Assembly (NCBI RefSeq): GCF_017254845.1
Contig: NZ_JAFKCU010000001.1
Span: forward strand, 703,048 to 767,047
Direction: 5' to 3'
Length of the DNA: 64,000 nucleotides
Origin: Algoriphagus pacificus
GTDB taxonomy: Bacteria; Bacteroidota; Bacteroidia; Cytophagales; Cyclobacteriaceae
Below are positions 1-64,000 of the stretch, piece after piece. The position numbers were made by a program, and so were the translations under genes. A model generated the notes under the pieces. The model was given only the letters and a program-made list of their open reading frames with translations, made no database searches and was not told where the DNA came from. Position 1 is the stretch's first letter; each line of letters opens with the position of its first letter.

Positions 1-1270
1 CGGCAAATTCAGCAAATTCGGAAGCAGTGCACAGGATGTAATCTCAAAAGTAGAAGGAGCGATCAAATCTGCTGTTTTACACCAAAGCAATCTTTTTGAA
101 TCGTTGAACCTGAGATATTTCGGACCAGTAGATGGCCACGATGTGAATCATTTGGTGGAAATTCTGAAGGATATGCGAGATATCCCGGGTCCAAAAATAT
201 TGCATTGTGTGACCGTAAAAGGTAAGGGATATGCTCCTGCGGAAAACGGAAATAAAACTACCTGGCATGCTCCAGGCACTTTTGATAAAGTAACCGGAGA
301 GATCTTTAAAAAGATACCGTCATCTCCACAAGCTCCAAAATATCAAGATGTCTTTGGGCATACTTTAGTAGAGCTGGCAGAGCAAGACGAAAGAATTATG
401 GGAGTGACTCCAGCAATGCCTTCGGGATCTTCTATGAATATTATGATGAAGGCAATGCCGGATCGAGCATTTGATGTGGGAATAGCCGAACAACATGCTG
501 TTACTTTTTCAGCAGGTCTGGCCACACAAGGGCTTGTTCCTTTCTGTAATATTTATTCTACATTCATGCAGCGTGCCTATGATCAGGTAGTGCATGATGT
601 ATGTTTGCAAAACCTTCCAGTAGTTCTTTGTCTCGATAGGGCGGGATTTGCTGGAGCTGATGGACCTACGCACCACGGTGCTTATGATATTGCTTATTTC
701 AGATGTATTCCAAATCTGGTAGTAGCAGCACCTATGAATGAAGAAGAGCTTCGAAATATGATGTATTCCGGCTCAATTCATAATGGTCCTTATTCCATCC
801 GATACCCAAGAGGAAAAGGTGTGATGCCTGAGTGGAAAACCCCAATGAGAAAAATCCCTGCGGGACAAGGCAGGATTATTAAGGAAGGTGAGGAAATCGC
901 CATTCTTTCCATAGGACATATTGGCAATTATGCTGTTGAAGCATGCGAAGCAGTAGCAAAAGAAGGACTAAATCCAGCGCATTATGACATGCGTTTTGTA
1001 AAGCCTTTGGATGGAGAATTGCTTCATGAGGTTTTTGGTAAGTTCAAAAAAGTAATCACGATCGAAGATGGCTGTTTGATGGGCGGATTTGGTTCTGCTG
1101 TCATCGAATGGATGATGGATCATGGCTATCAGGCGCAAGTCAAAAGATTAGGTATCCCTGATGAAGTGATCGAACATGGCGAGCAAATAGAACTTCACAG
1201 AGAGTGTGGTTTTGATCCGGAAGGGATTGCCCAAACAATCAGAAGCATGGCCGAAGTGGTCAAAGCTTAA
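1..1270 (+). CDS. dxs: 1-deoxy-D-xylulose-5-phosphate synthase, 5'-truncated by window edge
   Basis: DXS condenses pyruvate and glyceraldehyde-3-phosphate, with thiamine diphosphate, to start the MEP isoprenoid pathway in the cytoplasm. The open frame runs from base 2 with no start inside the window, so the first third of the gene (about 215 of 640 residues) lies to the left. What remains carries the VDGHD motif, the pyrimidine-domain motif DVGIAEQHAVTFSAGLA with the catalytic Glu, the substrate-binding THHGAYD segment, and the C-terminal transketolase domain ending at a TAA. A TTG near base 104 could be taken for a start, but the protein reads through it without interruption. An alpha/beta hydrolase gene follows after 13 bases and is probably co-transcribed. 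Confidence 0.97.
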   Translation, partial: GKFSKFGSSAQDVISKVEGAIKSAVLHQSNLFESLNLRYFGPVDGHDVNHLVEILKDMRDIPGPKILHCVTVKGKGYAPAENGNKTTWHAPGTFDKVTGEIFKKIPSSPQAPKYQDVFGHTLVELAEQDERIMGVTPAMPSGSSMNIMMKAMPDRAFDVGIAEQHAVTFSAGLATQGLVPFCNIYSTFMQRAYDQVVHDVCLQNLPVVLCLDRAGFAGADGPTHHGAYDIAYFRCIPNLVVAAPMNEEELRNMMYSGSIHNGPYSIRYPRGKGVMPEWKTPMRKIPAGQGRIIKEGEEIAILSIGHIGNYAVEACEAVAKEGLNPAHYDMRFVKPLDGELLHEVFGKFKKVITIEDGCLMGGFGSAVIEWMMDHGYQAQVKRLGIPDEVIEHGEQIELHRECGFDPEGIAQTIRSMAEVVKA

Positions 1271-1283
1271 TAAAATCTAGTTC

Positions 1284-2054
1284 ATGTCTGGTATTAATTT
1301 TTTCGAGAAAGGCGAAGGTCAAGCCCTTGTGCTTTTACATGGTTTCTGCGAAATAGGTGCGATGTGGGAGGATTTTGCAAACTCCTTATCTGATAATTTT
1401 CGTGTGATCTGCCCTGATTTGCCAGGTTTGGCTGGCTCAGAACTATCTTCTGATAGCCTCTCAATGGAGGAAGTAGCAGTAATTTTGGAGGAGTGGATGG
1501 AAGAACAGGACATTCAAAATCCAATTGTTATTGGTCATTCTTTGGGTGGTTATGTCACTTTGGCTCTGACTGAACTTTTGGGTCCAAAACTCAAAGCCAT
1601 CGGACTTTTTCATTCCACGGCATTTCCTGACAACGAGGATAAAAAAGGAATGCGTGACAGGACTGTCATTTTCCTGAATAAACACGGAGTAGAAACTTTC
1701 GTGACTTCATTTCTTCCGCCATTATTTCCTGAAAACAGAAGGGAAGAATTAAATCAAGAGATCCAAACGGCAATCTCACAAGCAAAAAAGTGTTCTTTGG
1801 AGGGATTGATTGCTTTCACCAAAGCGATGCGTGACAGAAAAGATAGAAGGGAAGTACTACAAAATTTCGCAGGAGGAAAGCTTATGATTGCTGGGGAGCT
1901 TGATTCTGCAGTTCCTATAGAAGCAAGTCAAGCTCATAAAACCCTCGTTACGGACTACGTGGAATTAGCAGGAACAGGCCATATGGGTATGGTGGAAAGA
2001 AAAGCCGAAACAATAGAAATTGTGAGAAATTTCTGTTTAAAGCATTCCTCCTAG
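1284..2054 (+). CDS. alpha/beta hydrolase
   Basis: A 256-residue cytoplasmic alpha/beta hydrolase with no signal peptide. Seen directly: the oxyanion HGF motif at residues 19-21, the nucleophile elbow GHSLGG with Ser86, a late acidic residue in the ELDSAVP segment, and a C-terminal His in GTGHMGM, which together give a Ser-Asp-His triad. The size fits the esterase, haloalkane dehalogenase and MhpC/BioH-like families, but the substrate cannot be read from the sequence. It starts 13 bases after dxs. Its last 18 bases overlap the end of the convergent gene on the minus strand. Confidence 0.9.
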   Translation: MSGINFFEKGEGQALVLLHGFCEIGAMWEDFANSLSDNFRVICPDLPGLAGSELSSDSLSMEEVAVILEEWMEEQDIQNPIVIGHSLGGYVTLALTELLGPKLKAIGLFHSTAFPDNEDKKGMRDRTVIFLNKHGVETFVTSFLPPLFPENRREELNQEIQTAISQAKKCSLEGLIAFTKAMRDRKDRREVLQNFAGGKLMIAGELDSAVPIEASQAHKTLVTDYVELAGTGHMGMVERKAETIEIVRNFCLKHSS

Positions 2055-2519
2055 AATCCCCATCAGTTTTTCCAGATACAATTGGTCAGTGCCATCAAAA
2101 TCATCCAGTTTGTCACTGTCCACATCCAAGACCATTGCTACCTGATCTCCTCTGAAAACAGGGACAACGATCTCTGACTTCGAGGCAGAACTACAGGCAA
2201 TATGCCCTGGAAAAGCCTCCACATCTGGTACTAATTGTGTTTTTGCTTGCTGCCAAGCAGTCCCACAAACCCCTTTTCCCAAAGAAATTCTTGTACAGGC
2301 GATAGGTCCCTGAAAAGGCCCTAAAACCAATTGAGTTTCTTTTACCAAATAAAAACCTACCCAGAAGAATCCAAAAGCTTCTTTCAACGCCGAGGAAATA
2401 TTCGCCAAGTTGGCGTATAAATCAGGCTCTCCACTAATCAATGCCTCAATCTGTGGAATAACTGATTCGTATTTCTCAGCTTTGGTAGCTGCCTCGGGAA
2501 TGTATAAGTTTTCAGACAT
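2037..2519 (-). CDS. msrC: free methionine-(R)-sulfoxide reductase (GAF-domain fRMsr)
   Basis: A 160-residue single GAF-domain protein that reduces free methionine-R-sulfoxide, a cytosolic oxidative-damage repair step. Family hallmarks are visible: LGPFQGPIACTRI, GKGVCGTAW, FPGHIACSSASKSEIVVPV, and three cysteines (C75, C85, C109) with the spacing of the catalytic and resolving cysteines of E. coli fRMsr (C84, C94, C118). The start ATG lies 8 bases inside the end of ribD, so the two are translationally coupled. Length is normal for the family. Confidence 0.94.
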   Translation of the reverse strand: MSENLYIPEAATKAEKYESVIPQIEALISGEPDLYANLANISSALKEAFGFFWVGFYLVKETQLVLGPFQGPIACTRISLGKGVCGTAWQQAKTQLVPDVEAFPGHIACSSASKSEIVVPVFRGDQVAMVLDVDSDKLDDFDGTDQLYLEKLMGILGGML

Positions 2520-3534
2520 GGTAGTGGATGGTTAATCGATCTTCAAGAACTTGGATGGTTTCTGATGCTGGTTTATTGATCACTGGAGCGGCAACTCCAG
2601 CTCCAAATTTATTCTGGCTTGTAAACACTCTTGCTTCGTCCCAAAGTTCGGAAGCAATAAATTTATTTAGCAAATAGCTACCTCCCTCAACAATCAAACT
2701 TTGGATATTCCTTTGAAACAAATCTTCCAGTATCTGATCAATTGTAAAGCCAGGCTTCATTTTTACATAATGTAAATGGCCTTTTTCTTCTGATTTGAGG
2801 GTATTATAACAAATCGTCGGCACAGCTTGGTCAAATATTTTTAAGTCTTCCGACAATTCCAGTTTACTGTCAATGACAATTCTCAGTGGGTTTTTACCTA
2901 CCCAATCACGCACATTTAAAGCAGGATCATCGTATTTCGCAGTATTTTTCCCCACCACGATAGCATCTTCCTCTGCCCTCCATTTATGAACTAACTGGCG
3001 GCTTGCAGAATTACTGATCCACTTGGAAGAAAAATCCTCTCTGGCTACAAAGCCGTCTTGAGTTTGTGCCCACTTTAGAATTACATAGGGCCTTTTATTT
3101 TCGATTTGTGTGAAGAAACGGCGGTTTTGCCAGCGAGCTTCATTTTCTAGTAAGCCAATTTCCACTTCTATTCCCGCATCTTTCAAAATCTGAATTCCTT
3201 TCCCTCCAACAAGAGGATTTGTATCAAATGCAGCAATAAATACTTTCCCAACTCGCTTCTCAACCAATAAATTTGCGCAAGGAGGAGTCTTACCATAATG
3301 CGCGCAAGGTTCTAAGGTGACATAAACTGTTGCACCTTCGAGTAGTTCTTGGTTTTCTATAGCATTGACAGCATTTACTTCAGCATGTGCTTTTCCATAC
3401 TGTTGATGATATCCCTCCCCGATGATTTTGTCTTCGCGTACGATCACACATCCAACCATAGGATTAGGACTCACCCGACCTCGACCCATTTCGGCGAGTT
3501 CCAAAGCTCTCCTCATGTAATCTTCATGCTTCAT
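2512..3534 (-). CDS. ribD: bifunctional riboflavin biosynthesis protein RibD (deaminase/reductase)
   Basis: RibD deaminates 2,5-diamino-6-ribosylamino-pyrimidinone 5'-phosphate and then reduces the ribosyl side chain, the second and third steps of riboflavin synthesis. With the ATG at 3534 (340 residues) the N-terminal deaminase has the zinc site HAE (H50, E52) and PCAHYGKTPPC (C77, C86); the C-terminal half is the DHFR-like reductase (KWAQTQDGF, IVEGGSYLLN). A TTG one codon earlier is possible but less likely. The ATG shares one base with the TGA of the upstream lipoprotein gene (TGATG), so reinitiation is likely. No FMN riboswitch is seen and no other rib genes are nearby. Confidence 0.96.
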   Translation of the reverse strand: MKHEDYMRRALELAEMGRGRVSPNPMVGCVIVREDKIIGEGYHQQYGKAHAEVNAVNAIENQELLEGATVYVTLEPCAHYGKTPPCANLLVEKRVGKVFIAAFDTNPLVGGKGIQILKDAGIEVEIGLLENEARWQNRRFFTQIENKRPYVILKWAQTQDGFVAREDFSSKWISNSASRQLVHKWRAEEDAIVVGKNTAKYDDPALNVRDWVGKNPLRIVIDSKLELSEDLKIFDQAVPTICYNTLKSEEKGHLHYVKMKPGFTIDQILEDLFQRNIQSLIVEGGSYLLNKFIASELWDEARVFTSQNKFGAGVAAPVINKPASETIQVLEDRLTIHYHV

Positions 3535-4337
3535 CAAGGTTTCTTTTTTAAAGTTACTCTTGGCAGGCTTGCTGATTCTCCGGCGATGATTTCTACATTC
3601 GTGATCAATGTATCTTGATAAAGCTCATCTTTTGGATCAAAATAAATAGAGTAAAGCCCTTCAGGTAATCTGAACTCATAAGACCCTGTAGTTGAAGGGT
3701 GCGTACTTACAGAGTCATCTCCTTTAATTGCGAAAACAGCGGGCTTGATGGTATTTGGAGAAAGTGAACCACTTAATTCACCAGAACCAGCTCCTCTAAA
3801 AATAGTAAGCGTGGGATTTAATTGTAGCGATAAGGGGCTTTCGTCCAATACTATAATTGATTTTTCCAGATCAAAATCCAAAATCAAATCATAGGATAAA
3901 CCCTGCTCAATTGAAAGTTCGATTGGAAGGGAAACCTCCGTATTTGACTGGTCTGTCAGAGGAAGTGGATATTCTTTTTCATCGAGATACAAGGAATGTT
4001 CATTCCCCAGCCTCAAAGTGACTTTCAAGATTTTTCCTGCAGGAAGTTCATCTCTTCCCAGCAATAAAGCCTCTCCACCTACCAGGGCACTGACTTCAAT
4101 TTTTTTATCACCAGGTTGGTATGGCAGAAAGAAAGTTTCTACGGTACCATCATCCTTCCCAGCAGTGATTACCTCCACATCTGCCCCTAAAATCTCCACA
4201 AAAACAGAATCCCACTGGGCAGGTGCATCAACCAGAATAAGATTTACTAAGGCCTTTGGGTTGGAATCAAATTCTTGGCAACTATACAAGCCGAAGAAAA
4301 AGCCGATCAGAATAAAATAAAAAACAGGTCTTTTCAC
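3534..4337 (-). CDS. DUF4382 domain lipoprotein
   Basis: A 267-residue predicted lipoprotein with a hydrophobic signal and lipobox ending in Cys20 (GLYSC). Residues about 28-180 match the DUF4382 pattern of Bacteroidota (a VNLILVDAPAQWDSVFVEI start and an LILDFDLEKSIIV core); a C-terminal carboxypeptidase-like beta-sandwich follows (GSYEFRLPEGLYSIYF). It begins with GTG; no better start is visible. Its function is unknown; such proteins are cell-envelope lipoproteins. It is a paralogue of the next gene upstream and leads directly into ribD. A terminator separates it from that paralogue, so it probably has its own promoter in 4338-4398. Confidence 0.85.
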   Translation of the reverse strand: MKRPVFYFILIGFFFGLYSCQEFDSNPKALVNLILVDAPAQWDSVFVEILGADVEVITAGKDDGTVETFFLPYQPGDKKIEVSALVGGEALLLGRDELPAGKILKVTLRLGNEHSLYLDEKEYPLPLTDQSNTEVSLPIELSIEQGLSYDLILDFDLEKSIIVLDESPLSLQLNPTLTIFRGAGSGELSGSLSPNTIKPAVFAIKGDDSVSTHPSTTGSYEFRLPEGLYSIYFDPKDELYQDTLITNVEIIAGESASLPRVTLKKKP

Positions 4338-4398
4338 GGATTAAATTTAGCCCAAAACTATTCAAAAATCAGGGAATCCATCCCAGAACTATTAAACA

Positions 4399-4424
4399 TA
4401 AAAAAAGCCGGTCGAAACCGGCTT
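4399..4424 (-). terminator. rho-independent terminator of the DUF4382 gene at 4437-5273
   Basis: Perfect 8-base stem AAGCCGGT / ACCGGCTT around a four-base TTCG loop (read on the minus strand), followed by a T-run on the minus strand. It sits 13 bases after the stop of the upstream DUF4382 gene. Confidence 0.88.
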
Positions 4425-4436
4425 CATTTAATAGTC

Positions 4437-5273
4437 TTAATTGGGGACTATTGTAATAGGATCTAGGGTTTTTACTTGTCCTTCTACCACTAACACTTCT
4501 CCAATTACAAGAGTTTTATATCCTTCTTTTGGAGAAAAAGTCAGGGTATAAACTCCGTCGTCCATTCCTAAAATTTTGAAGTTTCCATTCTCATCTACAG
4601 ATGTATTATAAGAATCGTCTCCTTTTTGAGCGTTCACTGTTACAGGATAAGCTTCCTCAGGGAATACTTGACCCATAATTCCAGAAGCAGCTTCTTCCAT
4701 ATATGCTCTTAAAACTGGTTTCAAATTGATATTTCCAGAGTTGCCAGCAACTACAATGGATTTAGCCACATCAAAGTCAATAACTAAATTATAGCTCATT
4801 CCACCTTCAATATCTTCATCCACTTTGATTTTTAATCCCGACTGCTGAGCACTAGGAGTCTTCAAATCAGAACGTACACCGTCTTTTACGACATAGTTAT
4901 CATCACCCAAAATAAGTCTCAACTGGTCAATTTCTCCTTCAGGAAAATCTTCAGATCCTAGGAAAAGAGAATTTTCACCGGTAAGGTCCAGAAGATTTAC
5001 GTATCTGCTAGACTCATTATAAGGGATTTCTACCCATGAGCTTTCATCATCGTCATCGATGTCAGCATCGTCGTCATCCATAGAATCGTCATTTTCAGCT
5101 TTCACTCGAATAGCCAAAACTTCAATCCACACTTCGTCAAAATCACCTGGAGCATCTACCAGATAAAAATTAACCCTTGCATTTCCTCCATTTGGAGTAT
5201 CATCGTCGTTGGAGCATGATGCAGCAAACAGCATCACTCCGATTAACATGAAATAATTAAATAGATTTTTCAT
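4437..5273 (-). CDS. DUF4382 domain lipoprotein with acidic patch
   Basis: A 278-residue predicted lipoprotein. The ATG at 5273 was chosen because it opens directly on the signal peptide (MKNLFNYFMLIGVMLFAASC, Cys20); a longer frame would put 13 polar residues in front. After the cysteine comes SNDDD, which resembles the acidic surface-export signal of Bacteroidota lipoproteins, so surface exposure is inferred. The DUF4382 domain (VNFYLVDAPGDFDEVWIEV to LVIDFDVAKSIVV) carries an insert of some 15 Asp/Glu residues at about 60-78, perhaps binding cations. A C-terminal beta-sandwich (GNFKILGMDDGVYTLTF) follows. It is a paralogue of the neighbouring DUF4382 gene. Function unknown. Confidence 0.86.
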   Translation of the reverse strand: MKNLFNYFMLIGVMLFAASCSNDDDTPNGGNARVNFYLVDAPGDFDEVWIEVLAIRVKAENDDSMDDDDADIDDDDESSWVEIPYNESSRYVNLLDLTGENSLFLGSEDFPEGEIDQLRLILGDDNYVVKDGVRSDLKTPSAQQSGLKIKVDEDIEGGMSYNLVIDFDVAKSIVVAGNSGNINLKPVLRAYMEEAASGIMGQVFPEEAYPVTVNAQKGDDSYNTSVDENGNFKILGMDDGVYTLTFSPKEGYKTLVIGEVLVVEGQVKTLDPITIVPN

Positions 5274-5378
5274 CCTTAAAATTTTTCGGTTTAGTTGATG
5301 GGGGAAATTCAATCACTGTGCCACATTACAAATTTGAATAATTAAACGGAAAGTAAATACTGCTTGTTATTTTTGGGG

Positions 5379-6728
5379 ATGATGAAATGGGAAAAGCTTT
5401 TGGCCCGGGGAAGATTTGGTGATACACCCGGATTTATTCCAACACAAATAGTAAGAAGTGAATTTGAAGTCGACTACGATCGTATCATATTTTCTGCGCC
5501 TTTTAGAAACTTGCAGGACAAGACTCAGGTGTTTCCATTACCAGAGCAAGCCTTCGTTCATACTCGATTGACGCATAGTCTTGAAGTATCAAGTGTCGGC
5601 AGATCTCTTGGAAAAGCTGCTGGTGAATTCCTGTTAGAAAAGTACCCAAATCTCCAGAAATCAGGCATTTCTGCCTATGAAGTGGGGGCCATAGTTGCTG
5701 CTGCAGCCTTGACCCATGACATTGGAAATCCTCCTTTTGGACATGCAGGTGAGGAAGCGATTTCTGATTTCTTCAAGTTTCACCCAGCTGGCAAATGCTG
5801 GGATTCCCACGTCAGAAGCGAGCAATGGGCAGATTTATGCAATTTTGAGGGAAACGCTCAGGGATTCAGGATGTTAGTTTCGAAATCCTATGGTCTAAAA
5901 CTAACCTATGCCACTTTAGCGGCTTTCACAAAATACCCAAGACCCAGCTTTATTCCTCATCGTGATATAGCCAGAAGAAGTCAAAAAAAATATGGCTTTT
6001 TCATCAACCAACTTGCTGATTTTGAGCAAATGGGATCCTTTTTAGGAATGGAAAAATCCAGTCCTGAATGTTGGTTACGACATCCATTGGCATTCTTAGT
6101 TGAGGCAGCAGATGACATCTGTTATAGCATCATTGATCTCGAAGATGGCTGCACGCTAGGATTGGTAAGTTTTGAAGAAACCGTGAAGCTACTTGCCCCA
6201 ATTTTAAAGGATAAATTTGATCCCAAAAAACTCAAAGAACCCCGAACAAATTCCCAGAATTTAGGGGCACTGAGAGCCATTGCTATTGGTGAGCTGATCA
6301 AAGAAACTGTAGAAGTTTTTGCACAGTATGAGGAGAGCATGTGCAAAGGAAATTTTGACAAAGCCCTGACGGATATCATTCCTTCAGCCAAAGCATTGCA
6401 GGAAATCACATCCGTTTCTGTCCAAAAAATCTATCGGTCTAAGGTAGTCCTAGAAAAAGAAGCGGCAGGTTTCCAGGTTTTGGAAGGATTGCTATCTGTT
6501 TTTTCTCAGGCTTTGTATCATCAATTTTATAATCCAGAAAGATTCTCGGGTCAAGACAAGAGTATACTTCGACTGCTTCCTGAAGATTTTCCTCTGAAAG
6601 GCTGGGGGGCAGAGGTCAATCCTTACCCTTTACTTCGATCGCTAGTTGACTTTATTTCCGGTATGACCGACAAGTATGCATTAAATCTTTATAGACGGGT
6701 AAAAGGCATTTCATTCCCTGGATCTTGA
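5379..6728 (+). CDS. dgt: deoxyguanosinetriphosphate triphosphohydrolase (dGTPase, HD domain)
   Basis: Hydrolyses dGTP (and in some relatives other dNTPs) to the nucleoside and tripolyphosphate, tuning dNTP pools. With the ATG at 5379 (449 residues; the ATG at 5382 is equally possible) the family motifs are: the THSLEV histidine at 66, the HD pair H113-D114 in LTHDIGNPPFGHAGE, H122, and the later AADDICYSIIDLED segment with the last metal Asp. The length matches the Bacteroidota dGTPase group. It is divergent from the DUF4382 lipoprotein, with about 105 bases between them, and ends before a strong terminator. Confidence 0.95.
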   Translation: MMKWEKLLARGRFGDTPGFIPTQIVRSEFEVDYDRIIFSAPFRNLQDKTQVFPLPEQAFVHTRLTHSLEVSSVGRSLGKAAGEFLLEKYPNLQKSGISAYEVGAIVAAAALTHDIGNPPFGHAGEEAISDFFKFHPAGKCWDSHVRSEQWADLCNFEGNAQGFRMLVSKSYGLKLTYATLAAFTKYPRPSFIPHRDIARRSQKKYGFFINQLADFEQMGSFLGMEKSSPECWLRHPLAFLVEAADDICYSIIDLEDGCTLGLVSFEETVKLLAPILKDKFDPKKLKEPRTNSQNLGALRAIAIGELIKETVEVFAQYEESMCKGNFDKALTDIIPSAKALQEITSVSVQKIYRSKVVLEKEAAGFQVLEGLLSVFSQALYHQFYNPERFSGQDKSILRLLPEDFPLKGWGAEVNPYPLLRSLVDFISGMTDKYALNLYRRVKGISFPGS

Positions 6729-6745
6729 TTGATTTTCTGAAAGTC

Positions 6746-6785
6746 AAAAAAGGTCATTTTTCTCATTTGAAAAATGACCTTTTTT
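6746..6785 (+). terminator. bidirectional-looking terminator after dgt
   Basis: Perfect 17-base inverted repeat (6746-6762 and 6769-6785) around a 6-base loop, A-run on the left and T-run on the right, 17 bases after the dgt stop. Confidence 0.92.
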
Positions 6786-6935
6786 GGTAGAAAGAAATTG
6801 AAAAATATTTCTTTGCCTTCGGCTTAAATCTTGTTGTATTATAAGCCCTTACGTGAATTTATTCCGTAGATAACCGTGATAGGCCAATCTGCCAATTATG
6901 GCATTTTTAAGCCCTATTCCCCAATTAGACTGATT

Positions 6936-9900
6936 ATGAAAAAAATAATATTTATCACATTAGGTGTCTTCTTCTTCTTTTTAGTAGCTGCAATAGCGCT
7001 TCCCTTCCTTTTTAAGGATAAAATCGCTGCCCGGATTGACCAAGAAATTGCCCAATCCGTGAATGCAAAGGTGATTTATGATGTAGATAACATCAGCTTA
7101 AGTTTTTTTAGAAGATTCCCGAATATCTCTGCTAATGTCAAAGACCTTGACATAGTAGGCAATGCTCCTTTTGAGAGAGATACCTTGGTTTCCCTTCGAG
7201 AACTTCAGATCGACTTTAATCTAAAGTCAGTTCTTTTTGACGAATACCCTACTCTGACGGGAGTTCACTTGAATGGAGGAAACCTTTACATCAAAGTTCT
7301 TGAAGACGGAAGTGCAAATTATGATATTACTTATCCATCGGAAACCACCACAGAATCTACCGAAAGCAATATGCGAATAGGAGTAGACCAAATTGAGGTA
7401 AATGATCTAAACGTGGTGTATGATGACCGACAGCTTGATTACTTCATGGCTCTAGGTGGAATAAATGCCATCGGAAACGGTGAGTTTACTGCAGATGTCT
7501 ATGAATTACCGATTGAGCTGGAGGCTTTGATAGCGGATATTACCTATGAAGGCACGAGTTATCTAACCAACAAGAATTTTTCAGGTGAGACGCTGCTGAA
7601 TATCGATATGGAAAACATGAAGTTTTCTGTAAGTGATGGAGATTTCCTGCTTAACGATTTCAAATTCGGATTGACAGGCTTTTTAGCCATGCCTACAGAT
7701 GATATCGAGCTTGACCTAACCTTTGGAGGCAAAGACAATGAGTTTAAAAGCCTACTTTCCTTAGTTCCTGGAATCTATTCTGAGAGTTTTTCCAGCCTAC
7801 AAACTTCCGGAACCATGGATTTTAATGGTTCGGTAAAAGGAATTTACAACGAAACCAAATTCCCGTCTTTTGATGTCTCATTGAAAGTCGCTGATGGGAA
7901 GTTTCAATATCCTGATTTACCTCGCCCAGTCAAAAATGTCAATCTAGACATGCAGGTAAAAAATGAAACAGACAACTTGGACAATACCAGCATTGCCATT
8001 CCTGCTTTCAATCTTGATTTTGGTAGTAACCCTCTTTCTGGAAAATTATACCTATCCGATTTGGTGACATATACGATAGATGCTGCTTTGAAAGGAAAAT
8101 TAAACTTGGAGGAGTTGACTTCTATTTTTCCAATTGAAGGGATGAATCTGAAAGGAACACTGGATGTGAATGCTTTGGCAAAAGGAAGGTATGATTCCAT
8201 TGCAGGAGTGATTCCTACCATTGATGCCAAATTATTGCTGGCAAATGGCTATGTGAAAAGTGAAGATTACCCCGCTCCGATTGAAAATTTAAACGTCAAT
8301 GCTTCCATTTTGAATAGCAGTGGAAAAATGAATGATTTCTTGGTTGATCTGAGCCAATTCGGTTTTGAACTGGAAAAAGAAGCAATCAATGGAAAACTGA
8401 AAATCAGGGATTTTGAGCAGTTGATTTGGGATGGAGAAGTTATAGGCTCCGTTGATCTGAAAAAGCTCATGGCAATTTTCCCGATGGAAGGAATGGACAT
8501 GGAAGGCAGAATCAATGCAAATATTCTGACAAAAGGGTCCTACGCAGCAATTGAGGCCGAAAAGTATAATCAGCTACAGACAAGTGGTACGATGGATGTT
8601 TCGAATTTCAAATTCGTCTCTGCTGATGTCCCCCAAGGAGTGGATATTTTCACTGCAAAAGCAACTTTTAACCCTGACAATATTTCTCTATCAGAACTGG
8701 ATTCCAAGTTGGGAGAAAGCCACGTAAAAGCTACAGGTACTATATCCAACTACATGAATTATTTATTGGCTGACGAGGGTACACTCAAAGGTCAGTTGGT
8801 GCTGAACAGTCCTAGATTCAACGCCAATGAATGGATGACAGAAGATGCATCGGCAGACACTGTAGCTTCAGAAATGACAGTGATAGAACTACCTAAAAAC
8901 ATTGATTTCACCATGTCAGTGGCAGCCAATGAAGTTCTTTATGATAATCTAAATCTAAAGGACATGAAAGGGAATATGACTCTAAGAGATGGTGTTTTGA
9001 CTTTCTCAGATGCATCGATGAAAACCATGGGAGGTACAATTGGATTGGCTGGTAATTATGATCCGAGAGATTTATCTGCTCCAAAATTCAATTTCAGCTT
9101 GGACATTTCTGAACTGAGCATAGCTGAGGCTTTCCGATCTTTCAATACTGTCAAAGCATTTGCTCCAATCGCCCAAAACCTAACGGGGAAATTCAATACC
9201 ACTTTAAATTTTTCAGGTATTCTTGGTCAGGATATGATGCCTTTGCTAGCTAGTCTTGATGGTAATGGACTTCTTAAAGTGGCCGAAACTGCTTTGAAAG
9301 ACAGTAAAATACTAGAAGGCATCACAAGCCTGACACGCTTGAAAGATGTCAATACCTTACAATTGAAGAATATTTCCATTCCTATTTCAATCAATAATGG
9401 GGTGATGGATGTCAAACCTTTTGATGTCAAGCTTTGGGATTACGAAGCTAATGTGCAAGGATCTGCAGGATTTGATGGATCGATTAATTACTTGCTAAAC
9501 CTACAGGTGCCGGCAGGTAAATTTGGTTCGCAGGCCAACAATTTATTAGCAAGTCTGACAGGAACTGCTGTAGATGAAAACACCAAAATCCCAGTTGCAC
9601 TTAATCTATCCGGGACCTATAATTCACCAAAAATTACCCTTGCTGGTGGAAACAGCATAGAAACTTTATTGGCAGATGCGCTCAAAGCAAGAGTAAGTGG
9701 GGAGACGCAAGCATTGCAATCCAAAGCAACCGAACAATTCAATGCTGCTCAGGATAGTATCAAAAAAGAAATGAAATTGAAAGCAGAAGTTGTTCAGGAC
9801 AGCGTCAAGAAAGAACTAGAAAAACAAGCTGATGTCACTAAGGACAAAGCTGTGGAAGAAGCCAAAAAATTATTAAAAGGGTTTTTCCCAAAACCTAAAG

Positions 9901-9941
9901 AAACAACTAAACCAGATACCACAAAAGTGGTGAACAACTAG
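6936..9941 (+). CDS. AsmA family protein (large membrane-anchored periplasmic protein)
   Basis: A 1001-residue AsmA-like protein with one N-terminal membrane segment (FITLGVFFFFLVAAIALPF) and a long beta-rich periplasmic body; relatives are thought to move lipids between the membranes. The ATG at 6936 opens directly on the membrane anchor; a GTG 60 bases upstream would add an unlikely polar leader. Typical parts: LFKDKIAARIDQEI near the N-terminus, the ISLSFFRRFPNISANVKDL segment, and a C-terminal AsmA_2-type domain (GKFNTTLNFSGILGQDMMPL). Two sub-repeats beginning IFPIEGMNLKG (about 397) and IFPMEGMDMEG (about 513) show a 116-residue internal duplication. The last 90 residues are Lys/Glu/Gln-rich with repeated QDSVKKE, probably coiled coil. 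Confidence 0.88.
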   Translation: MKKIIFITLGVFFFFLVAAIALPFLFKDKIAARIDQEIAQSVNAKVIYDVDNISLSFFRRFPNISANVKDLDIVGNAPFERDTLVSLRELQIDFNLKSVLFDEYPTLTGVHLNGGNLYIKVLEDGSANYDITYPSETTTESTESNMRIGVDQIEVNDLNVVYDDRQLDYFMALGGINAIGNGEFTADVYELPIELEALIADITYEGTSYLTNKNFSGETLLNIDMENMKFSVSDGDFLLNDFKFGLTGFLAMPTDDIELDLTFGGKDNEFKSLLSLVPGIYSESFSSLQTSGTMDFNGSVKGIYNETKFPSFDVSLKVADGKFQYPDLPRPVKNVNLDMQVKNETDNLDNTSIAIPAFNLDFGSNPLSGKLYLSDLVTYTIDAALKGKLNLEELTSIFPIEGMNLKGTLDVNALAKGRYDSIAGVIPTIDAKLLLANGYVKSEDYPAPIENLNVNASILNSSGKMNDFLVDLSQFGFELEKEAINGKLKIRDFEQLIWDGEVIGSVDLKKLMAIFPMEGMDMEGRINANILTKGSYAAIEAEKYNQLQTSGTMDVSNFKFVSADVPQGVDIFTAKATFNPDNISLSELDSKLGESHVKATGTISNYMNYLLADEGTLKGQLVLNSPRFNANEWMTEDASADTVASEMTVIELPKNIDFTMSVAANEVLYDNLNLKDMKGNMTLRDGVLTFSDASMKTMGGTIGLAGNYDPRDLSAPKFNFSLDISELSIAEAFRSFNTVKAFAPIAQNLTGKFNTTLNFSGILGQDMMPLLASLDGNGLLKVAETALKDSKILEGITSLTRLKDVNTLQLKNISIPISINNGVMDVKPFDVKLWDYEANVQGSAGFDGSINYLLNLQVPAGKFGSQANNLLASLTGTAVDENTKIPVALNLSGTYNSPKITLAGGNSIETLLADALKARVSGETQALQSKATEQFNAAQDSIKKEMKLKAEVVQDSVKKELEKQADVTKDKAVEEAKKLLKGFFPKPKETTKPDTTKVVNN

Positions 9942-9942
9942 C

Positions 9943-9980
9943 AAAAAAAAGCCCCGGACCTTTCGGTTCGGGACTTGGCT
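9943..9980 (-). terminator. terminator of the 10058-12871 gene
   Basis: Hairpin CCCGAACC / GGTCCGGG (one wobble pair) with a short loop; on the minus strand it is followed by GGGGC and an eight-base T-run. It lies about 80 bases past the stop of the PQQ-dehydrogenase gene and just after the AsmA stop, so it may also slow transcription from the plus strand. Confidence 0.75.
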
Positions 9981-10057
9981 ATTCCGGGTTTGTATCTTTA
10001 AACCACAGTTTCATTCGCCTTTCCAAGATTAATATTTGAGAAAAGGCTCTAAAGAGA

Positions 10058-12871
10058 CTAGTTTTTAAACTCTATTTCATTCACAGAAACTAAAATCTCT
10101 TCTGACTTAGCATCTGTGTTTTTAAATATAAAATAAATATCATGTTTCCCATCAACCGCTGATAAAGTTGCAGTTGGTTTCGCAGAATTTTGTCTCATCC
10201 ATTCTTTTCTAGAAACTCCTGCAGGAGGTCTAAACCCACCATTTGGTGCGGAAGTAACTTTTTCAGTCTCTCCCAAAACCTGCCCGGTAGGCGAATCCAA
10301 TCGGATTTCTACAGATGCTCCTTTGGCGCCTACTCTGTCGCTGATTCCGAGATATAAGGTTATTTCTTTGATTCCTGTCAGATCTAGATCCTTAAATCCT
10401 ATGAAAGACTGATCTCCCACCATAAAGAAATTAATACTTGGAGTAGTCAGCAATTGAACGCCTTTTCTATCTTCTGAAAGTTGAGGGTCCAAGAATGGGT
10501 TTCTCAAAGCCACAAAATCTTCTCCCGCCAAAGAGGTAATATTTCCAGCACCTTTATCTGCATAGTAAGCTCTCAGAAGAAACCCTCCTTGTCCATCTTC
10601 GCCTTCAGGAATTTCTGGATTTAGTGATCCTTCCAACGGTAGTGATGCTGTAGTCGGGGTTACTTCATTCATGCTGAAAATGTAATCGATCATTCTTTTA
10701 GCATCCGCCTCTGATAATTGTGGGTGGGCACTCATCGCATGTTCTCCCCAAACCCCGCTTCCACCATTAATGACTTTACTGACCAGCATTTTCACATTTT
10801 CTGGAGTATTAGGGTACTTCTGAGCCACTGCAGCATAGCTTGGACCAATCGAAGTGCTATCATATTGGTGACATGATTTACAATCGCTCGCTTCAATCAA
10901 ATTTCTTCCAATGTTCAACACAGCCATTGATTCTGCGCCACTTTGATTGGAAGCCATTTCGATAGGGTCAAATCCTGCTGGAACGTAATCAAATGTAACA
11001 GCAACTTCTCCAGGCTTAATCGAACCATCACTTGTGCTTCCGTCTTCTTTATCACTTACCGTCACTTGGTAATCCAAAGAGTTCTCTCCAAAATAAAATG
11101 TTCTGTTTTTGCCTTTAAAATCAATAGATACTTCAGGACGTGCATTTCCAGCAACAAGATTCAGGTTAGCGACATTTGAATCGCCCTTGGTATCTGTCAC
11201 GGTAAGTTGCACCTGATAGACTCCTGGAGTTTCAAATGTGTAAGAAGCATTTATCCCTTCAAGCTCCGCACTAACTCCATTATCTGAGGTAATTTTCCAA
11301 GTGTAAGTAAGCTTTCCTTGGTCGTAGTCGTCAAAATCATTGGTTCCTTCTGCAGAGAAATTGGAAGTGATTGGTACAGCTCCAGCTAAAACATCCGCAG
11401 AGGCATTCACATTAGGTTTTCTATTTCCTGCATTGAATTCAATTTTTACCAATCTCGAATTGGAGTTTCCTCTAAACCAAGCACTGCCATATTCCAAAAC
11501 ATATAGAGCTCCATCAGGACCAAAGTCCATGTCTATCGCTGAGCTGAAATTTTGCTCTGGAAGAAACCGCTCCATGGATTTGTAGTCTCCATTTTCATCC
11601 ATCGTTACTGCCATAATCCAACCTCTCATAAAATCCACGATCAACCATTTTCCGTCGTAATAGGCTGGAAAAACAAAAGGAGCATCTTTAGAAAAGTCTT
11701 TCTTTCTAAAAACAGGACCTCCGGTTGCACTTCTTCCCGAAGAACCTAGAAGTGGAAATTCTTCAGAAACTCCATAAGGATAGTAAATAAATGCTGGAAT
11801 AACTGGGGTTGGAAGCTCCCTCAAACCTGTGTTGTTTACAGATTCATTGACTGGATTATTGACGTCAAAAGGCTCTCCATAGGTTTCTGTAGCCAAATCA
11901 TGTCTGTTGTAAGGTCTGTTGTTGGCGATGAAATATGGCCATCCAAAAAATCCAGGACCTTTGGCTTGATTAAATTCATCATATCCTTTTGGACCCCATA
12001 TTGAATCGACAGATGCATCTGGTCCTACTTCTCCCCAATACAAATAGCCTGTTTCACTATCCAAAGTAGGCCTCCATGGATTTCTATGTCCCATGGTATA
12101 GATCTCAGGTCTTGTCTTTTCAGTTCCTACAGGAAATAAATTTCCCTCAGGAATGGTATAGGTACCGTCATCTTCAGGATGAATTCTAAGGATCTTTCCT
12201 CTCAAATCATTGGTATTTCCAGGAGCTCTCTGATCATCAGAGTTTTCAAAACCTGGTCTTTCATCAAGGTTAGATGAGCCTGTTCGAGGATTTACAGTGT
12301 TATTTCCTACTGTTAGGTAAAGGTTTCCTTCTTGGTCAAAGACCATTCCTCCACCTGTATGGCAACATTCTTCACGCTGAGTTGGAACTACCAATAAGAT
12401 CTTTTTGGTGTCCTCTTTTAAGGTATTTCCATCCAACTCATATCGCGCCAAAACATGCTGCGTATCTACAGGGTCTGCATAATAAAGGTAGATCCAATGG
12501 TTCTTTTCAAAATCTGGGTGCGCTATAACCCCCATTAAACCCTCTTCTGCTTCTCTAACTACGCCTTCTTTGTTGGTGTATTTAGTGTTTACAGGGATAG
12601 TGGCGATCAAGGTCATCTCACCTGTGTTTTCATCGAGGATTTTGACTCCCCCTTTTCTTTCCACAATCAGGACTCTCTTTCCTGGTAGAAAAGTCATTTC
12701 CATGGGTTCGTCCATACCTTCAGTCAACACAACTTTTGTAAAGCGGTTTTCATCTGGCTTGATGTTCGGATCATCAAATGGCTCTGATTTTTGACAGGAA
12801 CTAATACCGATTGAAATCAAAAGGATAAGCAAGGAAAGGGTCCTTGAGTAATTATTCACCAAGTGGCTCAT
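10058..12871 (-). CDS. PQQ-type sugar dehydrogenase lipoprotein with PKD, cytochrome c and C-terminal beta domain
   Basis: A 937-residue multidomain lipoprotein (lipobox GISSC, Cys26). Order seen: a glucose/sorbosone dehydrogenase beta-propeller at about 45-485 (EEGLMGVIAHPDF, HTGGGMVFDQEGNLYLTVG, RGKILRIHPEDD, GHRNPWRPTLD); a PKD-type fold at about 490-575 (GVYQVQLTVTDTKGDSN); a cytochrome c with haem motif CKSCH at 664-668 and a likely axial Met in EHAMSAHPQL; and a C-terminal carbohydrate-binding-like domain from about 770. Inferred role: periplasmic or surface oxidation of a sugar or related alcohol, passing electrons to the attached haem. The substrate is unknown. It has its own promoter region with a perfect 23-base palindrome, and a terminator. 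Confidence 0.9.
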   Translation of the reverse strand: MSHLVNNYSRTLSLLILLISIGISSCQKSEPFDDPNIKPDENRFTKVVLTEGMDEPMEMTFLPGKRVLIVERKGGVKILDENTGEMTLIATIPVNTKYTNKEGVVREAEEGLMGVIAHPDFEKNHWIYLYYADPVDTQHVLARYELDGNTLKEDTKKILLVVPTQREECCHTGGGMVFDQEGNLYLTVGNNTVNPRTGSSNLDERPGFENSDDQRAPGNTNDLRGKILRIHPEDDGTYTIPEGNLFPVGTEKTRPEIYTMGHRNPWRPTLDSETGYLYWGEVGPDASVDSIWGPKGYDEFNQAKGPGFFGWPYFIANNRPYNRHDLATETYGEPFDVNNPVNESVNNTGLRELPTPVIPAFIYYPYGVSEEFPLLGSSGRSATGGPVFRKKDFSKDAPFVFPAYYDGKWLIVDFMRGWIMAVTMDENGDYKSMERFLPEQNFSSAIDMDFGPDGALYVLEYGSAWFRGNSNSRLVKIEFNAGNRKPNVNASADVLAGAVPITSNFSAEGTNDFDDYDQGKLTYTWKITSDNGVSAELEGINASYTFETPGVYQVQLTVTDTKGDSNVANLNLVAGNARPEVSIDFKGKNRTFYFGENSLDYQVTVSDKEDGSTSDGSIKPGEVAVTFDYVPAGFDPIEMASNQSGAESMAVLNIGRNLIEASDCKSCHQYDSTSIGPSYAAVAQKYPNTPENVKMLVSKVINGGSGVWGEHAMSAHPQLSEADAKRMIDYIFSMNEVTPTTASLPLEGSLNPEIPEGEDGQGGFLLRAYYADKGAGNITSLAGEDFVALRNPFLDPQLSEDRKGVQLLTTPSINFFMVGDQSFIGFKDLDLTGIKEITLYLGISDRVGAKGASVEIRLDSPTGQVLGETEKVTSAPNGGFRPPAGVSRKEWMRQNSAKPTATLSAVDGKHDIYFIFKNTDAKSEEILVSVNEIEFKN

Positions 12872-12920
12872 AAATCGTTAGGTTTTGGGTTTGCAGAAAA
12901 CTAGGGCGCATAGTTTTCCA

Positions 12921-12943
12921 TATTTTGTCAAATTGACAAAATA
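12921..12943. promoter_or_regulatory. perfect palindrome, probable operator of the PQQ-dehydrogenase gene
   Basis: Two 11-base arms (TATTTTGTCAA / TTGACAAAATA) around one central A, 50 bases upstream of the ATG at 12871 in a 143-base gap. No T-run and no stop codon nearby fits a terminator, so a dimeric regulator site is the better reading. The regulator is unknown. Confidence 0.6.
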
Positions 12944-13014
12944 GATCAATTTTAACCAATAAAATTACGGTATACGGTATTTTAATGGGATAAATGCCGG
13001 TTTTTTATAAAAAA

Positions 13015-15468
13015 TTAGAGATGATTTAAAGCTTTGCCAAATTTATTTTTTGTTATCCCTAGCTGATCCAATATGACTACACCGCTTTCATTTTGATCGA
13101 ACTCAAACTTTATTTCTTTTAATAAGCTTGGGGTAAAATTTGGATTTTCAGATCGTAATTTCTCTAAATCAAAAACATAAGTTTGAAAGATGTTCTCGGA
13201 ATGATCCTTCTTATCCAAAAAGTCAATTTTTAAAACTCTTGACTTTATCTGCCGCTGGAGATGAGAGAAATTTGACAAAAGAAACTTGATTTCTTCACCA
13301 GATTCATCGACAAGAATTATATTAAAATCCAGTGGGGGATCAGGTGTTTTTTCTTTTTCCTCATCCTTTTTATCCTCTGACTTAGCTTCATTGTTTTCTT
13401 CAATCTCAGCCTCATTTTCTTTTTCTTCATTCAATTCCTCTTCTTCTTCATTGGAATCATTTTCATTTTTCCATTTTCCTCCACTTTTTGGATTTGAACT
13501 TTCTGTAGATTCTGCCAAAGAAAAAGTCAGAATAGAAGTAGAGTCCGGTCTGAAACTCATGGAATCCAGCGTGATGGTATAGCTCGCCAAAACCGAATCT
13601 GGGATGGAGGGTTTTGCACCGTCTTTCCATAGGGTATCGATTCCTTCATTTAGCTTTTTGTAATTCCATCCCAAATAAACTGCCCGACTTCCCTTTTTGC
13701 CATACTCCATATCAATCTCCGCTTCACGCCAAACGGTTAAATTATCCGCATCAGCTTTACCTCCTGTGGTTATGGTTGTAAGCTCAAAGTCCTCATCAAA
13801 GTTTGCCCAAACTTGAGTATTTGAATCTTCAAATTGACTTAAATAAATAGACTCTGGAAGCCAGTCTTTTCCCTTTCTTGGATCCAAAAACAATGGGAGA
13901 TATTCTTCTCTTTGATTCAAGCTTGCCTCCAGAAAAGCCCCAATGTAAACTTTGGCTATTTCCTCTTGCTCGGAAGCCGGCATCAATTGCTCACGATTTA
14001 GAACTCCCTTGAAAGTTGCCAAAATGTCGTTATCGCCCCAAGAAGTGTTGAATTGTCCGTGATTCGCTCCAGAGATGTAGATTAAGGATTTGAAATGATA
14101 GGTACTATCCGTGAACTTGATACGCTCATATTGCGCCGCTCCGGCAAAAGAAGTCACGTCGGCATCTTGAGCCCCATGGAGACTTAAGTAATTTACATTC
14201 TCAAATTTTGTCCCAGATCCTCCTGGCTTATATTGCCCATCTACCGGCGCTATGGCAACGATGCCCTTGATATTGAAATGATACCCTAATTTGATGGAAG
14301 CATCATCTGGATAATATTCCAGCGCATTCAGCATGGCAGCATGACCAACTGCTTCGCCTCCCCTGGAATGACCCATGAGCGCAATTTTATCCATATCGAC
14401 TTTTCCAAAAAGGGGATGGGATTCATTTTTATTCCACTCATCCCAAACGCGCAAATGTTCGAGCAACAACCAACCCCGAGCATCATTTTCTTTTTCTAAT
14501 CGGCCAAAAAGATCTGTCCAAGACCCATTTATAAAGTTTTCATCCACCGAGGCCAAAATCATTCCTTTGGAGGCCAAAAACTCTCCGAGATAATCATATC
14601 CCGGATCTGAAAAATCCTGCATAGGGTGATTTCCATGGACAACCAAAACCAATGGAAACGGTCCGGTTCCTTCGGGCATCCATACCCTTGCATTGAGAGG
14701 TAATTCCTTTTCATCAAAGCCCCAATACTTTTCTCGCCACCAACCACTGAATTTTGCCCAGTTGTCTATGAAGGCTCTTCCATCTACTGATTCGGTTTGA
14801 TAAGTGACTCCTTCTGCAAATTCTTCACGACGAATATCCTTGCCTGAACCATAGGTAAAAGTGGTTATCTGAAAATTTCCATTGGCTGAAGGGGCAGGTG
14901 CTTCAATTTGTGAAACTTTATCTTCAGTAAGTTTCGCTGCATTGATCTGTTCATCGATTTCTAATCCCCGAATACTTCCAAAATAGATCAAAAAGCCAAT
15001 CCCAGCTATCCCAACTGCAAAACCTAAAATCGAAACAACTTTCTTTGGAGTGCTTAGTTTTTTAAAATGTCCTTTCCAAAACATGGCTATCCCAGCTCCA
15101 AAAAGGGAAAAAACCAAGATCATAAAAATTACATATCGATCATCTCCAAATCTGACAAGCGTTAACAGAATGAAACTTGCAATCAATACTCGTTTGTAAA
15201 GTGGGGGAATTGAAAAAATCAATTTGATAAGTTTCACTGAGAGGTAAGAAACCAGTGTCACTGCGATCAAGATCAAAAGCCCAAAAACCAAAAGCCAAGA
15301 GTCTTTAAAGTTGATCGACATTCCGATTACCTCAATCAAGAAGACGATCAAAGTCAAAATCAAAAGTCCGATTGCAGCTCCTTTAATGGCAAAAGTACCT
15401 GGCTTAATGAGGTTTAGTTTCCCTTTAATCCAAGTTCCAACTTTCTTAAAAAATTTCTTCATGTTCAT
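13015..15468 (-). CDS. membrane-anchored alpha/beta hydrolase with acidic low-complexity region
   Basis: An 817-residue protein. The first 180 residues contain about five hydrophobic segments (from IKGAAIGLLILTLIVFLI to ILGFAVGIAGIGFLIYFG). The middle is an alpha/beta hydrolase of the dienelactone or PAF-acetylhydrolase type (LVLVVHGNHPMQD; nucleophile elbow GHSRGG with Ser368; a LHGAQDADV segment for the acid; a SGANHGQFN histidine). Around residues 665-715 there is a run rich in Glu, Asn, Lys and Asp, then a beta domain. It lies 11 bases after a serine hydrolase gene and is probably in its operon. The substrate is unknown; the combination of membrane anchor and hydrolase suggests action on the periplasmic face. 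Confidence 0.82.
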   Translation of the reverse strand: MNMKKFFKKVGTWIKGKLNLIKPGTFAIKGAAIGLLILTLIVFLIEVIGMSINFKDSWLLVFGLLILIAVTLVSYLSVKLIKLIFSIPPLYKRVLIASFILLTLVRFGDDRYVIFMILVFSLFGAGIAMFWKGHFKKLSTPKKVVSILGFAVGIAGIGFLIYFGSIRGLEIDEQINAAKLTEDKVSQIEAPAPSANGNFQITTFTYGSGKDIRREEFAEGVTYQTESVDGRAFIDNWAKFSGWWREKYWGFDEKELPLNARVWMPEGTGPFPLVLVVHGNHPMQDFSDPGYDYLGEFLASKGMILASVDENFINGSWTDLFGRLEKENDARGWLLLEHLRVWDEWNKNESHPLFGKVDMDKIALMGHSRGGEAVGHAAMLNALEYYPDDASIKLGYHFNIKGIVAIAPVDGQYKPGGSGTKFENVNYLSLHGAQDADVTSFAGAAQYERIKFTDSTYHFKSLIYISGANHGQFNTSWGDNDILATFKGVLNREQLMPASEQEEIAKVYIGAFLEASLNQREEYLPLFLDPRKGKDWLPESIYLSQFEDSNTQVWANFDEDFELTTITTGGKADADNLTVWREAEIDMEYGKKGSRAVYLGWNYKKLNEGIDTLWKDGAKPSIPDSVLASYTITLDSMSFRPDSTSILTFSLAESTESSNPKSGGKWKNENDSNEEEEELNEEKENEAEIEENNEAKSEDKKDEEKEKTPDPPLDFNIILVDESGEEIKFLLSNFSHLQRQIKSRVLKIDFLDKKDHSENIFQTYVFDLEKLRSENPNFTPSLLKEIKFEFDQNESGVVILDQLGITKNKFGKALNHL

Positions 15469-15479
15469 TTGATTTTGTT

Positions 15480-16763
15480 CTATTGAGTAGGTTTTAGGGC
15501 AATTTTGCCATAAACAGCATCTCTAAAGTTTTTATGAAGACTGATTCCATCGTAAGGAAAAAGCTGTACAAACATCACGGCAGTCAGTTCATTAACTGGG
15601 TCAACCCAGAATAGGGTAGAAGCTGCTCCATCCCAGAAAAACTCACCGACTACGCCATTCATTTCTTCGGGTGAAGCCGGAGGATCTGTCCGAACGGCAA
15701 AGTCAATCCCAAACCCAACTCTTCCTTTGCTTGGAAGCCAGGACCTTTCCGTCACAGAATCTGGTAAATGGTTGGTTGCCATTAATTTTACGGTCTCTGG
15801 TTTCAGAATTGTAGTTCCATCAAGAGTGCCTTTATTAACAAGCATTCTAGCAAAGGTCATGTAATCATCCAGCGTAGATGTCAATCCAAATCCTCCCGGA
15901 GTTAAAGGCCATTTTTTTAAATTGAAAGCATGTGCTGAGGAATCCGGCATTTGCGTCAATTGTCCCTCACCCGTTCGCTGGTAAGCTGCAGAAAACCTTC
16001 CTAGATCTTCTTCTTTGACCACATAACGGGTATCGTTCATTTGTAAAGGTCCAAGAACATGCTCTTGAACATACTCTTCGTAAGGAATTCCGGAAATTCT
16101 TTCCACCAAAAATGCCTGCACGTCTACAGATTGACCATATTCCCATTGAGTTCCGGGTTGAAACCATAGGGGTGTGCTGCCGATTTTCTCGGCCATGACG
16201 GTCAAGGTATTTTCATAACTCCTAGCATCTTTTTCCTTCATCACATCACTCAAACCTGGGATATTGTCCCGATTAGGAAACCCGGCTGTATGTCTGGTGA
16301 TGTCCCGAATGGTAACAGGTCTATCCGCATCCACCAAGATCATTTCTCCATTTTCATCCACCCCTTGGTAAACCTTCATGTTGGCAAACTCCGGAGCATA
16401 TTTTTCCAAAGGATCATCCATTTGAAATTTTCCTTCTTCGTATAAAGTCATCAAAGAAGTTCCAGTGATTGGTTTTGTCATAGAGTAAATCTGCACGATG
16501 GTATTCCGATCCATCGGGATATTCTTCTCTTTATTAGCAAAGCCAAATGCATTGAAATAAACTTCTTGATCTTTCTCGAAGATCAAAGCTGAAATTCCTG
16601 CTACGTTTCCGGAATTGACATAGGCTTGCAGAGTCGAATCCAATCTGGCAACAGCTTGTTCATCAACAACAAAATCTACTTTTTCTTCTTGTTTGGTACA
16701 GGAACTAAAGAGGAAAGCAAAACCTACAAAGATTCCAAGAAGGGTTTTCGATGACTTAATCAT
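15480..16763 (-). CDS. class C beta-lactamase-like serine hydrolase (lipoprotein)
   Basis: A 427-residue member of the beta-lactamase/esterase (PBP4*-like) family with a lipobox at Cys22 (AFLFSSC). The SxxK motif is clear at Ser94-Lys97 (YSMTKPITG). The second-motif Tyr is in EYGQS (Tyr209), where the usual YSN or YAN of beta-lactamases is not kept, so esterase or peptidase activity is likelier than antibiotic hydrolysis. The ATG overlaps the TGA of the upstream cytochrome/sugar dehydrogenase gene by four bases, and the alpha/beta hydrolase follows 11 bases later. It is therefore the middle gene of a three-gene operon of envelope enzymes. Confidence 0.92.
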   Translation of the reverse strand: MIKSSKTLLGIFVGFAFLFSSCTKQEEKVDFVVDEQAVARLDSTLQAYVNSGNVAGISALIFEKDQEVYFNAFGFANKEKNIPMDRNTIVQIYSMTKPITGTSLMTLYEEGKFQMDDPLEKYAPEFANMKVYQGVDENGEMILVDADRPVTIRDITRHTAGFPNRDNIPGLSDVMKEKDARSYENTLTVMAEKIGSTPLWFQPGTQWEYGQSVDVQAFLVERISGIPYEEYVQEHVLGPLQMNDTRYVVKEEDLGRFSAAYQRTGEGQLTQMPDSSAHAFNLKKWPLTPGGFGLTSTLDDYMTFARMLVNKGTLDGTTILKPETVKLMATNHLPDSVTERSWLPSKGRVGFGIDFAVRTDPPASPEEMNGVVGEFFWDGAASTLFWVDPVNELTAVMFVQLFPYDGISLHKNFRDAVYGKIALKPTQ

Positions 16764-18439
16764 AGTGTATTGACGATTTTATAGATTATACCTTGATTCT
16801 TACTCATGATGTAAACTTGTTTTTCCGCATCAATACCAAATTTCAAGTCCACACGACCGCCTACTATTTCTTCCATAGTCGTTTCTTTGCCTTCAAAAAC
16901 GACATTCATACTTTTCACCTCTGGATTTGGATTCTGATCCAAATCAGCAAAAAACAATCTACCTGTTGGAATATCTCCAAACACTATATTCCCTTTTAAT
17001 TTCCCATCTGGAATAAAATAACCTCCAATAACTGCTACGGCTTCATCATGCTCCAACTGAATAAGCGGGTAGGTGACGCCCTTTTTATCATCGTCCGCAG
17101 GCAAAGGATAAAGAGTCCGGAAGCTTCCGAATGGATTTATCATAAATCTTCCTTCTCGGATAGGCCAACCATAAAATTTTCCTGGCTCAATCAGATTGAT
17201 CTCTTCTATGCTGTGCTGTCCTATATCAGTTGCAAATAATTTCCCTGATTCATCCCAAAAAATCCTATTTGGATTACGGAAACCATAAGCCAAGACTTCA
17301 CCAGCTTTTCCTTGATCGCCTGAAAATGGATTAATCGTTGGGATTCCATATTTTCCATTGGCACTGTTGTTCCCAGCTGGATCAATTCTCAAAATACTGC
17401 TATAAATTCCGCTTCCTCCATGGTCGGAGATATAGGCAAATCTCTTTTCTACTGTACCTCCATCCCCATATCCGATATAAAGTAATCCGAAATCATCATC
17501 TCCTTTTTTAGAATTTGGATTAAAAGTTAGCTCCTGCATTCCATGCGCTTGAGAGGCGTTATCAATGCGAAGAATTTCTCGACTGGTTCCTTCAAAAGTT
17601 TTGGAACTAGGAGATTCTGCTTTCCATTCGGTCAGAACCCATTGCATAAAAACTTTCAAACTGTCTGTATAGCCGAAATCTGAAGGTTTTGTTCCTCCCG
17701 GCTCAGTGTGTGCAGTGTAGAATAGACCGTTTTCAAGAAACTCCGGATGAAAAGTGAAACTTCCCAAACCTGTTGCCCAACCTGGCTTACTCACCATGTC
17801 AGGTCTTTGCTCTAATAGATTTAAATAGAGTTGCGGTTTTTGATCTACTAACTCATAGATTCCTATGCGCTGGTCATTGATCATTAGGCGATTTGTACCA
17901 GGAATAGGCTCCATTTTAGTCATTTTGGCTAAAGCTGGAGTTGTATCTGAAGCAGGTAACTGGGCAAAAAACTCCAATTCAAATTTGATTCCTGAATCCT
18001 GAATTTTCTCTGGAATTAAGTTAGAGGTAGTATCTCCCAAAATTTCCAGCGGCAGGGTTTCGAAAGTGTGTAGATAGCTCAGGATTGAATTCAGATCAGA
18101 TTCAGAAAAGTTTGGAAACGCCGGCATTTGAGTTTTATAAACAGCCAAGAGCCTTTCTGCTCTTTCATCCTTTGCTTCAAAAAACTCTGAGGGATTTTTG
18201 ATAAATCTTTTGATCCAATCTGTATCTACCTGACGAGTAACCCCACTAAGATTAGGACCAATCGCATTCTCATTAAAGTTATGACAGGTTGAACAATTCT
18301 GATCAAAAAGAACTTTTCCAGCTTTAATTTGATCTACATCTTGACTGATAGTTACTCCAAATTCTTTTGTTTCTGGTTCTGAACAAGAGAAGGCAAACAG
18401 TAAAAAAAGTACTGCAACAAGGTTAATTCGGTTTTTCAT
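16760..18439 (-). CDS. cytochrome c / PQQ-type sugar dehydrogenase lipoprotein
   Basis: A 559-residue lipoprotein (LLFAFSC, Cys19). An N-terminal cytochrome c (haem motif CSTCH at 49-53, axial Met in TQMPAF near 110) is followed from about 150 by a glucose/sorbosone dehydrogenase propeller (LGSFTFHPEFLENGLFYTAH, YGFRNPNRIFWDESGKLFATDIGQ, GWPIREGRF). Known relatives oxidise aldoses or sorbosone with PQQ. Substrate here is unknown and PQQ synthesis genes are absent from the window, so the cofactor would be acquired or made elsewhere. It is first in an operon with a serine hydrolase and an alpha/beta hydrolase. Compared with the 937-residue protein at 10058-12871, the domain order is reversed. 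Confidence 0.9.
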   Translation of the reverse strand: MKNRINLVAVLFLLFAFSCSEPETKEFGVTISQDVDQIKAGKVLFDQNCSTCHNFNENAIGPNLSGVTRQVDTDWIKRFIKNPSEFFEAKDERAERLLAVYKTQMPAFPNFSESDLNSILSYLHTFETLPLEILGDTTSNLIPEKIQDSGIKFELEFFAQLPASDTTPALAKMTKMEPIPGTNRLMINDQRIGIYELVDQKPQLYLNLLEQRPDMVSKPGWATGLGSFTFHPEFLENGLFYTAHTEPGGTKPSDFGYTDSLKVFMQWVLTEWKAESPSSKTFEGTSREILRIDNASQAHGMQELTFNPNSKKGDDDFGLLYIGYGDGGTVEKRFAYISDHGGSGIYSSILRIDPAGNNSANGKYGIPTINPFSGDQGKAGEVLAYGFRNPNRIFWDESGKLFATDIGQHSIEEINLIEPGKFYGWPIREGRFMINPFGSFRTLYPLPADDDKKGVTYPLIQLEHDEAVAVIGGYFIPDGKLKGNIVFGDIPTGRLFFADLDQNPNPEVKSMNVVFEGKETTMEEIVGGRVDLKFGIDAEKQVYIMSKNQGIIYKIVNTL

Positions 18440-18507
18440 CGATACTAATTTGGGGGTTTTTGTTAAATACCGAAAAAAATATTGTTTTTCTGTCTGGTTT
18501 TAGAAAT

Positions 18508-18540
18508 AAAAAAACCTCTGGCACATCGTACCAGAGGTTT
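18508..18540 (-). terminator. terminator of the beta-oxidation operon
   Basis: Perfect 10-base stem (AAACCTCTGG / CCAGAGGTTT) with a 9-base loop, followed on the minus strand by a T-run; 22 bases past the acyl-CoA dehydrogenase stop. Confidence 0.93.
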
Positions 18541-18561
18541 CCCCAATTAATCCCTGTTTAG

Positions 18562-20355
18562 TTAAAATGGGTATTTTCCTTGCTCGATCATATAATCGGC
18601 TATTTGTCTTCTCAAGGCTTTGGTATTGACTAAATCCGCCTTGGTAAATCGCTTTAATCCCATCAGCATTACTTTTTGTTCATCGCCTTTGGTAAAACTT
18701 GCAATTGCTTCTTTGGCAGCCGAATTGATTTTATCCACTGCTTCAGCCAAATAAACTTGGCACATGGCGATTTGATGGGTACATGCAGATTCTCCTTTGA
18801 TACCAACCAATTTTTCGGCTCTCAGAATGGCTGACTCGGCTGCATAAATCTCAATCATAACATCAGCAAGATTCATCATGATTTCCTGTTCATCCTCAAT
18901 TTTATCCTGAAGTGCCATCGCTGCCTTTCCTCCTACCATCAAAAACACCTTTTTCAGCTTTTTAATAGTTTCTTTTTCTGAGGCAAAAAGCTCGGAAGTA
19001 TCGATTGTTTCAAAAGAAGGAACTGATGTCAACTCTGCTGATACAGCCATGGCAGGCTCGAATAAATTGATTTCACCTTTCATCGCCCGCTTAAGCAACA
19101 TACCAATCATGAGCATACGGTTGATTTCATTGGTGCCTTCATAGATTCGGGCAATTCGGGCATCTCGATAGGCTCTTTCCATAGGAGCTTCTGCGGAATA
19201 ACCCATTCCTCCATAGATCTGCACTCCTTGATCCACAACATAATCCAACACTTCGGAACCATGGATCTTTGCTATTGCGCATTCCATTGCAAATGCCTCA
19301 ACTCCTTTGAGTTTTGCCTCACTTTCATCCATTCCCTCGGCAATAAATGCATTGATTTGCTCTTCGATATTTTGTCCGGCCCGGTAACAAAGGGATTCCG
19401 AAACATAGGTCCGAATCGCCATTTCAGCTAGCATTGATTTGACTGCACCAAAAGTATTGATGCTTACTCCAAACTGTTTTCTTTCTGTAGAATATTTGAT
19501 CGATCTAGTTGTGACAGTTCTTGTGCCTCCAAGGATCCCTGAACCCAATTTGATTCGGCCAATATTCAGAATATTGACAGCGATTTTGAATCCGTTTTGT
19601 CTCTCGGAGAGCATGTTTTCCACAGGAACCTTGCAGTCATTAAAGAAAACCTGACGGGTTGAGGAACCTTTAATACCCATCTTTTTCTCCTCCTCATTCA
19701 TGGTGATACCACCAAAAGTCTTTTCGACGATGAATGCGGTAAGGTTTTTATCATCTTCTATTTTTGCAAAAACAATGAAGAGATCAGCAAATCCCGCATT
19801 GGAGATCCACATCTTTTGTCCATTGATCAGATAGTGTTTCCCATCTTCTGTCAAAGTTGCCTTTGTCTTCCCGCTATTCGCATCAGATCCAGCATCAGGT
19901 TCTGTCAAGCAATAACAAGCTGCCCACTCACCAGTGGCAAGTTTGGGAAGGTATTTTTGCTTTTGTTCCTCCGTACCGTAGTATAAAATAGGCAAAGTAC
20001 CGATTCCAGTGTGTGCCCCATAGGTGGTAGAAAATGATCCCGCTGCCCCGATGATATCTGCGATCAGCATAGAGGTGACGAAATTCATTCCCATTCCTCC
20101 ATATTCCTCAGGAACAGAAATGCCCAAAAGACCAAGTTCCCCGGCTTTTTTGAAAATTGAAGGAACCAGATCTGGATTTTTCATACTGTCAATCTCCTCG
20201 ATATTTGGGGTGATTTCGGTATCAATAAAATCCTGACAAGCTTGAGCCATCATTTTTTGCTCTTCGGTGTATTCTTCAGGTATGAATACATCCTGAGCAG
20301 ATGTCTCACGGATGAGGAATTCTCCTCCTTTAATTGATTTTGTTATCGTTGCCAT
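18562..20355 (-). CDS. acyl-CoA dehydrogenase (long form, FadE/VLCAD-like)
   Basis: An FAD enzyme forming trans-2-enoyl-CoA, the first oxidative step of beta-oxidation. At 597 residues it is longer than the usual 380-residue enzyme: the extra C-terminal helical domain (about 430-597) resembles VLCAD-type proteins. Motifs seen: CYCLTEPDAGSDANSGKTKA (147-166), the substrate-binding MWISNAGFADLFIVFAK, the RKQFG loop at 292-296, and the catalytic Glu at 406 in ARIYEGTNEINR. It is the last gene of the operon with the thiolase and HAD/enoyl-CoA hydratase, with gaps of 42-48 bases, and ends at a strong terminator. Confidence 0.95.
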   Translation of the reverse strand: MATITKSIKGGEFLIRETSAQDVFIPEEYTEEQKMMAQACQDFIDTEITPNIEEIDSMKNPDLVPSIFKKAGELGLLGISVPEEYGGMGMNFVTSMLIADIIGAAGSFSTTYGAHTGIGTLPILYYGTEEQKQKYLPKLATGEWAACYCLTEPDAGSDANSGKTKATLTEDGKHYLINGQKMWISNAGFADLFIVFAKIEDDKNLTAFIVEKTFGGITMNEEEKKMGIKGSSTRQVFFNDCKVPVENMLSERQNGFKIAVNILNIGRIKLGSGILGGTRTVTTRSIKYSTERKQFGVSINTFGAVKSMLAEMAIRTYVSESLCYRAGQNIEEQINAFIAEGMDESEAKLKGVEAFAMECAIAKIHGSEVLDYVVDQGVQIYGGMGYSAEAPMERAYRDARIARIYEGTNEINRMLMIGMLLKRAMKGEINLFEPAMAVSAELTSVPSFETIDTSELFASEKETIKKLKKVFLMVGGKAAMALQDKIEDEQEIMMNLADVMIEIYAAESAILRAEKLVGIKGESACTHQIAMCQVYLAEAVDKINSAAKEAIASFTKGDEQKVMLMGLKRFTKADLVNTKALRRQIADYMIEQGKYPF

Positions 20356-20397
20356 AAGAATGGTGTTTTCTTTTTATAGGTTTTATTTAGCCGGAAA

Positions 20398-21573
20398 TCA
20401 CTTCAATAATTCATATACTCCAGCTACTCCCTGACCTCCTCCAACACAAGCTGTTACGAGGCCATATTTTTTATTTTGTCTTCGAAGCTCGTTAAACATC
20501 TGTACTGAAAGCTTCGCTCCGGTACATCCAAGTGGATGGCCCAAAGCAACTGCACCGCCATTTACATTGACGATATCAGGGTTCATATCCAAAGATTTGA
20601 TTACTGCCAATCCCTGTGCTGCAAAAGCTTCATTCAATTCAATCAAATCAATGTCATTCAGCGTAAGTCCAGCTTGTTTCAAGGCTTTCGGCACAGCTTC
20701 TTTTGGACCAATACCCATGATTCTTGGGTCGACACCTGCTACACTGTAGGATAGAAGTTTTGCGACAGGATCAAGATTTAGGGATTTCATCAATCTTTCT
20801 GACATCACCACGACAAAAGCAGCTCCGTCCGAAGTTTGGGAGGAATTCCCAGCAGTCACCTGACCTCCATTTTTAAAGGCAGGTTTCAATCCTGATAAAA
20901 CCTCCATGGTGGTTCCAGGTCTGGGGCCTTCGTCTGTATCGACTACATATTTTCGGGTTTTCTTTTTGCCTTTTTCATCCAAATAGGTTTCTTCTACCTC
21001 TATAGGCACTATTTCATCTTTGAATTTTCCGGCTTCTATCGCTGCCAAAGCTTTTTCATGGGATTTCACTGAAAAAGCATCTGCCTCTTCACGTGTGATT
21101 CCATATTCTTTGGCTAGCTCTTCTGCAGTCAATCCCATACTGATGTAATAGGATGGATGCTCAGTTGCGATTTTATAATTCAAAGCGGTTTTATAACCCA
21201 TCATTGGAACAAGCGACATGCTTTCCGTTCCGCCTGCGATGATACAATCCGCCATTCCTGCTTTGATTTTACCCACTGCCAAAGCAATAGCTTCTATGCC
21301 TGATCCACAATATCGGTTGATGATGAATCCAGGGTTTTCAATTCCCAAAGCCAAAAGGGAAATCATTCTTCCCATTTGCATGCCTTGTTCCGCTTCGGGA
21401 ACGGCATTTCCCACGATCAAATCGTCAACATGCTTTGTTTCTAGTCCTGGTGTATTGGCGATCAGATGTGTGATAACATCCGCTGCCAAATCATCAGGTC
21501 TATAAAATCTAAAGCCCCCTTTTTTTGCTTTTCCAACAGCTGATCTATATCCGTTTACTATATATGCTTCCAT
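20398..21573 (-). CDS. acetyl-CoA C-acyltransferase (3-ketoacyl-CoA thiolase)
   Basis: The 391-residue thiolase performs the last beta-oxidation step, thiolytic release of acetyl-CoA. The catalytic set is intact: Cys89 in NRYCGSGIEAIA, His346 in GGAVALGHPLGCTGAK, and Cys376 in CVGGGQGVA; NEAFAAQ is also present. Length is that of tetrameric degradative thiolases, and the neighbours place it in fatty-acid degradation rather than in polyhydroxyalkanoate or mevalonate synthesis. It lies in one operon with the HAD fusion upstream and the acyl-CoA dehydrogenase downstream. Confidence 0.96.
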   Translation of the reverse strand: MEAYIVNGYRSAVGKAKKGGFRFYRPDDLAADVITHLIANTPGLETKHVDDLIVGNAVPEAEQGMQMGRMISLLALGIENPGFIINRYCGSGIEAIALAVGKIKAGMADCIIAGGTESMSLVPMMGYKTALNYKIATEHPSYYISMGLTAEELAKEYGITREEADAFSVKSHEKALAAIEAGKFKDEIVPIEVEETYLDEKGKKKTRKYVVDTDEGPRPGTTMEVLSGLKPAFKNGGQVTAGNSSQTSDGAAFVVVMSERLMKSLNLDPVAKLLSYSVAGVDPRIMGIGPKEAVPKALKQAGLTLNDIDLIELNEAFAAQGLAVIKSLDMNPDIVNVNGGAVALGHPLGCTGAKLSVQMFNELRRQNKKYGLVTACVGGGQGVAGVYELLK

Positions 21574-21621
21574 GTTTATTGCGTTTTTTTGATTTTTGAG
21601 ATACGTGATGCGCTTTTCTTT

Positions 21622-24027
21622 TTAGTTTCTCAAAGGTTTACCCTTGAATAGAATGCTATGAATTCGCTCAAGGGTCTTTTTCTCCCCTGTCAAACTCAAA
21701 AATGCTTCTCGTTCCAAATCCAATAAATAGCGCTCTGAAACTTCTGTTGGAGATGACAGATCTCCACCTGACATTACCCAAGCTAATTTTTTAGCGATTT
21801 TGGCATCATGCTCAGAAATGTATGCGCCATAACGCATCCCTGTTATACCTGCTTCAAATAGCGCCAAAGAAGATTTACCTAAAACTTTGATGTTTTTTTG
21901 CTCAATTGGCTGGGTATATCCCTCTTCATAAAGCGATAAAACTTTAGCTTTTGCATCCGCTAATTGTCTTTTTCTATTCAAAGTAATGCCATCGCTCTTC
22001 CTCAAATAGCCAAGATTTTTTGCCTCTTGTGCAGAAGTCGAAACTTTAGCCATGGCTATATTCATAAAGTACTCCTGCAGCTGATTCAATTCTACATCTC
22101 CATCAATCAGACTGTTGGAAAATCTAAGCGTCATTTCTTTGGTTCCGCCACCAGCAGGAATTAATCCCACTCCAACTTCTACCAATCCCATGTATAATTC
22201 CGCATGTGCCTGCACATGATCTGAATGAAGTGAAAGTTCACATCCGCCACCCAATGCCATGTTATGTGGAGCAACTACTACCGGGATGGATGAGAATCTA
22301 GCTCTCATCATGGTGTTTTGGAATTGGGCAATCATCAAATTGATTTCATCAAAGTCCTGATCACCTGCAAACATGAACAACATGCCCAAATTAGCTCCTG
22401 CAGAGAAATTGGCTCCTTCATTTCCAATCACCAATCCTTTGTAGGATTTTTCTGCCATTCCGATGGCTGTATTGATACCTTCAATAACCTCAGCTCCCAT
22501 GGAATTCATTTTGGTATGAAATTCCAGGCCAATGACATCATCTCCCATGTCATAAACAGTGGCTCCTGCATTGCCCCAGAGTTTCTTACCTGCAGACTTT
22601 AAAGTATCCAAAATGATAAATTCCTCAATTCCTGGAATCTCTAGGTATTTTTTGGAAGGGATATCGTAATAATGTTTTTTGCCATTGATGACTTTATAAA
22701 ACGATTCATTGCCTGCTTCAAGCATTTCGTGAACCCAAGCAGCTGCCTTTTCACCGGCAGCTTCCATTTTTTCAACAGTCTCTTTTACTCCTAAGACATC
22801 CCAAGTCTCAAATGGACCCAATTCCCATCCAAAACCAGCACAAACGGCTTGGTCAATACGGTAAAGTTCATCTGAAATTTCAGGGATTCTATTCGAGCAA
22901 TATTTGAAAAGATCGTAGAAAGAGGTTCTGTAAAATTCTCCAGCTTTGTCATCAAAGTTTACCAAAAACTTGATCCTTTTTTTCAAGTCTTCAATTTCCT
23001 TTGAAGCTTCCAGCGCTTTGAATTTTGGTTTCTCTACATCCTTGTATTCGAAAGTTTCAAAGTCGATTTCCTTCAGTTCTTTGGTGCCGTCCTTATGACG
23101 AATCATCTTGAAATAACCCTGACCGGTCTTATCACCAAACCATTTGTTATTGTAAAGGACCTCTACAATTTTTGGAAGTTTAAACTTATCTCTAGACTCA
23201 TCATGTGGCAAAGCTTTATAAAGGTTATTGGCCACATTCACAGTCGTATCTAAGCCGACAACATCCATAGTCCGGAAAGTCGCCGACTTAGCTCTTCCGA
23301 TGACAGGACCAGTAAGTTTATCCACCTCAGAAACGCCCAATCCCATTTTTTCGATGGCATGCATTCCTGAAATGATCGCATAAACACCGATTCTATTGGC
23401 AATAAATGCAGGTGTGTCTTTGCAGAGCACTGTTTCTTTTCCTAGGAATTTATCACCATAATCCATCAGAAAATCAATTATCTCTGGATTGGTCTTTGGT
23501 CCAGGAATAATTTCCAAGAGTCTTAGATAACGTGGTGGGTTAAAAAAGTGTGTTCCGGCAAAATTCACTTGGAAATCCTCTGATCTTCCTTCGCACATCA
23601 TATGCATCGGAATACCGGAAGTATTGGAAGTGATTATTGTTCCAGGCTTTCTGTATTTCTCTACTTTTTCAAAAAGTGACTGCTTGATATCCAGTCGCTC
23701 GACAACCACTTCCATGACCCAATCATAATCTTTGATTTTTGGTAAATCATCATCAAAATTTCCAGTTGTGATTCTGGAGGCAAATGATTTATCATAAATC
23801 GGTGAAGGATTGGATTTCAAAGTATTTTGAAGAGCCGTATTGACGATTCTATTTCTTACTCCCGGATGTTCTTTGGTCAAGCCTTTTTTCTGCTCATCTT
23901 CTGTGAGCTCAAAAGGAACAATGTCTAATAAAAGTACTTGCACACCAATGTTCGCAAAGTGACAGGCAATTCTGGATCCCATCACTCCTGAACCTAAAAT
24001 GGCGACATTTTTTATGGTTCTTTTCAT
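21622..24027 (-). CDS. 3-hydroxyacyl-CoA dehydrogenase / enoyl-CoA hydratase fusion
   Basis: An 801-residue multifunctional beta-oxidation protein. An N-terminal NAD-binding Rossmann fold (AILGSGVMGSRIACHFANIG, from residue 9) with the dehydrogenase signature (GTHFFNPPRYLRLLEIIPG) and helical C-domains comes first; an enoyl-CoA hydratase/isomerase fold follows from about 510 (GNEGANFSAGANLGMLF, GGGCELSLHSDHVQAHAEL). This order, dehydrogenase before hydratase, is the reverse of E. coli FadB and is the usual arrangement in Bacteroidota and many other bacteria. It is transcribed after the MarR-type regulator (45-base gap) and before the thiolase. Confidence 0.95.
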   Translation of the reverse strand: MKRTIKNVAILGSGVMGSRIACHFANIGVQVLLLDIVPFELTEDEQKKGLTKEHPGVRNRIVNTALQNTLKSNPSPIYDKSFASRITTGNFDDDLPKIKDYDWVMEVVVERLDIKQSLFEKVEKYRKPGTIITSNTSGIPMHMMCEGRSEDFQVNFAGTHFFNPPRYLRLLEIIPGPKTNPEIIDFLMDYGDKFLGKETVLCKDTPAFIANRIGVYAIISGMHAIEKMGLGVSEVDKLTGPVIGRAKSATFRTMDVVGLDTTVNVANNLYKALPHDESRDKFKLPKIVEVLYNNKWFGDKTGQGYFKMIRHKDGTKELKEIDFETFEYKDVEKPKFKALEASKEIEDLKKRIKFLVNFDDKAGEFYRTSFYDLFKYCSNRIPEISDELYRIDQAVCAGFGWELGPFETWDVLGVKETVEKMEAAGEKAAAWVHEMLEAGNESFYKVINGKKHYYDIPSKKYLEIPGIEEFIILDTLKSAGKKLWGNAGATVYDMGDDVIGLEFHTKMNSMGAEVIEGINTAIGMAEKSYKGLVIGNEGANFSAGANLGMLFMFAGDQDFDEINLMIAQFQNTMMRARFSSIPVVVAPHNMALGGGCELSLHSDHVQAHAELYMGLVEVGVGLIPAGGGTKEMTLRFSNSLIDGDVELNQLQEYFMNIAMAKVSTSAQEAKNLGYLRKSDGITLNRKRQLADAKAKVLSLYEEGYTQPIEQKNIKVLGKSSLALFEAGITGMRYGAYISEHDAKIAKKLAWVMSGGDLSSPTEVSERYLLDLEREAFLSLTGEKKTLERIHSILFKGKPLRN

Positions 24028-24072
24028 CTTTTTGGGTTTTTCGGTAGTTATTGGTTGTAAATAAAGATTGGC

Positions 24073-24543
24073 TTATAATTCAAATATGATCTTGTTGATT
24101 TCTTCTGAGCCTTCAGATTGGACTTGATCAATGACCAACTGGATTTTTTCGAAGACTTTAAAGAAATTTTTTAACTCATCCTCACTGACCACTTCTCTGA
24201 TCTGCTCATTAAACTCACGGATGGTGTTGACAGAAATTTCTTTTTTGCGTTTTCCTTCCTCTGTCAAAAATATTCTAACGGATCTTTTATCTACTAAGTC
24301 GGGTTTTTTGTAAATGAGACCCTTCTCCTCCATGTTTTTCAACATGCGGGTCAAGCTTCTTGTCTCTAGACCCATCATCGGAGCAATTTTCGTGGCAGGT
24401 GTTCCTTCCTTCGAATTGATGTTGATCAACACAAAACCGATCGCGGTGGTAAAATCCTCTCCAGCTGCTTTTTGATTATACATTCTGGAAATGGCATGCC
24501 AGGCACTTTTAATGTGATAATCGACTGTCTCTTCTCGCTTCAT
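24073..24543 (-). CDS. MarR family transcriptional regulator of the beta-oxidation operon
   Basis: A 156-residue MarR-type winged-helix protein: a helical N-terminus, DNA-binding helix around PATKIAPMMGLETRSLTRML, and the wing with basic residues (KKPDLVDKRSVRIFLTEEGK). The ATG at 24543 was chosen; the frame continues to a TTG at 24561, but the ATG gives the usual family N-terminus. It is the first gene of the fatty-acid operon, and two palindromic sites centred on TGCATGCA lie 50-91 bases upstream of the ATG, so it probably represses its own operon and is released by an acyl-CoA or similar ligand. The effector is inferred, not seen. Confidence 0.9.
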   Translation of the reverse strand: MKREETVDYHIKSAWHAISRMYNQKAAGEDFTTAIGFVLININSKEGTPATKIAPMMGLETRSLTRMLKNMEEKGLIYKKPDLVDKRSVRIFLTEEGKRKKEISVNTIREFNEQIREVVSEDELKNFFKVFEKIQLVIDQVQSEGSEEINKIIFEL

Positions 24544-24592
24544 ACTTCGGTTTTTATCCAATTCTAAGTACTTCTAATGTAACGAAAATTTT

Positions 24593-24606
24593 GTATGCAT
24601 GCATAC
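24593..24606. promoter_or_regulatory. operator 1 upstream of the MarR gene
   Basis: Perfect 14-base palindrome GTATGCATGCATAC, 50 bases upstream of the regulator ATG. It shares the core ATGCATGCAT with the second site 30 bases away. Confidence 0.65.
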
Positions 24607-24624
24607 TATATTGATGAAAAAGTT

Positions 24625-24634
24625 ATGCATGCAT
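24625..24634. promoter_or_regulatory. operator 2 upstream of the MarR gene
   Basis: Palindromic core ATGCATGCAT. Its centre is exactly 30 bases (about three helical turns) from the centre of operator 1, so two dimers would bind the same DNA face. Confidence 0.6.
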
Positions 24635-24818
24635 CACAAATTAAAAGTGGTAAATTCCAGAATTCTCCCATTAAAAAATTGATAATTGGGAATAAAAAAC
24701 AATAAATCAGAATAAAATTTAATTTATCTGTCTCTTTCCAAATGATGTTTTGGATTTATCCAAATATCGAGGATTGGATTGTAGAACCAGGAAATTGAAT
24801 TATTTGATCTGAATCAAT

Positions 24819-26573
24819 TCAAGATTGACTCTGATACATGTTCTCTATATCAGCTTGATACTTTTGAAGAATCATTTTTCTTTTCAATTTCATAGTGGGA
24901 GTCAACTCGCCAGTTTCTATGGTCCAGGCACGGGGTAATAGTTTGAATCTTTTAATGGTTTCCCATTTCGCAAAGTATTTATTCATATCCTCAATCACCC
25001 GCTCATATTTTGCTATAACCTCAGGTTTTTCCACCATTTCGCTCATTTCTGTAAATGGAAAGCCTTTATGCCTACAATATTCTTTTAATCCTTCCTCACT
25101 CGGTACGATCAAAGCTGCTGGATAATTTTTGTTTTCTCCAACAACCATAATCTGATCGATCAGCGTAGATTCTTTGATTTTATTCTCGATAACCTGCGGA
25201 GCGACATATTTACCACCGGAGGTTTTAAACATCTCTTTTTTACGGTCAGTGATTTTTAAATATTCTCCATCCAACTCACCGATATCTCCTGTATGAAACC
25301 AGCCATTTTGAAGTACCTCTGCGGTTATATCATCCTGTTTGTAGTATCCTTGCATCACATTGGGTCCTTTGACGAGGATTTCACCGTCCGAGGCGATTTT
25401 GACTTCCACATCTTTGATGATTTTACCCACGGAGCCAATTCTGATTTCTGAGGAATTACAAATAGAAGATGAAATCACCGGTGAAGTTTCTGTAAGACCA
25501 TATCCTTCGCAAACCTTAATTCGTGCCGCCCAAAAAACCCTGGCTAATCGGGGCTGCAAAGCGGAAGCACCACAATTAATCTGAATGATCTCACCACCTA
25601 AAGCCTCTCTCCATTTATTGAAAATGATCTTATTAGCAATTTTTAGTTGCCAATTGTACCAAGCTCCCTGATCTAAATTGGGATCGTATTGATTGCCTAA
25701 ATTCAAAGCCCAGAAGAAAAGTGATTTTTTAATTCCCTTTAGCTCGTATCCCTTTGAAACAATTTTATCATAGATTTTTTCCAAAAGACGAGGCACTGTA
25801 TTGAATCCATGAGGTTTGATTTCACGGAGGTTATCTCCAATTTTTTCTAAACTCTCTGCGTAATAAATTGAAATTCCCAGATAGAGATAACAAAATGAGG
25901 CAGTACGCTCGAAAATGTGACAAAGAGGAAGAAAGCTTAGCACTTTGGCGTTCCCCTTTTGCATTACGAGTCGGTCCGCTACAGCCAATAAATTACTGAA
26001 AACATTATCATGGGATAGCATGACACCTTTGGGTCTACCAGTCGTGCCAGAGGTGTAGATAATCGTGAATAAATCGTCTTTTTTAACTGCTTCTTTGGAC
26101 TTTTCTAAAATTGCCAAATCTCCGTTTTGCCCGGTTTCCATAAAGTCTTTCCAAAAGCTAACTTTATCCGAATGATGAAAACTAAAAATCTTTATCTCAT
26201 CTGCAGCTAAAATGGCTTTTTCAAGAATTTCATCATCTCCAACAAAAACCATTTTTACTTCTGCATGCTCAAAAATATACCTATAGTCCTCTACAGTTAT
26301 GGTTGGATACATCGGAACAGAGATAGCTCCTATTTGCTGCAAAGCAAGATCTACAAAATTCCATTCTGGTCGGTTCTGAGAAATAATGGCCACTTTATCG
26401 CCCTTAGAAATACTGGATTCTAAAAATGCCAGGCTTAGATTGTCTACAATTTCTTTGATCTTCCGGGAAGAATAAGTTTGCCAGCTATCATTTTCTTTAA
26501 AAGCTAAGGCTACTTCTTTATCGTATTGACTGATCTGATAAGGAATAAGATCAAATAATCGATTTAAGATCAT
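24819..26573 (-). CDS. long-chain acyl-CoA synthetase (AMP-forming ligase)
   Basis: Activates fatty acids to acyl-CoA by way of an acyl-adenylate, feeding the neighbouring beta-oxidation operon. The 584-residue protein has the AMP-binding P-loop-like motif TIIYTSGTTGRPKGVMLSH (170-188), the GYGLTETSP adenine motif, the HTGDIGELD loop and the DRKKEMFKTSGGKYVAP hinge, with a C-terminal lysine near PTMKLKRK. The length and the large insert are those of the ACSBG/bubblegum-like or FadD15 group rather than E. coli FadD. Its promoter must lie within the DnaA-box region immediately upstream. It is separated from the MarR gene by 275 bases with no gene. Confidence 0.93.
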   Translation of the reverse strand: MILNRLFDLIPYQISQYDKEVALAFKENDSWQTYSSRKIKEIVDNLSLAFLESSISKGDKVAIISQNRPEWNFVDLALQQIGAISVPMYPTITVEDYRYIFEHAEVKMVFVGDDEILEKAILAADEIKIFSFHHSDKVSFWKDFMETGQNGDLAILEKSKEAVKKDDLFTIIYTSGTTGRPKGVMLSHDNVFSNLLAVADRLVMQKGNAKVLSFLPLCHIFERTASFCYLYLGISIYYAESLEKIGDNLREIKPHGFNTVPRLLEKIYDKIVSKGYELKGIKKSLFFWALNLGNQYDPNLDQGAWYNWQLKIANKIIFNKWREALGGEIIQINCGASALQPRLARVFWAARIKVCEGYGLTETSPVISSSICNSSEIRIGSVGKIIKDVEVKIASDGEILVKGPNVMQGYYKQDDITAEVLQNGWFHTGDIGELDGEYLKITDRKKEMFKTSGGKYVAPQVIENKIKESTLIDQIMVVGENKNYPAALIVPSEEGLKEYCRHKGFPFTEMSEMVEKPEVIAKYERVIEDMNKYFAKWETIKRFKLLPRAWTIETGELTPTMKLKRKMILQKYQADIENMYQSQS

Positions 26574-26632
26574 GGTTGGATTTTTGGGTTTAGGATATTT
26601 AAGTTAATTAAAAAATCAACAGCTTCCTCAAG

Positions 26633-27034
26633 CTATCCACATTGTCCACCTTTTAATAGTATTTATATATTATTTAAAAAAAGAATCTATTACAGTTATT
26701 AGCTCTGTGGATTTGTGGACAAGCCTTACTTTTTGGTTTCTCCACTTTATCCTAAACGTTATAGATTACTTATCCTTTACTTATACCATGTTTTTCCACA
26801 TCTAACTTGTTGAAAAAGAGAGGTATGTTTTTTTATCCACGAATAGCAGGTTTTTTCAGCTTTTTCAACTGTTGGTAAGGAGGCTGTGGATTACTTGATT
26901 GTCTTCTGTGGATAGTTTTTCACTTATCCCCAAATTCTGCTTTTTAGATTTTATCAGATTTGAGAAAGGGGATAACATGATTTTTTTCCTGATTTTATCA
27001 ACCTTTTTCCACAGGTTTTCCTCAGTTATCAACA
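26633..27034. other. candidate chromosomal replication origin (oriC) with DnaA-box cluster
   Basis: The only gene-free stretch above 300 bases (26574-27021). Nine 9-mers match the DnaA box TTATCCACA at 8 of 9 positions. Plus strand: 26633, 26792, 26833, 26924, 27005 and 27026. Minus strand: 26714, 26885 and 26907. At least four more match at 7 of 9. A very AT-rich segment lies at 26651-26700. Boxes in both orientations plus an unwinding-type stretch, mnmG 2.6 kb away and parS sites 4.5 kb away all point to oriC. No perfect box is present and dnaA is not in the window. The last box lies within the final codons of the gene ending at 27022. Confidence 0.85.
26651..26700. other. putative DNA unwinding element of oriC
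   Basis: 50 bases with 5 G or C by hand count, rich in TTTA/TATT steps, lying between the first boxes and the remaining cluster. Confidence 0.6.
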
Positions 27035-28713
27035 GGAGTAATTTCGCTGTTTTGCAATCCCGTTTGAGGTGTTGCTTTGATCAAAACGTCCTCAACTGTC
27101 CAACCTGCCTTGACAATTATATCCTGAGTATTGGTCTTCGGGTCAATAAAGTAAAACACTCTTTCTGCGTGCCTTTTCTCTTTGAAATTGGCTGGATCCC
27201 AGCGTCTATTTCCATTTGAATCCTCTATAACCCGAATTTTATAGGTTGCGGGTTCAATCAATGTAAGTGTGAATGCATTTCCCTCAGAAAGGTAGAGTTC
27301 TTTGTTTATTTGTGATTTTGTATCAATCAATTGGATAATGAAAGGACCTTTTGCTCCAGTGATTGTTCCAGATAATTTATCTGCCAAAGTTTCTCTTTTC
27401 AATTTTCGATAGTTTGCTGAAAGTACTGCTTTATTATATTGATTTTCTATGTCCAAAAAAGTGGAATCAGCTGCTTTTATTGTGAAAATCTCCTTAGAAA
27501 GGGTATCTGGAATGGTCAATATGATCTGTAGCTTATCTCTTTTTAAAGAATCTTCCATTCGAACCATTTCAGGATTTATCTGAATGAACGAAGCTGTATC
27601 ATAGGAGACAAATAGAGAATCATAATTGATATCCATCACTGGTTTGTTGAAGCTTAATTCTATCAATAAATCTTGGTAGAAGTTTTTCCCCGAGTTTGCT
27701 GTGAAAGTCAGATCTTCTTTTCGTCTTTCTGATTCAGGAAATTTGGCATAGATAGCTGTATCAACTTTAAAGCTTAAAGAATCCTGTGCTTTTATCTCAA
27801 ATAGTAGACTATCTGCTTTTGTCTCTTTAGAATAAAGAGTTATTCGCTTATCACCTACAGTATAGAATATGTCTTGGCCCAACAATTCATTTTTCAGCTC
27901 GATATTTAATGGATCTTTGTTGAAAACCAAATCGTAATTTGAACCTGCTGCCGAAGATCTTGTAAGTTTCAATTCTGTTAGATCTGCTTTGGACAAGTTA
28001 AAATTTACTCCATCTATATTTTGAGTGATGCTTATTGTATCTAAGATGAAGTCATAAATCTCACTTTTATACTCACCTTTTAGTGTGTTGTTTTGATCAT
28101 TCCAGGCATAGGCTCGGTAATCACCGGCCTTGATATTACTTATCATAAACTTGCCTAAGGAATCAGCTTGAGAGAGATAGTAAGGTTGGGCAGTAAATAA
28201 ATCCGTGGTATCATTTTTTTCATAGAGACCTACTATCACATTCTCGTATTCAAAACCTCTTTCCGGAAAATAATTATTAACTGTGCCGCTGAATGTGAGA
28301 CTGTCAATAGAATCACCAGTGGAGAAAACTAGTTTGAGGTTTTCTGTTGGATTTCCTTCCGATAAGTCTTCTACTGATTTTTGGAAGTTGAAAACATAAG
28401 TTGTGTTATCTTCTAATTCCTGATTTAATTCGATTTTTATCGTGTTTTTCAGAGAAGTCACAATCAATTCATCCTTATCCAATTTTGGAGTGATGATGAT
28501 GTTTTTATTAGGATTATCAAGTTTGATATATTCATCAAATACGATGAGAATTTCCTCTGGATTTTGATTTAAGCTTTGATCTGCTGGGTACATTTCCAAA
28601 ACCACAGGTGGATCTTCATCTCTTGGGCCACCCATAGGGGTACTTTGTTTAGCACATGCGTATAGCAAGATTAGAGCAAGGAGGAAAATTCCTATGTTAA
28701 CTAAGTTTTTCAC
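27022..28713 (-). CDS. Ig-like (SbsA/Big_5) domain lipoprotein
   Basis: A 563-residue predicted lipoprotein (LLYAC, Cys20, then AKQSTPMGGPRDEDPP). The N-terminal Ig-like domain (about 35-135) matches the SbsA/Big_5 type common in Bacteroidota (ILIVFDEYIKLDNPNKNIIITP to TYVFNFQKSVEDL). A carboxypeptidase-like fold follows, then beta-rich repeats with conserved NGNRRWDPANF near the C-terminus. No enzymatic motif is visible; a structural or envelope role is inferred. It starts with GTG (28713), overlapping the TGA of the methyltransferase gene upstream (GTGA). Its final codons carry the last DnaA box of the putative origin. Confidence 0.88.
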   Translation of the reverse strand: MKNLVNIGIFLLALILLYACAKQSTPMGGPRDEDPPVVLEMYPADQSLNQNPEEILIVFDEYIKLDNPNKNIIITPKLDKDELIVTSLKNTIKIELNQELEDNTTYVFNFQKSVEDLSEGNPTENLKLVFSTGDSIDSLTFSGTVNNYFPERGFEYENVIVGLYEKNDTTDLFTAQPYYLSQADSLGKFMISNIKAGDYRAYAWNDQNNTLKGEYKSEIYDFILDTISITQNIDGVNFNLSKADLTELKLTRSSAAGSNYDLVFNKDPLNIELKNELLGQDIFYTVGDKRITLYSKETKADSLLFEIKAQDSLSFKVDTAIYAKFPESERRKEDLTFTANSGKNFYQDLLIELSFNKPVMDINYDSLFVSYDTASFIQINPEMVRMEDSLKRDKLQIILTIPDTLSKEIFTIKAADSTFLDIENQYNKAVLSANYRKLKRETLADKLSGTITGAKGPFIIQLIDTKSQINKELYLSEGNAFTLTLIEPATYKIRVIEDSNGNRRWDPANFKEKRHAERVFYFIDPKTNTQDIIVKAGWTVEDVLIKATPQTGLQNSEITPVDN

Positions 28714-29606
28714 TTCTTTTTAAAAATAAAGAGGTTGCTGGAATACTTTCCTGAATGACCTTTAGCGATTTTATTGGAGTCCCAACCAGATTTTACCGCC
28801 TTAAGGTATTTAGAAATCAAATTTTGCTTGGGCTTTGTATAGCCTTCGGAAAGTAAGGATACATAATAACTGTCAAAAGGCATGGGTACAGTTCTAACCA
28901 AATCCAAATCGAAAATCTGTTCGAAGTTTGTAATAGCTGTTTCATCAAAATGGTACAGGTGTCTAGGAACGTCCCATCCTGCCCAATTTTCTCGGTATTT
29001 TAGTGCATCAAAACTAGTAGGATTTGGTACTGCTATTAGTATGTAACCATCTGATTTTAAGCGTTTTATAATCTTTTTAGTCGTTTTTCTTAAGGTATGA
29101 ATATGCTCTAAAACATGGAATAAAGTAATGATGTCAAACTTCTTTTTATCCTCAAGTAATTCAATGTTTTCTAAGACTTTTCCGTCCAAAATTTGATTGG
29201 CCTGATTTCGAGCTTTTTCAGTAGGCTCTATACCTTTAATTGTCCAGCCTTTTAATTGTGCTGCTTGTAGAAACTCACCGGTTCCACATCCATAATCCAA
29301 TAATTTACCTGGTTCCTTCAGTTCTGATATCAGTTTGACTTTTTGTAGAACTGCATAATTTCTGACTTTATTATAAATCAGTTGTGTCAGGTTTTTATTG
29401 TTCTTCTCATGAGAGTAATACTCAGGGAAATCATAATAAGGCCCTATTTTTTCCTCTTTCGGTCTAGGGTTGGTAAAGAGCAAAGAGCAGTTTTGACATT
29501 TACAGATTATGAATGTCTCTTTGCTTACAGCGTGGTCTACTATCTCTTTATAATTAAGAAAAAGCCCACTTTTACAGAGTGGGCATTTAGTGAGTCTTTC
29601 GGCCAT
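28710..29606 (-). CDS. class I SAM-dependent methyltransferase with N-terminal zinc ribbon
   Basis: A 298-residue protein: four cysteines (C8, C11, C37, C40) form a zinc-ribbon, followed by a Rossmann methyltransferase with motif I LLDYGCGTGEFLQ (103-114), acidic loop GIEPTEKA, FHVLEHIHTL and the post-motif LIAVPNPTS. This is the layout of the Methyltransf_23 proteins that often act on sugars or small molecules. The target is unknown. It sits three bases after mnmG and overlaps the Ig-like lipoprotein gene by four bases, so it is part of an mnmG operon. Confidence 0.88.
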   Translation of the reverse strand: MAERLTKCPLCKSGLFLNYKEIVDHAVSKETFIICKCQNCSLLFTNPRPKEEKIGPYYDFPEYYSHEKNNKNLTQLIYNKVRNYAVLQKVKLISELKEPGKLLDYGCGTGEFLQAAQLKGWTIKGIEPTEKARNQANQILDGKVLENIELLEDKKKFDIITLFHVLEHIHTLRKTTKKIIKRLKSDGYILIAVPNPTSFDALKYRENWAGWDVPRHLYHFDETAITNFEQIFDLDLVRTVPMPFDSYYVSLLSEGYTKPKQNLISKYLKAVKSGWDSNKIAKGHSGKYSSNLFIFKKK

Positions 29607-29609
29607 GGT

Positions 29610-31475
29610 TTATCTTCCTAAATATACTGTAAGGATGGAAAGGTCTGCAGGAGATACACCTGATATTCTAGAGGCTTGGCCTAGTGTTTCAGGTTTGATC
29701 TTATTCAGTTTCTGTTTTCCTTCATTGGATAAAGCAGGTATGGTCAGATAATCAAATTTCAATGGAATCTTATAGTTTTCCATGTTGCTTAATTTATCGA
29801 CCATTTGTTGTTCCTTTTCTATGTAGCTATCATATTTAATCTGGACTTCAGCCTGATCCCTGACTTCTTTAGAAAAACCTTCAAGGAATGATTTCATATC
29901 TGGATCTAGATCCATGAGTTGATCAATTCCTATCTGGGGTCTTTTCAATAATTTTTCTGCTGCAATTTTTTCCTTTATTTCAGCAGTTTGAATGGTTTCA
30001 AGACCTTCATTGATTTGATCAGGAGCTAGTTTTTTCTGTTTAAGATCATTGATTAATCTGGCAGTTTCTTTCTTTTTGTTTAGCATTTTATTCAAACGCT
30101 CTTGACTTGCCAAATTTATATCATATCCTAGCTGAGTTAATCTCAAATCTGCGTTGTCCTGTCTTAATAGCAATCTAAACTCAGCTCTGGAAGTAAACAT
30201 TCTATAAGGTTCCTCAGTGCCTTTATTAATCAAATCGTCTACCAATACTCCTATGTATGCATCTGATCTTTTTAGAAGGAATGGATCTTTTTCTTGAACT
30301 TTTAAGCTTGCATTAATTCCTGCAATTAGACCTTGAGAAGCTGCTTCTTCGTATCCGGTTGTCCCATTGATTTGTCCTGCGAAATACAAGTTTTCAATCA
30401 ATTGGGTTTCTAGAGTTAATTTTAGCTGTGTAGGTGGAAAGAAATCATATTCAATGGCATATCCAGGCCTAAACATTTTGGCATTCTCAAAACCCGGAAT
30501 CTTTTGTATTGCTTTGTATTGAACATCTTCAGGAAGAGAAGTTGAAAATCCGTTGACATAAATTTCTACTGTATCCCAGCCTTCCGGTTCTACAAATATT
30601 TGATGTCTTTCTCTCTCTGCGAATCTATTGATCTTGTCCTCTATTGAAGGGCAGTATCGTGGTCCAAGACCTTGAATTCGTCCATTGAACATTGGAGAGC
30701 GATCAAATCCCTCTTCTAATGTTTCATGGACTTCTTTATTTGTATAGGTTATCCAGCAAGTTCTTTGCTCTTTGATTGGGCTTGTTTCATCAGAATAACT
30801 GAATTTCTCAGGGTTTTCGTCTCCGTACTGTACTTCCATTTTGGAGTAATCCAGACTTCTGCCATCCACTCTTGGTGGAGTCCCCGTTTTCATTCTTCCT
30901 GATTCGAAACCTAATGAAACCAGTTGTTCAGTAATTCCTTTAGCTGCTGATTCACCTGTTCTACCTCCTCCAAACTGTTTTTCACCAATATGGATGATTC
31001 CATTTAAGAATGTTCCATTGGTTAGAACTACACTTTCTGACTCTATTTCTATCCCAATACTTGTTCTGACGCCTTTGATTCTACCATCCTTTACTAAAAT
31101 TCCGGTTATCATTTCTTGCCAGAAATCTACATTTGGAGTTTGTTCTAGAGCTAATCTCCATTCCTCCGCAAATCTCATTCTATCATTTTGTGACCTTGGA
31201 GACCACATAGCAGGACCTTTTGATCTATTGAGCATCCTGAATTGGATCATAGATTTATCAGAAATTATCCCTGACATCCCTCCAAGAGCATCTATTTCAC
31301 GAACTATTTGCCCTTTTGCTACCCCACCCATTGCAGGATTGCATGACATCTGGGCAATAGTATTCATGTTCATAGTACAAAGAAGAACCTTTGAACCCAT
31401 TTTTGCGGCAGCATGTGCGGCTTCACAACCGGCATGTCCAGCCCCTACTACTATGACATCATATTTTGGAAACAT
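29610..31475 (-). CDS. mnmG: tRNA uridine-5-carboxymethylaminomethyl modification enzyme MnmG (GidA)
   Basis: With MnmE, MnmG forms the cmnm5 group on wobble uridine 34 of several tRNAs, using FAD and NADH. The 621-residue protein shows the N-terminal FAD motif VVGAGHAGCEAA, the SCNPAMGGVAKGQIVREIDALGG signature region, GTFLNGIIHIGE, the KTGTPPRVDG motif, the NGTTGYEEAA(S)QGLIAG segment and the C-terminal YLGR ending. It is a common neighbour of oriC across bacteria, which supports the origin call. The 67-base gap upstream holds the two parS sites. Confidence 0.98.
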   Translation of the reverse strand: MFPKYDVIVVGAGHAGCEAAHAAAKMGSKVLLCTMNMNTIAQMSCNPAMGGVAKGQIVREIDALGGMSGIISDKSMIQFRMLNRSKGPAMWSPRSQNDRMRFAEEWRLALEQTPNVDFWQEMITGILVKDGRIKGVRTSIGIEIESESVVLTNGTFLNGIIHIGEKQFGGGRTGESAAKGITEQLVSLGFESGRMKTGTPPRVDGRSLDYSKMEVQYGDENPEKFSYSDETSPIKEQRTCWITYTNKEVHETLEEGFDRSPMFNGRIQGLGPRYCPSIEDKINRFAERERHQIFVEPEGWDTVEIYVNGFSTSLPEDVQYKAIQKIPGFENAKMFRPGYAIEYDFFPPTQLKLTLETQLIENLYFAGQINGTTGYEEAASQGLIAGINASLKVQEKDPFLLKRSDAYIGVLVDDLINKGTEEPYRMFTSRAEFRLLLRQDNADLRLTQLGYDINLASQERLNKMLNKKKETARLINDLKQKKLAPDQINEGLETIQTAEIKEKIAAEKLLKRPQIGIDQLMDLDPDMKSFLEGFSKEVRDQAEVQIKYDSYIEKEQQMVDKLSNMENYKIPLKFDYLTIPALSNEGKQKLNKIKPETLGQASRISGVSPADLSILTVYLGR

Positions 31476-31490
31476 GATTCTATTTATTAC

Positions 31491-31506
31491 TGTTCCACGT
31501 GAAACA
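31491..31506 (+). other. parS site 1 (ParB-binding)
   Basis: TGTTCCACGTGAAACA matches the conserved chromosomal parS sequence TGTTNCACGTGAAACA at every position. It lies 16 bases upstream of the mnmG ATG. Confidence 0.93.
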
Positions 31507-31526
31507 GTTCGTGTTAATTGCTGAAC

Positions 31527-31542
31527 TGTTTCACGTGGAACA
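31527..31542 (-). other. parS site 2 (ParB-binding), inverted
   Basis: TGTTTCACGTGGAACA, the exact reverse complement of site 1. The two sites with their flanks form a perfect 20-base inverted repeat (31491-31510 / 31523-31542) with a 12-base spacer, ending at the ybeY stop. Confidence 0.93.
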
Positions 31543-31968
31543 CTAGGTTGATTTAAATAAATTTATTGCGAACTCCTCTTTGGCTCGCATGATTTTAGCT
31601 TCAGACTTCTTCTTGTCTTTGTATCCCATCAAGTGGAATAAACCATGACTGATGACTCTACTTAATTCGTCTTCAATAGAAGTTTGATGCTTTTCAGAAT
31701 TTTCCTTTACGCGATCAATACTTATAAAGATGTCTCCTTCAATTTCCGAATCTCCTTCAGAGTTATCAAAAGTGATGATATCTGTGTAAGTATGATGGTT
31801 TAGGTATTCGACATTGATTGAGTACAAATACTCGTCACTGCAGAAAATATAATTCAAATCTACGATTTTGAAGCTTTCTGTTTCTGCTATTGATTTTAAC
31901 CATTTCTTCCTTGCTAGTTTCTTGCTGAGTTGAAATGGAGTTTCTTCTTGAAAGAAATTAATTGCCAT
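31543..31968 (-). CDS. ybeY: endoribonuclease YbeY
   Basis: A 141-residue zinc-dependent RNase of 16S rRNA 3'-end maturation and ribosome quality control. The metal motif is HGLFHLMGYKD (H108, H112, D118). Here the third ligand is Asp in place of the His of E. coli, a known variant in Bacteroidota. The TDIITFDNSE segment (62-71) is also typical. It is separated by two bases from the RsbW-like kinase gene upstream and by the parS sites from mnmG downstream, so the sites lie in the transcribed or 3' region of this operon. Confidence 0.95.
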   Translation of the reverse strand: MAINFFQEETPFQLSKKLARKKWLKSIAETESFKIVDLNYIFCSDEYLYSINVEYLNHHTYTDIITFDNSEGDSEIEGDIFISIDRVKENSEKHQTSIEDELSRVISHGLFHLMGYKDKKKSEAKIMRAKEEFAINLFKST

Positions 31969-31970
31969 GA

Positions 31971-32372
31971 TTAATTCATGTAGAAAGATAAAATGGTCTT
32001 TCTACCATCTTCTTCAAATTTTACCTCGTCACTCAAATGCTTGATCAGGAAAATGCCTCTACCTCCTGTTTTTTCAATATTCTCAGGTGCCGTTGGATCT
32101 TTCAATTCATTGTAGTCAAATCCTGGACCTTCGTCTTGAATAATGAATCTTAGAAGTTGATCTTCCATGAATAATTCCAAATGGACCAGTTTATTCTTGT
32201 CATGTTGGTTTCCATGAATAATGGCATTGCTGATACATTCTGTAACCGAAATCATGATATTTCCATAGATATCATCATTGATTTCGAAGTTTTCCCGAGC
32301 ATTGTCGATAAAACTTTCGATTATTTTAATATTCTCAATTAGAGAAGGAATGGAAATTTTAATTGATTTCAT
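31971..32372 (-). CDS. RsbW-like ATP-binding protein (HATPase, anti-sigma factor kinase-like)
   Basis: A 133-residue stand-alone GHKL ATPase domain. Seen: the N-box VTECISNAIIHGNQHDKNK, the G1 box DEGPGFD, and GGRGIFLIKHLSDEV. Known relatives (RsbW, SpoIIAB) bind and phosphorylate anti-anti-sigma factors. No partner sigma factor or antagonist is next to it, so its target is not known. It precedes ybeY with a two-base gap and follows exonuclease III after 36 bases. Confidence 0.9.
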   Translation of the reverse strand: MKSIKISIPSLIENIKIIESFIDNARENFEINDDIYGNIMISVTECISNAIIHGNQHDKNKLVHLELFMEDQLLRFIIQDEGPGFDYNELKDPTAPENIEKTGGRGIFLIKHLSDEVKFEEDGRKTILSFYMN

Positions 32373-32408
32373 CTATGGTCTTCTTTCAATGATCAATAGT
32401 AATTCAGT

Positions 32409-33170
32409 TTACGCTATTTCTAGTAAAATCGGACAATGATCCGAATGTTTGGCTTCTGGTAAAATTACAGAACTTTTCAGCCTGTCATTCATTTCGCTTG
32501 TAGCCATGTGATAATCGATTCTCCAACCTAAATTTTTTACCCGGGCATTTGCTCTATAACTCCACCAAGTATAATGGTGTGGATCGGAATTGAAATGTCT
32601 GAAAGTATCGGTAAATCCACTTTCAGTAAATTTATCCATCCAAGCACGCTCTTCAGGTAAAAAGCCAGAGCTATTTTTATTGGAAATAGGATTATGAATA
32701 TCGATAGCCTTATGGCAGATATTATAATCTCCGCTCAAAATCAGGTTTGGTTTTGTCTTTTTTAAATCCTGCATGTATCCATATATATCGTCAAGAAATT
32801 CATATTTGAAGCTTTGACGAATATCACCTGTAGTCCCTGAAGGAAAATAGGCAGACAAAAAAGAGAAATTATCAAACTCAAGTTCTAGCAATCTCCCTTC
32901 GTCATCATACTTATTTAATCCCATCCCATGAGTTACAGATTTTGGAGTTACTTTACTCAAAATTGCTACTCCGCTATACCCCTTTTTTTGAGCTGGATAC
33001 CAATAAATCTCATACCCTAAATCCTTGAAAATTGATTGGTCAATTTGATTTTCATCTGCCTTAACTTCCTGTAAACCAACTACTTCTGGATTAACGGCTT
33101 TCAGCCAATCTACGAACCCTTTGTTCATAGCAGCCCTGATTCCGTTTACATTATAGGAGACAATTTTCAT
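32409..33170 (-). CDS. xth: exodeoxyribonuclease III / AP endonuclease
   Basis: Base-excision repair enzyme that cleaves 5' of abasic sites and has 3'-exonuclease activity. The 253-residue protein has the full set of family motifs: VSYNVNGIR, LQEVK with metal Glu35, YSGVAILSK, SGDYNICHKAIDIHNP, the WWSYR segment and the catalytic SDHCPI near the C-terminus. The ATG at 33170 lies three bases after the stop of the small hypothetical gene. An alternative assignment to a different EEP-family nuclease is unlikely given the length and motif set. Confidence 0.96.
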   Translation of the reverse strand: MKIVSYNVNGIRAAMNKGFVDWLKAVNPEVVGLQEVKADENQIDQSIFKDLGYEIYWYPAQKKGYSGVAILSKVTPKSVTHGMGLNKYDDEGRLLELEFDNFSFLSAYFPSGTTGDIRQSFKYEFLDDIYGYMQDLKKTKPNLILSGDYNICHKAIDIHNPISNKNSSGFLPEERAWMDKFTESGFTDTFRHFNSDPHHYTWWSYRANARVKNLGWRIDYHMATSEMNDRLKSSVILPEAKHSDHCPILLEIA

Positions 33171-33173
33171 GGA

Positions 33174-33536
33174 TTACTTTATTTCTATTTCGTACTCTTT
33201 TTCGAAGTATTCGAGTACTTGTATTTTTAAATATTTTTCTTGCTCAAGCAAATCAAAGTGAGGAAGCTCTTTCACTAGCTTCCAATGAGGCCAACCTTCC
33301 TGATCTACGAAGTCCAATTCGTAAAATCCATCATAGCTCAATACTTTACAAACAGCAATATGCATCAAATCTTGCTTTTGCTCTTTTGAAAAGGTTTTAT
33401 TGCCTTGGCCTAGCTCCTGGACACCTATCAAAAACAAAACGCCATTTAGATCGGATGGTTTCTTCCCAATAGTTTCTTTTAAACCATCCAACAGCTTCGA
33501 CCATCTTTTTTCCAGATCTAAATCCTTCTTAAACAT
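33174..33536 (-). CDS. conserved hypothetical protein
   Basis: A 120-residue acidic cytoplasmic protein without signal or membrane segments. It has an N-terminal helical part, a central LNGVLFLIGVQELGQG, and a C-terminal LKIQVLEYFEKEYEIEIK. I cannot assign a family. It sits eight bases after the AhpD-like gene and three bases before exonuclease III, inside an operon, so it is a real gene and not a chance frame. Confidence 0.75.
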   Translation of the reverse strand: MFKKDLDLEKRWSKLLDGLKETIGKKPSDLNGVLFLIGVQELGQGNKTFSKEQKQDLMHIAVCKVLSYDGFYELDFVDQEGWPHWKLVKELPHFDLLEQEKYLKIQVLEYFEKEYEIEIK

Positions 33537-33544
33537 CTTATAAA

Positions 33545-33886
33545 TTATTGATTTTCAAGTTGTTCCCAGTATTCTGTTGCTCTTCTTAAATGTGGAATAA
33601 CAATAGTACCGCCGATCAAAGTGGCTATGGAAAATACCTCAAATATTTCAGTTTTATTGATTCCTACCTCATGGCACTTGCCCAAATGGTATTTGATGCA
33701 ATCATCACATCTCAAAACCATCGAGCATGCGAGTCCTAACATTTCTTTGGTTTTGATATCAAGCGAACCTTCTGCATAAGCATTGGTATCCAAATTAAAG
33801 ATCCTCTTGATCACTTTATTGTCAGAGTCCAGAACCTTTTCATTCATCTTGGCTCTGTATTCATTGAATTCCTCTATGAGATTCAT
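33545..33886 (-). CDS. carboxymuconolactone decarboxylase / AhpD-like protein
   Basis: A 113-residue member of the CMD/AhpD family with the redox motif CDDCIKYH (C60, C63, H67), which in AhpD relays electrons to a peroxidase. The cysteines and histidine are intact, which favours a thiol-redox role over aromatic decarboxylation. No ahpC is nearby. The gene is the first of a minus-strand operon and is divergent from comF, with about 83 bases between the two starts. Confidence 0.9.
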   Translation of the reverse strand: MNLIEEFNEYRAKMNEKVLDSDNKVIKRIFNLDTNAYAEGSLDIKTKEMLGLACSMVLRCDDCIKYHLGKCHEVGINKTEIFEVFSIATLIGGTIVIPHLRRATEYWEQLENQ

Positions 33887-33969
33887 TAAATTAACAGTTT
33901 AGGATACACATTTACAGGCAAATATAACAGGTATTCGCCCGTGGTTTTCACTAACAGAACTTTTTGATA

Positions 33970-34662
33970 ATGGGTTTACTATTTTTAAAAGATTTTTTTG
34001 ATCTGATTTTCCCCAGAAACTGCGATTTGTGTGGTCGGAGTTTATTTGATTTTGAGAATTGCCTCTGTAAAATTTGTGTTGGAACTCTTCCTAAAACACT
34101 CTACCATATCATGCCTTCTGACAATGATTTGACTGAAAAACTAAAAGGACTGACCCAAATCAATAAAGCGATGGCTTTTTTGAGGTTTACCAAAGAGGGA
34201 ATGAGTCAAAAAATACTGCATAAACTGAAATACAGAAATAAACCCCAGATCGGGATAAAATTAGGAAATCTTTATGGTCAGGAATTATTTAAAACCGGAT
34301 TTGCTGAGGACTGGGATTTGATTATACCCGTGCCTTTACACCCTATGAAGCAAAGAAGAAGGGGTTATAACCAAAGCGAGGAGTTTGCAAGAGGACTTTC
34401 AGAAGCTATGAATATCCCGTGGAAACCCCTGTTGATCAGAGAGAAATTTACTGAAACCCAAACGAAAAAGAGTAGGATCCAACGAATGAGTAATGTTGAG
34501 GATGTATTTAAGCTCAATACCCAGGAAACCCCAAATGGATTGAAAATTTTATTGGTTGACGATGTAATAACTACAGGTGCTACACTTTGTGCCTGTGCAA
34601 ATGTGCTTTTGGCTAATGGTGCAAAAACAGTAGATTTGGTCACCATTGCAGCTGGAAAATAA
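33970..34662 (+). CDS. ComF family protein (phosphoribosyltransferase-like)
   Basis: A 230-residue protein with the N-terminal zinc-finger cysteines C18, C21, C31 and C36 (CDLCG…CKIC) and a C-terminal phosphoribosyltransferase fold with the PRPP motif LLVDDVITTGAT (Asp197, Asp198). ComF/GntX proteins help natural DNA uptake in some bacteria; elsewhere their job is unclear. The ATG at 33970 was chosen over a TTG six bases earlier. It is followed after seven bases by the DinB-like gene. Confidence 0.93.
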   Translation: MGLLFLKDFFDLIFPRNCDLCGRSLFDFENCLCKICVGTLPKTLYHIMPSDNDLTEKLKGLTQINKAMAFLRFTKEGMSQKILHKLKYRNKPQIGIKLGNLYGQELFKTGFAEDWDLIIPVPLHPMKQRRRGYNQSEEFARGLSEAMNIPWKPLLIREKFTETQTKKSRIQRMSNVEDVFKLNTQETPNGLKILLVDDVITTGATLCACANVLLANGAKTVDLVTIAAGK

Positions 34663-34669
34663 CTTTACT

Positions 34670-35203
34670 ATGATTGACATCGAACTGTTGAAATATCCAA
34701 TCGGAAAATTCACTTCTCCTGAAAAAATTACTCAAGAACACCTTGCTGAGGCAATTGAAGAAATAAAAGCGCTTCCAAAGTATCTGGAATCAACGGTAAA
34801 ATCTTTATCCGAAGAACAATTGGATACTCCTTACCGACCAGGAGGCTGGACTGTAAGACAAGTGGTTCACCATTGTTCGGATAGCCATATCAATGCTTTT
34901 GTCAGGTTCAAATTGGCTTTGACAGAAAATAACCCAACCATCAAACCTTATGATGAAGCTGCTTGGGCAAATCTGGGTGATAGCAAGCTTCCCATTGAAA
35001 TCTCTATTGGTATTTTGAAAAATATCCATTTCAAATGGGGTTTAATCTTAGACCAAATGTCTCCAGAGGATTTTGAAAAAACATATTTTCATCCCGAATC
35101 CCAGAAGTCAGTACCTCTCAAAGAGGTCGCATTGATGTATTGCTGGCATGGAAAGCATCATCTTGCTCACATTCAATCATTGATGATTCGGGAAAACTGG
35201 TAA
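34670..35203 (+). CDS. YfiT/DinB-family putative metal-dependent transferase
   Basis: A 177-residue four-helix protein of the DinB/YfiT (bacillithiol-transferase-like) group. Metal ligands are visible: His in VRQVVHHCSDSH and the pair in HGKHHLAHI near the C-terminus. The ATG at 34670 gives the usual MIDIELLKYPIGKF start; a TTG inside the end of comF is less likely. Thiol partner is not known for this organism. It is followed by a short-chain dehydrogenase after 29 bases. Confidence 0.87.
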   Translation: MIDIELLKYPIGKFTSPEKITQEHLAEAIEEIKALPKYLESTVKSLSEEQLDTPYRPGGWTVRQVVHHCSDSHINAFVRFKLALTENNPTIKPYDEAAWANLGDSKLPIEISIGILKNIHFKWGLILDQMSPEDFEKTYFHPESQKSVPLKEVALMYCWHGKHHLAHIQSLMIRENW

Positions 35204-35232
35204 TAACCAACAGAAAAATTTATTCTAGGTAC

Positions 35233-35991
35233 ATGAATATTTCACTAAAAGGTCAAAGAATTCTGGTCACAGGAGCCTCCAGAGGAATTGGAAGAGCTAT
35301 TGCAAAGCAACTTTCTGAATCCGGTGCGGAAGTCATCATACATTTTAATGCCAATGAGTCAGAAGCATTAAAGTTGAAAGATGAATTGAAAAATCCAGCT
35401 TTTACAGAAAAATGTGATTTGTCGGATTCTAATGAGGTGATAGGATTCATCCCGAGATTAGTTGAAAAATATGGTCATCTAACCGGAATTGTAAATAATG
35501 CCGGGATAGCAAGATCAGCCCCAGATACGCTAGAAACGCAGAAATGGACAGAAATCTGGTATGAAACAATTCAGGTTAATACTACAGCTGTTGGCATTTT
35601 GTGCAAAGAGTTTGTAGATCAGGCAAAGACAATTCAAGAAGGTAGAATTGTAAATATTTCCTCCAGAGCGGCATTTAGAGGGGACACTACGGATTATTTG
35701 GCTTATGCAGCTTCTAAAGGAGCCTTAATCAGCTTGACGAGATCTCTTGCACGCTATTATGGAAAGCAGGGAATTAAGGCATTTTTGATTGCGCCAGGCT
35801 TTACCAGAACAGACATGGCCAATGAAATTCTGTCCGAGTATGGAGAAAGTTATGCATTGAATGATATCGCTCTAAATGAGCTAACCAAACCTGAGGATAT
35901 AGCCCCTATGGTAGCGCTGCTTTGCTCTGGTTTTGCAGATCATGCCACTGGTGCAAGTATAGATATCAATGCTGGGTCTTATGTCCATTAG
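35233..35991 (+). CDS. SDR family oxidoreductase (3-oxoacyl-ACP reductase-like)
   Basis: A 252-residue classical short-chain dehydrogenase: cofactor motif TGASRGIG (13-20), NNAG (88-91), catalytic Ser143/144 and YAASK (Tyr158, Lys162). NADPH is favoured by the basic residue in TGASRGIG. The ATG at 35233 was chosen because the longer frame starts within the previous gene. The family includes FabG and many specialised reductases; the substrate is not determined. Confidence 0.92.
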   Translation: MNISLKGQRILVTGASRGIGRAIAKQLSESGAEVIIHFNANESEALKLKDELKNPAFTEKCDLSDSNEVIGFIPRLVEKYGHLTGIVNNAGIARSAPDTLETQKWTEIWYETIQVNTTAVGILCKEFVDQAKTIQEGRIVNISSRAAFRGDTTDYLAYAASKGALISLTRSLARYYGKQGIKAFLIAPGFTRTDMANEILSEYGESYALNDIALNELTKPEDIAPMVALLCSGFADHATGASIDINAGSYVH

Positions 35992-36028
35992 ATTTTAACT
36001 CTTTGACAGCATTTGGGGTTAATATGAT

Positions 36029-36622
36029 ATGGCAAATCAGAATAACAAGGATAAAATTTTTACCCCAGAGCTGGTTAAAATTCTGAAAATATTCGGGATT
36101 GCTTCCTTGGTTTTAGTCTTATCCTTGTCATTTTTTAATGAAAAAAGAGCAAACAATTCTGGAGAAGACCGGACTTTTAAAGTCAATTCTTCAAATAGAC
36201 TGTTTTTCTTGAACCTAAGAGCCATTCATTACGATCGGAAATCCAGGACTGATGCTAAAATGACTCTGTTTTCCCATAAAGACCGAAAAGAGGCAATTGA
36301 CTCAATTCCCAATCTGGAACTTCGGATAATTCTTAATTCTTTGAAAGATGAGGCCTATATCTATCTTGAACCAGTGAATTTAGGTTGGCCGATTACTTTG
36401 AAAGCTGTTCTTGAAGAAAATGAAAAGGAATTTAGTTTTGAAAATGGGAACCGCGACCTTTTCTTTGGCTATATCAATCAATTGAAGCCTTGGATTGAGC
36501 AAGATGCCAGATTCCAGATCAAAGATTCTAACGAATGGCAACCTCTTTGGCAGGAACAAGAGGAAAAAGAAGCAATCAAAGAGACTTTGACTGATTATTT
36601 TAAGTTATTAGAAGATCATTAG
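36029..36622 (+). CDS. hypothetical membrane-anchored protein
   Basis: A 197-residue protein with one N-terminal transmembrane segment (about 18-37, LKIFGIASLVLVLSLSFF) and a soluble C-terminal part rich in charged residues (LRIILNSLKDEAYIYLEP). No family is recognised. It is closely followed (11 bases) by the thioesterase gene and follows the SDR gene after 37 bases, so it likely belongs to that plus-strand transcription unit. Confidence 0.75.
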   Translation: MANQNNKDKIFTPELVKILKIFGIASLVLVLSLSFFNEKRANNSGEDRTFKVNSSNRLFFLNLRAIHYDRKSRTDAKMTLFSHKDRKEAIDSIPNLELRIILNSLKDEAYIYLEPVNLGWPITLKAVLEENEKEFSFENGNRDLFFGYINQLKPWIEQDARFQIKDSNEWQPLWQEQEEKEAIKETLTDYFKLLEDH

Positions 36623-36633
36623 CCCATTACCGC

Positions 36634-37080
36634 ATGTCCTCTCCTCTCCAATTATTTACAAACCTAATTGATCAAAAACTTGATAAAACTCCCTCAGCTG
36701 CTGGAAACTGGCTTTCTGGGGTCTTGAAAGAAATTTCGGAAAAGCATATAAAAGTCCATTATCTCGTCAGGCCTGAAATGTGCAATCCTGCTAAAATCCT
36801 TCATGGAGGAGTGGCTTCTTTGATGCTGGATGATGCGATTGGTATGGCAAATTTTGTCACAGGGACAGAGTTTTTAATGACTAGCATCAATCTAAATGTG
36901 GATTTTTTGGCTTCAGCTCAAATTGGAGAAACCTTGGAACTTACAGCAAATTTGGTTCGATCTGGCTCTAATCTCAACCATTGGGAAGCAGTTATCAAGA
37001 AAGAATCAGGTAAAATTGTCGCAAAAGCCAGCTCAAATATGATTAAAACTCACATTAAAATGAATGATTTAAAACTTTAG
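36634..37080 (+). CDS. PaaI-family hotdog thioesterase
   Basis: A 148-residue hotdog-fold acyl-CoA thioesterase of the PaaI/YdiI type. The characteristic HGGVASLMLDDAIGMAN (57-73) holds the catalytic Asp and oxyanion residues; NVDFLASAQIGETLELTA is the second signature. Substrate class (aromatic or aliphatic acyl-CoA) cannot be read. It belongs with the preceding hypothetical gene by its short spacing. Confidence 0.92.
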   Translation: MSSPLQLFTNLIDQKLDKTPSAAGNWLSGVLKEISEKHIKVHYLVRPEMCNPAKILHGGVASLMLDDAIGMANFVTGTEFLMTSINLNVDFLASAQIGETLELTANLVRSGSNLNHWEAVIKKESGKIVAKASSNMIKTHIKMNDLKL

Positions 37081-37123
37081 GTAGTTCATCTCGTACAGGT
37101 TAAGATCATTTAAACTATACGAC

Positions 37124-37537
37124 ATGAAAAAACTATTAATCATTGCTTTTTTTGGATTGATTTCCGTCTCTTCTTATTCACAGACAACAATCACTTTTCA
37201 CCAAAGTAACTTGCCTTTCTTAGGAGTTAATTACCAGTTTGGTGAAAAATTTATTCCAGAATTCAGAGTTGGAACGGACACCTTTTTTGAGACGATGTCA
37301 GCCGAATTAGTGGCGAATTACATATTCACCAAAACAGACCGGTTTGAATTTTATGGAGGAGCAGGATTACGAGTCGGAGCTTTTGACGGAGTTGTTGTTC
37401 CTATAGGTTTAAATATTTATCCTTTTGAACAAAAAGATTTTGGATTCCACATTGAAGGCGCTCCGACTGTGGCATTTGATGATGGCTCTCTTTTTCGCGG
37501 CTCCTTTGGTATCAGATACCGTTTCAATAAAAATTAG
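37124..37537 (+). CDS. small secreted outer-membrane-like beta-barrel protein
   Basis: A 137-residue protein with a signal peptide (LLIIAFFGLISVSSYSQ, mature from TTITFHQ). Alternating hydrophobic strands with many aromatics (FEFYGGAGLRVGAF, GSFGIRYRF) and a C-terminal YRFNKN suggest a small eight-strand outer-membrane barrel; no family assignment is made. Its end overlaps the convergent RNA methyltransferase gene by four bases. Confidence 0.75.
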   Translation: MKKLLIIAFFGLISVSSYSQTTITFHQSNLPFLGVNYQFGEKFIPEFRVGTDTFFETMSAELVANYIFTKTDRFEFYGGAGLRVGAFDGVVVPIGLNIYPFEQKDFGFHIEGAPTVAFDDGSLFRGSFGIRYRFNKN

Positions 37538-38067
37538 AACTGCTTCAGTTTAACCATTAAGTCCCAGACAGCAATTCCCAGCGTCACGGAGATATTTAAG
37601 GAATGTTTTGTTCCTAGTTGAGGTATTTCAAGCACATAATTTGAGGCTTGCAATACCTCTTCTTCTACTCCAAATACCTCATTTCCAAATACTAATGCTA
37701 TTTTATCATCTTGCTCTGGAAAGAATTCATGTAGTTTAACAGATTGATCCACCTGCTCCAAAGCACAGATTTTGTAACCTTCATTTTTTAAAGAATCAAT
37801 TGCGGACAAGGTTGTATCAGTATAAGCCCATTCTACAGAATCTGTTGCCCCTAAAGCGGTCTTTTGAATATCGCGATGTGGGGGAGTTCCGGTAATTCCA
37901 CAGAGATATATTTTTTCGATACGAAATGCATCACCTGTTCTGAATGCCGAACCAACATTATTCAAGCTCCTGATATTGTCCAAGACCAATACAATAGGTG
38001 ATTTTTTTACTTTTTTATAATCCTCTACTGAGAGCCTTTCCAACTCTTCCATACTTAATTTTTTCAT
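37534..38067 (-). CDS. TrmH/SpoU-family RNA 2'-O-methyltransferase
   Basis: A 177-residue knotted SPOUT methyltransferase. Motif 1 is DNIRSLNNVGSAFRTGD (30-46), motif 2 LVFGNEVFGV and motif 3 LEIPQLGTKHSLNISVTLGI. It adds a 2'-O-methyl group to a tRNA or rRNA ribose using SAM; the target position is unknown. It lacks the N-terminal L30-like domain of TrmB/RlmB-type members. It is divergent from mutS, with 92 bases between them. Confidence 0.93.
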   Translation of the reverse strand: MKKLSMEELERLSVEDYKKVKKSPIVLVLDNIRSLNNVGSAFRTGDAFRIEKIYLCGITGTPPHRDIQKTALGATDSVEWAYTDTTLSAIDSLKNEGYKICALEQVDQSVKLHEFFPEQDDKIALVFGNEVFGVEEEVLQASNYVLEIPQLGTKHSLNISVTLGIAVWDLMVKLKQF

Positions 38068-38159
38068 CGCCTTTTGTTCTGCTTCAGGATTGCCTTATTT
38101 TCAGGTTTTAAACTCGGGAATAATCCCAGCAAAAGTAGTACAAAGTAAGCATACCCCCC

Positions 38160-40766
38160 ATGAGCAAATCCAAAGATGGAAAAGAAACCCCTTTAATGAA
38201 GCAATACAATGCCATTAAAGCAAAACATCCTGGCGCATTGTTGCTTTTCAGAGTTGGAGATTTTTACGAGACGTTTGGCGAAGATGCGATCAAAGCCAGC
38301 AAGGTTTTGGATATCGTTTTGACCAAACGGGCCAATGGATCTGCCTCCCATATTGAGTTGGCGGGTTTTCCTCATCATTCTTTGGATACTTATTTGCCGA
38401 AATTGGTTCGCGCGGGAAATCGCGTTGCAATCTGCGATCAATTGGAAGATCCAAAATCTGTCAAAGGCATTGTTAAAAGAGGAGTAACCGAATTAGTGAC
38501 CCCAGGACTATCCTTCAATGACCAGGTGCTGGATACAAAAAGAAATAATTACCTGGCATCTATCCATTTTGGAAAAGAGAAACATGGTATCGCCTTTTTG
38601 GATCTTTCTACAGGGGAATTCATGTGTGCAGAAGGGAATTCTTCCTACTTGGAGAAGTTGATCCAAAGCTTTGCTCCATCCGAAATCATTTTTTCTAAAG
38701 CTGCCAAAAAAGTCGCTCAGGATCTTCTAAAGAACGATTTTATCACTTTTCATTGTGAAGATTGGGTTTTCCAGTTCGATTTCACTTATGAAAAACTGAA
38801 AACCCATTTTGGTACAGCCAACCTCAAAGGCTTTGGGATAGAAGATCAGGAAATGGGAATAATAGCGGCTGGTGCAGTCCTGTATTATTTAGAAGAAACA
38901 GAGCATAAGGAAATACAGCATATTTCAGCCATTTCTAGAATAGCTGAAGAGAAGTACGTCTGGTTGGATAAGTTCACCATCAGAAATCTGGAGCTTGTGT
39001 ATCCACAGCATGAGGGAGGAGTGCCTTTGATTCAGATTTTGGATCAAACCGTTACTCCAATGGGGTCTAGAATGATGAAAAAGTGGATGGTCCTGCCATT
39101 AAAAGAAAAGGCTGCAATCGAGGAAAGGCTCAATGTGGTGGATTTTTTCTATCAAAATTCAGGTTTGATTGAAGAAATAGTCGGTGAGCTTAAGCATATT
39201 GGAGATCTGGAGCGATTAATCTCAAAAGTTGTTGTTGGCAGAGCTAATCCACGGGAGATCAACCAGATCAAAAGAGCCCTTAAAGCAATTATTCCAATTA
39301 AAGAGCTGCTGAAAACCCAGCAAAACCCAACATTAAAGCGTCTTTCTGATCAATTGAATCTTTGTGAATTCCTCTTGGAAAAAATTGACAACGAGCTGAA
39401 GGAAGATGCGCCAATGCTCTTGCATCAAGGAGGAATCATCAAGGATGGAGTGGATGAAGAGCTTGATGAATATAGAAACCTGGCAAATACCGGTAAGGAT
39501 TTCTTGGTTCAATTACAACAACGAGAAGTTCAGAAAACCGGGATCAGTTCTTTAAAAATCGCTTATAACAAGGTTTTTGGCTATTACTTAGAGGTGACTC
39601 ATGCTCATAAGGATAAAGTCCCTCAAGAATGGATTCGTAAGCAGACCTTGGTTAATGCTGAGCGATACATTACTCCAGAGTTAAAGGATTATGAAGAAAA
39701 AATCCTTCATGCCGAAGAGCGTTTAGTGGGTATAGAGCAAAAGTATTTCCTTGAGCTGGTACAAGAGGCCGCAAAATATGTGACACAGATTCAGCAAAAT
39801 GCCCGTATTATCGGGACCTTGGACGTCTTGCTTTCTTTTGCTCAGATTGCGCTTTCCAACTTGTATACCCGTCCAAAAATTTCTGAAACTGAAACTTTAG
39901 AATTTAAAGATGGTAGGCACCCTGTCATAGAAAAACAGTTGCCTCCTGGAGAAAACTATGTCCCAAATGACATCTACTTGGATCATGACAGTCAGCAAAT
40001 AATTATCATTACTGGACCTAACATGGCAGGTAAATCTGCTTTGCTAAGGCAAACGGCTTTGATTGTCTTGATGGCTCAAATGGGAAGCTTTGTGCCGGCT
40101 TCATTCGCAAGAGTTGGTATTATTGATAAGGTATTTACCCGAGTTGGAGCTTCTGATAACCTTTCAAAAGGGGAATCCACTTTCATGGTTGAAATGACTG
40201 AGACGGCAAGTATATTAAATAATCTCTCGGATCGAAGTCTCGTTTTGATGGATGAAATTGGTAGAGGGACTTCTACTTATGATGGGATTTCTATTGCATG
40301 GTCCATTGTGGAATATTTACATAATCATGCTCAGTATAAAGCCAAAACATTGTTTGCCACCCATTATCATGAATTGAATCAATTGACTGAGGATTTTCCT
40401 AAAATCAAAAATTTCAACGTCTCAGTAAAAGAAGTTGGGAATAAAGTGATTTTTATGAGGAAATTAAAAGCTGGAGGAAGTGAGCATAGTTTTGGGATCC
40501 ATGTGGCTCAAATGGCCGGTATGCCAAACCCGGTTGTTTTGAGGGCTGCTGAAATCATGGGGCATCTTGAAAAGGACAAGGCCCTGAAAGAAAAGAAGGA
40601 AAATTTAAAATCTATTCCTAAAAACAATTATCAACTAAGTTTATTTGAACTGGATCCTAAGTTTCAAGAAGCCAAGGAATTGATTAATCAAATAGATATC
40701 AATGCAATTTCTCCAATTGAAGCATTACTCAAGCTTCATGAGATAAAGAAAAAATTAGAAGACTAG
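38160..40766 (+). CDS. mutS: DNA mismatch repair protein MutS
   Basis: Recognises mismatches and insertion loops, then recruits MutL. The 868-residue protein has the mismatch-recognition domain with the Phe-X-Glu motif (FYETFGEDA, near residue 36), connector and clamp domains, and the ABC ATPase: Walker A GPNMAGKS (619-626), the signature STFMVEMTE, Walker B LVLMDEIGRGTS, and the helix-turn-helix with HYHELNQL. It begins with MSKSKDGKETPLMKQY, a good match to Bacteroidota MutS, and has the normal length. Its 3' end abuts the LuxR regulator region (stop 57 bases before that ATG). Confidence 0.98.
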   Translation: MSKSKDGKETPLMKQYNAIKAKHPGALLLFRVGDFYETFGEDAIKASKVLDIVLTKRANGSASHIELAGFPHHSLDTYLPKLVRAGNRVAICDQLEDPKSVKGIVKRGVTELVTPGLSFNDQVLDTKRNNYLASIHFGKEKHGIAFLDLSTGEFMCAEGNSSYLEKLIQSFAPSEIIFSKAAKKVAQDLLKNDFITFHCEDWVFQFDFTYEKLKTHFGTANLKGFGIEDQEMGIIAAGAVLYYLEETEHKEIQHISAISRIAEEKYVWLDKFTIRNLELVYPQHEGGVPLIQILDQTVTPMGSRMMKKWMVLPLKEKAAIEERLNVVDFFYQNSGLIEEIVGELKHIGDLERLISKVVVGRANPREINQIKRALKAIIPIKELLKTQQNPTLKRLSDQLNLCEFLLEKIDNELKEDAPMLLHQGGIIKDGVDEELDEYRNLANTGKDFLVQLQQREVQKTGISSLKIAYNKVFGYYLEVTHAHKDKVPQEWIRKQTLVNAERYITPELKDYEEKILHAEERLVGIEQKYFLELVQEAAKYVTQIQQNARIIGTLDVLLSFAQIALSNLYTRPKISETETLEFKDGRHPVIEKQLPPGENYVPNDIYLDHDSQQIIIITGPNMAGKSALLRQTALIVLMAQMGSFVPASFARVGIIDKVFTRVGASDNLSKGESTFMVEMTETASILNNLSDRSLVLMDEIGRGTSTYDGISIAWSIVEYLHNHAQYKAKTLFATHYHELNQLTEDFPKIKNFNVSVKEVGNKVIFMRKLKAGGSEHSFGIHVAQMAGMPNPVVLRAAEIMGHLEKDKALKEKKENLKSIPKNNYQLSLFELDPKFQEAKELINQIDINAISPIEALLKLHEIKKKLED

Positions 40767-40823
40767 TTGAAAAGTTATTTTGTATATTGGAATTACTTTT
40801 TGAATGTAAAAAAACAGGATTTT

Positions 40824-41633
40824 ATGAATAAGGTGCTCTTGAAGGACCTGAAAAAACAGGATAAGTATTCAAAATTTTTTCATGCTTGGAAGGATCAGGA
40901 ATTTAAAGATCATCCTGATGAAAAAAAGATGTTATCAGACCTGGAAGTCTTAAGCCAAAATATTGGAATGAGAGAAGGTTTGATCATTGCATGTTTTGAT
41001 TATAGAAACCTCAGTTTGGGCTTTTTTACCGGAAATGTTGAGGAAATCTCTGGATATCCTGAATCTATTTTCAGGTCAAAAGGGATGGAAGCCTCCTTTA
41101 CAATGATTCATCCAGATGACAGAGAGGAGCTTTTTAAGTTTCAGAAAATCGTCTTTGAAACATTTCATCAACTCTCTCTTTCTGAAAAACATAGGTTTGA
41201 GTTTTCTTACACTACTCGTTGGGTACATTACAAAACGCAGGAAGTTTTTTGGATGATGGGGAGAGTAAAACCGTATCTGATTGACTCTGCTGGTAATTTT
41301 GCGATGGATTTACACATCATCGTCAAACTACAAACTCCACCAAAGACGAAGGGTTATGATTGGAATTATTCCTATGTAAAAGATGATGGAACAAGAATCT
41401 TTGTAAGCAAAAACTCTCCGGAAAACCGAACAATTTCCCTTACCAAAAAGGAGAAGGAAATTGTCAAATTGATTTTGGAAGGTCTCGAATCCAAGGAAAT
41501 CAGTGCCAAACTGAATATATCTTTCAATACTGTTTCGACCCATAGAAAGAACATTCTAAGGAAACTTGGAGCTAGAAATGTAGGGGAAATGATTAAAATT
41601 CTTGCTTCCTACGACTTTGATACGAGTCTGTAA
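40824..41633 (+). CDS. PAS-domain LuxR-type transcriptional regulator
   Basis: A 269-residue regulator. An N-terminal PAS-like sensor (about 45-165, with DYRNLSLGFFTGNVEEISGY and MIHPDDREELFKFQ) is followed by a C-terminal LuxR helix-turn-helix (from residue 205: LTKKEKEIVKLILEGLESKE, recognition helix around NISFNTVSTHRKNILRKLGA). There is no receiver domain, so it probably senses a ligand directly. ATG at 40824 chosen over a TTG directly after mutS. Target genes unknown; tRNA genes follow. Confidence 0.9.
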   Translation: MNKVLLKDLKKQDKYSKFFHAWKDQEFKDHPDEKKMLSDLEVLSQNIGMREGLIIACFDYRNLSLGFFTGNVEEISGYPESIFRSKGMEASFTMIHPDDREELFKFQKIVFETFHQLSLSEKHRFEFSYTTRWVHYKTQEVFWMMGRVKPYLIDSAGNFAMDLHIIVKLQTPPKTKGYDWNYSYVKDDGTRIFVSKNSPENRTISLTKKEKEIVKLILEGLESKEISAKLNISFNTVSTHRKNILRKLGARNVGEMIKILASYDFDTSL

Positions 41634-41688
41634 ATCAGCAGAATCTAAATTTTAGAAAAGAAAAAGGTAAAAATTCAGAGAATATTCC

Positions 41689-41718
41689 TTGTAAATTTAT
41701 TTTCCGATCTTACCTTTG
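41689..41718 (+). promoter_or_regulatory. promoter of the tRNA-Gly/tRNA-Leu pair (Bacteroidota type)
   Basis: TTGT at 41689 and TACCTTTG at 41711-41718, with exactly 19 bases between TTG and TA, matching the Bacteroidota consensus TTTG/TTG - N19 - TAnnTTTG. About 43 bases before tRNA-Gly. Confidence 0.82.
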
Positions 41719-41760
41719 CATCCACAAATCACTCAGAGAAAGTTTGAGTCGATAAAAAAA

Positions 41761-41833
<73 letters not shown>

Positions 41834-41836
41834 CAA

Positions 41837-41866
41837 AAAGCCCTTGATTCAAGGGCTTTCTTGTTT
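41837..41866 (+). terminator. hairpin between tRNA-Gly and tRNA-Leu
   Basis: Perfect 10-base stem AAAGCCCTTG / CAAGGGCTTT with a 3-base loop, then CTTGTTT. Four bases after tRNA-Gly. It may be a terminator or a processing signal. Confidence 0.75.
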
Positions 41867-41899
41867 AAAGAAATAGTAGCTCCGAATTATTGGAGTGAA

Positions 41900-41983
41900 G
41901 CCGGGATGGTGGAATAGGTAGACACGCAAGACTTAAAATCTTGTGACCTCACGGTCGTGCGGGTTCGATTCCCGCTCCTGGTA
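41900..41983 (+). tRNA. tRNA-Leu (anticodon UAA)
   Basis: 84 bases: acceptor GCCGGGA / TCCTGGT (with wobbles), anticodon stem CAAGA/TCTTG with loop CTTAAAA (anticodon TAA), long variable arm (class II), T arm GCGGG/CCCGC with TTCGATT, discriminator A. No encoded CCA. Confidence 0.95.
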
Positions 41984-41986
41984 CAG

Positions 41987-42020
41987 AAGCCTCGTAGCAA
42001 TACGGGGCTTTTTGTTTTTT
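41987..42020 (+). terminator. terminator after tRNA-Leu
   Basis: Stem AAGCCTCGTA / TACGGGGCTT (10 bp with one wobble), GCAA loop, then a T-rich tail (TTTGTTTTTT). Four bases after the tRNA. Confidence 0.9.
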
Positions 42021-42088
42021 ACAGGTTTTGAATTTTTAGTCCTTTGATTTTACCCATATTAATATCACAGTTTTCGTAATTTGACCGA

Positions 42089-42940
42089 ATGGAAGACTTT
42101 GAAATACTTTCGATGGACTGGTCTACAATCCAGCATTGGTTAATTATTGGCGGTTTGGCTCTGGGCACTTTTCTGATTTTTCTCTATCTGGCAAGAAAAT
42201 CAAGGACACTTTTGAGCAGAAGGTTGATCAAGCGAATGGATGATGATTTGCTCGCTAACTTCCTTGCTGGGGTGTTTGGGTCAATCGTAATTCTGATAGG
42301 ATTGTTAGTTGTCTTTAGAATTATTGGTTTGACAGGGGTGATTTCCGGAATGCTGGCAGGGGCTGGAATCTCCGCCTTTATAATTGGTTTTGCTTTGAAA
42401 GACATCGGAGAAAACTTTCTCGCAGGAATCATTTTGGCTTTCAAAAGACCTTTCCGCGTGGGTGATATTGTAGATATCAACGGAATGAGAGGTCAGGTTC
42501 TGACTTTGAATCTTCGGGATACTCAAATAAAAACAGGTGATGGAAAAGATGTTTTTATTCCAAATGGAATGATTTTGAAAAACCCATTGATCAATTATAC
42601 CATTGATGGCTTTTTAAGATATGATTTTATCATAGGGCTAGACTATGGTTCTGATTACGATAGCGCCGTTGATTTGATAAAATCGTCTATCATCCGTGTT
42701 GAGGGGGTGTTGTCTGGAATTAAGGAGCCCGAAGTTTGGGTGGTGGATTTGGCAGAAAGCACTTTGAACATCCAAGTTACTTTTTGGGTGGATACATTTG
42801 AAAGATCCATTTCTGATGCCGTTGTCAAAAGTAAAGCAATTTTAGAAGTGCTGACGGCATTAGAAAAGGCCGGCTTTATTATGCCGGCCCGAATTGTTGA
42901 GCTCAAAAACCATCAAGGCAAAGCCCTGAAAACTAGTTGA
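42089..42940 (+). CDS. MscS-family mechanosensitive ion channel
   Basis: A 283-residue channel subunit with three membrane segments (about 14-32, 55-77 and 80-105). TM3 and the following segment show the Ala/Gly-rich pore pattern (GMLAGAGISAFIIGFALKDIGENFLAGI), and the cytoplasmic cap begins with RPFRVGDIVDINGMRG. It probably relieves turgor on osmotic downshock. The length is near E. coli MscS (286). It is followed by a convergent MazG-like gene after two bases. Confidence 0.94.
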   Translation: MEDFEILSMDWSTIQHWLIIGGLALGTFLIFLYLARKSRTLLSRRLIKRMDDDLLANFLAGVFGSIVILIGLLVVFRIIGLTGVISGMLAGAGISAFIIGFALKDIGENFLAGIILAFKRPFRVGDIVDINGMRGQVLTLNLRDTQIKTGDGKDVFIPNGMILKNPLINYTIDGFLRYDFIIGLDYGSDYDSAVDLIKSSIIRVEGVLSGIKEPEVWVVDLAESTLNIQVTFWVDTFERSISDAVVKSKAILEVLTALEKAGFIMPARIVELKNHQGKALKTS

Positions 42941-42942
42941 GT

Positions 42943-43410
42943 TTATTTTTTTAGAATCCCTGCTAGATCAGCTGGAGAATAATTCACGGATTTTAGGGTT
43001 TTATGATCCCCTTCTCTGAAAACCAAGTATAGATCACCTTCCTTTTCATAAAAGCTAGGCGTTCCTTTTGATTCGTAATGAGCCACCGTTGCTTTTGCTT
43101 CTTCTTCTGTAAGACAAGCCTTGCTCATATTCGAGCGTTGTACTTCGTCAAAAAGCTCTTTGAATTTTTCACCTAATCCAAATTCAAGAATAGCTCCTGA
43201 CAATACGTATTGTAAATCGCAAAGTGCATCAGCTATCTCAACAAGGTCTTTATTTTCAATTGCTTCTTCCAACTCTTTTAATTCTTCTGCTAGCAAAGAA
43301 ACACGAAGGTTGCAGCGGGTTTCCGAAGGAATCGCGGGCTCTGCAATTACAGGGTGCTTAAATGTCTCGTGAAATAGGGCTACTGAGGTAAGTGACTTAG
43401 GATCTTGCAT
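42943..43410 (-). CDS. MazG-like (PRA-PH/HisE-type) nucleotide pyrophosphohydrolase
   Basis: A 155-residue all-alpha NTP pyrophosphohydrolase. The metal-binding EExxE and ExxD motifs are present: LLAEELKELEEA (E42, E43, E46) and LVEIADALCDLQ (E58, D61, D65). It probably removes non-canonical or damaged dNTPs. The ATG at 43410 was chosen; the frame extends upstream only to a TTG at 43473. C-terminal part (YSPADLAGILKK) is typical of this small bacterial group. Confidence 0.9.
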   Translation of the reverse strand: MQDPKSLTSVALFHETFKHPVIAEPAIPSETRCNLRVSLLAEELKELEEAIENKDLVEIADALCDLQYVLSGAILEFGLGEKFKELFDEVQRSNMSKACLTEEEAKATVAHYESKGTPSFYEKEGDLYLVFREGDHKTLKSVNYSPADLAGILKK

Positions 43411-43576
43411 GGTGTATTTAAATGATTCCTCGAAATAAATGAAAAATGGCCGAAATTCTCGGACTTTTTGCAAATGGATCCTATAGAAATGATCTTATCA
43501 TTTTCTGTAAACCAAACTTTTTAAAAACTGAAGCATCAAATTCTGTCTTTATTTGATTTGAGAATCAGACAATAAG

Positions 43577-43606
43577 TCTGAATTTCTGACAAGTTGTTTA
43601 AGTTTG
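43577..43606 (+). promoter_or_regulatory. probable dapF promoter
   Basis: TAAGTTTG at 43599-43606 matches the -7 element TAnnTTTG exactly; TCTG at 43577 with an 18-base spacer is a one-mismatch -33 element. About 57 bases before the dapF ATG. Confidence 0.55.
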
Positions 43607-43663
43607 CAGGTCCTATGTCAGTTGGTTGAGTTTTTGAACTTCAAAATGCTAATCGGAAAACCC

Positions 43664-44437
43664 ATGGAAATTACCTTTTATAAATATCAAGGGACAGGAA
43701 ATGATTTCGTCATGATCGACGATCGGCAGCAATTATTTGATGTAACCGATCTTGGTCTAGTCTCTAAGCTTTGTGACCGAAAGTTCGGTATCGGAGCGGA
43801 TGGTTTGATCCTGATTCGGAATCATGCTGATTATGATTTTGAAATGATCTATTTCAATGCAGATGGTTCGCAAAGTATGTGTGGAAATGGAGCTAGATGT
43901 GCTGTTGCATTTTCTGCATTTTTGGGAATTGTGGAAGAGAAGACTGATTTTCTGGCAATTGACGGAGCACATCAGGCAACCCTGAAAGACGGTCTTGTTC
44001 AGCTATTGATGGGAGAAGTGGCCGGAATAGAAGAGAAAGCTGAAGACTTCTTTGTAAATACTGGTTCTCCTCATCATATCCGATTAGTAGATCGAGTAAA
44101 GGATTATCCTGTTTTTGCAGAAGGAAAAAGTATCCGCTACGATGATATGTATGCTCCAAGTGGAACAAATGTAAATTTTGTAGAGGCAATTTCTCCTGAT
44201 GAAATATTTGTCAGAACCTACGAAAGAGGAGTAGAGGATGAAACTCTTTCCTGTGGAACAGGGGTAACTGCAGCAGCTTTGGTTTATGGAAAAGATCAAC
44301 CAGCTACAGAAATAAAAATCAATACCCTAGGAGGCAAATTATCCGTAAAATTTACTTCCAAGCCTTCCGGTGGCTTTAGCGACATTTGGTTGATCGGCCC
44401 GGCAGAGCAGGTTTATAGTGGAAAAATTAAAGTTTAG
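43664..44437 (+). CDS. dapF: diaminopimelate epimerase
   Basis: Converts LL- to meso-diaminopimelate for lysine and peptidoglycan synthesis. With the ATG at 43664 (257 residues) the protein opens with MEITFYKYQGTGNDFVMID, the standard start; two upstream ATGs would add a leader. Both active-site cysteines are present: Cys73 in SMCGNGARC and Cys197 in LSCGTGVTAAA; ERGVEDET (187-194) precedes the second. secA follows 100 bases later. Confidence 0.96.
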   Translation: MEITFYKYQGTGNDFVMIDDRQQLFDVTDLGLVSKLCDRKFGIGADGLILIRNHADYDFEMIYFNADGSQSMCGNGARCAVAFSAFLGIVEEKTDFLAIDGAHQATLKDGLVQLLMGEVAGIEEKAEDFFVNTGSPHHIRLVDRVKDYPVFAEGKSIRYDDMYAPSGTNVNFVEAISPDEIFVRTYERGVEDETLSCGTGVTAAALVYGKDQPATEIKINTLGGKLSVKFTSKPSGGFSDIWLIGPAEQVYSGKIKV

Positions 44438-44537
44438 AAAATAAATAGCATCCTCTGGTTCATATCGAGGATCATTATCAATTGTAATAAAAAGGGTTTA
44501 ATTTTAGAACCCGTTTTGAGAATCACATTCATTCGAC

Positions 44538-47500
44538 ATGTTAGAATTAATTGCCAAAGGACTCGCGAAAGTATTCGGTACTAAGTCCGATAGAGATATA
44601 AAAGAATTGTCACCTAAAGTAGAAGAGATCAATAAGATCTTTGCAAGCTTTGCTTCGCTCAGTGATGATGAATTAAGAGGTAAAACCGAAGAAATCAAGG
44701 GTAAAATCAATGATAGATTAAAAACTATCGATGATAATATCGGTGAGATTCGAGTAAAAATCAATGAGCTTCCGGCTAATGCAATTCATCAGAAGGATCA
44801 ACTTTTCAATGAAATTGACAAGTTGGAGAAGCAGCGTGATGAATCTTTGGAGGAAGTTTTGGCAGAAGTCCTTCCAACAGCTTTCGCAGTAGTAAAAGAA
44901 ACTGCAAGAAGATTTAAGGAAAACAAGCAGCTGAAAGTCACTGCTACACTTTTTGACAGAGAGCTTTCAGCTAAGAAGCAAAACGTACAAATCGACGGAG
45001 ATCATGCAATCTGGCACAATAGCTGGCTTGCAGCAGGAACTGAAGTAGTTTGGGACATGGTCCACTACGATGTTCAGTTGATCGGTGGTATGGTTTTACA
45101 TAATGGTAAAATCGCTGAGATGGCCACAGGTGAAGGTAAAACCTTGGTTTCTACTTTGCCAGCCTATCTAAATGCCCTTGCCGGCAGAGGAGTACACATT
45201 GTTACGGTCAATGATTACTTGGCAAAACGTGACTCCGAATGGAATGCGCCACTTTTTGAATTCCATGGATTGACAGTCGATTGTATCGATAAATATCAGC
45301 CGAATTCTGCAGGAAGAAAGAAAGCTTACGCAAGCGATATCGTCTACGGAACCAATAACGAATTTGGTTTTGATTATCTCCGTGACAACATGGCTCGCGA
45401 TGGTGGGGATTTGGTGCAAGGGAAGCATCACTTTGCCATGGTCGATGAGGTCGATTCTGTATTGATTGATGATGCTCGTACGCCATTGATTATTTCTGGA
45501 CCTGTACCAAAAGGAGATGTTCACGAGTTTGATGATATGAAACCTCGTGTTTCTACATTGGTGGATGAGCAGCGTAAGTTGGTTCAAGGATTTTTGACAA
45601 CTGCTAAAAAACTTATAGCAGACGGAAATGAAAAAGATGGTGGTTTGGCACTTTTCAGAGCATTCCGAGGAATGCCTAAATACAAGCCTTTGATCAAGTA
45701 CCTTTCTGAGCCAGGAATCAGAGTAATTCTTCAAAAGACTGAAAATTATTATCTACAGGACAACAAGCGAAATATGCCTGAGGCGGATGAACCGCTTTTG
45801 TTTACAATTGATGAGAAAACAAACGTTGTCGATTTGACGGATCGTGGCATCGAAACCATGACCACTAAAAACGAGAACACTGAGTTTTTCATTCTTCCTG
45901 ATATCGGAGTTGTCATCGCAGATCTTGAAAAAGATGAATCACTTGACGACAAAGAAAAATTGATCCGCAAGGAAGAAGTTATCAAGGATTATGGCGTAAA
46001 AGCACAACGAATTCATACAGTAAACCAGCTTTTGAAAGCGTATTGTATGTTTGAGCGAGATACGGAGTACATCATTGTCGATGGAAAAGTAAAAATCGTG
46101 GATGAGCAGACAGGCCGTGTGATGGAAGGCAGAAGATATTCTGATGGATTGCACCAGGCTATCGAAGCAAAAGAAAATGTTAAAGTGGAGGATGCAACGC
46201 AGACTTACGCTACTATCACGCTGCAGAATTATTTCAGAATGTATCATAAGCTTGCCGGTATGACTGGTACAGCTGAGACAGAGGCTGGAGAATTCTGGGA
46301 AATTTACAAGCTGGATGTGGTAGTGATCCCTACCAACAGAGTCATTCAGAGATCTGATAAAGAAGATAAAGTTTATAAAACAGTTCGTGAGAAATTCAAC
46401 GCGGTAGTTGATGAAATCAATGAATTGGTAGCAGCAGGCAGACCTGTTCTAGTGGGTACCACTTCAGTGGAAATCTCTGAAGTACTCAGCAGGATGTTGA
46501 CTTTGAAGAAAATTCCTCATCAGGTACTTAATGCGAAGCAACACGCCAAAGAGGCTGATGTCGTTGCCCTAGCCGGTCAGGCAGGAACAGTGACAATCGC
46601 TACCAACATGGCGGGTCGTGGTACAGATATTAAACTTTCTCCTGAATCTAAAAAAGCTGGAGGTTTGGCGATTATCGGTACAGAAAGACACGAATCAAGA
46701 CGTGTGGATAGACAGTTGAGAGGTCGTGCAGGTCGTCAAGGTGACGTGGGTTCTTCTCAGTTCTTTGTTTCTCTGGAAGATAGCTTAATGCGTCTTTTCG
46801 GTTCAGAAAGGATTGCCAAGCTAATGGACAGAATGGGTCTGGAAGAAGGAGAGGTAATTCAGCATAGCATGATTACCAAGTCTATTGAAAGAGCTCAGAA
46901 AAAAGTAGAGGAAAACAACTTTGGTACGAGAAAGAGATTGTTGGAGTATGATGATGTGATGAACTCCCAGCGTGAGGTTGTTTACAAGAGAAGAAGAAAT
47001 GCGCTGAAAGGTGATCGTTTGGAGCTGGATATTCTTAACATCATGTATGATGTATGCGAAAGCAATATCGAAATGGGTAAATCTACCGGTGAGGCAGAAG
47101 ATCTTCGAATGAATGTCTTCACTTCTTTGGGAATCGATTACCAAATTTCTGACAATGATCTTAAATCAAAAGATGCAGGAACTCTTACGCAGGAATTGTA
47201 TGAAGTAGCTTTTGAAAACTACCGTAAGAAAAACGAAATGATCATGAGCACTGCTCTTCCGATCTTCAAAAAGGTGCAGGAAGAAAGAGGTGCAACTGTG
47301 AAAGATATCATGGTTCCGATTTCTGATGGAATCAAACAAATCGGCGTTGTAGTGAATCTGGAAGGAATGATCAATTCAGAAGGAAGAGAGTTGATCCGTG
47401 CGATAGAGAAAAACGTGACTTTGGCCATCATTGATCAGAACTGGAAAGAGCATCTTCGTGACATGGATGATTTGAAACAGTCTGTTCAGAATGCTGTTTA

Positions 47501-47915
47501 TGAACAAAAAGATCCATTATTGATCTACAAGTTTGAGGCGTTTGAAATGTTCAAACGATTCATTGGCAAATTGAATGAGGATATGATTTCTTTCATTTCT
47601 AGAGCCGATTTACCAAAGCAAGATCCTAGTCAAGTTCATGCTGCACAACCTGCAAGAGTAGCTGAACCGCAAGGCCAAGCAACCAAAGCAGAAGTTTCAA
47701 GCACCTTAAATCCTGGGGCTAACCGTGCTGCTGCAGCTGCTGCAAGCGCAGGAAGACCAGCGCCACAAGTTGTTGCTCCGAGAAAATCTGAGAAAGTTTA
47801 CGGAAGAAATGACAAAGTAACGGTACAATACACAAACGGAACTACAAAATCAGACGTTAAGTACAAGAGTGTGGAGCAGGATATTCAGGAAGGTAAATGT
47901 GTAGTTATCGACTAA
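44538..47915 (+). CDS. secA: preprotein translocase ATPase SecA
   Basis: Motor ATPase of the Sec pathway. The 1125-residue protein has Walker A ATGEGKTL (196-203), DYLAKRD, the DEVDSVLIDDARTPLIISGP region, the preprotein-binding domain, and the second nucleotide-binding fold with NMAGRGTDIKL and GTERHESRRVDRQLRGRAGR. It is longer than E. coli SecA (901) because of an insert around residues 335-450, as in many Bacteroidota. The extreme C-terminus (GRNDKVTVQYTNGTTKSD) has no CxCxSGxxxxxCH zinc motif. A lipoprotein gene follows after 10 bases. Confidence 0.97.
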   Translation: MLELIAKGLAKVFGTKSDRDIKELSPKVEEINKIFASFASLSDDELRGKTEEIKGKINDRLKTIDDNIGEIRVKINELPANAIHQKDQLFNEIDKLEKQRDESLEEVLAEVLPTAFAVVKETARRFKENKQLKVTATLFDRELSAKKQNVQIDGDHAIWHNSWLAAGTEVVWDMVHYDVQLIGGMVLHNGKIAEMATGEGKTLVSTLPAYLNALAGRGVHIVTVNDYLAKRDSEWNAPLFEFHGLTVDCIDKYQPNSAGRKKAYASDIVYGTNNEFGFDYLRDNMARDGGDLVQGKHHFAMVDEVDSVLIDDARTPLIISGPVPKGDVHEFDDMKPRVSTLVDEQRKLVQGFLTTAKKLIADGNEKDGGLALFRAFRGMPKYKPLIKYLSEPGIRVILQKTENYYLQDNKRNMPEADEPLLFTIDEKTNVVDLTDRGIETMTTKNENTEFFILPDIGVVIADLEKDESLDDKEKLIRKEEVIKDYGVKAQRIHTVNQLLKAYCMFERDTEYIIVDGKVKIVDEQTGRVMEGRRYSDGLHQAIEAKENVKVEDATQTYATITLQNYFRMYHKLAGMTGTAETEAGEFWEIYKLDVVVIPTNRVIQRSDKEDKVYKTVREKFNAVVDEINELVAAGRPVLVGTTSVEISEVLSRMLTLKKIPHQVLNAKQHAKEADVVALAGQAGTVTIATNMAGRGTDIKLSPESKKAGGLAIIGTERHESRRVDRQLRGRAGRQGDVGSSQFFVSLEDSLMRLFGSERIAKLMDRMGLEEGEVIQHSMITKSIERAQKKVEENNFGTRKRLLEYDDVMNSQREVVYKRRRNALKGDRLELDILNIMYDVCESNIEMGKSTGEAEDLRMNVFTSLGIDYQISDNDLKSKDAGTLTQELYEVAFENYRKKNEMIMSTALPIFKKVQEERGATVKDIMVPISDGIKQIGVVVNLEGMINSEGRELIRAIEKNVTLAIIDQNWKEHLRDMDDLKQSVQNAVYEQKDPLLIYKFEAFEMFKRFIGKLNEDMISFISRADLPKQDPSQVHAAQPARVAEPQGQATKAEVSSTLNPGANRAAAAAASAGRPAPQVVAPRKSEKVYGRNDKVTVQYTNGTTKSDVKYKSVEQDIQEGKCVVID

Positions 47916-47925
47916 ATTGAAATCA

Positions 47926-48471
47926 ATGAAAGGAGTTTGGATAGTAGGAATTGTTTTATTGGCAGCTATGGGATGTAAATCCAGCAAGTCCACCAGTGGT
48001 GGGTCTACTGCTTATGCCAATTATCAGGAAGATCTGACAGGTACTCTTCCAATTTATCCTGATTACGAAGCTGAAATGGCCAAGGTATCCAATGTTAGCC
48101 AAGAGATTTCTACCCAAACTGTCGACGCTGCTCTGCATCAAAGTATCCAAAGAATGTATGATAAAAACCTAACCGAACCTTATTACAATGGGTATTCGGT
48201 TTTGGTTTACTCTGGTATTGATAGAAATAAGGCCTTCGAAACACGGGATGAATTGACAGAAAATTTTCCGGAGATCAAGGCAGAAATGCAGTACCAAGAA
48301 CCCCGCTATCTAGTCAAGGTGGGAAAATTTAATTTTAAAATAGAGGCGCAAAAGAGCTTTTCACTGATCAAATCTCAATTTCCAACTGCTAGAATTATTC
48401 AGGATAGATTTCAGCGAAAAGAATACGAAGCCCCAGAAATAACAAATTCGAATGCTGAAGGACAAAATTAA
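47926..48471 (+). CDS. predicted lipoprotein of unknown function, C-terminal SPOR-like
   Basis: A 181-residue lipoprotein (MKGVWIVGIVLLAAMGC, Cys17) starting at the ATG nine bases after a TTG. The C-terminal half (YNGYSVLVYSGIDRNKAFETR, KAEMQYQEPRYLVKVGKF, FSLIKSQFPTARIIQDRF) has the two-repeat look of a SPOR peptidoglycan-binding domain, which would place it in the cell wall or divisome; this is an inference. It follows secA closely and overlaps the amidohydrolase start by 20 bases. Confidence 0.8.
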   Translation: MKGVWIVGIVLLAAMGCKSSKSTSGGSTAYANYQEDLTGTLPIYPDYEAEMAKVSNVSQEISTQTVDAALHQSIQRMYDKNLTEPYYNGYSVLVYSGIDRNKAFETRDELTENFPEIKAEMQYQEPRYLVKVGKFNFKIEAQKSFSLIKSQFPTARIIQDRFQRKEYEAPEITNSNAEGQN

Positions 48472-49642
48472 ATCGCTGGCAAAAGCCTACAAAGAAGAGG
48501 TCATTGCCAACCGAAGACATTTACATGCCAATCCTGAGCTTTCCTACCAAGAATTTAAAACAGCTGCTTTTGTTGAAGAGCAGCTAAAATCTATTGGGAT
48601 TACCAAAATCGAAAAAAAGGCAACCACCGGTTGGTCTGCTTTGATTGAAGGTAAAAATCCGCACAAAAAAGTAGTCGCGCTTCGGGCAGACATGGATGCT
48701 CTACCGATCCACGAAGCCAATGAAGTTTCCTATAAATCCAAAAACGAAGGAGTCATGCATGCTTGCGGGCATGATGCTCATACAGCTTCGCTTTTGGGTG
48801 CGGCAAAAATCCTTCATGGAGTAAAAGACGACTTTGAAGGCACTATTAAGTTGATTTTCCAACCAGGAGAAGAGCTTGTACCAGGTGGTGCTTCTTTGAT
48901 GATCAAAGACAAAGTTCTTGAGAACCCAAGACCTTCCGGAATTATCGGTCAACATGTGATGCCATTTATTGAAGCGGGCAAAGTAGGTTTCCGTAAAGGA
49001 ATTTACATGGCTAGTGCAGATGAACTTTACATCACCGTGAAAGGAAAAGGTGGCCATGGTGCTATGCCGGAAACCTTGATCGATCCGGTATTGATTGCTT
49101 CTCATATGATTATTGCTTTACAACAGGTAGTAAGTAGAGCGGCAAGTCCAAAAATTCCTTCTGTTTTGTCTTTTGGTAGAGTAGAAGCATTGGGAGCAAC
49201 GAATGTTATTCCAAATGAAGTTCACATTCAAGGTACTTTCCGCACACTTAACGAAGAGTGGAGAGCCAAAGCCCATAAAAAAATGCTTCAAATTGCCCAT
49301 GGAATTGTAGAAGGAATGGGTGGAGAGCTGGACTTTGAAATCAGAAAAGGTTATCCATTTTTGAAAAATGATCCCGAATTGACAGACAGATCCCAAAAAG
49401 CAGCCATCGATTACTTGGGTGCTGAAAATGTGCTGGATTTGGATATCTGGATGGCAGCAGAAGATTTTGCATATTATTCTCAGGAAATAAACGGTTGTTT
49501 CTACAGATTGGGAACCCGCAATGAATCTAGAGGAATTACTTCTGGAGTTCATACACCGACTTTTGATATTGAGGAAGATGCTTTGGAAATCGGAGCTGGT
49601 TTAATGGCTTGGCTTGCTGTTTCAGAATTAGAAAACTCTTAA
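48452..49642 (+). CDS. M20 family amidohydrolase (N-acyl-amino-acid/hippurate hydrolase type)
   Basis: A 396-residue metallo-amidohydrolase of the M20D subfamily. Metal and catalytic motifs are visible: ALRADMDALPIHE, MHACGHDAHTASLLG, FQPGEELVPGGA, and a late AAEDFAYYSQ; the dimerisation domain includes GHGAMPETLIDPVL. No signal peptide, so cytoplasmic. Likely substrates are N-acyl amino acids or peptides. Its ATG overlaps the upstream lipoprotein gene by 20 bases in another frame. Confidence 0.93.
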   Translation: MLKDKIKSLAKAYKEEVIANRRHLHANPELSYQEFKTAAFVEEQLKSIGITKIEKKATTGWSALIEGKNPHKKVVALRADMDALPIHEANEVSYKSKNEGVMHACGHDAHTASLLGAAKILHGVKDDFEGTIKLIFQPGEELVPGGASLMIKDKVLENPRPSGIIGQHVMPFIEAGKVGFRKGIYMASADELYITVKGKGGHGAMPETLIDPVLIASHMIIALQQVVSRAASPKIPSVLSFGRVEALGATNVIPNEVHIQGTFRTLNEEWRAKAHKKMLQIAHGIVEGMGGELDFEIRKGYPFLKNDPELTDRSQKAAIDYLGAENVLDLDIWMAAEDFAYYSQEINGCFYRLGTRNESRGITSGVHTPTFDIEEDALEIGAGLMAWLAVSELENS

Positions 49643-49699
49643 CATTTCCTTCACTTAGTTGATGGGATTTTCCCCTAGTTTTAAGTCATTATTGCTGCT

Positions 49700-50470
49700 A
49701 TGAAAATCAACAAATCCCTTCTCTTGACATGCGTCATGTCACTCATGATTTCTCAGGCATTTGCTTGGGGACAGATCGGACATTATCTGATAGGTTACAT
49801 GGCCTCCATGCAAATGAAGAATTCCACTCGGAAAAAAGTGGAGAAAGTTCTTTATCCCATGTCTATCGGAAGATCTGGAATCTGGATGGATGAAGTTAAG
49901 TCTGATAGAGCCTATGACTATGTTAATTCCTGGCATTATCTGACTAGTAAAAACGGAGAATATAATCCGGAAATTCAGGAAAAAGGCGGTAATGCTTACG
50001 AGGCGATCAACCAAATCAAAGCAGAATTAAAGGCTGGAAATCTTAGTCCAAAAGAGGAGGCTGAGAAACTGAAAATGCTGATCCATATTGTAGAAGATAT
50101 TCACCAACCACTTCACGTAGGCACAGGCGAAGATCGTGGAGGAAATGATGTCAAACTTGAATTCTTTTATCAAGCATCCAACCTTCATTCGGTTTGGGAT
50201 TCAGGAATGATTGATCGCTGGGATATGAGCTATACCGAAATCGGAAATGAATTATCCAGAAGAATCACTTCTGAAATGGAAGCCAATTATCGTAATTCCA
50301 CCTTGGACGATTGGCTGAAAGAAGCCGTTGCTGCTCGTCCGATGGTTTACAAATTGCCGGAAAACAAGAAATTGTCCTATAACTATGGATTTGATAACAG
50401 AGCACTGGTTGAGGAACGGCTAATCGCCGCGAGTATCCGATTAGCCCAGATTTTGGAAGATATTTATTGA
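49700..50470 (+). CDS. S1/P1 family nuclease
   Basis: A secreted zinc nuclease degrading single-stranded DNA and RNA. A signal peptide ends at Ala22, so the mature chain begins with Trp23 (WGQIGHYLIG), whose N-terminal amine binds zinc in this family. Zinc ligands are visible in NSWHYLTS, MLIHIVEDIHQPLHVG and NLHSVWD. 256 residues is normal for bacterial members. Probably exported by Sec and used for nucleic-acid scavenging. It ends at a clear terminator. Confidence 0.95.
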   Translation: MKINKSLLLTCVMSLMISQAFAWGQIGHYLIGYMASMQMKNSTRKKVEKVLYPMSIGRSGIWMDEVKSDRAYDYVNSWHYLTSKNGEYNPEIQEKGGNAYEAINQIKAELKAGNLSPKEEAEKLKMLIHIVEDIHQPLHVGTGEDRGGNDVKLEFFYQASNLHSVWDSGMIDRWDMSYTEIGNELSRRITSEMEANYRNSTLDDWLKEAVAARPMVYKLPENKKLSYNYGFDNRALVEERLIAASIRLAQILEDIY

Positions 50471-50492
50471 TTTTATTCAAACTTTTTATTGA

Positions 50493-50531
50493 AATGGCTT
50501 TGGCACATTAGTGTACCAAAGCCATTTTTTT
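50493..50531 (+). terminator. terminator of the S1/P1 nuclease gene
   Basis: Perfect 11-base stem AATGGCTTTGG / CCAAAGCCATT with a 12-base loop, then a T-run. 22 bases after the stop. Confidence 0.92.
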
Positions 50532-50563
50532 ATATTAGTCAAAAATCAATTTTCTATTTTACG

Positions 50564-52426
50564 ATGACTTCAAGAGTACTTTTGGCTTTTGTACTTTTCT
50601 TAGTTTCAAACGTAGTCTTTTCTCAAGACCTTCGAAAGCGAATGGGAAGATCTGTTTATACTCCTGACTCTGCTGAAATCATTTTTGAAATTGAAAAACA
50701 GAATCTGAAAACGGCTACTGACAGCGGAGTCTATTTTTATTTTGTAGCTGAGAAATATAATGTTGATCGAGAAAATGAAATAGCCACAGAATATTTTAAA
50801 AAGACCCTGGATTTGGTGGATCCCAAATCCGAAAATCAGGACTTGATTTCCCTTGCCTGTATTCGATTAAATAGACTTAGCTCTGTTTCCGGTCAATTTG
50901 AAAAAGCTTTGATGTATTCCCAGAGGGGACTTCAAAATGCAACCGCTGCTTTGGATAGCAATTACATGGGTTATGCCTTATTGGATATTTCTGTAGTCTA
51001 TCATGACATGGAGGAGTATGAACGTGGCGTAGAATATGGAAAGAAAGCATTTGAGTTGTTGTCTTCTTATTCAAAAGCACGCCCTCCATTTATTGCATTC
51101 GCCCTGAATGCCATCGGGATCAATTTCGATGATTGGAATAAACCAGATAGTGCTCTTTTTTATCATTACAAGGTTTTGGAAAACATTGAAAATCTGGACA
51201 GTACCAGAATCAGTTTCACTTTCAATAACATCGCAAATACCCTTCTGAAACAAGGGAATTACAAAGAAGCAGAGCCTTGGCTAAGAACGGCTGTTAAAGT
51301 AAACAGTAGAACATATGATGATTATAGTCTTGCCGCTAATTACACTAATCTCGCTACTATAGCCTATAAGCGAAAAGATTTTGCTGAAGCAGAAGTAATG
51401 ATGGATTCGGCCTATAAATATGTCGAACACAGTGAATCAACTGAAAAAAAGAGAGATTATCTCTACGAACAATTTGCTTTTAATAAAGCGAAAGGGGATC
51501 TAAATCGAGCAATCGATTACTTGGAGCAATACGTGGCTGTAAAAGATTCAATTTTCAAGGATGAACGAGTAAAAGCGCTTGGTGAAATGGAGGCCAAATA
51601 CCAAGTGGAAACCAAAGAAAGAGAATTGGCAGAATCCAGAGCTTCTCTGGCAGAAAATGAATTGACCATTGAAAGCCGGAATAACCAATTACTCCTTTTA
51701 TTGATCCTGATTTTGATTTCTTTAGGAGTAGGTTTTTTCATTTATTATCGACTGAAAATACGGAACAGACATTTGCAGCAAGAAGCAAAGTTGCAGGCGA
51801 TTTATTCAGAGCAGGAAACCCAAAAAAGGCTACATGAGCAGAGAGACAGGATTTCCTCAGACCTCCATGACAATATCGGTGCGCAGCTAACCTTCATCGT
51901 CAGTTCCCTGAACAATCTGAAATACGGAAATCTTCCACAAGAGAAAATGGCTGCCAAAATTGATCAGATTTCTGGTTTTACGGTAGAAACTGTCAGTGAA
52001 TTAAGGGACACCATCTGGGCTATGAACAAAGATCATATCAGTGTGGAGGATCTTGAATCGAGACTTTTAAACTTGGTGGCAAAAGCCAAAGAGTCTTGTC
52101 CTGACATCAATTTTAATTTGGAGGTATCTCCTGATGTAGATCGAAAAATACTTTTGAATTCGCTCGAAGGGGTGAATTACTATCGTGTGGTCCAAGAAGC
52201 CATTAATAATGCGCTAAAGCATTCACAGGCAAAAGAGATCAGCATTTTATTTTCGCAGGTAAATGGAAAAATCAAAATCTGTGTGAAAGATGATGGAGTG
52301 GGAATTAAAAATCAAAATGCTTTTGGCAATGGCTTAGGAAACATGAAAAACCGGGCAGAAAGAATCGGGAGGGAACTTAGCATTGATTCGCCTTTAGGTA
52401 CTGGTACCGAAGTATGTATTTTCTAG
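50564..52426 (+). CDS. TPR-containing sensor histidine kinase (NarX/DesK type)
   Basis: A 620-residue membrane kinase. A signal-like N-terminus (LLAFVLFLVSNVVFSQ) is followed by a periplasmic TPR array (about 60-345), a coiled coil, one membrane segment (about 373-395) and the kinase core: HisKA_3 with phosphoacceptor His435 in RISSDLHDNIGAQLT, and HATPase with EAINNALKHSQAKE, DDGVGI and GNGLGNMKNRAERIGG-like G box. The ATG at 50564 was chosen because the longer frame adds a non-hydrophobic leader across the terminator. The partner response regulator follows after 16 bases. Confidence 0.93.
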   Translation: MTSRVLLAFVLFLVSNVVFSQDLRKRMGRSVYTPDSAEIIFEIEKQNLKTATDSGVYFYFVAEKYNVDRENEIATEYFKKTLDLVDPKSENQDLISLACIRLNRLSSVSGQFEKALMYSQRGLQNATAALDSNYMGYALLDISVVYHDMEEYERGVEYGKKAFELLSSYSKARPPFIAFALNAIGINFDDWNKPDSALFYHYKVLENIENLDSTRISFTFNNIANTLLKQGNYKEAEPWLRTAVKVNSRTYDDYSLAANYTNLATIAYKRKDFAEAEVMMDSAYKYVEHSESTEKKRDYLYEQFAFNKAKGDLNRAIDYLEQYVAVKDSIFKDERVKALGEMEAKYQVETKERELAESRASLAENELTIESRNNQLLLLLILILISLGVGFFIYYRLKIRNRHLQQEAKLQAIYSEQETQKRLHEQRDRISSDLHDNIGAQLTFIVSSLNNLKYGNLPQEKMAAKIDQISGFTVETVSELRDTIWAMNKDHISVEDLESRLLNLVAKAKESCPDINFNLEVSPDVDRKILLNSLEGVNYYRVVQEAINNALKHSQAKEISILFSQVNGKIKICVKDDGVGIKNQNAFGNGLGNMKNRAERIGRELSIDSPLGTGTEVCIF

Positions 52427-52442
52427 AAAATTGAAATAGGTT

Positions 52443-53090
52443 ATGATAAAGATTGCAATTGCTGAGGACAATAATTTTTTGATGAAAACGATTCTGGATA
52501 AGCTTTCATTTTTTGAAGAGCTGGAGGTGAAAATTACAGCTTTCAACGGCGTGGAGCTTCTGGAAAAGCTGGAAAAGGACTCCAATATTCACATGATTCT
52601 TATGGATATAGAAATGCCAAAAATGAATGGCATTGAAACGGTTCAAAAGGTGTCTCAAAAATACCCTCAGATTAAAGTTATCATGCTGACAGTTTTTGAT
52701 GACGATGAGAGTATTTTTAAAGCAGTCCAATCTGGAGCAAATGGGTATTTTTTGAAGGAAGTGGACCCAAATACGCTTTATCAGGGAATATTGGACACGC
52801 TTGACGGAGGCGCAGCGATGACACCCTCAGTGGCATTGAAGGCATTAAAATTACTTCGCAACCCACCCAAATTTGAAGAACCGGTCGAGGAAATTTCTCT
52901 GACTAATCGGGAAATTGAAATTTTAGAACAGATTTCTAAAGGACTCAACTACAATCAGATCGGCGATAATCTTTTCATTTCCCCGAAAACTGTCCGAAAG
53001 CATATTGAGAACATTTATCAAAAATTGCAGGTACACAGCAAGCTTGAGGCAGTCCAAAAAGCAATAAAAAATAGAATTATAGAAGGCTGA
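52443..53090 (+). CDS. NarL/FixJ-type response regulator
   Basis: A 215-residue two-domain regulator: receiver with AEDNN (8-11), phospho-acceptor Asp55 in ILMDIEMPKMNG, conserved Thr/Lys (MLTVFDDDES, LKEVDPN), and a C-terminal LuxR helix-turn-helix (SLTNREIEILEQISKGLNYN, recognition helix near NLFISPKTVRKHIENIY). It is the partner of the preceding TPR histidine kinase. Its stop is two bases from the convergent dsbD stop. Confidence 0.95.
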   Translation: MIKIAIAEDNNFLMKTILDKLSFFEELEVKITAFNGVELLEKLEKDSNIHMILMDIEMPKMNGIETVQKVSQKYPQIKVIMLTVFDDDESIFKAVQSGANGYFLKEVDPNTLYQGILDTLDGGAAMTPSVALKALKLLRNPPKFEEPVEEISLTNREIEILEQISKGLNYNQIGDNLFISPKTVRKHIENIYQKLQVHSKLEAVQKAIKNRIIEG

Positions 53091-53092
53091 TC

Positions 53093-55150
53093 TTATTTCC
53101 TTTTTTCAAACTCTGCTTTGCCACCATCCAAGAATTCAATAAAATTTTGGATATCTGTATCGTAAGCATGCGGATTTGCCAAAAGCTCCTCCTTGTGGTC
53201 TAAAATGACATAATACGGTTGGGCATTGTTTTGGAATTTGGTGATCTGAAAATCCGCATTCTGCTTGCCCAATGTCTTTTTCACTTTACCATCATAGGAT
53301 GAAGTGTACCATTCACTTTCAGGGAGTTCTAGACGCTCATCAATGTAAAGTGCGGCCATGACAAAATCATTTTTCAATCTGCTTAGAACAGCCGGATCAA
53401 CCCAGACATTTTCTTCCATCTTTCGGCAATTCACACATCCATGACCTGTGAAATCTATTAAAAGAGGTTTTCCCTCTTTTTTGGCTGCTGCCAAAGCCTG
53501 TTCATAATCGAAGTAGCCATGAATACCCAAAGGAATATCCAGAATATCATCGTATTTCACGTTTTCTTGGGCACTTTCTTCCTCTGATAAGCTGCTACCA
53601 GAAATACTGAAATTCTGTGTGGTCATCGGCGGCAAATACCCGCTGAGCAATTTAAGTGGAGCTCCAAATAAACCAGGGATCATATAGACCACAAACATAA
53701 AAGTGAGCAAAGCCAATAAAAGCCGTGGAACTCCAATAGAATCCATCGGTGAATCATGAGGGAGTCGGATTTTACCAAGAAGATAAAGCCCCATTGCTGC
53801 AAAAATCACAATCCAAATGACTAGGAAAATATCCCTGTCTAGAATTCCCCAATGGTAAACCAAGTCTGCCATGGAAAGGAATTTAAATGCCAATGCAAGC
53901 TCTAGAAAGCCTAAAACGACCTTTACAGAATTCAACCAGCCCCCGGATTTTGGGAGAGACTTCATCCATTCTGGAAAAATGGCAAATAGTGTAAATGGGA
54001 TTGCAAAGGCTAGAGAAAAAGCAAACATGCCCAAAATTGGCTTGAGTAATTCGCCTCCAGCTGAAGAAATCAAAATAGAACCTACAATTGGTCCGGTGCA
54101 AGAGAATGATACCAACACTAAGGTAAAAGCCATAAAGAATACTCCTGCCAGGCCTCCTTTTTCAGCTTTAGCGTCCACTTTATTTACCAAGCTTGATGGA
54201 AGGTTTATTTCAAATAACCCTAAGAAAGCCAAGGCAAAGAAGATGAAAACCCCAAAGAAAAAGAGATTGGGTAACCAATGCGTAGCTAGCCAATTTGCAA
54301 ATTCTGGTCCTTGAATAGCAGCCACGGCCGTTCCTGCAATCGTATAAATTCCAATTATAGAAATCCCATAAACAAAAGCCTGTTGGATTCCTTTTGCTCG
54401 TGACTTAGCCCTTCCAGTAAAGAAAGTAACAGTCATTGGGATCATTGGGAAAACACAAGGCGTCAAAAGAGCTGCTAATCCAGCCAGAAACGCCAAAAGC
54501 ATAAACCCAATTAAAGATTCTGAATCCGCCGCTGTAGTGGTAGTAAATTCTTTGGGAGATTCTACTTGGGAGCCAAACTCTTCTGCAGGGCTTTCAGTCA
54601 TTGTAAAAGGGCTGTCTGCTGAATCTGTTTCGCTTTGATCCGTTGAAGAAAGACTTGTCTCTCCAGTAACGGTATTAAATGCTAACTCAAATTCCTCCTC
54701 GTAATTAATGCATTGACCAGTCACATCAGTACACATTTGATAGATCAATTGACCTATAATAGTGCCTGACTCTGCATTCAAAATGACAGCTTGTTCGAAC
54801 CTCCCTTTACCCATGAAGTAGGTGACGTCTCCTTTCCAGGTCTCATCATATTTTTTCTTGGGATCGATGGCTTTCAAAGTTCCTTCTGGAGAATAATCCG
54901 TTGATTCTTCCAGATTTAATTCCGTCAAGTTTGGTCCTAAATCAGGATCAAAATCATTGGAATAAATATACCAGCCAATGGGAATTTCGGCTTCAAAGAC
55001 GAGGACGGCTTCTTTTCCAAGTTCCGGGTTTTCCGGAGTTATCGAAATCTTCCATTTTGGTGGAGAAATGATTTGAGCTTCCGTTCTATTGGAAAAAACG
55101 AGAAGAATCAAAATCGAAAGGAAAACTTGAAGAAACCGGGTGATTTTCAT
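53093..55150 (-). CDS. dsbD: thiol:disulfide interchange protein DsbD
   Basis: Carries electrons from cytoplasmic thioredoxin across the membrane to periplasmic thiol proteins. The 685-residue protein has a signal peptide, an N-terminal DsbD-alpha domain with Cys140 and Cys147 (MCTDVTGQC), a membrane core from about 215 with the two key cysteines (TPCVFPMIPMTV and SFSCTGPIVGS), and a C-terminal thioredoxin domain with CVNC at 572-575. All three redox pairs are intact. It follows an M20 dipeptidase gene after about 55 bases. Confidence 0.96.
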   Translation of the reverse strand: MKITRFLQVFLSILILLVFSNRTEAQIISPPKWKISITPENPELGKEAVLVFEAEIPIGWYIYSNDFDPDLGPNLTELNLEESTDYSPEGTLKAIDPKKKYDETWKGDVTYFMGKGRFEQAVILNAESGTIIGQLIYQMCTDVTGQCINYEEEFELAFNTVTGETSLSSTDQSETDSADSPFTMTESPAEEFGSQVESPKEFTTTTAADSESLIGFMLLAFLAGLAALLTPCVFPMIPMTVTFFTGRAKSRAKGIQQAFVYGISIIGIYTIAGTAVAAIQGPEFANWLATHWLPNLFFFGVFIFFALAFLGLFEINLPSSLVNKVDAKAEKGGLAGVFFMAFTLVLVSFSCTGPIVGSILISSAGGELLKPILGMFAFSLAFAIPFTLFAIFPEWMKSLPKSGGWLNSVKVVLGFLELALAFKFLSMADLVYHWGILDRDIFLVIWIVIFAAMGLYLLGKIRLPHDSPMDSIGVPRLLLALLTFMFVVYMIPGLFGAPLKLLSGYLPPMTTQNFSISGSSLSEEESAQENVKYDDILDIPLGIHGYFDYEQALAAAKKEGKPLLIDFTGHGCVNCRKMEENVWVDPAVLSRLKNDFVMAALYIDERLELPESEWYTSSYDGKVKKTLGKQNADFQITKFQNNAQPYYVILDHKEELLANPHAYDTDIQNFIEFLDGGKAEFEKRK

Positions 55151-55204
55151 GAATGCTTGACTAATTGTAACTCAAAGGAATGTTTGGATGAATAAGTTCC
55201 TGAA

Positions 55205-56593
55205 TTACTGAGCGCTTAGTGTTCTGAAATGTTTGAAGAAAGCTGCAATAGTTTCGATACCGATGAAATAGTTAGCCACTCCGTAGTGTTCATTAGGAGA
55301 ATGGAGCGCATCGGTGTCCAATCCAAAACCAAATAAGATTGGATCTGTTCCCAATTCTTTTTGAAATAAAGCTACAATCGGGATCGAACCTCCTTCACGC
55401 GTTGGAATAGGTCTCTTTCCAAAGGTTTCTTCCATCGCTTTTTCTGCTGCTTGATATCCTAAGGAAGAATCTGAAACTACTGCCGCAGCACCACCATGAT
55501 GGGTTTTCACTTTGACTGTAACAGAATCTGGAGCAATAGATTTGAAATGATTTTCAAACAATTTGGAGATTTCATGCCATTCCTGATCAGGGACTAGACG
55601 CATAGAGATTTTTGCAGAAGCTTTGGAGGGCAAAACAGTTTTGGCACCCTCACCAATATATCCTCCCCAAATGCCATTCACATCCAAAGTTGGTCGGATT
55701 CCAACTCTTTCGATCGTCGTATAGCCCTTTTCTCCATGGACATCGGCAATGTTTAACTTTTCCTTGTATTCATTTAGATCAAAAGGAGCTTCATTTAATC
55801 TGCCTCTCTGTTCGGCGCTTAACTCGGCCACTTTATCATAAAACCCAGGAATAGTGATGTGCTCGTTTTCGTCCTTTAGGGAAGCAATCATTTTGCAAAG
55901 CACATTGATAGGATTGGCAACAGCTCCTCCATATGTACCAGAATGTAAATCTCTATTGGCACCAGTCACTTCTACTTCCATGTATGACATACCCCTCAAA
56001 CCAACGGTTATTGAAGGATCCTGCATGCTTATCATGTGGGTATCAGAAATCAAGATGACATCTGCAGCTAGCTTTTCTTTATTTTCAATAACGAATTTGT
56101 CCAGATTATCAGAGCCAACTTCTTCCTCACCTTCGATCATGAATTTAACATTGCAGGCCAGTTCCCCTGAAGCCATCATCGCCTCAAAAGCCTTTACATG
56201 CATGTAAAACTGGCCTTTGTCATCGGCAGAACCTCTAGCGAAAATTGCGCCTCCCGGATGTTCTTTGGTCTTCTTAATAACTGGCTCAAATGGAGGGGAA
56301 TCCCAAAGCTCAAAAGGATCAGCTGGCTGAACATCATAATGCCCATAAACCAAAACTGTAGGCAAAGACGGATCAATTATTTTTTCACCATAAACAATCG
56401 GGTAACCTGCAGTTTGGCAAATTTCAGCTACATCAGCTCCTGCTTTAACAAGGCTTTCTTTGACAAAATCCGCCGCTCTGAAAACGTCATCCTTAAATTT
56501 AGGATCCGCGCTGACGGATGGGATTTTGAGCAAATCAATTAATTCATTTAAAAATCTGTCCTTGTTTGTAGTGATAAAATCTGAAACTGCCAT
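55205..56593 (-). CDS. M20 family dipeptidase (peptidase M20/CNDP-like)
   Basis: A 462-residue zinc dipeptidase. Metal motifs are visible: VLVYGHYDVQPADPFELWDSP, RGSADDKGQFYMHVKA, MIEGEEEVGSDNL, LISDTHMIS, and a late DALHSPNEH. No signal peptide is seen, so it acts in the cytoplasm on small peptides. Length and order of motifs match the carnosine-dipeptidase-like subfamily rather than DapE. Divergent from the quinone oxidoreductase gene with about 100 bases between them. Confidence 0.94.
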   Translation of the reverse strand: MAVSDFITTNKDRFLNELIDLLKIPSVSADPKFKDDVFRAADFVKESLVKAGADVAEICQTAGYPIVYGEKIIDPSLPTVLVYGHYDVQPADPFELWDSPPFEPVIKKTKEHPGGAIFARGSADDKGQFYMHVKAFEAMMASGELACNVKFMIEGEEEVGSDNLDKFVIENKEKLAADVILISDTHMISMQDPSITVGLRGMSYMEVEVTGANRDLHSGTYGGAVANPINVLCKMIASLKDENEHITIPGFYDKVAELSAEQRGRLNEAPFDLNEYKEKLNIADVHGEKGYTTIERVGIRPTLDVNGIWGGYIGEGAKTVLPSKASAKISMRLVPDQEWHEISKLFENHFKSIAPDSVTVKVKTHHGGAAAVVSDSSLGYQAAEKAMEETFGKRPIPTREGGSIPIVALFQKELGTDPILFGFGLDTDALHSPNEHYGVANYFIGIETIAAFFKHFRTLSAQ

Positions 56594-56697
56594 AGAAGTT
56601 TATAATTGGGTTATACAAGGCCCAAAATTATCCTTTTAAAGAGGAATTGCCTACTTTAAACCCGACTTTTCTTCCTAATTAAACACCTTAAAATTCT

Positions 56698-57672
56698 ATG
56701 AAAGCCATTCTTTGTGAGCAATTTGGACTTCCAGAATCATTGGTTTATCTGGATGTTGATGCCCCGCTTCCAAAAGATAATCAAGTTCTGATTGCGGTGG
56801 AAGCATGCGGAGTGAATTTCCCAGACTTACTTATCCTTCAGAATAAATATCAATTAAAACCTGAATTGCCATTTTCCCCAGGAGGAGAAGTCGTGGGCAA
56901 AGTGCTTCAGGTTGGGAAATCAGTTGAGAAATTTACTGTTGGAGATCGGGTTTTGGCATTATGTAGTTGGGGAGGATTAGCTGAACTGGTCGCTGTAGAT
57001 GAGGATCGCGTTTTTAAACTGAAAGTTGGAATTGACCCTGTGAATGCCGCATCGATTTTATACAATTATGGCACTTCATTTCACGCCTTGAAAGACCGAG
57101 CAAAATTGAAAGGGGGTGAAACGTTACTGGTTCTGGGTGCAGCAGGTGGTGTAGGTTTAGCAGCAGTAGAATTGGGAAAGATCATGGGTGCTAAAGTAAT
57201 TGCAGCCGCCTCTTCTGAAGAAAAATTAGAACTTTGCTTGGAGCGTGGGGCGGATGAAATCATTGATTACCAGCAAGAAGATTTAAAACAACGAGTAAAA
57301 GATCTTACTTCTAACAAGGGAGTGGATGTAATCTTTGACCCAGTGGGAGGATCGTTTACTGAGCAGGTATTTCGAGGTATATCTTGGGGAGGCAGGCATC
57401 TCATTGTAGGATTTGCCAATGGAGAAATCCCAAAAATGCCGATGAATTTACCTCTTCTTAAAGGCGCATCGATTGTAGGGGTTTTTTGGGGACAATTTTC
57501 AAGAGTCCAAGTGGATCAAAACCTATCAAATCTGGAACAACTTCAAGATTGGATGTTGGAGGGAAAAATAAAAGGACCCCTTGTTCAGAAATATCCCTTA
57601 TCCGACTCAGTAGCTGCATTGCATGCTTTAAAGGATCGAACTAAATCTAATAAAGGGGTGGTCGTTTTATAA
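56698..57672 (+). CDS. NADPH:quinone oxidoreductase family protein (MDR)
   Basis: A 324-residue zinc-independent medium-chain dehydrogenase. The N-terminal GroES-like domain (CGVNFPDLLILQNKYQ, PFSPGGEVVGKVLQVG) is followed by a Rossmann fold with LVLGAAGGVGLAAVELGKIM. No structural-zinc cysteine cluster is present, in line with the QOR/zeta-crystallin group. It reduces quinones or enals with NADPH. Substrate unknown. Confidence 0.93.
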   Translation: MKAILCEQFGLPESLVYLDVDAPLPKDNQVLIAVEACGVNFPDLLILQNKYQLKPELPFSPGGEVVGKVLQVGKSVEKFTVGDRVLALCSWGGLAELVAVDEDRVFKLKVGIDPVNAASILYNYGTSFHALKDRAKLKGGETLLVLGAAGGVGLAAVELGKIMGAKVIAAASSEEKLELCLERGADEIIDYQQEDLKQRVKDLTSNKGVDVIFDPVGGSFTEQVFRGISWGGRHLIVGFANGEIPKMPMNLPLLKGASIVGVFWGQFSRVQVDQNLSNLEQLQDWMLEGKIKGPLVQKYPLSDSVAALHALKDRTKSNKGVVVL

Positions 57673-57818
57673 AGAAAGAGCTTAATACCGCTGTTTTATC
57701 TGGTTTCATATGATTTGTGGTGGTTTCAAGACACTTTCTTGTCCAGAACAAAGGTAGCTTAAAAGCTTAAATCTTGTAGGCAGCCGTTCATCGCCAAAAA
57801 GTATATACAGTGTTGTGC

Positions 57819-58274
57819 TTAGTGTTTTTTTATCATTTCTTCCATTTTATCTTGAAAATAAAACTCTTCAGTTTCATTAAAAATGGTGTCAATTACATTT
57901 TGAAAGTCTGGTTTAAAGGAAATTAAATAATATCCATTCAGTCTTTTATTGTCGAGAGTTGAGTCGGCTATAAAGAGAAAACTTCTCCCAGATAAAGAAT
58001 CAACAAAAAAGTGTTTTGCCCAATCCTTATTGTGAAATGTGTGATAACCTAAAATTGAGTCATTCTTCTTGAACTTAACTTCATAAAATTCGCCTGCAAA
58101 GTCTGAATTATATGTCTCGTCATATTCAAGTTTAATCTTTTCCGTAATCTGTATTTCACCTGACGAATTAATTGGCCCAAATGCTAACCTTAAAGTAATA
58201 GGAATTAGCACGATTATAAATCCAAAAATTCCAAGAACTATTAGAAGGAGTTTTTTTAGCCTCTTATTTATCAT
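57819..58274 (-). CDS. hypothetical protein with N-terminal membrane segment
   Basis: A 151-residue protein with a hydrophobic segment (about 9-30, LLLIVLGIFGFIIVLIPITL) then a polar C-terminal part. No family is recognised. Sixteen bases separate it from the ohr stop, so it may be the last gene of the ohrR-ohr unit. The 146 bases beyond its stop hold no gene or clear terminator. Confidence 0.6.
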   Translation of the reverse strand: MINKRLKKLLLIVLGIFGFIIVLIPITLRLAFGPINSSGEIQITEKIKLEYDETYNSDFAGEFYEVKFKKNDSILGYHTFHNKDWAKHFFVDSLSGRSFLFIADSTLDNKRLNGYYLISFKPDFQNVIDTIFNETEEFYFQDKMEEMIKKH

Positions 58275-58290
58275 TTTACATTAAGCAGAC

Positions 58291-58713
58291 CTATTTAACT
58301 GCCTTTATATTCACTTCAATATTATTTCTTGTCGCCTTAGAGATCAGACAGATTTCATGGGCAGCATCTGCTAGTTTTTGAGCAGCTACTAGCGATTCTG
58401 CTTGAGGGATTTTCACAAAAATATCCACTGCAATACCATAGTCCTCAGGACCAAAGCTTCCCAAATGAACCTTGGCAGTTATTTCAGAATCCCGTAAACT
58501 TACTTTACCAGCTACTGATGCTAAGGCACCTCCAAAACAGGTTGAATAGGCTGCTGCAAGTAATTGCTCTGGATTTGTTTTACCTCCTTTTCCCCCTATT
58601 TCTTTGGGCATGGCTACATCAAAATCCAACAAGCCATCATCACTTTTGACATGACCTTTTCGGCCTCCGGTATTTATTGCTACAGCAGTGTAGTCTACAT
58701 TTAATTTTTTCAT
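58291..58713 (-). CDS. ohr: organic hydroperoxide reductase Ohr
   Basis: Reduces fatty-acid and other organic peroxides with lipoamide as reductant. 140 residues, with Arg18, Glu49, the peroxidatic Cys59 (YSTCFGGA) and resolving Cys122 (HEICLISKATRNN), all in family positions. Its ATG overlaps the stop of the MarR regulator gene by four bases. Confidence 0.95.
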   Translation of the reverse strand: MKKLNVDYTAVAINTGGRKGHVKSDDGLLDFDVAMPKEIGGKGGKTNPEQLLAAAYSTCFGGALASVAGKVSLRDSEITAKVHLGSFGPEDYGIAVDIFVKIPQAESLVAAQKLADAAHEICLISKATRNNIEVNIKAVK

Positions 58714-59147
58714 CCCTGCTTAGAGTTTTTTAATGATTGTATGCTTTCTAACAAGTTTTGTAATGAATTGTTTAGATCCGCGAGGTTTAAATGATCCAAT
58801 TCATTCAGTTGATTTTCTAACGGAATTAAGGCCTGGGTGATTTTTGTCTGTAAGGATTTCCCTGGGTAAGTCAGTTCTACATGGACTGTCCTCTCGTCCG
58901 CTTCCCCACGCTGTCGCTTGACGTAATTCATTCCTTCAAGTTTCTTGATCAAAGGAGTTAAGGTGCCGGAATCTAAATGCATTTTTTCTCCAATCTGTTT
59001 TACCAAAATACCGTCTTCCTTCCAAAGAATACTTAACACCAGATATTGTGGATAGGTGAGGCCGAATTCATTCAAATAGTTTTGAATGAACTGAATAAAA
59101 AGCCGTGAATTGGTATAAAGGGAAAGAGATAGGTCTTGATATAGCAT
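58710..59147 (-). CDS. OhrR-like MarR family regulator without cysteine
   Basis: A 145-residue MarR-type regulator next to ohr, matching OhrR by context and by motifs LTYPQYLVLSILW, GEKMHLDSGTLTPLIKKLE and the wing RQRGEADERTVHVELT. The ATG at 59147 was chosen because the family N-terminus begins there; an upstream TTG would add a leader reaching toward the previous gene. With this start the protein contains no cysteine at all: the position of the sensing Cys15 of Bacillus OhrR is Ser (LSLSLYTNSR against LCFALYAASR). It may therefore sense something else or be a constitutive repressor. The 52-base gap upstream holds a likely operator. Confidence 0.9.
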   Translation of the reverse strand: MLYQDLSLSLYTNSRLFIQFIQNYLNEFGLTYPQYLVLSILWKEDGILVKQIGEKMHLDSGTLTPLIKKLEGMNYVKRQRGEADERTVHVELTYPGKSLQTKITQALIPLENQLNELDHLNLADLNNSLQNLLESIQSLKNSKQG

Positions 59148-59149
59148 GA

Positions 59150-59188
59150 TTTTAAGTTTTATACAATTTAAAATGATAAAACTTAAAA
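59150..59188. promoter_or_regulatory. probable operator/promoter of the ohrR-ohr unit
   Basis: A perfect 13-base inverted repeat (TTTTAAGTTTTAT at 59150 and its complement at 59176-59188) with a 13-base spacer. The spacer and its edge contain TACAATTTA…AAATGATA, resembling the TACAATT / AATTGTA operator of Bacillus OhrR. It lies between the ohrR ATG and the end of the upstream gene. Confidence 0.6.
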
Positions 59189-59199
59189 AGGAACTAAAA

Positions 59200-60420
59200 T
59201 TAGAAGTATCTACCAATCATAGGATGATCTACAATCTCTTTTTTCAATGCTAATGCATCAATAGTACCCGGAACAAAATAGGCAACATTGCCTCCTGGTT
59301 CTATCAATAAAGTAATGGGCAAGCTCCCATCCCATTCTTTACCTACCACTTTGATTACTTCGTATTTATCATCCGTATCCATGATGTAATTTGGGAGTGC
59401 GGATGCTTTTCCTTTCAGATATTTTAAAGCTTTGGCCTCCTGTTCAATATTATCCATACTGACCGAAACAAATTGAAAATCCCGCTCCCCATACATTCTT
59501 TGCATGGTGACAAATTCAGGATATTCAATGATACAAGGCCCACACCAGGTTGCCCAAAAATTTACCAGCAATAGCTCGTCAGTTTCATTTTTTAATAATT
59601 CAGCAAGTCCTGATGGGCTTAGCTTTTCCAAAGTAACTTCCTTTTCCTGCCAAGCTTTGTTGGTTTTGATGGTGTATTCGTTTTTCCAAGCCCATTTCAT
59701 CGAGCAGCCAAAAGAAGGTGTTATTGCTTCATCAACTGGCAATGCTTTTCCCTCTAAAGTCATATCAATAGCTTTTCTTAAATCCTCAGCATTGGCTGTT
59801 CCAGGTTTCTCAGAAGAATCAATTCTTCCGGAATAAGTTAGTTTTCTTTCTTTGTCAAAAACAAAAACATGGGGTGTTGCTACCGGACCATATGCTAAAG
59901 AAAATTCGTGTCTGTCTCCATCATAGAGGTAGGGAAAATTATAGGATTTGTCTTTAGCTCTGATTTTCATTTCCTCGTAGGTATCGCTCAAATCAGTATA
60001 GCCCAACTCTTCTGGTAAAATTCCTATGGGGCTATTGCTTGAAATGGCCACGAAAGCCACATTCTTGTTTTTATAATCCTTAACAGTTTGAATAAATCGA
60101 TCCTCATAGGCCTGAGCTGTAGGGCAATGATTACAGGTAAAATTCACTACCAAAACATCCGCGTCCTCATAATCTGAAAGCTTGTGGAACTCTCCATCAA
60201 TTCCCGGCAGGTTAAAATCCGGTGCAGCATCACCAATTGCAAGCTTTGCTATTGGCTGCTCCGGAACTAATTCTGGATTAGCCACAAAGCTTGCATTGGA
60301 CATCTCTGAAGTTTCAGCGAGTACAGTTTCCTCCTTTGGTTTAGGATCACAGCTTGCAATCAAAAACACGATCAAAAGCAGAAGCTCTGCCACTAGGATA
60401 ATTTTCAATTTGGATTTCAT
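59200..60420 (-). CDS. double thioredoxin-fold lipoprotein (redoxin + TlpA-like)
   Basis: A 406-residue lipoprotein (lipobox LIASC, Cys24) with two thioredoxin-type domains: an AhpC/TSA-like redoxin at about 62-235 with CNHC (96-99) and a TlpA-like domain at about 255-406 with WCGPC (C293, C296). A GCSMKW segment between them is typical of the redoxin proteins of this type. Likely a periplasmic or outer-membrane thiol oxidoreductase, possibly reduced through DsbD. The ohrR-ohr unit lies 52 bases downstream with its own operator. Confidence 0.9.
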   Translation of the reverse strand: MKSKLKIILVAELLLLIVFLIASCDPKPKEETVLAETSEMSNASFVANPELVPEQPIAKLAIGDAAPDFNLPGIDGEFHKLSDYEDADVLVVNFTCNHCPTAQAYEDRFIQTVKDYKNKNVAFVAISSNSPIGILPEELGYTDLSDTYEEMKIRAKDKSYNFPYLYDGDRHEFSLAYGPVATPHVFVFDKERKLTYSGRIDSSEKPGTANAEDLRKAIDMTLEGKALPVDEAITPSFGCSMKWAWKNEYTIKTNKAWQEKEVTLEKLSPSGLAELLKNETDELLLVNFWATWCGPCIIEYPEFVTMQRMYGERDFQFVSVSMDNIEQEAKALKYLKGKASALPNYIMDTDDKYEVIKVVGKEWDGSLPITLLIEPGGNVAYFVPGTIDALALKKEIVDHPMIGRYF

Positions 60421-60457
60421 AGTGCTGGGTTTAGAAAAGAGGAAACTGCGGAGCTTT

Positions 60458-61765
60458 TTAGGTCAATTTATATCCGTTTTGATAGACATAGTGCAAATGG
60501 GTATTTGCTTCAAAATCATCCTGGAACTCCTGTTTGATTGGATCCCATTTTAGTGGACGACCTAGTTTATGCGCAATGTTTCCGATGGTACATGCCGTAC
60601 AGGAGCTATGCCCAACTTCCACAGGAACCACTGGATCTTTTCGCATCAATACTGAATCGATAAAGTCTACATGATGGGCTCCAAATCCTGTTTCTTCGTT
60701 TGAAAATTTTCTCTCACAAGCTGAAACATTGGTATCATATTGACCTCTTGATACTTTTATCCAGCCTTTTTCTCCAATAAATTTCACCCCTTGTCTTCCT
60801 TCATCAAAAGGAGTTATGTGCATTTTAATTCCATTGCCATAATAGTAGGTAAGAGGGCTGGAATCAGTTCCGGGCACTACTTCAACCGGACCATTTCGGT
60901 CCATTCCGATTCCCCACTGAGCAATGTCAATCATATGTGCGCCCCAATCTGTCATTAATCCACCACCTGTTTCCTCATACCATCTCCAAGCTCCCCAGAC
61001 TTTTTCATTTTGCTCAGGATTGAGACTGATTGGAGGATTGAGTTCTTCATTGTAATGAATATCAGGAAGTGGACCCACCCAAGTTTCCCAGTCCAGTCCT
61101 GCAGGAATTTCTTGCTTTGGCAAATCATAAGGTTTTGGATGTGGAGGGGTTCCTACATTGACCAAAACTTCTGAGATCTTTCCGAGATTTCCTTTTTGAA
61201 CCATTCTGACAGCATGTTGGAAATTGGCTCCGGATCGCTGCATGCTTCCAACGGCAAGTACAGTCCCATTTGAGCGGACTGCTTTAACCAGCTCTTGACC
61301 TTCTTTGATTGTGAATGTCAGTGGTTTTTCAAGATAGATGTCTTTTCCAGAATGACAGGCATCAATAGCCATCATGGCATGCCAGTGATCGGGAGAAGCT
61401 ATGACCACCGCATCTACTTCGGGATTCTCCAGAAGTTTTTTATAATCTGAATAAACCGTTAAAGGCGGAGCTGTTCTTTTTTGGTCCGTATAGTTTTTGG
61501 CAACTCGCTGTTTGAATCGCTCCAACTTGATCTCGTACACATCAGCTCCCGCAATGACATCAACAGCTGGATTTCTCATCATATTATTCAGCAAACCCAT
61601 GGCTTGCCTACCCACCCCTATAAATCCAAGTCTTACTTTTCCAGCTTCTGGAGAGAGTGCATTAGAAGAGTTTGCAAATGAAAAGGCGGGAATACTGCTA
61701 AGGCCGACGGTCGTTAAAAGGGAAGTGCCGAGGAACTTCCTTCTTGAAAAAGATGATTTACTCAT
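60458..61765 (-). CDS. Gfo/Idh/MocA family oxidoreductase, Tat-exported
   Basis: A 435-residue NAD(P)-dependent oxidoreductase. The twin-arginine signal SRRKFLG (7-13) is followed by a hydrophobic stretch, so it is exported folded. A Rossmann motif GFIGVG (47-52) and the catalytic Lys motif DIYLEKPLTF are visible; GAHMIDIAQWGIGMD is typical of the exported Gfo/Idh group. Substrate (probably a sugar or sugar acid derivative) is unknown. It ends 38 bases before the thioredoxin lipoprotein gene. Confidence 0.94.
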   Translation of the reverse strand: MSKSSFSRRKFLGTSLLTTVGLSSIPAFSFANSSNALSPEAGKVRLGFIGVGRQAMGLLNNMMRNPAVDVIAGADVYEIKLERFKQRVAKNYTDQKRTAPPLTVYSDYKKLLENPEVDAVVIASPDHWHAMMAIDACHSGKDIYLEKPLTFTIKEGQELVKAVRSNGTVLAVGSMQRSGANFQHAVRMVQKGNLGKISEVLVNVGTPPHPKPYDLPKQEIPAGLDWETWVGPLPDIHYNEELNPPISLNPEQNEKVWGAWRWYEETGGGLMTDWGAHMIDIAQWGIGMDRNGPVEVVPGTDSSPLTYYYGNGIKMHITPFDEGRQGVKFIGEKGWIKVSRGQYDTNVSACERKFSNEETGFGAHHVDFIDSVLMRKDPVVPVEVGHSSCTACTIGNIAHKLGRPLKWDPIKQEFQDDFEANTHLHYVYQNGYKLT

Positions 61766-61894
61766 TAGGATGATTTTTGGGTTATTGTTTCGGATTTGAT
61801 ATTTATCGGAAATAAATTACTGTTTTTCTGGGGTATAGCGAAATTTTCCAAAGTGAAATTGATCAATGGTTTCTACTGGATTTTGGGAAAGAGA

Positions 61895-61914
61895 AACTAT
61901 TTTTTGAAATAGTT
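61895..61914 (+). promoter_or_regulatory. inverted repeat upstream of oxyR, possible LysR box
   Basis: 8-base arms AACTATTT / AAATAGTT around TTTG, 27 bases before the oxyR ATG. It contains CTAT and ATAG half-sites as in LysR/OxyR operators; no other function is visible. Confidence 0.45.
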
Positions 61915-61940
61915 ACTTTTAAAAGATCAATACGACTCTT

Positions 61941-62873
61941 ATGACCATCCAACAATTAGAATATTTGATCGCTGTGGATAAGCATAGACATTTTGGAAAT
62001 GCTGCCGAAAGTTGCTTTGTCACTCAACCCACTTTAAGTGCTCAGTTGAGTAAACTGGAGCGGGATCTTGGGGTCATCTTATTTGATAGAAGCAAAATGC
62101 CCGTCATTCCTACAGAGATTGGTGTTCAGATTATTGCCCAGGCAAAGAAAGTCGTTTCAGAAAGTAAAGGAATATTAGAGTTGGTGGCACATCTCAAAGG
62201 TGACATTTCGGGAGTGATCAAACTCGGCATTATTCCCACTTTGGCACCTTACTTATTGCATCTTTTTATCCGGAGTTTTTTGGAGAAATATCCAAAGGTT
62301 AAAATGGAAGTGCAGGAGATGGTGACCGAGGAAATCGTCAAAAAGCTAAAAAATGACGAGTTGGATCTTGGGGTCATTGTCACACCTGTGGAAGAAAATG
62401 GGATCGTGGAAAAGCCCATGTTTTATGAAAAATTCTATGCTTACCTGTCCAAAGATCACCCGCTCTTATTGGAAAAAGAATTCAAACCAGAAATGGTCAA
62501 AAAGGAAGACCTTTGGATCCTTCAGCAAGGCCATTGTTTCCGAGACCAAGTGATTAACCTCTGTGATCAAAACCTGAGTGGACCGAGTAATTTTCATTAT
62601 GAAAGCGGATCCCTGGAAGGCTTAAAAAATATGGTCAATCGCTACAAAGGAGTAACCCTACTTCCCGAACTAGCCACATTTGATCTTTCGGATGAGGAAA
62701 AAAGCAGGCTAAGACCTTTTGCAGGAGTCGCTCCTACCCGTGAAGTAAGCATTATTTTGAACAGGAGCTATTTAAAACAAAAATTGGTGGAGCTTCTATA
62801 CAATGAAATCACCGAAGCTATTCCTAAAGAGATGACTTCCAAAGCTCATGGAAAAATCGTCAGGTTTAAATAA
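61941..62873 (+). CDS. oxyR: hydrogen-peroxide-sensing transcriptional regulator OxyR
   Basis: A 310-residue LysR-type regulator. The N-terminal HTH (TIQQLEYLIAVDKHRHFGNA, TQPTLSAQLSKLERDLG) is intact. In the effector domain Cys199 and Cys208 (QQGHCFRDQVINLCDQ) fall at exactly the residue numbers of the E. coli OxyR disulfide pair, so peroxide sensing by disulfide formation is expected. It activates peroxide defence genes. Divergent from the Gfo/Idh oxidoreductase gene across a 175-base gap; its stop abuts the convergent NlpE-like gene. Confidence 0.95.
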   Translation: MTIQQLEYLIAVDKHRHFGNAAESCFVTQPTLSAQLSKLERDLGVILFDRSKMPVIPTEIGVQIIAQAKKVVSESKGILELVAHLKGDISGVIKLGIIPTLAPYLLHLFIRSFLEKYPKVKMEVQEMVTEEIVKKLKNDELDLGVIVTPVEENGIVEKPMFYEKFYAYLSKDHPLLLEKEFKPEMVKKEDLWILQQGHCFRDQVINLCDQNLSGPSNFHYESGSLEGLKNMVNRYKGVTLLPELATFDLSDEEKSRLRPFAGVAPTREVSIILNRSYLKQKLVELLYNEITEAIPKEMTSKAHGKIVRFK

Positions 62874-63347
62874 TCAGGGCTTTTTGGTCAGAATGTAATG
62901 GTCGGCAAGCTCTCCTGTTATCATTTCGCCGTTTTTATCCAATTGCCAAACTCTATTTTCTCCGACCTTAAATTGCTTTGGAGCAAACTTTACTCCCTCT
63001 AAAATCACTTTTGATCCGGTTTCATCCCATCGGAAATTACCGTTGAAGGTTTCTTCCAAGGCATCATTTCTACCCAAGTAATTGGTGATTATGGTGAAAG
63101 TACGGTCAATATTAAGCGTGAGAGTTGTTTCAATTCCCTCACAATCTGCACAGGGGACTATTCCAGAATAGGTGCCGTTCCAATCCAAAGACATCATTGA
63201 ATTGTCGCCCATAGGAATGGCGCTCTTATTTTCAGATACAGTTTGTTCTATTTTTTCAGATTCCTGACTTACTGTTTCCTCTTTTTGTTGAGTACAAGCA
63301 AGAGTCAGAATTAAGAGAGGAAGTAAAAATAGATTTTGAGACTTCAT
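62874..63347 (-). CDS. NlpE-like (copper/envelope stress) lipoprotein
   Basis: A 157-residue lipoprotein (LILTLAC, Cys18) starting at the ATG at 63347. The N-terminal NlpE signature is WNGTYSGIVPCADCEGIETT (residues 56-75) with CxxC at 66-69, followed by a lipocalin-like beta region. It lacks the C-terminal OB domain of E. coli NlpE, so it is the short form. In E. coli NlpE signals envelope stress through Cpx; a Cpx system is not seen here, so a simple copper or redox lipoprotein role is also possible. Confidence 0.9.
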   Translation of the reverse strand: MKSQNLFLLPLLILTLACTQQKEETVSQESEKIEQTVSENKSAIPMGDNSMMSLDWNGTYSGIVPCADCEGIETTLTLNIDRTFTIITNYLGRNDALEETFNGNFRWDETGSKVILEGVKFAPKQFKVGENRVWQLDKNGEMITGELADHYILTKKP

Positions 63348-63413
63348 TATAATCAGGTTTTCCACAAAGTTAGGCTTAGCACTAACACAGCAAAAATTAA
63401 GCGAAGCAAATAA

Positions 63414-63443
63414 AAAAGGAGAGCCAAATCAGGCTCTCCTTTT
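63414..63443 (-). terminator. terminator of the gene at 63462-64000
   Basis: Perfect 12-base stem (AAAAGGAGAGCC / GGCTCTCCTTTT) with a 6-base loop, then a T-run on the minus strand. 18 bases past the stop. Confidence 0.92.
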
Positions 63444-63461
63444 AAAATAGGATTGGGAACT

Positions 63462-64000
63462 TTATAAGGAAGTAGGTTTTCCGGAAGACCCATATCCTAC
63501 AATGACCACATTTGTGATTTCATTTTTTTTCAAAAATTCGCTTTGATTAGCGTCTAATTTTGATAGCCAATTTTCACCAATCATCGAATAATACTCACTT
63601 CTCTTTTTGTAAAGTTTAGAAGAATAAGGGTTTTCTTCAATTGCTTTATTTAGGGCTTTTAAAGGATCAACAACTTCTTCCTTCTTGTATTTTGTCATAG
63701 GGTTGCTGATAAATTCAGTTCCTTTTTGCAAAATAAATTCAAAAGTCATCAAGTAATCTTCACCTGTTTTTTTGCCATCTAGGTAAGAGGGATCCCAGGA
63801 TTCTTTAACCTTTTCATAGGTTCGTAATACTTCTTCCGCTAGTAGAGTTTCTCCAGAATAGACCTTTGGATCTCCTACAGGATATCCAGCATCGTCTATG
63901 GCTACAGAAAGAGTTACTATTCCCGTTTGATCATTCTGTCTCGCCTCAGTTGAATATTTGAGGTTTTTGGAAAATAATTTGTTCATCTCGCTTGGGCCTG
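63462..64000 (-). CDS. TonB-C-terminal-like protein, 5'-truncated by the window edge
   Basis: The frame is open to the right edge of the window with no stop, so the N-terminus is missing. The ATG at 63986 lies in an open frame and is not assumed to be the start. Seen: a TonB C-terminal-like segment (KLFSKNLKYSTEARQNDQTG, IVTLSVAIDDAGYPV), a TPR-like helical part (DPLKALNKAIEENPYSSKLY), and a C-terminal ITNVVIVGYGSSGKP. TonB-like domains of this type occur in Bacteroidota energy transducers and BlaR/M56-type sensors. Which of these applies is not visible. Confidence 0.8.
   Translation of the reverse strand, partial: GPSEMNKLFSKNLKYSTEARQNDQTGIVTLSVAIDDAGYPVGDPKVYSGETLLAEEVLRTYEKVKESWDPSYLDGKKTGEDYLMTFEFILQKGTEFISNPMTKYKKEEVVDPLKALNKAIEENPYSSKLYKKRSEYYSMIGENWLSKLDANQSEFLKKNEITNVVIVGYGSSGKPTSL

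What the first reader, a model, noticed from the sequence alone, without database searches (positions are those of the whole stretch)
31491..31542. Two perfect parS sites in inverted orientation between mnmG and ybeY
TGTTCCACGTGAAACA and its exact complement match the ParB site at all positions; together with flanks they make a 20-base perfect inverted repeat with a 12-base spacer. A face-to-face parS pair in a 67-base gap is unusual, since parS copies are usually scattered singly, and may favour ParB clustering or SMC loading here.
Basis: partly seen in the sequence, partly recalled or inferred. Interest (0 to 1): 0.85.

Follow-up and report, generated by a model that had tools for sequence, protein, structure and literature searches.

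The report
Twin chromosomal centromere sites near origin
The two mirror-image sites are the only close matches to the ParB docking site in this genome, a bacterial "centromere" beside the probable replication origin; paired sites are the rule in this genus, so the pair itself is ordinary, but the distances between such paired sites in several groups of bacteria may follow the twist of the DNA helix.

Summary
Confirmed: two perfect parS sites, 31491-31506 and 31527-31542, lie between mnmG and ybeY and are the only ones in the 5.28 Mb genome at up to one mismatch. A dense DnaA-box cluster lies about 4.5 kb away and the GC skew switches nearby: the origin-proximal centromere of a parABS system, probably in an Algoriphagus.

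A close pair is not unusual: the same pattern occurs in 68 of 73 genomes of the genus (51 of 51 at least 90% complete) and in many phyla. The inversion is not conserved: parS is a palindrome, direct arrangements outnumber inverted 14 to 7, and only this locus of 67 has arms extended inward by 4 bases. SMC loading stays plausible, untested.

Possibly new: spacings of neighbouring parS favour about 26, 36-37 and 46-47 bp, half-integral helical turns. The phase was fitted in one order, then tested at fixed phase: other Bacteroidota p 0.057, mixed bacteria 0.015, Pseudomonadota 0.035 and, written down beforehand, a Bacillota phylum 0.003, or 0.012 with stricter pruning. The effect is modest. Also, parAB lies about 1 Mb from parS in three closed relatives.

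The parts
31491..31506 (+). parS site 1, TGTTCCACGTGAAACA (nearer mnmG)
   Evidence: 0 mismatches
31527..31542 (+). parS site 2, TGTTTCACGTGGAACA (nearer ybeY)
   Evidence: 0 mismatches
31491..31542 (.). twin-parS centromere; 36 bp start to start (3.43 turns at 10.5 bp)
   Evidence: only sites of the assembly at up to 1 mismatch; pair in 68 of 73 genomes of the genus
29610..31475 (-). mnmG (gidA), flanks the pair
   Evidence: TIGR00136, 859 bits; match on one side of the pair in 50 of 50 loci
31543..31968 (-). ybeY, flanks the pair
   Evidence: TIGR00043, 97 bits; match on the other side in 50 of 50 loci, in L071 running into the first site
26574..27040 (.). probable oriC: nine DnaA boxes with one mismatch each (26633-27034), all but the last in an intergenic stretch, about 4.5 kb from parS
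   Evidence: 9 boxes in 500 bp; 200 base-permuted copies of a 20-kb stretch gave at most 3; the skew switch of the window, at about 33-36 kb, lies 6-9 kb off

Best explanation
The pair is the centromere of a Bacteroidota chromosome, as far as close matches to the site go the whole of it. A ParB dimer binds each palindrome, closes around DNA with CTP and slides off, so two neighbouring loading points feed one ParB cluster near the origin; ParA moves the cluster and ParB recruits SMC there. Two sites give redundancy and faster loading. Their distance tends to half-integral helical turns, so that neighbouring dimers sit on opposite faces of the helix. Shown here: the sites, their being the only close matches, conservation of pair and place, origin position, presence of parA, parB and smc genes. 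Inferred from the family: binding, clamp loading, segregation, SMC loading, redundancy. Suggested by statistics only: the helical phasing. The confidence given is for the centromere, not for the phasing.
For: Perfect and unique sites. Pair in 68 of 73 genomes of the genus; mnmG and ybeY on either side in 50 of 50 loci, the ones that handed out; in 11 chosen 20-kb regions, two of them from other orders of the class, mnmG is beside the sites in 11 and ybeY found in 8. Origin: DnaA-box cluster about 4.5 kb away here and in G009, G021, G037 and G063, about 5 kb in G316 and 5.6 kb in G133; in the single-contig relative G009 the GC skew turns from negative to positive at 4.375-4.405 Mb, parS being at 4.395 Mb, and back between 2.0 and 2.25 Mb. 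ParB has ParB_N, HTH_ParB and ParB_C domains and lies beside parA; SMC 1054 bits over a cut-off of 567. Phasing.
Against: parAB is not beside parS: in the closed relatives G009, G021, G037 parB lies 0.97-1.18 Mb away. The best-scoring NCBIfam model for ParB is nucleoid occlusion protein Noc (239.5 bits, under its cut-off of 315); the generic ParB model is over its cut-off. ScpA/ScpB were not searched. No binding data. A DnaA-box cluster of six or more is found in only 7 of 11 regions. A close pair is not general: 70 of 291 genomes of the order have one at 20-50 bp and 22 of 291 at 51-81 bp. Phasing: with distinct genus-spacing combinations the rest of Bacteroidota has 11 of 43 in the predicted trough 40-43 bp and the mixed set 16 of 100; stricter pruning gives p 0.068 in Pseudomonadota, and counting each distinct spacing once gives p 0.18 and 0.10; the genus itself peaks at 0.31 turn rather than 0.47.
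Confidence: 0.93

Rival explanations
1. The perfect inverted repeat works as a hairpin in the ybeY-mnmG transcript or as cruciform DNA (terminator, mRNA processing or stability), and the parS match is a side effect.
For: The 85-nt stretch folds at -35.3 kcal/mol as RNA, z -10.7; both genes lie on the same strand with the hairpin between them. Fully complementary free positions are commoner than expected in related loci (27 of 67, 16.3 expected).
Against: No T run follows the stem on either strand. The terminator scan does not list it, but that scan only allows loops of 3-8 bases and so could not have listed it. Any two parS can pair, so the fold follows from the motif. Inner-arm extension is 0 in 50 of 67 loci and 4 only here; direct arrangements exceed inverted ones 14 to 7; identical site types are in similar excess (34 of 67, about 17 expected from the margins), which fits likeness of the two copies rather than pairing.
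Confidence: 0.04
2. The second site is a passive duplicate: one parS is enough, and pairs persist by duplication without selection on number or distance.
For: In Pseudomonas aeruginosa one origin-near parS suffices (PMC4368675, abstract and passages), likewise in Corynebacterium glutamicum for growth and morphology (PMC7083940, passages). Site types are often identical. Some arrays are plain tandem duplications, e.g. G1032.
Against: 51 of 51 genomes of the genus at least 90% complete keep two sites although the DNA between them differs; spacings are not smoothly spread.
Confidence: 0.2
3. The apparent helical phasing is an artefact of shared descent and of the range of distances searched.
For: Related species share spacings; no genus labels were given for the Pseudomonadota and Bacillota sets; stricter pruning weakens the result and one count per distinct spacing is not significant; the trough at 40-43 bp is well filled in the deduplicated rest of Bacteroidota, 11 of 43.
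Against: A similar best phase (0.46-0.51 turn) appears in four later sets that did not set it, one with the test written down before the search; 0 of 32 Pseudomonadota spacings are 40-43 bp against 9 at 36-39 and 7 at 44-47.
Confidence: 0.4

Closest known systems
Chromosomal parS sites of the Spo0J/ParB type (survey of Livny et al. 2007: seen only as a reference in other papers, not held)
   Same: 16-bp consensus met at all positions; near the origin; parA and parB genes present
   Different: Two sites only, in one 67-base gap; parAB about 1 Mb away in closed relatives
Close parS pairs in C. glutamicum (parS5/6 and parS9/10 less than 100 bp apart; PMC7083940, passages) and C. [quoted passage not shown]
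   Same: Two parS within a short distance near the origin
   Different: C. glutamicum has ten sites in 35 kb and C. crescentus a multi-peaked ParB profile by those passages; here the pair is all that was found at up to one mismatch
parS clusters at the origin of gut Bacteroidetes such as Bacteroides caecimuris (Hi-C; PMC10197239, passages)
   Same: Clustered parS at the origin
   Different: That paper found no homologue of known condensins in its two Bacteroidetes; here a full-length SMC is present

Membership tests
Chromosomal parS (Spo0J/ParB type) | 16-bp consensus TGTTNCACGTGNAACA | tested here: met
   two sites, 0 mismatches
Chromosomal parS (Spo0J/ParB type) | origin-proximal position | tested here: met
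   DnaA-box cluster at about 4.5 kb, GC-skew switch within about 5 kb; skew switch at the pair in G009. oriC itself is a prediction.
Chromosomal parS (Spo0J/ParB type) | genome encodes a ParB of three domains with a ParA | tested here: met
   one ParB by TIGR00180; Pfam ParB_N, HTH_ParB, ParB_C; parA adjacent; top NCBIfam score is to Noc but under its cut-off
Chromosomal parS (Spo0J/ParB type) | conserved in relatives | tested here: met
   68 of 73 of the genus; 51 of 51 at least 90% complete
Chromosomal parS (Spo0J/ParB type) | ParB binds it and segregation depends on it | not testable with these tools
   needs ChIP-seq and mutants
Common chromosomal parABS layout (recalled, not defining) | parAB close to parS and oriC | tested here: not met
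   parB 0.97-1.18 Mb from parS in 3 of 3 closed relatives of the genus looked at; here parAB lies on another contig
Intrinsic terminator | stem-loop followed by a T run | tested here: not met
   strong stem but no T run after it on either strand; the scan allows loops of 3-8 bases only and could not list it
SMC loading site | SMC-ScpAB present and loaded at parS | tested here: inconclusive
   SMC present; ScpAB not searched; loading not testable

The most novel reading that the evidence does not exclude
Neighbouring parS sites across bacteria are preferentially placed half-integral helical turns apart (about 26, 36-37, 46-47 bp), so that adjacent ParB dimers sit on opposite faces of the DNA. 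The geometry between neighbouring loading dimers would then be under selection, an element that the passages I read on clamp loading do not mention. In Bacteroidota the twin site has stayed beside mnmG although parAB lies far away.
Probability: 0.55. Interest if true: 0.68.

Novelty: new member of a known kind. Interest (0 to 1): 0.5.

Why it matters
It gives a natural minimal centromere: two sites and no other close match in the assembly, with the genes of the binding protein about 1 Mb away in closed relatives, in a genus where 51 of 51 genomes at least 90% complete keep the pair. That makes the question 'why two sites, and why at this distance?' testable with small edits. If the helical phasing holds, it constrains how ParB clamps load next to each other, which the passages I read on sliding clamps do not address.

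Tried and rejected
Hairpin or terminator role: rejected on the comparison of 67 loci and the lack of a T run. Inverted orientation as a feature: rejected. 'Unusual pair': rejected. Dismissing the periodicity as chance: not done after the fixed-phase tests, but it stays a hypothesis because pruning weakens it. Literature: six searches touching parS spacing, helical phase or face, close pairs or mnmG and three on Bacteroidetes, Flavobacterium or Cytophaga showed, in the titles and abstract beginnings listed, no report of helical phasing of chromosomal parS or of parS at mnmG in Bacteroidota. Several lists were capped (15 of 81 papers, 15 of 23, 15 of 17, 20 of 36, 10 of 51), the library lacks most subscription journals, and Livny et al. 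2007 is not held. Papers seen as passages only: PMC7022226, PMC10197239, PMC4368675, PMC13342612, PMC8299390, PMC10387095, PMC7083940; in PMC6399470 none of my terms occurred. No paper was read whole.

Rows dropped or missing: the list was cut (G189 has a match that is not listed) and so was that (G404 and G412 not listed). In the order-level set one non-adjacent distance (83, G083) was left out. From the mixed set I dropped 13 loci titled as Bacteroidota, judged from the 80 titles shown; the other 40 of 120 loci showed no titles and may hold some; 100 of the remaining 107 gave a spacing between full cores. Pseudomonadota: 3 near-copies dropped from 35 values, 2 more in the strict version; Bacillota: repeats inside G1070 and G1032 collapsed to give 46 values, 4 dropped in the strict version. 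The sets are not wholly independent: G352 and G353 also gave loci of the mixed set, and the spacing of G352 was known before the written prediction. Adding spacings over 60 bp lowers R at 10.5 bp from 0.41 to 0.35 in the order-level set.

Full report
Observation. The two sites are exactly as described. They are the only matches to TGTTNCACGTGNAACA at up to one mismatch in the 5.28 Mb assembly, where about 0.02 perfect sites would be expected by composition. Chance is excluded. Because the motif is a palindrome except at its two free positions, 'inverted orientation' refers only to those positions (C/A in one, T/G in the other).

Organism. The pair and the DNA between its sites printed for genome G003 (same genus as the window) are found letter for letter in locus L127 at the same coordinates, 7216 on; L127 is titled Algoriphagus sp.. 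The genus of the window is therefore most likely Algoriphagus.

Place. The pair lies in the 67-base gap between mnmG and ybeY, both on the minus strand (names). About 4.5 kb away, at 26633-27034, nine DnaA boxes with one mismatch each stand within 500 bp; base-permuted copies of a 20-kb stretch gave at most three in 200 trials. GC skew in the window turns from negative to positive at about 33-36 kb, 2-5 kb from the pair and 6-9 kb from the boxes. In the single-contig relative G009, 23 sampled 20-kb stretches show the skew turning from negative to positive at 4.375-4.405 Mb, where its parS pair lies, and back between 2.0 and 2.25 Mb. So this is the origin region; oriC itself is a prediction.

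Conservation. A pair of sites 20-50 bp apart was found in 68 of 73 genomes of the genus, 51 of 51 among those at least 90% complete and at most 5% contaminated; the five without one are 67-85% complete. In 50 of 50 loci handed out (L033-L082: the genus, own locus included, other genera of the family, families f5 and f10) mnmG and ybeY match on either side of the pair; in L071 the ybeY match runs into the first site, and in L070 mnmG starts about 0.6 kb away. Of the 31 earlier loci around single perfect sites (two of them from the own genome) all 31 have mnmG and 30 have ybeY, and 30 have a second site at up to one mismatch. In the order, 70 of 291 genomes have a pair at 20-50 bp and 22 of 291 at 51-81 bp; in the phylum 50 of 296. 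In 11 chosen 20-kb regions, two of them from other orders of the class, parS lies beside mnmG in 11 and ybeY is found in 8; a DnaA-box cluster of six or more is found in 7 of 11. One region (L279) holds eight cores, seven of them between mnmG and ybeY, so the number of sites grows in some lineages.

Is the pair unusual? No. Close pairs are also in print for C. glutamicum (PMC7083940, passages) and C. crescentus (PMC10387095, passages).

Is the inversion meaningful? Not by this evidence. In 67 distinct loci, own included, where both sites are asymmetric, direct arrangements number 14 (TG-TG 10, CA-CA 4) and inverted 7; complementarity beyond the 16-mers is zero on the inner side in 50 of 67, and the own locus, with four bases, is the only one of its kind. 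The strong predicted hairpin follows from the motif, and no T run follows it. A result in the other direction: fully complementary free positions are commoner than expected (27 of 67, 16.3 expected), but so are identical site types (34 of 67, about 17 expected from the margins). The loci are from related species, so these counts are not independent events.

Machinery. The genome has one ParB match by TIGR00180, with ParB_N, HTH_ParB and dimerisation domains and a parA directly beside it; its highest NCBIfam score is to the Noc model, but under that model's cut-off. A full-length SMC is present; ScpA and ScpB were not searched. In the closed relatives G009, G021 and G037 parB lies 1.12, 1.18 and 0.97 Mb from parS. 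From recalled knowledge, parAB, gidA (mnmG) and parS often lie together near the origin; here parS is beside mnmG and parAB is elsewhere.

Spacing. Outside the genus, order-level spacings (85 values; 74 distinct genus-spacing combinations) pile up at 25, 36-39, 44-49 and 53-58 with few between; Rayleigh R at 10.5 bp is 0.35 (0.41 for spacings up to 60) and a smoothed resampling null gives p about 1.5e-4, phase 4.90 bp. This set fixed the phase. At fixed period and phase: rest of Bacteroidota, 43 distinct combinations, p 0.057 (all 70 values p 1e-4); mixed bacteria with titled Bacteroidota dropped, 100 loci, p 0.015, 0.011-0.031 over smoothing widths; Pseudomonadota, 32 values, p 0.035. Before the search of the Lachnospiraceae phylum I wrote the test down; the result was p 0.0028 with 46 values, best phase 4.79. 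Pooled Pseudomonadota and Bacillota put the preferred phase at 0.47 turn, bootstrap 0.39-0.56, i.e. half-integral turns. Against it: with stricter removal of look-alikes the pooled p is 0.0036, Bacillota 0.012, Pseudomonadota 0.068, and counting each distinct spacing only once is not significant, p 0.18 and 0.10. The predicted trough of 40-43 bp holds 0 of 32 in Pseudomonadota and 4 of 46 in Bacillota, but 16 of 100 in the mixed set and 11 of 43 distinct combinations in the rest of Bacteroidota. The period is not resolved better than about 10-11 bp. The genus itself (70 values) peaks at 46 with minor groups at 33-34 and 24 and a phase of 0.31 turn, a little off; the window's own 36 bp is 3.43 turns. 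I hold the phasing as slightly more likely than not, and not proven.

How it works, most likely. Two ParB dimers bind the two palindromes near the origin; with CTP they close, slide away and free the sites for more; the cluster is moved by ParA and recruits SMC. The steps after the sites themselves are taken from what is known of the family (for instance PMC8299390, passages) and are not shown here; the same passages say that Bacillus ParB did not condense DNA carrying 1, 2 or 4 parS in vitro. Opposite-face placement would keep two bound dimers out of each other's way or present them to each other across the helix; which of these, if either, is open.

Verdict.

Noticed in passing
G009, G021, G037 (closed relatives); window genome parAB on contig C32 (L032:1237-2963): parB lies about 1 Mb (15-23% of the chromosome) from parS and the origin, in G063 (best of three ParB matches) about 3.1 Mb, unlike the common layout.
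   Followed up: partly
L279:7669-10169 (G519): Eight parS cores, seven between mnmG and ybeY, the last five 37-49 bp apart: an expanded centromere at the same place in another order.
   Followed up: partly
G733:C99:41241-41296, G887:C1:60151-60206, G978:C23:44765-44820: A terminator-like inverted repeat with a T run sits between two parS 50 bp apart in Pseudomonadota genomes.
   Followed up: no
families f11 and f13: No f13 genome and only three f11 genomes of that sample show a close pair, although f13 genomes G071 and G088 have one perfect site each.
   Followed up: no
G000:C23:459617-463135: Full-length SMC in this genome, while PMC10197239 (passages) reports no known condensin homologue in two gut Bacteroidetes.
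   Followed up: no
window 31971-32372 (-): Small RsbW-like protein gene (HATPase_c_2; below NCBIfam cut-offs) directly upstream of ybeY.
   Followed up: no
window 30994-31524 (+): A 176-aa ORF antisense to mnmG runs into the parS pair; probably spurious.
   Followed up: no
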